IMG/VR virus record: IMGVR_UViG_3300023223_001870
Span: 1 to 30,195 of that record
DNA: 30,195 nt
Reading direction: 5' to 3' (one strand)
Source: a virus
Of the stretch, positions 1-30,195 are shown piece by piece. The notes beneath the pieces are model-generated. The model did not search any database and was not told the DNA's origin. It saw nothing but the letters and a program-made list of their open reading frames with translations. The position numbers and the translations under genes were made by a program. Positions within the stretch are counted from its first letter, which is position 1; each line of letters begins with the position of its first letter.

Positions 1-1
1 C

Positions 2-940
2 CTTAAAGAATTATCAGAATCAGCACGCTTTAAGCGAATCGAAAACTATAAAAAGCCTGTTCCCTATTTACTTTCAGCTCAATGGGTAATGTCCTCAGCT
101 GTTAAGTGGGGTGTCAAGCATCCTCTATTTGTATCCAAAGCCCTCGGTGAATTTCCAAAGGATCACGACGATGTAATTGTGAAATGGAGTGAAGTTGAAA
201 CGGCGCAAGCGAGACAGATTGAATTTGGTAAGCATCGTTATATCGGAGTTGATGTTGCTCGCTTTGGTGAAGATGCTACTGTCATTACTGAATTTTTAGG
301 GGACAAACAAACAGGTTACCAAGGCATGCATAAACGTGATTCGACTCATGTCACGGGGGAAGTAATCAACTGGCTTAAAAAAGAAAATTACGGTTTACCA
401 ACAACACTCGTTATAGATGAAACAGGTATTGGTGGAGCGATAGTTGATAATTTATTGGAAAAGCAATACGCTAATATAATTGGTAAGCATATTGAGATAA
501 TTGGAATTCATTTTTCAGCATCTCCTAGTGTGGAAAAAGTTAATCCGACGCCTAGCGAAAAGAAACAGTCGGAAGAGGATCGACGAGATTATGTAAATTT
601 AAAGGCAAAAATTTTCTGTCTTTTGGGGAATGATTTAAAAGAAAGGCTAAATATACTTGACGATTCAATTTATCTATCTCAACTTACTAATATACGCTTT
701 AAATATACGAGCGCGGGGAAAATTCAAATTGAGTCAAAAGCTGAGTACAAAACGCGAACCAGTCAAGGTTCGCCGGACGAGGCAGACTCAATGGCAATAG
801 CTAATTATGGACGCTATTTGCAGGGGGCATATGGGACATATGAAAAATATAAACCTACGAAACCCTATTCCAAACGTAAGGAGCGCGATCGTAAGGGAGT
901 TGCCGGTGTCCGGTCCCGAATCAAAATTAAGGAGTGCTAA
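2..940 (+). CDS. Terminase large subunit, C-terminal part (5' truncated by window)
   Basis: The reading frame is open from base 2, so the N-terminal ATPase part lies outside the window; the ATG at 89 is internal. The visible 312 residues carry the RNase H-like nuclease domain of TerL, which cuts concatemeric DNA during packaging into the prohead. The three acidic positions expected of this fold are visible: GVDVARFGEDATV (Asp codon at 251), LVIDETGIGG (Asp codon at 416) and SPDEADSMA (Asp codon at 785). The stop codon overlaps the next start by one base (TAATG), fitting the usual terminase-portal order. Family assignment is firm; the packaging mechanism (cos, pac or Mu-like headful) cannot be read from this domain. 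Confidence 0.9.
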   Translation, partial: LKELSESARFKRIENYKKPVPYLLSAQWVMSSAVKWGVKHPLFVSKALGEFPKDHDDVIVKWSEVETAQARQIEFGKHRYIGVDVARFGEDATVITEFLGDKQTGYQGMHKRDSTHVTGEVINWLKKENYGLPTTLVIDETGIGGAIVDNLLEKQYANIIGKHIEIIGIHFSASPSVEKVNPTPSEKKQSEEDRRDYVNLKAKIFCLLGNDLKERLNILDDSIYLSQLTNIRFKYTSAGKIQIESKAEYKTRTSQGSPDEADSMAIANYGRYLQGAYGTYEKYKPTKPYSKRKERDRKGVAGVRSRIKIKEC

Positions 941-3498
941 TGGCCGTAGGTAGAAACTTAATTGTAAACAGAACACCCTTTGGTAAATCAGGCACTGATA
1001 TCAGTAGTTTTGTTTATGTTGAGGATCATATTACTTCCTTGCATGGACCTGAGGCGGCAATTTTTTTCAACAAGATGTATCGGTCCGATGCTCAAGTCAA
1101 AAAATTAATCGCCGCAATTGTAGGACCGATTAAATCTGGCAAGTGGGAGATCGAGTCTGCAAGCGACGACAAGGTAGATTTAGAACACGCCGCTTTAATG
1201 CAACAAATTCTTTTCAAAGACATTAGTTGGTCAAAATTTATGGGTGAGGTGACGACATTCCCCCGGTTGGGACATGCAATATTTGAAGTAATAAATGAAA
1301 ACAGAGAGCACCCTGATTTTGGAATGTATTCGGGTTTAGCGCAACTAGCATTCCGTCACCAAACAACAATTGAAGAATGGCATCACGATGGTAAGACTGG
1401 TTGCTTGGAACGGATTAGGCAACGTCAAACAGGCGACGTTGATTTTGATGTATTCATTCCCGCCGATGTACTTTTAATTTTTTATAATGAGCAAGAGGGA
1501 GATAACAACGGACTCAGTTTACTTAGACCAATGTTTGGGGCTTATAGACGAAAACTTCTAGCGCTCGAGCTACAAATAATTGGAATAGAACGTTTCGCAA
1601 TTCCCACCCCAATCGTAGGTGTCCCACAGAAAATAAAAACAAGTGATAAGGAATACATCGAAGCTAAAAGAGCGATTGAACGATTCACGAGTTCTGAGGA
1701 TGCTCATATCATGAAACCCGAAGGGTGGACGCTCGAGCTATTTGCCAATAACTATGATCCACAAAAAGTTCAAACATTTATTAAAGCGCAAGACGAGGCA
1801 ATGGCCGGTTCCGTTGTTGCAACATTCCTAGAACTAGGCACGGGAGGTAATGCCGGAGCATTTGCTTTAGCTCGTGATCTATCAGATTTCTTTTTAGACG
1901 GTATTGAATATTTTGCTCACATTATTGAGGACACAATTAATACGCGCCTTATTCCTCACCTAATGCGGCTTAATTTTGGGGACCGCGTACCTGTCTTACC
2001 AATGTTAAAGCATTCCAATATTTCAGATAAAGCAGGTAAGGAGTTAATGGAAATTATCACAGGTTACACTGCTAGCGGGGTAATACAAACAGACGAAGCT
2101 CTTGAGGATCACGTTCGTAAGGTACATAATTTACCTAAAAAAGCGGAGGGTACTCAAATTGAAAACCAAGAATCAAAAACTGACCCCGATCCAAATGCAA
2201 CAGAAACAGAAAATGTTGACAATGTGGACGAGCTTACTGATATACGTACTGATCGTAGCGGCCCTATTGATACTACCGGAAATGTTAACTTAAAAATAAA
2301 ACTTGCAATTAACACAGTTACAGATGATCGAAATCACGTTCACTTAGATAGTGTTGGAAATGATACAAGTGGGGCATTTACTGATACTGAACGTGAACCT
2401 GAAATGCATGCCCATGATATTTTAGATGAGGCAGGTGAGATAGTTAGCAGGACTTCATTCGATGCTTTTGGTGAGGGGCACACTCACCAAGATTTAACTG
2501 GTACAACAGGTCCTCCAGAGGAAATAGATTTAGGCGGGCATCCTGTAAGGCGACGCCGTAGGAAAACAAAAAAGGAAGAGGAGGAAATGCGTCGTCGGCA
2601 ACGAAAGTTATCGATTAAGAATCCTAGGACTGCAAAAGAATTAATTATAAATGGGCAGAATAGAGTCACTGTTCTTATGCGAGAAAATTTAAATTTTATT
2701 AAAGATAAGTATATCGCCGATATCATGCGAAATTACAGACAACTTCCAGATAAACAGAAACTCAATGCCATAAACAAAGTTACCCCTGGGGGTACAGCAA
2801 AATTTAGGCGCTCCCTTTCAGCACTCTATACTCAGATTGCAAATGAGTCTTTGGAAATGGCTCGAGGTGAAGTTCCTAGTAAGAGCACTGTAAAGTTAAA
2901 AGATAAACCAGCATTAATAAAATATTTAAATCCTAAGGGTGAAATAAAACTTCAAGAAAATAGAAAACTCCCTACTCGAATTCAAATTTTGGTGGCAAGG
3001 CAAGCAGAAAAAGTACAAGAGAAATACACAAATGATTTAGCCGATCGTGCAGCATTTCAGTTTGTAACAACAGAATCTAGCACGAATGATCCTGCACTGA
3101 TTGAGCAGGATTTAAATCGTGCCAGTGATGAATTAATAGAAGGTGGAAATATTGATCGAGCTGCAGCTAATTCTTCGGCTTTAATTGTGAACGATGCGCG
3201 TAATGAATTTTTCTTTGATGAGGAGGTACTAGAGGACATTCAGAGTTTTACTTTTATTAACTTTGATCCAAAGAGTGCCATATGCAGAAAACTTTCAGCT
3301 AATGGTACGGGTAGAACTTTTGCAACAAATGATGCTGAGTTTTTACGCTTTAGTCCTCCACTACACCACAATTGTAAATCTTATTTACGGGCTAACTTAG
3401 CGACGACCACAAATGTACCTGAGATACAACCACTCCCTGGGATTTCTCAAGCCGAGCGTGATAGCATTACACTTAGTAGTAAAGAGGGGTTCAAATGA
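940..3498 (+). CDS. Portal protein (Mu gp29/DUF935-like) fused to a MuF-like head morphogenesis domain
   Basis: An 852-residue protein from ATG 940, preceded by AAGGAG five bases upstream; a GTG at 934 lies inside that ribosome site and is less likely. The N-terminal ~400 residues resemble the Mu gp29-type portal, which forms the DNA channel at the head vertex. The C-terminal ~250 residues resemble the Mu gpF/SPP1 gp7 minor head protein, with a Cys pair near the end (Cys782 in ICRKL and Cys812 in LHHNC). Mu encodes these as two genes, so this is a fusion. Between them lies a linker with three His-x-His motifs at 466-468, 490-492 and 514-516, followed by a very basic/acidic stretch at about 540-560. 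Its stop overlaps the next start by four bases. Confidence 0.85.
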   Translation: MAVGRNLIVNRTPFGKSGTDISSFVYVEDHITSLHGPEAAIFFNKMYRSDAQVKKLIAAIVGPIKSGKWEIESASDDKVDLEHAALMQQILFKDISWSKFMGEVTTFPRLGHAIFEVINENREHPDFGMYSGLAQLAFRHQTTIEEWHHDGKTGCLERIRQRQTGDVDFDVFIPADVLLIFYNEQEGDNNGLSLLRPMFGAYRRKLLALELQIIGIERFAIPTPIVGVPQKIKTSDKEYIEAKRAIERFTSSEDAHIMKPEGWTLELFANNYDPQKVQTFIKAQDEAMAGSVVATFLELGTGGNAGAFALARDLSDFFLDGIEYFAHIIEDTINTRLIPHLMRLNFGDRVPVLPMLKHSNISDKAGKELMEIITGYTASGVIQTDEALEDHVRKVHNLPKKAEGTQIENQESKTDPDPNATETENVDNVDELTDIRTDRSGPIDTTGNVNLKIKLAINTVTDDRNHVHLDSVGNDTSGAFTDTEREPEMHAHDILDEAGEIVSRTSFDAFGEGHTHQDLTGTTGPPEEIDLGGHPVRRRRRKTKKEEEEMRRRQRKLSIKNPRTAKELIINGQNRVTVLMRENLNFIKDKYIADIMRNYRQLPDKQKLNAINKVTPGGTAKFRRSLSALYTQIANESLEMARGEVPSKSTVKLKDKPALIKYLNPKGEIKLQENRKLPTRIQILVARQAEKVQEKYTNDLADRAAFQFVTTESSTNDPALIEQDLNRASDELIEGGNIDRAAANSSALIVNDARNEFFFDEEVLEDIQSFTFINFDPKSAICRKLSANGTGRTFATNDAEFLRFSPPLHHNCKSYLRANLATTTNVPEIQPLPGISQAERDSITLSSKEGFK
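2335..2487 (+). other. Histidine-rich segment with three HxH motifs at 24-residue period
   Basis: Codons at 2335-2343 give HVH, 2407-2415 give HAH and 2479-2487 give HTH, each 72 bases after the last. The motifs sit in the linker between the portal and MuF-like parts of the fusion protein. HxH motifs bind metal in some phage fibre and spike tips, so metal binding is an inference only. Confidence 0.8.
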
Positions 3499-4760
3499 TT
3501 AGTTTAAATATGATTAAAGGCTTATTAGTAGAGCAGGGTTTGTTTGAAACTGAGGCAGACGTTGAGCAGTTTTTGCAAGAGGAAAACATAGGCCAAAGTA
3601 CAATCATACAAACTCTTATATTTGATAAGACTGTATTTGAAACGGCAGGTGAGGCAGTTGAGTGGGCACGAACTCATGGTTTTGGTGCTGATAAGATCGA
3701 TGAAACAGACGATTCTTTTCGTATCAGGCAAATGGATCCAAGTGAATTCCAACCAGACTCGTTTCGAACGATTGATATCCGTCGAGGGGTATCGGCGGTA
3801 ATTGGTAGACCAAGAGAAATACAAGCAGAGGTTCCGTTCTTTTTTGGGTCAATGAGAAACCCAGAGGAGATTAAGTTATCGGCCGACCTTCCACACATTA
3901 TTGAAATAGCAAGAGTGGTAGATGGCATACATCCTCAATTCGGTCCAATAATACTAACGACTAAAACGTTAGAAAGTTTTAAAAAGAATTTTGATGAAAG
4001 AGTAGTTGGCGTTGATCTAAGTATTGACTACGACCATGAGCAACGTGAGGCAGCTGCATGGGTTCGGGAGTTATTCTTAAGTGAAGACGGGCAAATACTT
4101 TTTGGAGTAGTAAGGTGGACACCGGGAGGCGCTAAAACATTAAGCGACCGTGAATTCCGGTACTTTTCTCCAATGTATTCATTAAACTGGCAACACCCAC
4201 ATACTCAGGAGTTTCATGGCCCGACGCTCACTGGGGGTGCGCTAGTTAACAGTCCATTTTTAAAAATGGATGCCATTGTAGGGCTAAAAATGAAAAATAG
4301 TGAGGGAAATGCAATGGAGACTATTAAATTAGATGACCATAATTCAAAAGTCCTCAAGTTAAATGAGGACTTGCAAGGAGCACAATTGTCATTATCGACT
4401 CTTCAAAAAGAATCGAAGTTAGCAATTGATGGGCTCAAAAGCGATAATATAAACCTGTCTAGTAAAGTTACTGAATTAGAATCGGCAGCGAAAAAGCGGG
4501 ATCAAGATCAAGTGCATGAGAAATTGTTTCGAGAAAACAAGATCAACAAAGCCCAACTTACCGCGCTTAAAGACGGAAAATCAATGCTAGAAATACTGGC
4601 TTTATCTGAAAAGATGAATACTAACCCACAAGGTGGCGATGGTAGTGTTGATAAAGACTTTATTCTAAGCGCCGATGAAAAGAAAATGTGTAAGACTCTT
4701 AGTTTAACGGAAGAGGAGTACATAAAATATAATACGAATATAGACGAGGGGGGCAGGTAA
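3495..4760 (+). CDS. Prohead protease (Mu I-like) with XkdF-like N-terminus and C-terminal scaffold
   Basis: A 421-residue protein with three parts. Residues ~35-110 resemble the N-terminal region of XkdF-type phage proteases (pattern EAVEWARTHGF, IDET, FRTIDIRRGV). Residues ~140-270 resemble the Mu gpI protease: VDLSIDYDHEQ, WTPGGAKTL and YRYFSP-like EFRYFSPMYSL. Residues ~274-421 are charged and helical, rich in Lys, Glu and Leu, as expected of an internal scaffold. The protein would shape the prohead and then cleave the scaffold during maturation. The start overlaps the portal stop (ATGA), with AGAGGGG upstream. An in-frame ATG at 4314 may give the scaffold alone. Function is well supported by family patterns and by its place just before the decoration and capsid genes. 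Confidence 0.85.
   Translation: MISLNMIKGLLVEQGLFETEADVEQFLQEENIGQSTIIQTLIFDKTVFETAGEAVEWARTHGFGADKIDETDDSFRIRQMDPSEFQPDSFRTIDIRRGVSAVIGRPREIQAEVPFFFGSMRNPEEIKLSADLPHIIEIARVVDGIHPQFGPIILTTKTLESFKKNFDERVVGVDLSIDYDHEQREAAAWVRELFLSEDGQILFGVVRWTPGGAKTLSDREFRYFSPMYSLNWQHPHTQEFHGPTLTGGALVNSPFLKMDAIVGLKMKNSEGNAMETIKLDDHNSKVLKLNEDLQGAQLSLSTLQKESKLAIDGLKSDNINLSSKVTELESAAKKRDQDQVHEKLFRENKINKAQLTALKDGKSMLEILALSEKMNTNPQGGDGSVDKDFILSADEKKMCKTLSLTEEEYIKYNTNIDEGGR
4314..4760 (+). CDS. Candidate internally initiated scaffold protein (same frame as protease)
   Basis: The ATG at 4314 is codon 274 of the protease gene and is preceded by GAGGG at 4302-4306 with seven bases between. Translation from it gives 148 residues (starting METIKLDDHN), covering exactly the charged helical scaffold-like region and excluding the protease domain. 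Mu (I/Z) and lambda (C/Nu3) make their scaffolds this way. The ribosome site and domain boundary are visible; use of this start is inferred. Confidence 0.5.
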   Translation: METIKLDDHNSKVLKLNEDLQGAQLSLSTLQKESKLAIDGLKSDNINLSSKVTELESAAKKRDQDQVHEKLFRENKINKAQLTALKDGKSMLEILALSEKMNTNPQGGDGSVDKDFILSADEKKMCKTLSLTEEEYIKYNTNIDEGGR

Positions 4761-5182
4761 TGGCCGCTTTAACAGACGATATTGAAGTGTTGATGCAAGA
4801 AGGTAAGTTGCAGGGGTTTCCAGTAGTTGCTTCGGATATTATTTTCCGTGGGGCACTAGTAAAACATAATGCAGCTGGCTTTCTTGAACCATGCTCAGCT
4901 GAAGCAGGGGCTACTTTTGCAGGTCTAGCATTTGAAAGAATAGATAACTCTAGTGGGGCAGCAGGGGATCTTGTTGTACGAGTTACCAGAAATGGAATGC
5001 ATCTTTTAACAGGTGCTGCGTTTACGCAAGCCGATATCGGGGAGCAAGTTTTTGCATCCGACGATCAAACTGTAAGTACTACTCAAGGTGCCAACGAACA
5101 ATTAGTTGGTACAATAATTCGATTAGAATCCGCAACGCAAATTTGGGTTGATATCGAACACGCCGTATCACTAGGCATATAA
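4760..5182 (+). CDS. Probable head decoration / capsid-stabilising protein
   Basis: A small 140-residue protein, rich in Ala and Gly with short beta-type stretches, directly between the protease/scaffold and major capsid genes. That is where lambda gpD-like or DUF2190-like decoration proteins are encoded. Features such as RGALVKHNAAGFLEP and FAGLAFERIDNSSG resemble that class, in which a trimer or monomer clamps the mature shell. Its start overlaps the previous stop by one base (TAATG) after GAGGGGGGC. The assignment rests on size, composition and gene order more than on a diagnostic motif. Confidence 0.65.
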   Translation: MAALTDDIEVLMQEGKLQGFPVVASDIIFRGALVKHNAAGFLEPCSAEAGATFAGLAFERIDNSSGAAGDLVVRVTRNGMHLLTGAAFTQADIGEQVFASDDQTVSTTQGANEQLVGTIIRLESATQIWVDIEHAVSLGI

Positions 5183-5202
5183 TATAGAAAGGAGTTTTGA
5201 TC

Positions 5203-6105
5203 ATGGGACAAATTACTAATGCAATTTTAATTGAACGTGGTTTACGAGCCAATTTTATGAAGGCTTTTAATAACGGTGAACGTGTTCAAGATATTATGCC
5301 TTTTGTTATGGTTGTTAGATCCACCAACAAAGATGAAAAATACGGTTGGTTGGGTGAATCGCCTGTAATGGAAGAGTGGATTGATGAGCGTAAACTCAGA
5401 GGAATAAACGACTTTGAATTTACCATCGTCAACAGAGATTACGAGGCTACTCTGAAAGTAGATCGTAACTTTAGGGACGATGATCAATTGGGTGCTGTAC
5501 AAGTTAGGATTCGGGATCTAGCTAGCAAAGCTAGGCAGCATCCTAGGAAACTGTTCTTTGAGACACTTGTTGATGGGGCAACTGAACTTGGTTACGATGG
5601 TGTGACTTTTTTCAATGCTTCTCACTTAGAATCAGGAGTTGCTCAATCGAACTTATTCACTGGTACTTCGACTGGACCTTATACAGTTGCAGAATTTAGT
5701 GCGGATTTCGAGGGATCACGAGCTGACATGAGGCAATTTACCGACGACATTGGGGAACCGAGGAATGAAGGTGAATTGGATCTTTGGACAGTTGCGGGAC
5801 CGGATGTTGAGCCTGTTATTGATAAGATTCTGGGCGCAGACATTATCAATAACACGACTAACACTCTGAAAGGTGCAGCTAAGAAATTAATCACTTCACG
5901 CTTAACTGGTGAGGATTGGTATTTGATTAATGCCGGGGGTGAAATTAAACCATTCATTATGCAGGAGCGTAAAGCCATTGAATTTAGATCTCTAGATGAA
6001 AATTCAGAGGGCGGATTCATGCGTAAGGAATTACTGTTCGGAGTTGATTACCGAATCGGGTTTAGTTTCGGTGTTTGGTACAAAGCAATCAAAATCGATA
6101 ACTAA
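5203..6105 (+). CDS. Major capsid protein (Mu gpT-like)
   Basis: A 300-residue protein resembling the Mu gpT-type major head subunit, visible in YGWLGESPVMEEW, the following LRGINDFEFTIVNRDYEA segment and DGVTFFNASH. It would form the icosahedral shell with an HK97-like fold. ATG 5203 is chosen because AAAGGAG at 5188-5194 lies eight bases upstream; an in-frame TTG at 5197 is too close to that site. The strong ribosome site and the terminator just downstream fit a highly expressed structural gene. No N-terminal delta domain is apparent, which fits having a separate scaffold in the preceding gene. Confidence 0.9.
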   Translation: MGQITNAILIERGLRANFMKAFNNGERVQDIMPFVMVVRSTNKDEKYGWLGESPVMEEWIDERKLRGINDFEFTIVNRDYEATLKVDRNFRDDDQLGAVQVRIRDLASKARQHPRKLFFETLVDGATELGYDGVTFFNASHLESGVAQSNLFTGTSTGPYTVAEFSADFEGSRADMRQFTDDIGEPRNEGELDLWTVAGPDVEPVIDKILGADIINNTTNTLKGAAKKLITSRLTGEDWYLINAGGEIKPFIMQERKAIEFRSLDENSEGGFMRKELLFGVDYRIGFSFGVWYKAIKIDN

Positions 6106-6113
6106 TAATAATT

Positions 6114-6142
6114 AGGGGGGAGAGTTGAGACTCCCCCTTTTA
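6114..6142 (+). terminator. Rho-independent terminator after major capsid gene
   Basis: Arms AGGGGGGAG (6114-6122) and CTCCCCCT (6131-6138) form a GC-rich stem with an eight-base loop, followed by TTTT. It sits nine bases after the capsid stop. Some read-through must occur unless 6154 has its own promoter, since the following genes point the same way. Confidence 0.75.
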
Positions 6143-6153
6143 TAGGAGAGTAA

Positions 6154-6609
6154 ATGGGACAAACATATACACCAAGATTTATAAGACAAAAAGAAGCAGA
6201 GATAAAAGATCGTAAAGGTCCACGTAGGCCCTACACTTTAAATTTAAAAAGGCTACATCCGAATAAATGTATGTGGCACGGCTATCATAAAGTAACCAAC
6301 CAAGCCCAAGTTTTTTATTTAACGGCAGTTGAGGAAAAAACTTTACACGGGCCGGGGCCTCAGAGTTGGTTTAATATTCAAGAGGGAGCACATTCTGTGG
6401 AAGTTGCCCCAGTGGAAGAAATGATTAACATGCCTTCACACACAAAAGAAACAAAGGCACGTTTACAAGCAGAATTGAAATTGGTGGGAGCCGTACTACC
6501 AGCACCTAGTGTGCTTGTGGGTAAACATAGTGTGGTTATCGATAATAAGGTTGTGAAACCAAAAAGAAGAGCTAAAAGAAAAAGAGCCTCACGTAAAAAA
6601 AGTGCATAA
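6154..6609 (+). CDS. Hypothetical virion-region protein with basic C-terminus
   Basis: A 151-residue protein I do not recognise, preceded by TAGGAGAG. Residues 1-30 and the last ~20 are strongly basic (KPKRRAKRKRASRKKSA at the end), while the middle is mixed with aromatic residues (KCMWHGYHKV, QSWFNIQEG). It is first of six genes between the capsid and the connector genes, so a structural or assembly role is likely. A basic tail could contact DNA or the acidic capsid interior; this is only inference. It is a complete gene with a normal start. Confidence 0.7.
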   Translation: MGQTYTPRFIRQKEAEIKDRKGPRRPYTLNLKRLHPNKCMWHGYHKVTNQAQVFYLTAVEEKTLHGPGPQSWFNIQEGAHSVEVAPVEEMINMPSHTKETKARLQAELKLVGAVLPAPSVLVGKHSVVIDNKVVKPKRRAKRKRASRKKSA

Positions 6610-6618
6610 GGAGATTAG

Positions 6619-7023
6619 ATGCCGGGTCAAGGGCACATAGGTGAGAATACCGCATGGTCGGTGAAAAAGGGGAAAACTTTTCTGCACGTATGCTTGTTGC
6701 CTCCCGGTGTAACAACAGGTGACATAGATCCGATACCTACTGCCTCACCTACGTGTGCAACATCTACAGTTGTAGCGGTAACTTCTAGTGCGACGGTAAA
6801 AACTTTAGCAGTAGCCGATGCAACTAGAAAGTTAGTAATTTTTTATAATAATACGGATGGTATTTGCTTTTTAAAATATGATACCGGGGCAACGGCGGCT
6901 TTATTTACAATTGCGCTGCAACCAACGGAAACTCATTTTATAGATGGTCCTATTTATACGGGAATAGTAACTGGAATTTGGACAGGGACTCCTACGGGTG
7001 ATGTAATGGTGACTAGATGTTAA
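6619..7023 (+). CDS. Hypothetical virion protein, beta-rich
   Basis: A 134-residue protein starting nine bases after the previous stop with AAGGAG upstream. It is rich in Thr, Val, Ala and Gly (for example the SPTCATSTVVAVTSSATVKT region) with almost no charged helical stretches, as expected of a beta-sandwich virion component. The pattern RKLVIFYNNTDGICFLKYD followed by a hydrophobic LQPTETHFIDGPIYTG stretch resembles small phage structural proteins of unknown role. Its end overlaps the next start by seven bases. A head-associated structural role is suggested by context only. Confidence 0.65.
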   Translation: MPGQGHIGENTAWSVKKGKTFLHVCLLPPGVTTGDIDPIPTASPTCATSTVVAVTSSATVKTLAVADATRKLVIFYNNTDGICFLKYDTGATAALFTIALQPTETHFIDGPIYTGIVTGIWTGTPTGDVMVTRC

Positions 7024-7451
7024 CAGTTAAAGCGATATTACAAGTTTTAAAAAATGGTGTAGCAATTGCTCGTAGACCAGATTTAAATTTTGTTGAAGGA
7101 ACCGGTGTTACTTTAACCATTGCTGATAATGCTACAAGTAATCGGACAGATGTAACTATTAATTCAATGGCAGGAGTTCTTAATTGGTTGCTTGCGGGGA
7201 ATGCGGGCACAACACCTGGTACAGATTTCATTGGCACTACAGATGCTAAAGATTGGCAAATAAAAACCAATAATATATTAAGGGCATTATTTAATGCAGA
7301 TGGAGCATTTCAATTAGACACAGGAACAATAGTTAAAAAAGATATTAGTTTTGATATTGTAATAAAGAGTGGTTATGCAATGGTACATCGTGATCTTATT
7401 GTTAGCGGGGATCTAACGATTGAATCAGATGCAGAGTTATTTGCTTTATAG
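7017..7451 (+). CDS. Hypothetical fibre-like virion protein
   Basis: A 144-residue protein whose ATG lies inside the end of the previous gene (seven-base overlap), implying coupled translation. The N-terminal pattern LNFVEGTGVTLTIADN and RTDVTINS is common in phage fibre and appendage proteins. The C-terminal half (residues ~75-144) has alternating polar and hydrophobic residues typical of beta strands, ending GDLTIESDAELFAL. It directly precedes the repeat-containing fibre candidate, so it may form the base or a partner of that fibre. No specific family is recognised. Confidence 0.6.
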   Translation: MLTVKAILQVLKNGVAIARRPDLNFVEGTGVTLTIADNATSNRTDVTINSMAGVLNWLLAGNAGTTPGTDFIGTTDAKDWQIKTNNILRALFNADGAFQLDTGTIVKKDISFDIVIKSGYAMVHRDLIVSGDLTIESDAELFAL

Positions 7452-7459
7452 GGGGGTTA

Positions 7460-9382
7460 ATGTCAAAGGTAACGGTAAAAGAAGGAGCAGCTCCTATTAC
7501 ACCTGGAACGGGTGAAGTTACAATTTTTGCTAAAACAGATAAAGATTTATATATTAAAGATGATACCGGCGCTGAAACAAATTTAACAAATACAACTGGT
7601 ACAGATAACGATGCGATCCACGATAATGTTGCAGCAGAAATTTCAGCAATTTCGGAAAAGGTAACACCAGTTAGTGCGGATCTTGTAATTATCGAAGACA
7701 GTGCAGCGGCCAATGCTAAAAAGAAAGTGCAGGTTGGAAATTTACCGGTCAGTGGAACAGCGGGTGGGGATTTAAATGGAACTTATCCTAATCCACTTAT
7801 AGATGATGGTGCTGATTCAACTGCAATTCACGACAACGTATCAGCGGAAATTAGTGCAGTAACTGAAAAAGTTACGCCCGTAAATGCCGATCTTGTAATT
7901 ATCGAGGACTCTGCTGCAGCCAATGCTAAAAAGAGAGTACAAGTTGGAAACTTACCAGTAAGTGGTGCGGCTGGTGGTGATTTAGGGGGCACCTATCCTA
8001 ATCCAACAGTAAATGATGGTGCTGATTCTACGGCAATTCATGATAATGTGTCAGCAGAAATTTCAGTACTTACTGAGAAAGTTACTCCTGTGAGCGCAGA
8101 CCTCGTAATTATAGAGGACAGCGCGGCCGCTAATGCAAAGAAAAAAGCACAGGTAGGTAATTTACCTGCGACTGATTCAAATGCAATTCACGACAACGTA
8201 TCAGCGGAAATTAGCGTAATAACGGAAAAGGCAACACCTATAAGCGCAGACTTAGTAATTATAGAGGACAGTGCCGCAGGTAATGTTAAGAAAAAAATAC
8301 AGATAGGAAATATACCTGTTGCTGTTACAGATGCTGATGCAATTCACGACAACGTTGCGAACGAAATAAGCGTCGTGACGGAAAAGACAGTTCCAATAGG
8401 CGGTGATTTTTTACTTCTAGAGGACACGGCAGATTCTAATAATAAAAAAAGAGTAAAGATAGAAAATTTACCCACTGGCGCAGACGTCGACGCAATCCAT
8501 GACAATGTTGCTGCAGAAATTTCAGTAATAACGGAAAAACCACTTCCAGTTAACGCTGATCTAGTAATCATCGAGGACAGCGCCGCTGCTAACGTTAAAA
8601 AAAGAGTACAAGTTGGTAACCTACCGGTTAGCGGAACGGCCGGTGGGGATTTAAACGGAACTTATCCTAACCCATTGGTTAATGATGGCGCCGATGCTAC
8701 GGCAATTCATGATAATGTTGCATCTGAGATCAGTACTATCACAGAAAAAGTCACGCCGGTTACCAGTGACTTTATAATTATCGAGGATAGCGCAGCCGCT
8801 AATGTTAAAAAAAGAGCGCAGCTTGGAAATTTACCAGGCACTGGTACAGATGCCGATGCGATACATGATAACGTTGCAGCGGAAATAAGTGCCATAGCAG
8901 AAAAAACTTCTCCGGTTAATGCCGATCTCATAGTGATTGAAGATAGTGCAGCAGCTAATGTTAAGAAAAAAGTTCAGGTAGGTAACCTGCCTAACGCCAC
9001 ATTTGGTTCTTCATTTGACGAAGACGATAGTGAAGCAGTGAGTTCTACAACTTCGAGTGCGTTTGTAGAAAAATTAAAATTTACAACGGCCTCACTAACC
9101 TTAGGAACTTATATCTTGTTTTGGTATTTTGAGATAAGACCAGTAACAAGTGACAAAGAATTTGAAACTCAAATTGAGGATAATGATATAACTCTTTTAT
9201 CCTCTGTCGGTTTTGCACCTAAATTACTTACTTCGGGTTTAGGTTTTATATCCGGAGGTGGATTCAAACGATTACCTTCTCTATCAGGGGTTCATGATTT
9301 TGATTTAGATTTTAGATCACCCGATGGAGTGGCAACAATAGAAATTAAAAAGGCTAGATTTTTACTTTGGAGGCAATCATAA
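7460..9382 (+). CDS. Repeat-containing fibre protein, probably head fibre
   Basis: A 640-residue protein from ATG 7460, preceded by GGGGGG. After a ~50-residue N-terminal region come eight tandem units, each beginning AIHDNV and ending near (V/I)xNLP. Units 1, 2 and 6 are longer because they carry GGDLxGTYPNP, a motif well known from phage fibre proteins. The last ~125 residues form a distinct beta-rich domain ending ARFLLWRQS, likely a jelly-roll tip. A trimeric fibre made of repeated shaft units is the likely structure. Because the gene lies between the capsid and connector genes, a head fibre or shell-attached appendage is more likely than a tail fibre, but this is inferred. The stop overlaps the next start by one base. 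Confidence 0.75.
   Translation: MSKVTVKEGAAPITPGTGEVTIFAKTDKDLYIKDDTGAETNLTNTTGTDNDAIHDNVAAEISAISEKVTPVSADLVIIEDSAAANAKKKVQVGNLPVSGTAGGDLNGTYPNPLIDDGADSTAIHDNVSAEISAVTEKVTPVNADLVIIEDSAAANAKKRVQVGNLPVSGAAGGDLGGTYPNPTVNDGADSTAIHDNVSAEISVLTEKVTPVSADLVIIEDSAAANAKKKAQVGNLPATDSNAIHDNVSAEISVITEKATPISADLVIIEDSAAGNVKKKIQIGNIPVAVTDADAIHDNVANEISVVTEKTVPIGGDFLLLEDTADSNNKKRVKIENLPTGADVDAIHDNVAAEISVITEKPLPVNADLVIIEDSAAANVKKRVQVGNLPVSGTAGGDLNGTYPNPLVNDGADATAIHDNVASEISTITEKVTPVTSDFIIIEDSAAANVKKRAQLGNLPGTGTDADAIHDNVAAEISAIAEKTSPVNADLIVIEDSAAANVKKKVQVGNLPNATFGSSFDEDDSEAVSSTTSSAFVEKLKFTTASLTLGTYILFWYFEIRPVTSDKEFETQIEDNDITLLSSVGFAPKLLTSGLGFISGGGFKRLPSLSGVHDFDLDFRSPDGVATIEIKKARFLLWRQS
7613..8992 (+). repeat. Eight tandem protein-coding repeats within fibre gene
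   Basis: Units start at each AIHDNV block. Core pattern: AIHDNVxxEISxxxEK, then P(V/I)xxD and IIEDSAAAN(A/V)KKK. Five units are about 50-52 residues; three carry an extra ~18-20 residues with GGDLxGTYPNP. The protein is strongly conserved between units while many codons differ. Confidence 0.9.
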
Positions 9383-9852
9383 TGGGTAATGTTAGTTTAG
9401 CGAAAACAGCAGGAACGAATACTTGTCTGCAAATTATAAATGGACGGGCAAAGCATGAATATCCGTCAAATGCAAATGGTTCAACGACACACGATGGTGA
9501 TATCATTATTCACTTAACAGGTTCTCCTAGCGAAACTGAAGCCAATAATATTTTAACGGCAATTGCGCTACCGACATGTACTTCAAGTCTTTTAGATATT
9601 ACTTCGAATGTCGGTACATATATCGTCAATGATGTAATTTCAATTGTCGCCGATCCGGATAATAAAAAATTTGTTGAGGTAGTGGTTGGAATAGATGATA
9701 CCACTGGAGTATTGGAAATGTTTGCTTTAGAAAAAACAACAGGAGAATATCCAGGAGTGCCAGCAGGAAAAACTAATTTAGTAAAACTGAAAGAGTTCTC
9801 GGTTCCTGCAGCGGGAACAGCGCTCACAGAAACTATAAATTATATTTCATAA
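9382..9852 (+). CDS. Hypothetical virion protein
   Basis: A 156-residue protein with no recognised family. ATG 9382 is chosen over an upstream in-frame TTG (9367) because GGAGG at 9369-9372 lies nine bases before it and the ATG overlaps the fibre stop in a TAATG. It is rich in Thr, Ile, Val and Gly with short beta-type segments (DGDIIIHLTGSPSE, TYIVNDVISIVADPD). The last part, KLKEFSVPAAGTALTET, is of a kind seen in small phage appendage proteins. Context suggests a head-associated structural component or fibre partner. Confidence 0.65.
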   Translation: MGNVSLAKTAGTNTCLQIINGRAKHEYPSNANGSTTHDGDIIIHLTGSPSETEANNILTAIALPTCTSSLLDITSNVGTYIVNDVISIVADPDNKKFVEVVVGIDDTTGVLEMFALEKTTGEYPGVPAGKTNLVKLKEFSVPAAGTALTETINYIS

Positions 9853-9861
9853 AGGACAGTT

Positions 9862-10254
9862 ATGGGAACTGTAGTATCGGAAAAAATTAAAAAATGGCAA
9901 AAGGCAGAAAACAATGCAATTCAAACTAAAGGGGCGGGTGCATTTTCTGAATATTTACGCTTAGATTGTAAACCATTGGCAGCGGGTAAATATAGAATAC
10001 AATGGAATACAGAAGCGCGATTGCAAGCAGGTACAACTAGTTTACCTAAAGTCAGGTGTAATCTCGATGGTGTGCAAATTGGTGTAAATGTTTGGAAAAG
10101 CCCTGATACAGAATGGGCTGGTTGGTCTGGTTGGGATTTTACACAATTTAGTGCAGGTGATACTCCAGCGATAACCTTAGAGGTTAAGCGAGTGGGAGGA
10201 ACGGATACTGTAGAGGTAAAAAGATTAAAAGTTTCTATTGAGTTAATGGAATAA
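9862..10254 (+). CDS. Hypothetical virion protein with jelly-roll-like pattern
   Basis: A 130-residue protein with AAAGGACAG before the ATG. The central pattern LAAGKYRIQWNTEARL followed by a C-terminal strand region (LEVKRVGGTDTVEVKRLKV) resembles the C-terminal domain of the repeat fibre two genes upstream (LTLGTYILFWYFEIR then VATIEIKKARFLLW). Both look like small beta-sandwich domains used in phage appendages. It may cap or decorate the same structure. No enzymatic motif is visible. Confidence 0.65.
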   Translation: MGTVVSEKIKKWQKAENNAIQTKGAGAFSEYLRLDCKPLAAGKYRIQWNTEARLQAGTTSLPKVRCNLDGVQIGVNVWKSPDTEWAGWSGWDFTQFSAGDTPAITLEVKRVGGTDTVEVKRLKVSIELME

Positions 10255-10270
10255 TATTTAGGAGTTTAAA

Positions 10271-10798
10271 ATGGCCGATTACACAACACCGGCATTAGTA
10301 AAAAGTTTATTTCGTCGAATAAAAATTGAGGCGGCAACAGGCGATGCAGCTACGGAAACAGTTATTACTACTGAGGAGTTAGAGCAATTTATTACTGATG
10401 CCGAAGCAGAAGTAAATGCAAAATTAAAACGGTACTACACTGTACCTATTTTGATTGGTACCTCCCCTGAGTCTTTTAAAATAGTAGAGAAAATTTCTCG
10501 TTTCATGGCCGCTCAAGTGGTGAAAGGAATTATTGAATTAAGTCCCCGTACTAGTGAAAGAGCCCAAAGCCAAAAAATTGATTTTGGAAGTATTGCTGAA
10601 AAAATGCTCACTGAATTATTACCTTGGTTTAATAAAGCAACAGGTGAGGGATTAGGTAGATGGGAGGAGCCCATTACACCACTGCCGGACGCGGTATCGA
10701 AATCAATTACACCTTTCACGGGAGCCCTATTTCAAACTCATGTAAATGCACTCGGGGAACCGAAACCCACGTTCACAAAAAATGGAAATAATTGGTAG
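10271..10798 (+). CDS. Head-tail connector protein, gp36/DUF1320-like
   Basis: A 175-residue mostly helical protein after a TTTAGGAG ribosome site. The opening DYTTPALVKSLF, the acidic ELEQFITDAEAEVNAKLKRYY helix with a following proline-rich turn, and the helical segment around FMAAQVVKGI fit the Mu gp36/DUF1320 group of head-completion proteins, which sit under the portal as the first adaptor ring. Its place just before the virion morphogenesis gene is the usual one in Mu-like heads. The C-terminal ~50 residues are rich in Pro, Phe and Thr, and less typical. Confidence 0.7.
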   Translation: MADYTTPALVKSLFRRIKIEAATGDAATETVITTEELEQFITDAEAEVNAKLKRYYTVPILIGTSPESFKIVEKISRFMAAQVVKGIIELSPRTSERAQSQKIDFGSIAEKMLTELLPWFNKATGEGLGRWEEPITPLPDAVSKSITPFTGALFQTHVNALGEPKPTFTKNGNNW

Positions 10799-11355
10799 TG
10801 GGACTGCAGACTTCTTTTATTGTCGCAAATGATAAGGCTTTTAATAGAGCCCTAGATAGATTGGGACGCACCGTAGATGATTTTCGGATACCCTTTAATC
10901 TAATTGCCAATCACTGGTTGCGGGGAAATAGAAAACTTTTTACTTTAATATCGGAGGGGCTCTACCAACCCTTAGCACCAAGTGTGCCATTTCCAAATGC
11001 AGGCGGCATTCGAACGACGAGTGATTACCGGAGACAAAAAGAAGACAGGTTGGGATTTGATTATCCTATTTTTCGTGGGGAAACGGGAACTCTAGAAGCG
11101 GCAATGACAAGTAAGACTGCCGTGGGGAATGAAATTTTTATTGGTAAGCGAGTTATGTTTATGGGGGTGTCCACTCCACATGCAATTTTTCACCAATCAG
11201 ATGCACCACGAAGTAAGATCCCGCAACGTAAATTGATTTTCATTGATGGCGGCCCGGCCGAAGTTTCTCGGGATGCTTTAATTAGTGGTAGACTCGAGGC
11301 CTGGCTCAATATTATAAATGATCACATAACTCAAACTTTAACGGGTAGGGTATGA
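10798..11355 (+). CDS. Virion morphogenesis / tail completion protein
   Basis: About 185 residues. The start is uncertain: GTG 10798 overlaps the previous stop (TAGTG), while TTG 10792 is in frame and nearer a weak TGGA ribosome site; neither has a strong site. The C-terminal half has the pattern of the phage virion morphogenesis family (Mu gpG / P2 gpS type): GTLEAAMTSKTAVGNEIFIG, then TPHAIFHQ and PQRKLIFID. These proteins complete the tail end or the connector so that heads and tails can join. Ends in a four-base overlap with the next gene. Confidence 0.7.
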   Translation: MGLQTSFIVANDKAFNRALDRLGRTVDDFRIPFNLIANHWLRGNRKLFTLISEGLYQPLAPSVPFPNAGGIRTTSDYRRQKEDRLGFDYPIFRGETGTLEAAMTSKTAVGNEIFIGKRVMFMGVSTPHAIFHQSDAPRSKIPQRKLIFIDGGPAEVSRDALISGRLEAWLNIINDHITQTLTGRV

Positions 11356-11855
11356 GCAGTAATACTTACGATATCGAGGATTTTTTACGAGATACTGAGG
11401 CGTTGTACCGAGCTGAAATAAACACTCAAATTACGGCACTCAATACCGAAAAATCGGGTGACACACCGTCCTTTACTATTGACGCACTTAACGCGGATGC
11501 TTTTTATCATGCACATATTCCGAGACAATGGAGTTATCCAACCTTCATGATTTTTGGGGTTTTAGGCACCTCCCCCATTGAATTCAACGAGGTGGACAGT
11601 ATCCGGCGCGTTAATTTATTTTTTGAGGTAGTTATTGTCGATGAGGGGGATTTAGATGATAGAGGAATTCAGTATAAATTACTCCGCTACATGCGCGCGT
11701 GCGAGCGTGTCATACAACAAAATTTTAAGAAGGCTCCTTATCACGGTATCGTGAAAGTCAAAGTCAGTTCCTTAACGCCGGCAACCTTCGGCACCGAAAA
11801 TAAAATATTCCGATCCGCTGGAGTTGAGATCGAAGGTATTTGGGGTAGTCGGTAA
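11352..11855 (+). CDS. Probable tail terminator / head-tail joining protein
   Basis: A 167-residue protein starting at ATGA overlapping the preceding stop. It has a mixed alpha/beta pattern (HIPRQWSYPTFMIFGV, VNLFFEVVIVDEGDLDD, LLRYMRACERVIQQNF) of the sort seen in small tail-terminator proteins, which cap the tail tube. It occupies the expected slot between the virion morphogenesis gene and the major tail gene. I cannot point to a diagnostic motif, so the role comes mainly from order and size. Confidence 0.6.
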   Translation: MSSNTYDIEDFLRDTEALYRAEINTQITALNTEKSGDTPSFTIDALNADAFYHAHIPRQWSYPTFMIFGVLGTSPIEFNEVDSIRRVNLFFEVVIVDEGDLDDRGIQYKLLRYMRACERVIQQNFKKAPYHGIVKVKVSSLTPATFGTENKIFRSAGVEIEGIWGSR

Positions 11856-11887
11856 AACATGTTACCTTTAATTTATCTCGCCTAATC

Positions 11888-11949
11888 TAAACGTACTCAA
11901 AACGTTTAAGGCCAAAAATCATGCCTCCACAACGGTTAGTTGATAACCG
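11888..11949 (+). promoter_or_regulatory. Two inverted repeats in leader of the major tail gene
   Basis: The 127-base gap before the major tail gene holds a 7-bp inverted repeat (TAAACGT at 11888-11894 and ACGTTTA at 11902-11908, seven-base loop) and a 6-bp one (CGGTTA at 11933-11938 and TAACCG at 11944-11949, five-base loop). No T-run follows either, so they are not ordinary terminators. They could stabilise or regulate the tail mRNA. No convincing promoter was found here. Confidence 0.5.
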
Positions 11950-11982
11950 CTAGCCGAACTATATGAAAATGAGGATATTCCA

Positions 11983-12870
11983 ATGGCTTTAAGCGAAGAC
12001 CGAATCGTGTATGGAATTCATTCCATTGCACCATATCGTCGGAGCGGCACACAGCTACCCTACGGTATTCTTAAAGTTTTAGGCGGTGGGACGATATCTC
12101 TTGCTGCCGAATTTGAGGACTTGTTTGGGGGTTCAAATAAATTCCAATTTGCTTCGGAACCTAAAACAATTACCTCTGAATTTACTTCAAGTGTAAAATC
12201 CATGCCTGATTTTATGTTTGAATTATTTTTGGGAGCAAGTATCACCACAACTGCAGCTAGTGCCACAGGTACAGTGTTGGATGCAATTGCTAATAAGAAA
12301 GGCACAAGTGTTCAAGATGGGACCACGGGTATTGCTTCTGTTGCAATTGCAATAGCGGCCGATGCCAAACACGGTGTTTACTATGTTGAGGCGGCATCCG
12401 CAACGACTGTTGACGTTTACCACTTAACAGATATTGACCATCTTGTGGGGACTGATGCTGAATACCAAAATGATATTCTAAAAATAACAACGGTAGCAAT
12501 TACTGTTCCAGGTACAGGCGGCACCGTTGCTATACCAAATACTGGTTTAGAATTAACGGGAGGCAGTGGCGCAATTGCTTTTGTTACAGGAGATATAGCG
12601 GAATTTACAATTGCAAAACCACATGCCGGTGTGAGTGAAATTACTGTTGGGCAAGCGGGTGTTGTGTTTGAAGAACACGGATTGGTAATGCTCAGTGCTA
12701 AGAGGAGCAATGGGGATCTATTTGAACTGGAAGCCTTCAAAGCCCTGGGTGCTGGTTTTCCAATTGCGCTTGAAGAAACAATATTTGCTATTCCGGAGCT
12801 AACAACTAAACTTCTTTTTGACAGTGTGGTAAACGCTGTATTTAAAATTAGGGCAGTTAAAGCTGAATAA
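11983..12870 (+). CDS. Major tail (tube) protein
   Basis: A 295-residue protein with GAGG eight bases before the ATG. It is rich in Ala, Gly, Thr and Val with repeated beta stretches, and combines an N-terminal region around FEDLFGGSNKFQFASEPKTI with an internal domain containing EAASATTVDVYHL and a C-terminal strand set (TTKLLFDSVVNAVFKIRAVK). These features, an untranslated leader, its own terminator downstream and a place just before the chaperone pair identify the tail-tube subunit of a non-contractile tail. The residues ~75-205 insertion could be an Ig-like surface domain. No sheath gene accompanies it. Confidence 0.75.
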   Translation: MALSEDRIVYGIHSIAPYRRSGTQLPYGILKVLGGGTISLAAEFEDLFGGSNKFQFASEPKTITSEFTSSVKSMPDFMFELFLGASITTTAASATGTVLDAIANKKGTSVQDGTTGIASVAIAIAADAKHGVYYVEAASATTVDVYHLTDIDHLVGTDAEYQNDILKITTVAITVPGTGGTVAIPNTGLELTGGSGAIAFVTGDIAEFTIAKPHAGVSEITVGQAGVVFEEHGLVMLSAKRSNGDLFELEAFKALGAGFPIALEETIFAIPELTTKLLFDSVVNAVFKIRAVKAE

Positions 12871-13074
12871 TTAGTGAAGGGGAGTATCATCTCCCTTTTG
12901 TAAATCACTTCGTTTTACGGAGTAATTTAATGCGGCGTACAGCATGTAGGCACTCAAATTGCCTTCGGAGTAAATATTTGCTTTTAACTGCAGGCGGTTT
13001 TTTTCCACCTCGGTGCAACGAATGCCCACATAGCTAGTGCGGTAAGTCTTGTTATTTTTTAGGCGGTAGTCCAT
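12871..13074 (-). CDS. Antisense ribbon-helix-helix-type DNA-binding protein
   Basis: A 67-residue protein encoded against the direction of the whole structural cluster, between the major tail and tail chaperone genes. Residues ~11-50 have the strand-helix-helix pattern of ribbon-helix-helix / MobC-like proteins: RTSYVGIRCTEVEKNRLQL then EGNLSAYMLYAALN. The internal Met at 13074 is chosen over an upstream Met (13104) because GGGAG at 13079-13083 precedes it. A good -35/-10 pair lies just upstream on the same strand (13103-13130), so it appears to be an independent transcription unit, as in phage morons. It probably binds DNA as a dimer; its targets are unknown. Its last codons overlap the terminator of the major tail gene. 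Confidence 0.65.
   Translation of the reverse strand: MDYRLKNNKTYRTSYVGIRCTEVEKNRLQLKANIYSEGNLSAYMLYAALNYSVKRSDLQKGDDTPLH
12879..12899 (+). terminator. Terminator after major tail gene
   Basis: GGGAG (12880-12884) pairs with CTCCC (12891-12895) over a six-base loop, followed by TTTT. It lies nine bases beyond the major tail stop and inside the last codons of the antisense gene. In the opposite direction there is no T-run, so it serves the rightward transcript. Confidence 0.65.
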
Positions 13075-13102
13075 AGTACTCCCGTTAAACAGTTTGTTAA
13101 AC

Positions 13103-13130
13103 ATAATAATTCTTTTCTAAAGTTTGGCAA
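13103..13130 (-). promoter_or_regulatory. Candidate promoter for the antisense gene
   Basis: On the minus strand, TTGCCA (13130-13125) and TATTAT (13108-13103) are separated by 16 bases; each matches five of six sigma70 consensus positions. The expected start of transcription is near 13096, about 20 bases before the ATG at 13074. Confidence 0.55.
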
Positions 13131-13156
13131 TAACTATAATGAGATTAGGAGTAACA

Positions 13157-13564
13157 ATGGGCATTAGTGCTAAAGATTTAAATCCACTACCAAGTAGTTT
13201 TTTGATTGGTAAAAAAGAATACAAAATGCGTGACTGTGATTTGCTTTTTGAAATCTGGGCGCATGAAAAGTTTTCTACACCTGAAGAAACAAATGGTCTT
13301 ATTGCTTTTAGTAGACTAGCAAGCGATCTCAGTAAACCTAAACCAATTTTACAAGCGGCATATCACTTACTTGTCGACGATAGTGATTTTGCAAATGAAG
13401 AGGATTTTATAATCCAAATAGGTAAGCGAGCGGGAGTTGGTAAAAAATATTATACACTAAATGGTATCTACCAAGCAATGGCTAGAAGTTTTGGTTTAAG
13501 CCAACCATTAATGGATGAGATTGCAGAGGATCAAGAACTAAAAAAGCAAGTGGCGGCAGTGTAA
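13157..13564 (+). CDS. Tail assembly chaperone (G-like)
   Basis: A 135-residue protein placed between the major tail and tape-measure genes, the position of lambda gpG-type chaperones, which coat the tape measure during tail assembly. ATG 13157 is chosen because AGGAG at 13147-13151 lies five bases upstream; earlier in-frame TTG (13124) and ATG (13139) lack such a site. The core is helical (CDLLFEIWAHEKF, GLIAFSRLASDL, NGIYQAMARSFGLSQPL). Six codons from its end is A AAA AAG (13540-13546), which permits a -1 shift into the following open frame to make the longer GT product. Confidence 0.8.
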   Translation: MGISAKDLNPLPSSFLIGKKEYKMRDCDLLFEIWAHEKFSTPEETNGLIAFSRLASDLSKPKPILQAAYHLLVDDSDFANEEDFIIQIGKRAGVGKKYYTLNGIYQAMARSFGLSQPLMDEIAEDQELKKQVAAV

Positions 13565-13932
13565 GCGAGAGCGAAAATTACGCTGAATTATTTGACATTG
13601 TCGCGAATAGATACGGATGGGATTTAAATACATTTTACAGCTTAACTAGGAGGAAGCTTCGGTACATAACAAAAGCAATTAGAAAAAATAAAAGGATTGA
13701 GTTGGAAAATTTGGCGGCAATCAACGGTAAGAAATTAAAGCCCTCACCAATGGACAGTCCTTTAAATCTAACTAGCGACGAACGTAAAGAAGCTGATAGA
13801 CAAGCTAAAAAAATGTTAGAGCGAATGAAAACGCGTGCGTTTGAAAAAGAGAGATTGCAAAAAAGACTCGATATAGAAGCGGACGCTCAAAGAAGGGCAA
13901 CTAAAGGTGGTAACTCAAGAACTACTAATTAG
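13157..13932 (+). CDS. Tail assembly chaperone GT fusion by -1 frameshift
   Basis: Joining 13157-13546 with 13546-13932 gives a 258-residue protein: 130 residues shared with the G-like chaperone, then 128 residues in the -1 frame. The T part opens with ENYAELFDIVANRYGWDL and SLTRRKLRYITKAI, a pattern typical of chaperone T domains, and ends with a highly charged helix (roughly residues 200-250) that may contact the tape measure. No good independent start exists for the T frame: a TTG at 13702 has no ribosome site and would omit the T-domain core. In lambda and many siphophages a minor fraction of ribosomes makes this fusion and the ratio matters for tail assembly. Confidence 0.8.
13540..13546 (+). 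other. Slippery heptamer for programmed -1 frameshift
   Basis: A AAA AAG is in the right register: the zero-frame codons are CTA AAA AAG (13538-13546). A -1 slip re-enters at GCA (13546) in a frame open to 13932. A weak stem (AGCG 13570-13573 with CGCT 13581-13584) lies downstream, too far to be a clear stimulator. Confidence 0.8.
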
Positions 13933-16711
13933 GATTAATGGATCGGCCAAAGGTTTCCAGGCAGCCCTTGATAAAACTAGGGCTAGAACAAAAGCCCTTC
14001 AAGATACGTTAGTAAAGGCCGCAAAAATAAGTACAGTTGCTTTTGTAGGTCTTGCAACAGTTGTTGGCTTATTAGTTCGTGAATTTGCAAAATTCGAAAC
14101 TGGTCTTGTTGGGGTTGCCAAAACTACTGACATTGCCGGAGATGAATTAGATAGATTCGGCGATGAGATAGTAAGTCTATCGAAAACTATCCCCGTTACG
14201 AGTTCCGAACTATTGGGGATCGCCCAAACTGCAGGACAACTTGGTGTAGAAGGCTCGGCCAACTTGCTGAAATTTACAGAAGTTGTAGCAAGGTTAGGTT
14301 TTGCAACTGACTTAACAGGTGAAGAAGCCGCAACTGCTCTTACAAGAATTATAAATATTACAGGTGAATCTGTAGATAATATTGACCGCTTAGCTTCCGC
14401 TCTTGTTGGATTAGGTAATACGAGTGCAGCAACAGAGAGTGAAATTTTACGTGTCGCAACAGAAGTTGCGCGTTCTACTTCTCAGTTTAAATTAAGTAGT
14501 GGTGAAGTACTAGGTTTGTCTACTGCCCTAAAAGCTCTAGGTATTCAGGCTCAACTAGGTGGTTCCGTTGTAGGTAGAGCGTTCCGAGAAATCGAAGCAT
14601 CTATTACTGCCGGGGGTGACAGACTAGACCAACTTTCAAAACTCACAGGGATTGCAGGGGAAAGTTTAAGTAGAGCATTTTCCGAGGATCGCCTAGCTGT
14701 ATTTGTAAAACTTGTGGAAGGTTTAGGCGGCTCGGCTCGTGGTGCCGATACAATGAGTGTGGCCCTAGAGAAACTAGGACTTAGGGGCGATGAAATAAAT
14801 AAAGTCCTCCCGGTGCTTGCAAATAGAGCCGATATTTTAGGCCAGAAATTAAAAACTTCTAACGACGAATTTGAACGAAACGAAGCTCTACTTAAAGAAT
14901 CAGAAGCCGCGTTTGCTACCTTAAATTCTGAATTTGTACTACTTAGAAATTCCATTTCTGCTGCAGCACTTGCTATAGGACGCGAATTAGCACCGGACAT
15001 TGTAAAATTAGTTAAATTTTTCCGTGAACTTATAGGTAATATATCGAAATTAGATAAAGAGACTCTCAAAAATATTGCTACATTTATAAAATACGCCACA
15101 ATTTTTACGGGTATTACTGCCGTTATTCTAACCCTAGGAGCCGTACTTATACCTTTGATTGGTTTCCTTGGTACAGTAGGCACTCTTATTGGCTCGAGCG
15201 TCGTAGCTGTAGCAGGCGGTGTAATTGCCCTTAGTGCAGCACTCACGGGTCTTGTTGCTGTAGCCAGCCCAGTCCTAACATTTTTCAGAAATCTATTTGG
15301 ACTTATTGAGGATGGGGCCGATCTAACAGACGATGAATTAAATGTAGCCTTAGAAAAAACTCGTAAAACATTAGAGGAAATTAATAAACTAACAGTTACT
15401 CCTTTTAATGAGCGAGACATTGCTAGGCAAAAGAAATTAGCAGAAGAGCAAATTGCGGCACTGGAAAAGGTAGCTGAGACTCGGAAGCGAATTGCCGAGG
15501 CCGAAGCACGTGGAGTTCAGACTGGTCCAACTATTGGCCCCGGAGGGCTTCCCACCCTGGGGCGTGGGATACGAGCACTACCTCCAGAGCAAGAGCCTGA
15601 GGTTGTAGCTGAAAATAAAAAACAAAAGCTATTAGCGAAATTAGAAAGAGATGCGCTTGCTAGACGAAATAGGATTCGAAAAGAAGAGATTTCCCTACTT
15701 CGTAAACAAGTTAGGCAAGCAAGTGCTGTTGAGATTACGGCAGTTGAGCAAAACCTCCAAACCCTGCAAGCACTAGAAGCCCTAAAATCTAAGAATTTAG
15801 AACTACTTCGAAAAGACGACGGCAATAAAAAAATACAGCAACAAATTGAATTCAATGAGCAAGAGATTGCCTTACTGGAAGAGCAACGGATTCAAGATGA
15901 ATTAAGAAATGAAAAATTAGTTCAGCAAGACACACTTCGACGTGATGAAATTAATGCCTTAAAGCGAGAGCAAGCCGCTACATTTAGTGAGCAGGAAATT
16001 GCCGACCTCCAAGCACAAATTTTAACTAAAAAAGATGTAGATAAGAAAATAGCATCCGACAATATTAAATCCGATATTGTAAGACGAAATAAGTTTATAG
16101 AAGATGAAAAGAAGTTCGGCGGGGCAGTTGCTACTGTTCAAAAGTTTTTCCGAAGTGAAGAGGTACAGGGAGTAGCACAAGCGACAAGCGAACTCGTCGC
16201 TCTCCAACGTAGTAAAAATTCGACTTTGAAATCTATTGGAAAAGTAGCAGCCATCGCTCAAATAATTTTGTCAACGGAAGCTGCCGCTGCCAATGCCATT
16301 GAGGGATTCTCCAGAATTCCTTTTATTGGGGTGGGACTTGGTTTTGCGGCCGCTGCAGCGATTATTGCCTTTGGGGCCGAGCGAATTGCTAACGTTGGTT
16401 CCGCTCAAGGCGGCGGTATTATTGGCGGTAATCAGTTGGGAGTAGTGCCGGGAGTTGGTAGAGGTGATCGGCAACTCACACTCACTGAACCGGGTGAAAT
16501 TGTTGTACCAAGGCCTCTAGCACCAAGTTTTGCCGACCAATTTGCTATTGGAGGAGGAGCAGGCGTTGGTGGTGAGCGAACTCAAACATTTAATTTTACT
16601 TTTACTGGGCCTGTACTTTCGGAGGAATTTTTCGAAGGCACGATTGTACCAGGAGTAAGAGAAGCCGTGATTAATGCCAACGGTGATATCGGAATTGATG
16701 AGGTAGCATAA
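13907..16711 (+). CDS. Tail tape measure protein (TP901 family-like)
   Basis: A 934-residue protein starting at GTG 13907 with AAGGG nine bases upstream, overlapping the GT frame by 26 bases. Residues ~50-270 match the TP901-type tape-measure core (EFAKFETGLVGVAKTTDIAG, then the GIAQTAGQLGVEGSANLLKF segment). Around residues 390-460 and 790-830 are long hydrophobic stretches, as expected of a protein that later forms a membrane channel; residues ~470-740 are charged coiled-coil. It sets tail length: at the commonly used ~1.5 Å per residue the tail would be about 140 nm, an inference. No peptidoglycan-hydrolase insertion is apparent. Confidence 0.9.
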   Translation: MVTQELLIRINGSAKGFQAALDKTRARTKALQDTLVKAAKISTVAFVGLATVVGLLVREFAKFETGLVGVAKTTDIAGDELDRFGDEIVSLSKTIPVTSSELLGIAQTAGQLGVEGSANLLKFTEVVARLGFATDLTGEEAATALTRIINITGESVDNIDRLASALVGLGNTSAATESEILRVATEVARSTSQFKLSSGEVLGLSTALKALGIQAQLGGSVVGRAFREIEASITAGGDRLDQLSKLTGIAGESLSRAFSEDRLAVFVKLVEGLGGSARGADTMSVALEKLGLRGDEINKVLPVLANRADILGQKLKTSNDEFERNEALLKESEAAFATLNSEFVLLRNSISAAALAIGRELAPDIVKLVKFFRELIGNISKLDKETLKNIATFIKYATIFTGITAVILTLGAVLIPLIGFLGTVGTLIGSSVVAVAGGVIALSAALTGLVAVASPVLTFFRNLFGLIEDGADLTDDELNVALEKTRKTLEEINKLTVTPFNERDIARQKKLAEEQIAALEKVAETRKRIAEAEARGVQTGPTIGPGGLPTLGRGIRALPPEQEPEVVAENKKQKLLAKLERDALARRNRIRKEEISLLRKQVRQASAVEITAVEQNLQTLQALEALKSKNLELLRKDDGNKKIQQQIEFNEQEIALLEEQRIQDELRNEKLVQQDTLRRDEINALKREQAATFSEQEIADLQAQILTKKDVDKKIASDNIKSDIVRRNKFIEDEKKFGGAVATVQKFFRSEEVQGVAQATSELVALQRSKNSTLKSIGKVAAIAQIILSTEAAAANAIEGFSRIPFIGVGLGFAAAAAIIAFGAERIANVGSAQGGGIIGGNQLGVVPGVGRGDRQLTLTEPGEIVVPRPLAPSFADQFAIGGGAGVGGERTQTFNFTFTGPVLSEEFFEGTIVPGVREAVINANGDIGIDEVA

Positions 16712-17121
16712 TGGCGAACGCACCGGGTATACCTAAAATAGTATTTAATGCAACTACGATTACTTATGTTTTTCCTCCTAAGGGACCTGATTCAGAAGGG
16801 GAAACTTTACGACAAGTAGGTAGAGTTACAGTTAGTAAATCGGGTAAAGAGCAAGTGATAACGGACTTTATTGAAGAAATAAATGACGTGCGCTTATCAT
16901 TTCTAACAGAAGCCCTAAAAGATTCTACAAAAACATTTCTAACAACTCACGCCTTACTTGGAAAAAGTTTTTCCTATTTTAAAGATAAAGATACTCCAGC
17001 AAGTGAGATTGTGGTGACTCTTGATCGTAGAGGATTTAGGCCTAGAATTCGTCGTATGTTTCCTAGTGGATTTGATTATTTATACGAAATTAGACTGTCA
17101 ATGAGAAGGGTAATTGTGTGA
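16711..17121 (+). CDS. Minor tail protein, probably distal tail/tip component
   Basis: A 136-residue protein whose ATG overlaps the tape-measure stop (TAATG) after GAGG. It is beta-rich with a basic C-terminal end (TLDRRGFRPRIRRMFPSGFD then LYEIRLSMRRVIV). In siphophages the first gene after the tape measure encodes the distal tail protein or a tip-joining factor; at 136 residues this is short for a full Dit protein. The name rests on gene order. It ends in a GTGA overlap with the next gene, so the two are probably translated together. Confidence 0.6.
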   Translation: MANAPGIPKIVFNATTITYVFPPKGPDSEGETLRQVGRVTVSKSGKEQVITDFIEEINDVRLSFLTEALKDSTKTFLTTHALLGKSFSYFKDKDTPASEIVVTLDRRGFRPRIRRMFPSGFDYLYEIRLSMRRVIV

Positions 17122-18932
17122 CCCTACAAACTTCACTAGATGCAAGTCTTAATCAAAAGATTAATCTTGTCGTAGAGATCGGCACAGGCACACCTACATT
17201 TTTTTCTAAGCGACAAGTAGATTCTGGTCTTGTCATTGATGCCGATAAAGTAGGGCTTGTACACCAAGCGCAATTGAATCCTACAACTGTTAATTTAACT
17301 AGAGTTCAAACCACGATTAATTCCACAACTATTACTATTTTTGACGGCCTAGAAGAGGCACAAGTTTTTACTATATTTATGGGCAGTGACCCCAATGCGC
17401 TTATTGGTGAAACATTAAAACTCCATTGGGGCCTCAATGAGGATGTTGCTTTTGATTTTTCCCTGTACCGATTAGTAAATTCCTACGTGATTAGAAGTAT
17501 CACCAAAAATGGGGCGGCCTATCAGATACGGGCAACAAGCAGAGTGTTTGATTTTAGGACTCCATTTTTTGATACAAAGGGAACTCTGAATACCGCAATC
17601 GCCTCAGGCGACACCACAATATTAGTAGATACTGCAACTGATATATTCCAAACCGCCGCAATCACTGGGAGATTGCGCGCGGGGAATGATACAGAATTTG
17701 AGTTTATGACTTATACTAGCAAAAGTTTTTCAGGCGGTATCACTACATTCACGGGAGTTGGTAGGGGTGACCAAAGTAGTATAGCTAAAGCATTTGCAAT
17801 TGGGACAACTTTTGCCGAAATGAAAAAGTTAGAAGAGAATCCGATCGTATTATATTTACAGCTTTTAATTTCCGGCAGTGGGGCCTCAGGAGCTGGAGCT
17901 ATTTACGATGTATTGCATGACGGTCTTGCCATTGATGAGGACGAAATAGATATTGTGGCATTGGAAGCAATTTCCACTAGCACTGATTTTACAGGTCGTA
18001 CTATTCGATTATTTTTTTATGACATACCGAATGCTTTAAAAAAATTACAACGAGTGCTGTTTAAACCCTTCGGACTTAGGCCAATTGAAACAACAGATGG
18101 GAAATTATCCCTTGCGGTATTAAATGAGGCAGTCCCTGGGGGATTACCAGAATTAAATAATGATAATACTCTTCCTAATCCGATTTGGAAAACTACAAAA
18201 GATAATATCATTAATAAATTTAATGTCCGACTTGCTTTTAGTGAGGGCCTGAAAACTTTCACTCAAATTTTACCTTTCGTTGATGCCACCTCAGTGACTG
18301 ATTTTGGTGAACGAAAAGGACCGGACATTGATATCGAGGGAGCACAACTTGATATAGGCGGTTTGTCTTTTGTCACTGCAATCGGTACCCGTTTACTAAC
18401 CCGGTTTTCCACACCACAGACTACAATTAAGGCACGTTCATTTTTGGATACTTTTGCAATAGACGTAGGGAGTGACGTGCAATTTGTCCACGACGATGTA
18501 CCAGCTCCTGGAGGCGGAGGTCTAGGAATAAGTGAGGCAGTAGAAATTTTAGATATTTTTACTTCATACGCTAATATTCGGACAGGGAATATTTCACCCG
18601 TAGAGCCAATTGTATTAGTTAACTCCCAATTAAGTTTTGACGTAGCCGTTGGTGAAGGTAGTCTTTACAAAGCTGGTTATGTAATTTTAATGAGGACTGC
18701 AGCGGGTGTTGCGCTTGTCGATGGTGTTAGAACGATTGATACTGTAGTGGGGGATACGATTACAGTCACCGTAGCTTATGTCACCACATTGCTTGTTGGT
18801 TTTTTAACAGATTTTCCAGACTATGACACACCTTGGAGTTCGGAACAGAATGGCGAGTACATGGCGATCGGTGATGATAGCGGAACCTTTAGTAATGATA
18901 GTACGAATATTTATAAAATTTCGATTGGATAG
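17118..18932 (+). CDS. Tail tip / hub protein
   Basis: A 604-residue protein beginning with GTG 17118 in a four-base overlap, with GAGAAGGG upstream. The sequence is a long series of beta segments (SYVIRSITKNGAAYQIRATS, FDFRTPFF, GVGRGDQSSIAKAFAIG) in keeping with the hub at the tail tip of siphophages. The internal segment with TETDGKLSL-like IETTDGKLSLAVLNEAVPGG and a GGGGLG loop near residue 465 look like domain joints. It lies between a small tip protein and the very large fibre-like gene. I do not recognise a specific family, and no lytic or zinc-peptidase motif is seen. Confidence 0.6.
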   Translation: MTLQTSLDASLNQKINLVVEIGTGTPTFFSKRQVDSGLVIDADKVGLVHQAQLNPTTVNLTRVQTTINSTTITIFDGLEEAQVFTIFMGSDPNALIGETLKLHWGLNEDVAFDFSLYRLVNSYVIRSITKNGAAYQIRATSRVFDFRTPFFDTKGTLNTAIASGDTTILVDTATDIFQTAAITGRLRAGNDTEFEFMTYTSKSFSGGITTFTGVGRGDQSSIAKAFAIGTTFAEMKKLEENPIVLYLQLLISGSGASGAGAIYDVLHDGLAIDEDEIDIVALEAISTSTDFTGRTIRLFFYDIPNALKKLQRVLFKPFGLRPIETTDGKLSLAVLNEAVPGGLPELNNDNTLPNPIWKTTKDNIINKFNVRLAFSEGLKTFTQILPFVDATSVTDFGERKGPDIDIEGAQLDIGGLSFVTAIGTRLLTRFSTPQTTIKARSFLDTFAIDVGSDVQFVHDDVPAPGGGGLGISEAVEILDIFTSYANIRTGNISPVEPIVLVNSQLSFDVAVGEGSLYKAGYVILMRTAAGVALVDGVRTIDTVVGDTITVTVAYVTTLLVGFLTDFPDYDTPWSSEQNGEYMAIGDDSGTFSNDSTNIYKISIG

Positions 18933-18942
18933 GGGATAGCAA

Positions 18943-21900
18943 ATGGCATTTTTAGCTTTTACAAGTGCGCAAATGGCGGCCAAAGCGCCTTGGAATGAAA
19001 CCAAAACGCAACTCATTCGCACAAATTTTGACGATATTCAAGCAAGACTTTTAGCTGTTGAAGCGGGCGGCGGAACTGGAGCAGGTTCAGCGCTCGAGCG
19101 AGAAGAAGAAAAATCGTTTGGTTTTGCAACAGCTGGGATGGTTACTAATGAAGCGAAATTATTTCGTCGTAGGTACCACTTTGAAATTAGTTTGTTAACT
19201 CCCGGTTCAGGTTCTAACCCAATTGATTTTAAAGCAGAAGGGGGTGGCGCTCTTTGGATGGGGGTCGATGAAAATTTTAATTTAGCAGGCACTACTATAA
19301 ATGTTGCAGCTACTAGGTATAGAGGGGAAAATATATCGATCCCAAAAAGCTCAGCAATTGTTTTCCATTTACCTATTGGTAAAAATGCTTTTTCTATTGG
19401 CTCTACTAATTTTGCAACTTCCACTGACTCCCTAACTGTAACTGTGGACGATGTTAGTATAACAAGCGCATTTATTGTTGATGAAAATAAAGTTGCAAGA
19501 TCTGATACATATTCTACAAATAGCGCTACAACTTTTGTAGGTAATACAGAATTCTTTTTCGGCGGTGATCTTGATCACACCAAAGACCAAATTATTAGAG
19601 TGGAAAATACTGACAGTGCCGCTAAAGAATGGCAATGGGAATTTGTGGAAATCGCTTTTCGCTCTAATCAAGTAACTATAAATAGAACCATAGATGTAGA
19701 GGCCGGAAAAGCTAATATACGTGGGTCGATCGCAACATTTTCGGAAGCTCAATTAACATTTTCAGCTTCTGTTGGGCATGGCTATTGCGGCTCGATTATT
19801 GGTGCTACAGCAGGCGGGGCACCGACTTTACTTGAGGGCGTCGAAGGAGCAATGACCCAATGTACTCCAGAAAAATTAATTGCCTTCTCTAGTGCTGTTA
19901 CATCGCTTGAAGTAAAAAATTTAATTCCATTTGAAAATACTGGTTTTTTACTTGGACAGAATCCTTACGGGCAACATTCTATACTTAGTTATACATCTAA
20001 GACTGGTGATATTTTAGGAACTTTTAATCAGCTTAATTGGGACTCACAACCAGTGACTGATTTCACTCCATTAGATAATTTCAGTTCAACAACTGTCGGG
20101 GATGCTACAGGAGATTATAATTTAGTTTATTGGGCAAGTGGTGGACATGTAATCGATGGTACAAATAACAAATTAGATTTTACAATTACTTTATTAAATA
20201 CCGCTCCGACAAGCCACACCGCAACTTTGACCCAGGGTTTATTTTCAGCTGACCTTGTTTCTTTAGGAAAAAATATAATTGATGCTATGGATTCCGTTAA
20301 GCCCCTAGCCGCTTTTAATGCTGAATACTTTTGTGAGTACTGTATAGAATCTCATTTGTGGGAGGTAGGTGTGCGTGGGGCAGACTGCAATCAAATAGAT
20401 TATACAGTTGACACAGGTCCTAGTACCGCGACAAGTGTCATGAGTCTTGTAATGGGCTACTCGGGGGATCAAACTGGTAACCGAAGCTATACTGCAGGCA
20501 GTGAAATAGAATCCTTAGCTCACAGAGTTTATCGAGGTGATGATAGTTTTAAATATGCAACAGATACTATAATTAAATATAATCAAATCCCGGGCTCCAC
20601 AGGATCTGGCCATGTTAGATCAGGTTCAAATGATTACATTCGTCGGCTTGGTTTCCCATTTGTACATTTTATGCAAAGTGCAGTTAGACCAGGGATTGTT
20701 AAAATTTTTACAGACCTCGACGCTAGTGGAATGAGTTTACATTTTCTCACTGGTAGGCATGGAACGATGTTTACTTTTTCAATTGACGATGGTCAAGAAC
20801 TTTATCTAATGCAAACTCAGGGTTACATGAGTAAACAAACTACTACTGTACGAGGACAACATATATCTTGTTTTATTGCGTTCCCTAGAGGTAGTCGTTG
20901 GATCACAATTAAACAAGAAACAGAAACTAAATTTCAATCTATAGCGCTTACTGAGGAAACATTATATCTAGGATGTAGACAACAATTTCATAAACCAAAA
21001 TGGGAAGCGCTAACAACAAGCCAGGCTATTATTGCTAGTAAGGATATCGCGCCTCCAAGCCTCTACAAAACTCCCTATGATCAAGCCTATTCCGAAGGTA
21101 CTAATGATAATATTGATACTATCACTGTCGGCGCTGGTTACACCACAGATGAGGCCACAGACACTGAAATATTTAATAAGCGCCGAAGTTTTACTAGTAC
21201 AAACGGAAGTGTTGTAGATATTGTTTTTACAACTGGCGCGGTTGCAGGTGGGGGTATTTCAATACTAATGCAATATGAAACTACGGGCGCTCAAAAAATG
21301 GGCGTGTTCCTAGAAGAGGGCGCTGGGCCATTAATATCAACAGAAACTGGTACAAGAATTCAAAATGTGAATTTAAGAAACTCCTTAACTTCTCTTAATG
21401 ATTTGTGGGCATTAGAATTAAAAGATTTAAAAGCTAGTACTCAATACGTAATGCGGTTTAAACATGAGGATGCTGTCTCAGCAGGTTTACTAATTTGGAG
21501 TGCAATAGGAATAATTAGTGGGGATATTCCTGACCCCGGTAATACTGCTACTGATATTACAAACACTGGACAGTCTCCTAGTTTTCCAATTAATGTGCAT
21601 CGGTTTAATTTCCAACGTGATAGTGAAGACCGCACACCGGCAAGACTTGAACAGACAGGATTTAGAGAAGGTGAGATATTTACAAATTATTCCGTAAATG
21701 TGCCTGTCTTTAGTAACTTTACAAATGAAGATAATATTATGAAACAACCGGGATTTTTTAGCGCAGTTATGGACACTGCTGCAGTTACAAATGAATTAGT
21801 AAATTCATTTTATTTTTGCCGTGCAGTAAGAATAGTGCTTGGTTGCCGGGAGGATTTCAATAATGACGTAGAACCTAGCATTGACGGACGAACTAATAGC

Positions 21901-22566
21901 TCTAATTTTTCAACGCGCATTCAAGTAAAAGGCGGACAGGCTCCTGCCGGTGGATCTACTAGATTTTCAGACAGTTCAGCGCTGTATACAAAAAGATTTA
22001 AAACTTTTGGAAGTGCTGATATGTCATCAAATGTTATACAACCAATGACGGATACGCGTGGAATAACCGTTGGAGATTTAGGAATTGTAACGGCCGATGG
22101 GCAAGTAACTTTATTGAGAAGTGTAACTAGTATAGTGGCGGATACTTCCATTACCTATAGTGAACCAATCTCCGGTTTCGCGACGTACACCTTAAGTAAC
22201 AACGTAGCTTTTTCCAATCCTGGTTTTCATAATATAAAATTACGAGATGTAGCAGCTCTTGCAACAAGGTATGAACATATTGAGTTTGAGCCAATGGAAA
22301 TTACAGAATCAAATGATGAGCGCCGTAGAACTGCAAAAAGTAAAGTCGGAGAAGTTGCAAGTAAAACATTTAGGCAACTTGCAAATTTAGGAGATGCTCA
22401 TTATCCAACTTATAAAGATGGTAGACCAGGGCATTGGGGAGAGGCAAGTATTAGTTTACTAGCAAAAAGTGCGGCAACATCTCACAACATTGCTCAAGAC
22501 TTAACAGATATTCAAGTTGGTGCAGGCACTCTTGATATTAAAGTAACTTGCACTAGGAGATTTTAA
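18943..22566 (+). CDS. Large tail fibre / host-recognition protein candidate
   Basis: The largest gene, 1207 residues, preceded by AGGGGATAG. The first ~50 residues form a helical start (NFDDIQARLLAVEAG) followed by a Gly-rich hinge, a common attachment arrangement; the rest is beta-rich and Ser/Thr/Asp-rich with little repetition. Regions such as EYFCEYCIESHLWEVGVRG and RTNSSNFSTRIQVKGGQAP suggest separate globular domains. As the last large gene after the tip hub it is the best candidate for the receptor-binding fibre or central tip protein. No catalytic motif for polysaccharide depolymerisation was seen. Function is inferred from size, place and composition. Confidence 0.65.
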   Translation: MAFLAFTSAQMAAKAPWNETKTQLIRTNFDDIQARLLAVEAGGGTGAGSALEREEEKSFGFATAGMVTNEAKLFRRRYHFEISLLTPGSGSNPIDFKAEGGGALWMGVDENFNLAGTTINVAATRYRGENISIPKSSAIVFHLPIGKNAFSIGSTNFATSTDSLTVTVDDVSITSAFIVDENKVARSDTYSTNSATTFVGNTEFFFGGDLDHTKDQIIRVENTDSAAKEWQWEFVEIAFRSNQVTINRTIDVEAGKANIRGSIATFSEAQLTFSASVGHGYCGSIIGATAGGAPTLLEGVEGAMTQCTPEKLIAFSSAVTSLEVKNLIPFENTGFLLGQNPYGQHSILSYTSKTGDILGTFNQLNWDSQPVTDFTPLDNFSSTTVGDATGDYNLVYWASGGHVIDGTNNKLDFTITLLNTAPTSHTATLTQGLFSADLVSLGKNIIDAMDSVKPLAAFNAEYFCEYCIESHLWEVGVRGADCNQIDYTVDTGPSTATSVMSLVMGYSGDQTGNRSYTAGSEIESLAHRVYRGDDSFKYATDTIIKYNQIPGSTGSGHVRSGSNDYIRRLGFPFVHFMQSAVRPGIVKIFTDLDASGMSLHFLTGRHGTMFTFSIDDGQELYLMQTQGYMSKQTTTVRGQHISCFIAFPRGSRWITIKQETETKFQSIALTEETLYLGCRQQFHKPKWEALTTSQAIIASKDIAPPSLYKTPYDQAYSEGTNDNIDTITVGAGYTTDEATDTEIFNKRRSFTSTNGSVVDIVFTTGAVAGGGISILMQYETTGAQKMGVFLEEGAGPLISTETGTRIQNVNLRNSLTSLNDLWALELKDLKASTQYVMRFKHEDAVSAGLLIWSAIGIISGDIPDPGNTATDITNTGQSPSFPINVHRFNFQRDSEDRTPARLEQTGFREGEIFTNYSVNVPVFSNFTNEDNIMKQPGFFSAVMDTAAVTNELVNSFYFCRAVRIVLGCREDFNNDVEPSIDGRTNSSNFSTRIQVKGGQAPAGGSTRFSDSSALYTKRFKTFGSADMSSNVIQPMTDTRGITVGDLGIVTADGQVTLLRSVTSIVADTSITYSEPISGFATYTLSNNVAFSNPGFHNIKLRDVAALATRYEHIEFEPMEITESNDERRRTAKSKVGEVASKTFRQLANLGDAHYPTYKDGRPGHWGEASISLLAKSAATSHNIAQDLTDIQVGAGTLDIKVTCTRRF

Positions 22567-22568
22567 TC

Positions 22569-22946
22569 ATGATTGGTAGAACAATTTATGTCTGTAAAGC
22601 AATCAGAGACGTCAATAATTTAATCACCGGATACGATGTTAGGCATATAACAGATGATATGGAAAAGCCCGTTGGAGATTTCCATATTCTATTTGGTGAG
22701 AATGAATGGATACATAAAAAAGCTGAAAAAAATGTCACCACGGGGGAGTGGGAAATTGTCGAGGACATTCCGAAAAGGGATGCGGCCGCCGTAGATAAAT
22801 TAGCGTATGACGGAAAAGTCAGCTTACTTAAAGCAATAGCTCCGGATATAGCTGCAATTAGAGCCGCTGTTGGTGTACCGGATATACGAGATAAAATAGC
22901 GGATGCGCTAGAGGCATTGGTAAAAGTAGTTACGAAGGATTTATGA
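22569..22946 (+). CDS. Hypothetical protein downstream of the fibre gene
   Basis: A 125-residue protein with AGGAG nine bases before the ATG, two bases after the fibre stop. The N-terminal half has a beta pattern (RTIYVCKAIRDVNNLITGYD, DFHILFGENEWIHKK); the C-terminal half is helical and Ala-rich (LLKAIAPDIAAIRAAVGVPD). Small genes in this place often encode fibre-assembly chaperones or fibre accessory proteins, but no such family is recognised here. It overlaps the following membrane-protein gene by four bases and so bridges the tail and lysis blocks. Confidence 0.6.
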   Translation: MIGRTIYVCKAIRDVNNLITGYDVRHITDDMEKPVGDFHILFGENEWIHKKAEKNVTTGEWEIVEDIPKRDAAAVDKLAYDGKVSLLKAIAPDIAAIRAAVGVPDIRDKIADALEALVKVVTKDL

Positions 22947-23134
22947 AGGGACTTGCGCTTACAGCTTTCGGGGCTTTTGCAGGAGCGGTACTCATGTTTG
23001 TGCTAACCTTATTTTTTGAGGAGCCCCCGAGTCGAGCGGAATTTGTGGAAGTAAAAGTTAAGCAACAAACAATTCTTGATGACATAAAAGAAATAAAAGG
23101 GGATGTAAAAATTTTACTTAGGAGAGTACATTGA
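22943..23134 (+). CDS. Small single-pass membrane protein of the lysis block
   Basis: A 63-residue protein with one clear N-terminal membrane segment (residues ~4-25, LALTAFGAFAGAVLMFVLTL) followed by a charged helix (VKQQTILDDIKEIKGDVKIL) that could form a coiled coil. Its start overlaps the previous gene (ATGA) and its stop overlaps the endolysin start (TTGA). The layout fits either a small holin/antiholin with a cytoplasmic tail or an inner-membrane spanin-like protein; topology cannot be settled by eye. The tail recalls XhlA-type helices, but in XhlA the membrane segment is at the C-terminus. Confidence 0.6.
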   Translation: MKGLALTAFGAFAGAVLMFVLTLFFEEPPSRAEFVEVKVKQQTILDDIKEIKGDVKILLRRVH

Positions 23135-23547
23135 TTGATATCAAAGATAAAATAGAAATGGCTCCCCATTTTAGCTACCACGAAGCACTGTGGTTACCGA
23201 GTTGGGCACTGCACGTCTACCCACCCGATGAAATTCTAGAAAATATTATTGCGACGGCTCAAAAAATGGAATTAATTCGTGCCCATTTTAAAGCTCAAAT
23301 TTTTATCACTAGTTGGTACCGACCTCACCCCTATAATAAACTAATCGGCGGAGCTATCGAGTCAGCGCATCTACTTGCTAATGCAGTTGATTTTTTTGTC
23401 AAAGGGTACAATTGTGACGTTGTTAGAAACAAATTACGCTACAAATTAGAAGAATTAAGTATCCGAATGGAAAACCTCCCTGGAGCCGATTGGATTCATA
23501 TTGACAGAAAAGAACCAGGTATCACAGGGCGTTATTTCATTCCCTAA
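23131..23547 (+). CDS. Endolysin-type peptidase, M15 family
   Basis: A 138-residue protein with the zinc-peptidase pattern of family M15: FITSWYRPHPYNKLIGG, then His80 and Asp87 in SAHLLANAVDF (canonical form SxHxxGxAxD, with the Gly replaced here) and His123 in ADWIHID. These would cleave peptide cross-links of peptidoglycan in the periplasm. TTG 23131 is taken as the start because GGAGAG lies six bases upstream and TTGA overlaps the previous stop; ATG 23158 is a weaker alternative that would also keep all motifs. Neighbours are small membrane proteins, as expected of a lysis cassette. The substitution of the usual Gly is the one oddity. Confidence 0.85.
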   Translation: MIDIKDKIEMAPHFSYHEALWLPSWALHVYPPDEILENIIATAQKMELIRAHFKAQIFITSWYRPHPYNKLIGGAIESAHLLANAVDFFVKGYNCDVVRNKLRYKLEELSIRMENLPGADWIHIDRKEPGITGRYFIP

Positions 23548-23560
23548 AAAAGTAGAGTAC

Positions 23561-23566
23561 TATAAT
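23561..23566 (+). promoter_or_regulatory. Consensus -10 box upstream of 23584 gene
   Basis: TATAAT lies 18 bases before the ATG of the next small gene, but no recognisable -35 is found at 16-18 bases upstream. It may be chance in AT-rich DNA or a separate late lysis promoter. Confidence 0.25.
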
Positions 23567-23583
23567 AGTTTAAGGAGGGTAAT

Positions 23584-23721
23584 ATGGGAGAAACTTTAAC
23601 TTTAGTTCTAGCAGCATTGTGGGCAATTTCCGAAGTGCTAACTATATTTCCAGGTGTAAAAGCCAATGGGATATTCCAACTTGTTGTTAATATATTAAAA
23701 ACTGTAATGGGCAAGGGGTAG
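23584..23721 (+). CDS. Very small hydrophobic protein (holin-like candidate)
   Basis: A 45-residue protein with a strong ribosome site (AAGGAGGG, four bases before the ATG). It has a hydrophobic N-terminal segment (TLTLVLAALWAISEVLTIF), then a second amphipathic stretch (GIFQLVVNILKTVMG). Small proteins with this pattern occur next to phage endolysins and are often taken as holins, but proof of that is not in the sequence. Its stop overlaps the following GTG start (TAGTG), so it is translated as part of a tight unit with the next membrane protein. Its strong start signal suggests higher expression than its neighbours. Confidence 0.6.
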   Translation: MGETLTLVLAALWAISEVLTIFPGVKANGIFQLVVNILKTVMGKG

Positions 23722-24071
23722 TGGGACGAGCCCTTGCTAGCATTGCTGTAAAACTTTTATTACCAAAGCTAATGGTTTGGATCGGTACGTGGCTACCGTT
23801 TCTAGCGGCCGGTCCCATTGGTTGGGTCGTACGATTCGTCGTGGGGCTTATAGCAGAAAAACTTTTAGTACTTTTATTTACTGAGGGTGAACACCAAGTG
23901 AAAATTTTAGGAATTAAATTAGAGGTAAGAAGGGAACATAGGGAATATGCTTTTGCTTATCAAAAATATTTAGATTCTATTTCGCTACCAGACGTTACTA
24001 GAAAGGAAAAGAAAAATGCAGAGAAAGTACTCGACCTGGCTTTTGATCAATATGTCATTATTGATCTCTAG
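23721..24071 (+). CDS. Membrane protein of the lysis block
   Basis: A 116-residue protein beginning at GTG 23721, directly coupled to the preceding stop; AAGGGG is only two to three bases upstream, so translation likely depends on coupling. Residues ~5-55 are nearly all hydrophobic and could form two membrane helices separated by a GPIG turn; residues ~56-116 are charged and helical. It could be a holin with a soluble tail or a partner of the lipoprotein encoded next, whose start lies 56 bases inside this gene in another frame, recalling the overlapping Rz/Rz1 layout. It lacks the single-TM-plus-long-coil form of a classical inner-membrane spanin. Confidence 0.6.
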   Translation: MGRALASIAVKLLLPKLMVWIGTWLPFLAAGPIGWVVRFVVGLIAEKLLVLLFTEGEHQVKILGIKLEVRREHREYAFAYQKYLDSISLPDVTRKEKKNAEKVLDLAFDQYVIIDL

Positions 24072-24324
24072 TTGCGCAACAGTCATACCTAATGTTGAAA
24101 TCTGTCATGATCGGAATACCACGGCTCATTGTACCAAAATAGTAACGCGTGAGTCTCGGGAGGATCTCAATTGGGGAATAAACCGATTGGGGCGTTTTAG
24201 TATTTCTGCAGAGCACTGGGGAGATATGAAAATTTTCATTGAATCAGTTTGTGAACGCACTAAGTGTTCAACGGATGCTATCAAAAAGACTTTGGAAAAA
24301 ATTGAATCAAAAGAATCGGATTAA
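24016..24324 (+). CDS. Outer-membrane-type lipoprotein of the lysis block
   Basis: A 102-residue protein with a lipoprotein signal: basic start MQRK, hydrophobic core and lipobox ISSC with the acylated Cys at position 20. The mature part is soluble and charged with three further Cys residues (ICHDRNTTAHC, VCERTKC), so disulphides are possible. AAGGA lies about nine bases upstream. It starts inside the previous gene in a different frame. A lipoprotein in a lysis cassette suggests an o-spanin-like role, linking or fusing the outer membrane, although it is longer than a typical Rz1 and not Pro-rich. Its presence supports a Gram-negative host. Confidence 0.65.
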   Translation: MQRKYSTWLLINMSLLISSCATVIPNVEICHDRNTTAHCTKIVTRESREDLNWGINRLGRFSISAEHWGDMKIFIESVCERTKCSTDAIKKTLEKIESKESD

Positions 24325-24326
24325 CT

Positions 24327-24476
24327 ATGTATCTAAATATAAGCGCTGTTTTATATGGTTATCACAGAGAAAATTGGTATTTCGAAGTACCTAAAAAATA
24401 TTTTAAAAGTATGGCAAAAGTAAATGATATACATATTATTGAACAAATTTGGGCAATAGAAAATGGATTAGGTTAA
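24327..24476 (+). CDS. Small hypothetical protein at convergent junction
   Basis: A possible 49-residue gene from ATG 24327 just after the lipoprotein stop, rich in Tyr, Trp and Ile (LYGYHRENWYFEVPKKYF). The ribosome site is weak (CGGA six bases upstream). Its last four bases overlap the end of the nuclease gene on the other strand, so the two operons converge without space. No family is recognised; composition looks like a real protein, but it could be chance. Confidence 0.4.
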   Translation: MYLNISAVLYGYHRENWYFEVPKKYFKSMAKVNDIHIIEQIWAIENGLG

Positions 24477-24805
24477 AACTCACTCCCATCCGTATTCCAC
24501 TTCCAACTCAGTTGTTTACTCATTGCAGTAAGAATCCCCTTAATTCGTCCCCAGTTGTGGGGCCTCACCACGAATGCGGTGCCTCCGGCCTTGCGAATTC
24601 TACTTAGTTTAATTTCTTGCAATGGACTAACCGTGCCATTATCCGTTTTGTATTCTAACCAAACGGGAACTCCATTCACGACGGCGGAAACATCCGGTGT
24701 CCCCCTTATATTTCTTTGAGATATGGATTCATAAAAGGTATTGGGTAGGGTTTTTAGGAAGGGGTAAGTGCTTTCTCGAAAGACTGTCTCAGGTTTTTTG
24801 GCCAT
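24473..24805 (-). CDS. VRR-NUC-type nuclease (PD-(D/E)xK fold)
   Basis: A 110-residue protein with the compact VRR-NUC pattern: Glu11, then RGTPDVSAVVNGVPVWLEYK containing Asp38 and the Glu51-x-Lys53 pair, then Gln63 after SP, and GGTAFVVRP. Small phage proteins of this type act as structure-specific (junction or nick) nucleases in replication and recombination. It is last in the leftward operon and begins 52 bases inside the polymerase reading frame. All active-site residues expected for this fold are present, so this gene looks intact even though the polymerase before it is not. Confidence 0.85.
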   Translation of the reverse strand: MAKKPETVFRESTYPFLKTLPNTFYESISQRNIRGTPDVSAVVNGVPVWLEYKTDNGTVSPLQEIKLSRIRKAGGTAFVVRPHNWGRIKGILTAMSKQLSWKWNTDGSEF

Positions 24806-26452
24806 GGTTTTTTATCCGCCCAGGATCTTTCAGAATAATCGACACTGCAGGTAAGTGGTAAGTACTTAAACTTATAAGCAGACTCCATGATTTTGGTAAT
24901 ATGATAGATTAAACCTTCAGTTATAAATTCTGTTTCAAAAAGTATTTCGTCGTGAATTTGCAGGAGCATTTGAGTATGTGGAAAATGCTCTTTCAACATT
25001 GCAAATAAATTTACCATCGCAAGTTTTACTACATCGGCGCAACCTCCAGCAATTAACATATTCGGTGCAAAATAGGCTCTATCTCTTGGAATTAAAACCC
25101 GCCTACCAAACCAATTTATAATGTAACCGCGCTTGCTTGCTTGAGCCTGAATACCTTGAATTAATTTTCTCACTTTGGGGAGTTTAGCAAAATAGAGTCG
25201 TCGCAATTCAGTCGCTTCTTTTACAGATACTCCAAGGTCGGCAGCAAGTTTTGCGTTTCCGCCACCGTACAACAACATGAAGTTAATTTTTTTAGCAGGA
25301 GTTCTTGGTACTCCCATTAATTCCCCACAAGCAGTGTGTACATCAATCCCATTAACCACTTGCTCTATTACTTTCATCTCTCCCGCGTAATCAAGCATGA
25401 GTTTATATTCCATTTGATCATAATCAACCATGAGGAATGTATGTCCATAGCGTGGAATAAATGCCCTACGTACGATTGAGGCATCGTCCTCAAGGTCCAA
25501 ATTTTCTACTTTCGTTACGTTTTGCAGGGTGATCTTTATCGGCTAACTCTAAGTAATTTCGATAATAAGTGTGCGCTAATTTATAGTTTTTTCGATACCT
25601 AAATAAGGTATCTATTACGGGATGTTTTATTCCTTTGAGTGAGGTTTTGGAGAAACTAGGATTGCCTTTTTCCGTGGTGGGATACTTTAAATCATTGGCA
25701 TCAAAAAGGGGTTTGTAGAATGCCGGTGAGTCAGAAAACTCCCTCCCAGCATACTCTTCTAATTTTTTACGGGCGCTGAGGGCATTCTCGTGCGTCAAAT
25801 TAAACTGTGATTTTATATAGGTACGGTCAACTGCAATACCGCGCTTCTCCATATGGAATAGTACTTTGGTGAGTTTCATCTCATTGTGAGCAACTTGCTG
25901 AATAGTATTGTAGTTTTTGGCATTAGGCAGCAATTTTAAGCCCTCGTCCACCATCTGCATTTGCTTAATTTGGTAAGTGCCTAATTTTAAGGTTGCATTA
26001 CCTCAATTGGGACTTGCGCATAAAAACTCCTCCGATGCTTTTTCTTTTTCCCTGGGATTTCCTTTTCCACATATAATTTATGTTTAGAAATATATTTTTC
26101 TACATGATCATATTTTTGGGCACCTACAATGGGAGCCAAATATTTAAGTCCATAACGAAAGAGTCTATTATCGACGAGTCGGTGCATTGCCATTGTACAG
26201 TGAATTCTGCATTGGATATCCACACCACTAGTTCCCAACATGTGCCAATCAAATTTAGCATTATGCATAAAAATGGTTTTAGTCTTATCATTAAGTAACC
26301 TACAGAATATGACAATCCGAGTATGTTGCAATAATAACTGAGAATAATTTATCCCCTAAGTATGCATGCAGTCCCGTAGTCTCAGTATCTAAGGCAATAA
26401 AATCATGTTTACATATTTCCTCAATCGCTTTTTGGGGGTTTTTTACTAGCAT
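24754..26452 (-). pseudogene. Broken family A DNA polymerase (PolA-like with 3'-5' exonuclease domain)
   Basis: Four consecutive frames together resemble one DNA polymerase I. They are 26452-26300 (50 aa from ATG 26452, with GAGGG upstream; exo I motif ALDTETTGL), 26331-25987 (exo II, MHNAKFDW), about 26005-25490 (thumb region) and 25500-24754 (palm: motif A VDYDQMEYKL, motif B RTPAKKINFMLLYGGG, motif C QIHDEILFE). At each join material expected in the family is absent. The exo I to exo II distance is short. After VPIEVMQP no Asp codon exists for exo III. The TGR segment before LQNV is gone. No fragment except the first has a convincing ribosome site. Polymerase motifs are otherwise well preserved, so the damage is recent or an assembly artefact. 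Confidence 0.8.
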
Positions 26453-26612
26453 TAGCCCTCAGTTTGTCAATCCATTCATCAACATAACTTGAGACTGTAT
26501 GCCCCAACTTTCGCGCTTTACGCTGCAACCATCGCTTATTAATTGGTTTTACCCTAGCATACAAAATGCTTGTTGCTCTCGCTCGCTTTTCAGGTAGTTC
26601 TATTTTATCCAT
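26421..26612 (-). CDS. Small ribbon-helix-helix-like protein
   Basis: A 63-residue basic protein with a strand-helix-helix pattern (ATSILYARVKPINKRWLQRK, then HTVSSYVDEWIDKLR), as in small phage DNA-binding regulators. Its start is one base after the stop of the preceding gene and it has no clear ribosome site of its own, so coupling is likely. Its last 32 bases overlap the start of the polymerase gene (ATG 26452), whose ribosome site lies within it. A regulatory or replication-accessory role is inferred only from fold pattern and operon position. Confidence 0.6.
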   Translation of the reverse strand: MDKIELPEKRARATSILYARVKPINKRWLQRKARKLGHTVSSYVDEWIDKLRANASKKPPKSD

Positions 26613-26613
26613 A

Positions 26614-27381
26614 TTAGTAATTTACCGGAGGACTTGATGTATCTATAACATCTGGTTTCAATTCTATTTCTTCTTTTAAATCTGAATTATCAATCTTAAC
26701 CATCCCCAATCTCTGGTTCTTTTCAAAAGTTGTAATCCACCTCTCTACTATATTACATTCATCTTGAGTGATCATACGCCCTTGTTTTGTTTTTTTAACA
26801 AAACAATCCCCATCCGTAAATGATTGCTCTTCTGCTGTAATGATAAAGCTTGTCGCATAACTAGGCATTTTGTCCATTTTCATATTCGCGCAAATCGTTT
26901 CGATATTTTTACCCGCCTCATAACTCGTGCGCGTGAACTCACATATGATTGGCATCGTCCGAGGTTTGGTATCTAGAACGTGATCGGCAAGTAACGAGAA
27001 ATAACCTAAGACTAAATCCCTTGATACCTCTACTCCCTCTTTATCTTTCCCTTGGTAATCTAAATGTTGGTTCGCATACCAATCAAGAGAGCGAATGTAT
27101 TTCTTGGTGTGCAAGTCTCTCTCATACCAAAGTTTATATTTTAAAAATACGAATAGTTCCACTGGGGCACTCGTTGTATTTCCCATTAAGTCCCCAGTGA
27201 GGGAATTACGGAACTCCCCACTACGAGCTTTTTGCTCTTTTACTAAATCACTCATTTGCTGCATGAGATGAATCTTAGGGGTGATAATATCCTGTTGATC
27301 AATCCGATCACTTGCCCCCATATGTTTAAACGTAACTTTTTCTATTTCAGTTGTTTGTTTTTTTGCTACTTTCTTTGTCAT
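26614..27381 (-). CDS. Conserved phage protein of unknown function
   Basis: A 255-residue soluble protein. The N-terminal part has the pattern DIITPKIHLMQQMSDLVKEQ, EFRNSLTGDLMG, which I have seen in proteins of early phage operons beside replication genes, without a settled function. The centre carries mixed strands (PVELFVFLKYKLWYERDL, TMPIICEFTRTSYEAGK), and residues ~165-190 end in TSFIITAEEQ. It might bind single-stranded DNA, but no direct evidence is visible. GAGG lies five bases before the ATG, which overlaps the previous stop by four bases. Confidence 0.6.
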   Translation of the reverse strand: MTKKVAKKQTTEIEKVTFKHMGASDRIDQQDIITPKIHLMQQMSDLVKEQKARSGEFRNSLTGDLMGNTTSAPVELFVFLKYKLWYERDLHTKKYIRSLDWYANQHLDYQGKDKEGVEVSRDLVLGYFSLLADHVLDTKPRTMPIICEFTRTSYEAGKNIETICANMKMDKMPSYATSFIITAEEQSFTDGDCFVKKTKQGRMITQDECNIVERWITTFEKNQRLGMVKIDNSDLKEEIELKPDVIDTSSPPVNY

Positions 27382-27872
27382 TTTTTCCTCATGTTTAAAG
27401 TTATCCGTTGGCTAACTTGCCCCACTCCAGGCATGCAAAATTCCTCCGTCTTTGGGGCTAAATCCTTTTCCTTATTATAAAAAGCTTTAAATTTTTGGGA
27501 GTTAATGCTCAGCAGGCCTTGCAAGGTTACGCTTGAGTATTTATCGATAATGTATCTGAATAGGGACTTTTTATCCTCAAGGCTTTGGGGAAACTTAGGG
27601 CTACTGTCTGTACTAATGTACACCTTTTTGTTGCTGCCTTTGAAATCGTGAATATCATTCTTCTGGAGCACCGCTAGGATTTTTAATCTCTGCTTTTCAT
27701 GCTCTCCCCATTTTTCCGTAGCAATTTTTTTGAGCCTCTCATGTTGGGATTTGAGTTCCTCTAGATCGTCAATCATTTGGGTCAAATCTTTAATCGTAGT
27801 ATCTGGAAGTTCTACCATTGGTGTCTTGAATTTGACCATAAATCCCCATAGATAAAGCGCCAAGGTAGGCAT
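27378..27872 (-). CDS. Coiled-coil early protein of unknown function
   Basis: A 164-residue protein, first of the leftward early operon. ATG 27872 is preceded by GGAG five bases upstream; an internal Met at 27839 also has GGGGA but very close. Residues ~27-70 form a charged helix (DLEELKSQHERLKKIATEKW), followed by a small domain with DIHDFKGSNKKVYISTDSSP and a C-terminal GVGQVSQRITLNMRKK. This layout (helix, then K-FKG-S strand) recurs in phage early-region proteins of unknown role. Its upstream region holds three inverted repeats that probably control it. Confidence 0.6.
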   Translation of the reverse strand: MPTLALYLWGFMVKFKTPMVELPDTTIKDLTQMIDDLEELKSQHERLKKIATEKWGEHEKQRLKILAVLQKNDIHDFKGSNKKVYISTDSSPKFPQSLEDKKSLFRYIIDKYSSVTLQGLLSINSQKFKAFYNKEKDLAPKTEEFCMPGVGQVSQRITLNMRKK

Positions 27873-27939
27873 GACGTCTCCACTAATTAACTAGTACTTA
27901 TTAGTGCCTACCTCGAAGCCTACAGCAAGCTACACCCCA

Positions 27940-27957
27940 CCTTGCGAAATTGCAAGC
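27940..27957. repeat. Inverted repeat copy 1 (CCTTGC...)
   Basis: CCTTGCGAAATTGCAAGC; arms CTTGC and GCAAG. First of three 18-bp sites in the divergent region. Confidence 0.75.
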
Positions 27958-27993
27958 TATTAATATTACTATAGTTTTGACGCTGTGAATAAA

Positions 27994-28011
27994 CCTTGCA
28001 TTTTTACAAGG
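27994..28011. repeat. Inverted repeat copy 2 (CCTTGC...CAAGG)
   Basis: CCTTGCATTTTTACAAGG; arms CCTTG and CAAGG, 54 bases after copy 1. Confidence 0.8.
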
Positions 28012-28064
28012 TCTCAGCTAGAAAGAGACATCTCTTTTGTGATTATATAGAAGCTTGGTTTTTT

Positions 28065-28082
28065 CCTTGCTTTTTTCCAAGG
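28065..28082. repeat. Inverted repeat copy 3 (CCTTGC...CAAGG)
   Basis: CCTTGCTTTTTTCCAAGG; arms CCTTG and CAAGG, 71 bases after copy 2; overlaps the candidate -35 of the rightward operon. Confidence 0.8.
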
Positions 28083-28116
28083 TATATGAGATACTTTATA
28101 TATGGAGGAATTAAAC

Positions 28117-28335
28117 ATGGCTAGACACTTTGAGAAACCAGTAAAACATTTTTCTAGGAGAGACGTACTACTTATCGCTAATGGCTTATGTAAAGAGATG
28201 AATACGATATTGGCAGAAATGAAAAATCGTGAAGCGAAAGTTGGTACTGCATATACGGAAGGTTACTTGGAAGGCCTTGAATACGCAAAAGATAGAGTGG
28301 TGGAACTACTTGATAGAGATGAAAAGGATTATTAA
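28117..28335 (+). CDS. Small early protein of unknown function
   Basis: A 72-residue protein. ATG 28117 is chosen because GGAGGAA at 28104-28110 lies six bases upstream; an in-frame ATG at 28102 sits across that site. It is mostly helical: residues ~12-40 (SRRDVLLIANGLCKEMNTIL) and ~50-72 (EGYLEGLEYAKDRVVELLDR). No family is recognised. It leads a four-gene operon of very small proteins and is downstream of the third inverted repeat, so it is probably under that control. Confidence 0.6.
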   Translation: MARHFEKPVKHFSRRDVLLIANGLCKEMNTILAEMKNREAKVGTAYTEGYLEGLEYAKDRVVELLDRDEKDY

Positions 28336-28519
28336 TAAATTTCTAAGTTGGATTATCGCCCGTCACAAAGAAGTATTCAGATGTAGTTTATGTGATAGGG
28401 CTTTGTGGGATCTTACTTTTTTTATAGGTGTAGATCACTACGCTACCAAGAGTGGTGGGATGGTTACAATTTGTAAAATATGCTCTAGAAAAATACAAAA
28501 AGAACGGAGGGAACGATGA
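28319..28519 (+). CDS. Small zinc-ribbon protein
   Basis: A 66-residue protein with two Cys pairs: CSLC near residues 22-25 and CKIC near residues 52-55, a CxxC-26-CxxC arrangement that should bind one zinc ion. The N-terminus is hydrophobic and basic (KRIINKFLSWIIARHKEV), the C-terminus strongly basic (RKIQKERRER). ATG 28319 is the likely start, overlapping the previous gene by 17 bases; the longer open frame upstream of it only shadows that gene. It may bind nucleic acid or a host protein; nothing more can be said. Confidence 0.6.
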   Translation: MKRIINKFLSWIIARHKEVFRCSLCDRALWDLTFFIGVDHYATKSGGMVTICKICSRKIQKERRER

Positions 28520-28722
28520 AAGATCCAAATGAATTTATCCCGCTTAATTTAAAGCGGGAACACAAGATTACTATTAATTGTAATTTAAGTTTAAAAGATA
28601 AAGCACAAGCTATTCTAAAAAAGCGAGGGGTAAAATTTGTAGATTGGTTTGAAGGGATGCTCCTTGCGTGCGTTGCAAATTCCCCACGTGGGGATATTAA
28701 ATTGAAAGGGAAACGGAAATGA
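28516..28722 (+). CDS. Small ribbon-helix-helix-like protein
   Basis: A 68-residue basic protein starting in an ATGA overlap with a good GGAGGG site. Residues ~16-50 read as one strand and two helices (HKITINCNLSLKDKAQAILK, then VDWFEGMLLACVAN), the general ribbon-helix-helix pattern, followed by a basic tail. It could be the regulator that reads the repeats upstream of its own operon, but that link is only a guess from proximity. Two other proteins in the window have the same pattern. Confidence 0.55.
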   Translation: MKDPNEFIPLNLKREHKITINCNLSLKDKAQAILKKRGVKFVDWFEGMLLACVANSPRGDIKLKGKRK

Positions 28723-28922
28723 AACAACTTATAATATTTTTTCTATTATTTTGTATCCCCACCCATGCTAAAGAAAAAATCATACTCCACAGTAATTTTA
28801 CCGTTCCCGAGCAGACGTTTCTTTTGGAGTCAATCGTCTGCTACAAAAAACACGTGGGGAAATTTCCCATTAATAAAGATGCACTGCTACTAAAATTCGT
28901 GGGGCGTTATAAAAAGAAATGA
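28719..28922 (+). CDS. Small secreted protein
   Basis: A 67-residue protein with a clear Sec signal peptide: MK start, hydrophobic core LIIFFLLFCIP and a THA cleavage site around residue 17. The mature ~50 residues are basic (ends GRYKKK) with one Cys, so it is expected to act in the periplasm. The start overlaps the previous stop by four bases. An exported protein in an early operon could act on the host envelope, for example in superinfection exclusion, but no motif proves this. Confidence 0.6.
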   Translation: MKQLIIFFLLFCIPTHAKEKIILHSNFTVPEQTFLLESIVCYKKHVGKFPINKDALLLKFVGRYKKK

Positions 28923-28976
28923 TTGACCACTAATAAAATTCATGGAGATAATAACCACATAATAAATTGATAACAT

Positions 28977-29240
28977 TTATAATTCTGTTATTTTGTCATG
29001 TTTACTTTCCATTTGATTACTGGGTAAGAGGCCTCTAAGAGGCCTCTTATTTTTATCCTCTTCTATAATTATTGGTGGTATTAGTGGCGCGGGATCCGAA
29101 TCTTTTCGCAAGACCACGAGTAAAAGAAATTCCATTTTTTCATCTAGACTCAGTGTCGCAATGTAATTCATAAAATCGTCTTGTATTTCCATGACAGATT
29201 TGCCAACGTGACTTTCAATAAATTCGATATGTTTATTCAT
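28977..29240 (-). CDS. Hypothetical acidic protein behind a palindromic operator
   Basis: An 87-residue protein with AAAGGG five to six bases before the ATG. Residues ~1-45 are helical (HIEFIESHVGKSVMEIQDD, SLDEKMEFLLLVVL), followed by a Pro/Ile-rich acidic linker and a basic end. The segment KRPLRGLLP is encoded by the terminator stem of the opposing operon, so that part of the protein is fixed by an RNA structure on the other strand. Its promoter region carries a 24-bp palindrome, so it is probably tightly regulated. No family is recognised. Confidence 0.6.
   Translation of the reverse strand: MNKHIEFIESHVGKSVMEIQDDFMNYIATLSLDEKMEFLLLVVLRKDSDPAPLIPPIIIEEDKNKRPLRGLLPSNQMESKHDKITEL
29025..29054 (+). 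terminator. Strong terminator of the rightward small-gene operon
   Basis: TAAGAGGCCTC (29025-29035) and GAGGCCTCTTA (29039-29049) form an 11-bp perfect stem with a three-base loop, followed by TTTTT. It points rightward and lies about 100 bases past the last small gene, within the coding sequence of the opposing gene. Confidence 0.85.
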
Positions 29241-29267
29241 GTTTACCCTTTAATAGTTGCGAATTTT

Positions 29268-29314
29268 ACATCAAATATGATGTATTCATTATAAACATCA
29301 TATATGATGTTTAT
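29268..29314 (-). promoter_or_regulatory. Palindromic operator pair and -10 box for the 28977-29240 gene
   Basis: A perfect 24-bp palindrome lies at 29291-29314 (half site ATAAACATCATA). A second site, ACATCAAATATGATGT (29268-29283), shares the half sites ACATCA/TGATGT, with centres 27 bases apart. On the minus strand a perfect TATAAT (29293-29288) overlaps the palindrome edge, and the second site covers the likely start of transcription. The -35 is poor. ATGTTTATTCAT is also directly repeated at 29229 and 29307. Confidence 0.7.
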
Positions 29315-29464
29315 TCATACTGACTTCTTTCCACTTGCAGTAACAACAATAAAAATTGTGCTACACTTTTTACAAAGCCACAACACTTCCTCTTGCCACA
29401 CAAATTTAATATCGGTTCTTACACCACACTCAGGGCAATGGTAGCCCGATGTCTCTTCACTCAT
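29315..29464 (-). CDS. Zinc-ribbon microprotein
   Basis: A 49-residue gene whose ATG (29464) overlaps the helicase stop by four bases (ATGA). Two Cys pairs, HCPEC (Cys10, Cys13) and LCKKC (Cys31, Cys34), separated by 17 residues, form a typical zinc ribbon with a short hydrophobic C-terminal strand (STIFIVVTAS). It is co-translated with the helicase and may be an accessory that binds DNA or the helicase itself. It ends directly against the palindromic operator of the next gene. Confidence 0.65.
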   Translation of the reverse strand: MSEETSGYHCPECGVRTDIKFVWQEEVLWLCKKCSTIFIVVTASGKKSV

Positions 29465-30195
29465 AATTCATTCCTTAATTGTAATATTGTTTCGCTCATA
29501 GTTTGTTTTTTGGCTAAGGCATTTAAAATTATTTCATCAATAGTACCTGGAGTTACAATGTCAATCCGAGTTACCTTTTTCGTCTGCCCCCCGCGATGGC
29601 TTCGCGCTTCGCTTTGAATATCGCACTCAAGACTAAAATTCCTAGAGTAATAAATGCTATAAGTACTCCGAGTAAGATTAACCCCAGTACCGCCGGCCCC
29701 TTGATTAGCCAAAAGCACGTCATAGCTACCATTGTTAAAATCGTCAACAGCCATAATCTTTTCTCGTTCATTTTGTAATCCCGTTAAAAATGTATGCGTT
29801 AATTTTAAATCCTCACAAACTTTTGCTACTTGCCGATAGTTATCTTTAAATACACACCATACGATAACTTTCTCAGTACGCGGTATATCTTCCAGTAGTT
29901 CAGCTAAAACTTTCGTACGGGGAATATCTAGAATTGTAGTTCCGTCCTCACTCCTAAATATACCTGTCACAATTTGCTGTAACCTCAGCGCTCGAGTGAT
30001 TGCCAGTTCCGCAACAGCTACCTTAACTCCGTCCACTGTTTCCCAATTCCGAGGACTCTCTTTCCCCCTAAATGTAAACGCTTTGCTATTTAAGAATGCC
30101 ACAAAATCATTTTTCATTTCCTTATAGATTCTTGCTTGCTCGGGGCTCATTTCAGCACTTACCCGTTGTTTCACCAAAGGGGGCAAATCCAGTAC
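29461..30195 (-). CDS. SNF2-type helicase, C-terminal part (5' truncated by window)
   Basis: The frame is open to the right edge, so the N-terminal ATPase lobe lies outside. The visible ~244 residues are the second RecA-like lobe of an SNF2/DEAD-like helicase: VLDLPPLVKQ at the edge, VIVWCVFKDNYRQVAK (motif IV region), LLANQGAGGTGVNL (motif V) and DIQSEARSHRGGQ (motif VI with the Arg finger pattern QxxxRxHRxGQ), then IDEIILNALAKKQ. Phage proteins of this group act as translocases or helicases in replication, recombination or transcription. The TTG at 30184-30186 is internal. Followed by the zinc-ribbon gene in a four-base overlap. Confidence 0.9.
   Translation of the reverse strand, partial: VLDLPPLVKQRVSAEMSPEQARIYKEMKNDFVAFLNSKAFTFRGKESPRNWETVDGVKVAVAELAITRALRLQQIVTGIFRSEDGTTILDIPRTKVLAELLEDIPRTEKVIVWCVFKDNYRQVAKVCEDLKLTHTFLTGLQNEREKIMAVDDFNNGSYDVLLANQGAGGTGVNLTRSTYSIYYSRNFSLECDIQSEARSHRGGQTKKVTRIDIVTPGTIDEIILNALAKKQTMSETILQLRNEL

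What the first reader, a model, noticed from the sequence alone, without database searches (positions are those of the whole stretch)
24754..26452. Family A DNA polymerase gene split by three frame changes, with exo III and TGR motifs missing
The gene reads as exo I, exo II, thumb and palm pieces in four successive frames. At the second join (around 25985-26005) no Asp codon exists in any frame where exo III (YxxxD) should be; at the third (25500-25535) the TGR segment before LQNV is absent; at the first (26300-26331) the exo I to exo II spacing is much shorter than usual. Motifs A, B and C are intact and the neighbouring genes are unbroken, so this is not general sequence error. Options are recent inactivating deletions, an assembly artefact, or an unusual expression mechanism that restores missing sequence. 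If real, the phage would depend on a host or other polymerase.
Basis: partly seen in the sequence, partly recalled or inferred. Interest (0 to 1): 0.65.

Follow-up and report, generated by a model that had tools for sequence, protein, structure and literature searches.

The report
Phage DNA polymerase with three deletions
An ordinary phage replication polymerase gene appears in this assembled sequence with three short pieces missing, which breaks the reading frame; this is most likely an assembly fault or a very recent loss, not a new way of expressing a gene.

Summary
On the minus strand, 26452 to 24754, a family A DNA polymerase gene (PHROG 17 / Pfam DNA_pol_A with an N-terminal 3'-5' exonuclease) reads in four successive frames. 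I found 18 relatives (35-44% identical over the joined pieces; 17 IMG/VR contigs, 1 bacterial MAG contig); all carry the gene in one uninterrupted frame. Against them the window lacks 28 nt at join 2 (same spacing in all 18; holds exo III YxxxD), 62-68 nt at join 3 (holds TGR) and 11-83 nt in the variable linker at join 1. The missing parts are nowhere else in the window, there is no second polymerase there, and internal starts lack a Shine-Dalgarno, so recoding or separate subunits cannot give a working enzyme. What remains is not decayed: 64 of 70 family-conserved positions are kept, within the relatives' range, and the pieces hold no stops. The neighbouring replication genes tested show no comparable losses. 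Two ordinary explanations remain: the contig is wrong here, or the deletions are real and very recent. The record has no near-identical sibling and no reads, so I cannot separate them; I lean slightly to an assembly or library fault. A mechanism that restores missing sequence is very unlikely.

The parts
26300..26452 (-). Piece 1: ATG start and exo I (DTETTGL) in frame 0; ends at a stop at 26302-26300
   Evidence: Pfam DNA_pol_A_exo1 weak match; GAGG Shine-Dalgarno-like site before the ATG
26299..26312 (-). Join 1: change from frame 0 to frame 1; 11-83 nt of a variable linker missing against relatives
25987..26331 (-). Piece 2: exo II (HNAKFD) to VPIEVMQP in frame 1
   Evidence: profile comparison with the relatives, probability 99.9, E 1e-31
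25990..26003 (-). Join 2: change from frame 1 to frame 0; 28 nt missing, which hold exo III (YxxxD) in all 18 relatives
   Evidence: exo III position mapped on Klenow fragment
25490..26002 (-). Piece 3: end of the exonuclease domain and thumb in frame 0 (ORF with ATG from 25960)
   Evidence: profile comparison with the relatives, probability 99.7, E 1e-25
25525..25534 (-). Join 3: change from frame 0 to frame 1; 62-68 nt (usually 65) missing, which hold the TGR motif
   Evidence: TGR mapped on Taq and Klenow polymerases
24754..25527 (-). Piece 4: LQNV to the stop, palm and fingers with motifs A, B and C in frame 1
   Evidence: DNA_pol_A, 147 bits; PHROG 17, E 9e-47
26421..26612 (-). Small upstream ORF (63 aa) that overlaps the polymerase start by 32 nt; unbroken
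24473..24805 (-). Downstream VRR-NUC-like nuclease gene that overlaps the polymerase end; unbroken

Best explanation
It is an ordinary phage family A DNA polymerase gene (exonuclease plus polymerase) whose sequence in this contig lacks three short stretches whose lengths are not multiples of three, so the reading frame breaks three times and the product would be a dead peptide of about 50 residues. Shown: the frames, the missing lengths against 18 intact relatives, the loss of exo III and TGR, and the absence of point decay. Inferred: the cause. I think it slightly more likely that the deletions arose in the library or the assembly (short contig ends or chimeric reads joined across locally weak or strain-mixed sequence) and that the real phage has an intact polymerase.
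For: All 18 relatives are intact. The remaining sequence is as conserved as in functional relatives: 64 of 70 conserved columns kept (91.4%) against 83.5-98.8% in relatives, with no stops inside the pieces, so there was little or no time under relaxed selection. Three deletions sit in one gene with P about 0.0045 if placed at random, while tested neighbours have no comparable loss, which fits a local fault. The gene keeps its start, upstream Shine-Dalgarno-like site and overlaps with neighbours. No near-identical record supports the junctions. The benchmark PMC6350398 reports indels and local misassemblies as measurable in virome assemblies.
Against: The contig has no ambiguous bases, and k-mer assemblers normally need reads across a junction. 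The other genes look clean. Clustering in one gene is also what relaxed selection after a first real deletion would give. The pieces do not clearly come from different strains: the ranking of relatives correlates only weakly between pieces.
Confidence: 0.52

Rival explanations
1. The deletions are real. A phage or prophage lineage lost its polymerase very recently through successive short deletions, perhaps between short direct repeats; it is defective, or replicates with a host or helper polymerase.
For: The contig reads cleanly through the joins with no ambiguous bases. Clustering in one gene fits relaxed selection after a first hit. At join 2 the two reading frames overlap by at least 7 nt that both look homologous to relatives, as expected if a short direct repeat flanked a 28-nt deletion. 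Microhomology deletions are known in phage populations (PMC10132644). Many tailed phages lack their own polymerase (abstract of PMC11348598).
Against: Three deletions but no nonsense mutation and no excess of changes at conserved sites. 0 of 18 relatives are broken. No other polymerase in the window. Neighbouring replication genes remain intact.
Confidence: 0.43
2. The polymerase is made as separate or recoded pieces: programmed frameshifts at the joins, or internal starts giving several subunits.
For: Each piece is open and conserved. Separate exonuclease subunits of phage polymerases are annotated (PHROG 192).
Against: The product would still lack exo III and TGR, which are invariant in all 18 relatives. 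No Shine-Dalgarno was found at the first starts of pieces 2-4. The pieces break inside domains, not between them.
Confidence: 0.03
3. The missing stretches are put back at the RNA or DNA level (insertion editing, trans-splicing or programmed rearrangement).
For: Only that the rest of the gene looks conserved.
Against: No copy of the missing stretches in the window, no known RNA family there, relatives encode them in line, and I know of no such mechanism in DNA phages.
Confidence: 0.01

Closest known systems
Intact family A DNA polymerases of uncultivated tailed phages (L003/L007, L008-L023, L030)
   Same: Same domain order, conserved motifs and replication-gene neighbourhood (SNF2 helicase, Pam3 gp33/gp34-like genes, VRR-NUC nuclease)
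   Different: They have one uninterrupted frame of about 570-640 aa with exo III and TGR
E. coli DNA polymerase I Klenow fragment and Taq polymerase
   Same: Profile of the relatives aligns along the whole Klenow fragment, E 6e-96
   Different: The window's copy lacks the stretches that align to Klenow exo III and to TGRLS
divPolA1, a divergent phage PolA with a lost exonuclease (PMC11348598)
   Same: Exonuclease motif loss in a phage PolA
   Different: divPolA1 lost its catalytic aspartates by substitution and is said to keep polymerase residues; here a frame-breaking deletion removes exo III, and TGR is lost too

Membership tests
Family A DNA polymerase (PF00476 / PHROG 17) | Sequence homology of the polymerase domain | tested here: met
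   147 bits against a cut-off of 34.3 for piece 4; PHROG 17 E 9e-47
Family A DNA polymerase (PF00476 / PHROG 17) | Motifs A, B and C | tested here: met
   DYDQMEY, K..NFMLLYG and HDE in piece 4
Family A DNA polymerase (PF00476 / PHROG 17) | TGR motif before LQN | tested here: not met
   Missing at join 3; present in all 18 relatives
Family A DNA polymerase (PF00476 / PHROG 17) | One open frame that encodes the enzyme | tested here: not met
   Four frames, three breaks. It is a broken copy of such a gene, not a working member as written
DnaQ-like 3'-5' exonuclease domain (PF01612) | Exo I (DxE), exo II (NxxxD) and exo III (YxxxD) | tested here: not met
   Exo I and II present; exo III missing at join 2
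Pseudogene by real mutation | Inactivating changes fixed in real molecules | not testable with these tools
   Needs reads or PCR; no near-identical record was found
Assembly artefact | Junctions not supported by reads | not testable with these tools
   No reads are held

The most novel reading that the evidence does not exclude
A living phage lineage has just discarded its own replicative polymerase while keeping the rest of its replication genes, and replicates with a host or helper polymerase: a snapshot of polymerase loss in progress.
Probability: 0.12. Interest if true: 0.4.

Novelty: new member of a known kind. Interest (0 to 1): 0.13.

Why it matters
If real, it would be a dated case of polymerase loss in a phage that keeps the rest of its replication genes, a step implied by the mix of phages with and without polymerases. 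If an artefact, it warns that multiple-of-three-free deletions can sit inside a single gene of an otherwise clean virus contig, so that a broken core gene in a singleton metagenome record should not be read as biology without reads.

Tried and rejected
Missing segments elsewhere in the window: none. Second polymerase in the window: none. Internal translation starts: no Shine-Dalgarno at the ones checked. Stable hairpins at the joins: only weak folds of about -7 to -11.5 kcal/mol over 81 nt, not tested against shuffles. Known RNA elements or tRNAs: none. Chimera of different strains: relatives rank similarly for pieces 2, 3 and 4 but weakly for piece 1; inconclusive on such short pieces. A CRISPR-escape origin of the deletions was considered from PMC10132644 but has no evidence here. 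In one search piece 3 was left out of the alignment by a script error; one search is the corrected one.

Full report
What is there. The window is a 30,195-base virus record. On its minus strand, from an ATG at 26452 to a stop at 24754, lies a family A DNA polymerase gene in four successive reading frames. Piece 1 carries exo I, piece 2 exo II, piece 3 the end of the exonuclease domain and the thumb, piece 4 the palm and fingers with motifs A, B and C. Pfam and PHROG matches support pieces 2, 3 and 4 strongly and piece 1 weakly.

Relatives. A search with piece 4 found L003 (47% identical in that stretch); searches with L003 and with an alignment reached further phage contigs and one contig in an Opitutia metagenome-assembled genome. 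I examined the 18 closest. Every one has the polymerase in a single uninterrupted frame of about 570-640 residues. Their profile aligns along the whole Klenow fragment of E. coli DNA polymerase I (E 6e-96), which places the family's YxxxD stretch on Klenow exo III and its TGR stretch on Klenow TGRLS (Taq).

How much is missing. A frame-aware alignment to L003 needs three frame changes, each beside a gap. Counting the nucleotides between fixed anchors in the window and in each relative gives 28 nt missing at join 2 in all 18 comparisons, 62-68 nt at join 3 (65 in most), and 11-83 nt at join 1. Join 1 falls in a linker that varies among relatives; L009 has a naturally short one, so the loss there may be small. 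Codon usage trained on the other genes of the window changes its preferred frame close to the same places.

What the deletions do. As written, translation from the ATG stops after 50 residues. Exo III and TGR are missing in every frame. They are not elsewhere in the window, and no second family A polymerase is present in it. No Shine-Dalgarno was found at the first starts of the later pieces, whereas most genes of the window and the polymerase's own ATG have one. Frameshifting or internal starts would therefore not give a normal enzyme. From established knowledge of these enzymes, exo III supplies a catalytic residue of proofreading and the TGR arginine contacts the primer-template, so a product without them should not work.

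Age of the damage. I compared columns that are at least 90% conserved among the relatives. The window keeps 64 of the 70 that remain (91.4%); leave-one-out values for intact relatives are 83.5-98.8%. It lacks 9 such columns altogether; no relative lacks any. The pieces contain no stops. So the gene was under normal constraint until very recently, or still is.

Surroundings. Neighbouring genes are those of the relatives: a SNF2-type helicase, Pam3 gp33- and gp34-like proteins and a VRR-NUC-like nuclease. The helicase part, the gp34-like gene and the nuclease show at most one missing conserved column. If three frame-breaking events fell at random over the window's genes, all three would share one gene with probability about 0.0045. 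Some local cause is needed: relaxed selection after a first real deletion, or a local fault in library or assembly.

Which cause. For an artefact: no point decay, no intermediate, all relatives intact, a record without a near-identical sibling. For real deletions: no ambiguous bases, clean neighbours, and at join 2 an overlap of at least 7 nt that both frames seem to use, as a short direct repeat flanking the deletion would leave. The intact form of this very gene is not known, so the repeat is an inference. Microhomology deletions are documented in phage populations (PMC10132644), and virome assemblies do contain indels and local misassemblies (PMC6350398). I give 0.52 to a fault and 0.43 to real recent deletions. 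Only reads or PCR can decide.

Verdict. The thing itself is ordinary: a broken copy of a common phage gene. The exotic option, restoration of missing sequence during expression, is about 1%.

Noticed in passing
L021:5001-6860 and L030:360-2210: Two relatives carry an insertion with two CxxC pairs (zinc-ribbon-like) between the LQN stretch and motif A of the polymerase; other relatives lack it.
   Followed up: no
L017:5001-6878: A relative with an insertion of about 40 residues after the motif B region of the polymerase.
   Followed up: no
L009:1154-2830: A relative with a naturally very short exo I to exo II linker, about 20 residues shorter than in most relatives.
   Followed up: partly
window 7460-9382: A 640-aa protein built of repeats of the type AIHDNVSAEIS...EKVTPVNADLVIIEDSAAANAKKRVQVGNLP.
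   Followed up: no
window 13124-13932: Two ORFs ahead of the tape-measure-like gene in the place where tail assembly chaperones joined by a frameshift are common; not tested for a slippery site.
   Followed up: no
window 23721-24324: Two overlapping ORFs behind an endolysin-like M15 peptidase; the second has a lipoprotein-like N-terminus (LLISSCA), as in spanin pairs.
   Followed up: no
window 934-6105: Portal, protease and major head genes are Mu-like (Portal_Mu, Mu-like_Pro, Mu-like_gpT), while the replication genes resemble those of cyanophage Pam3.
   Followed up: partly
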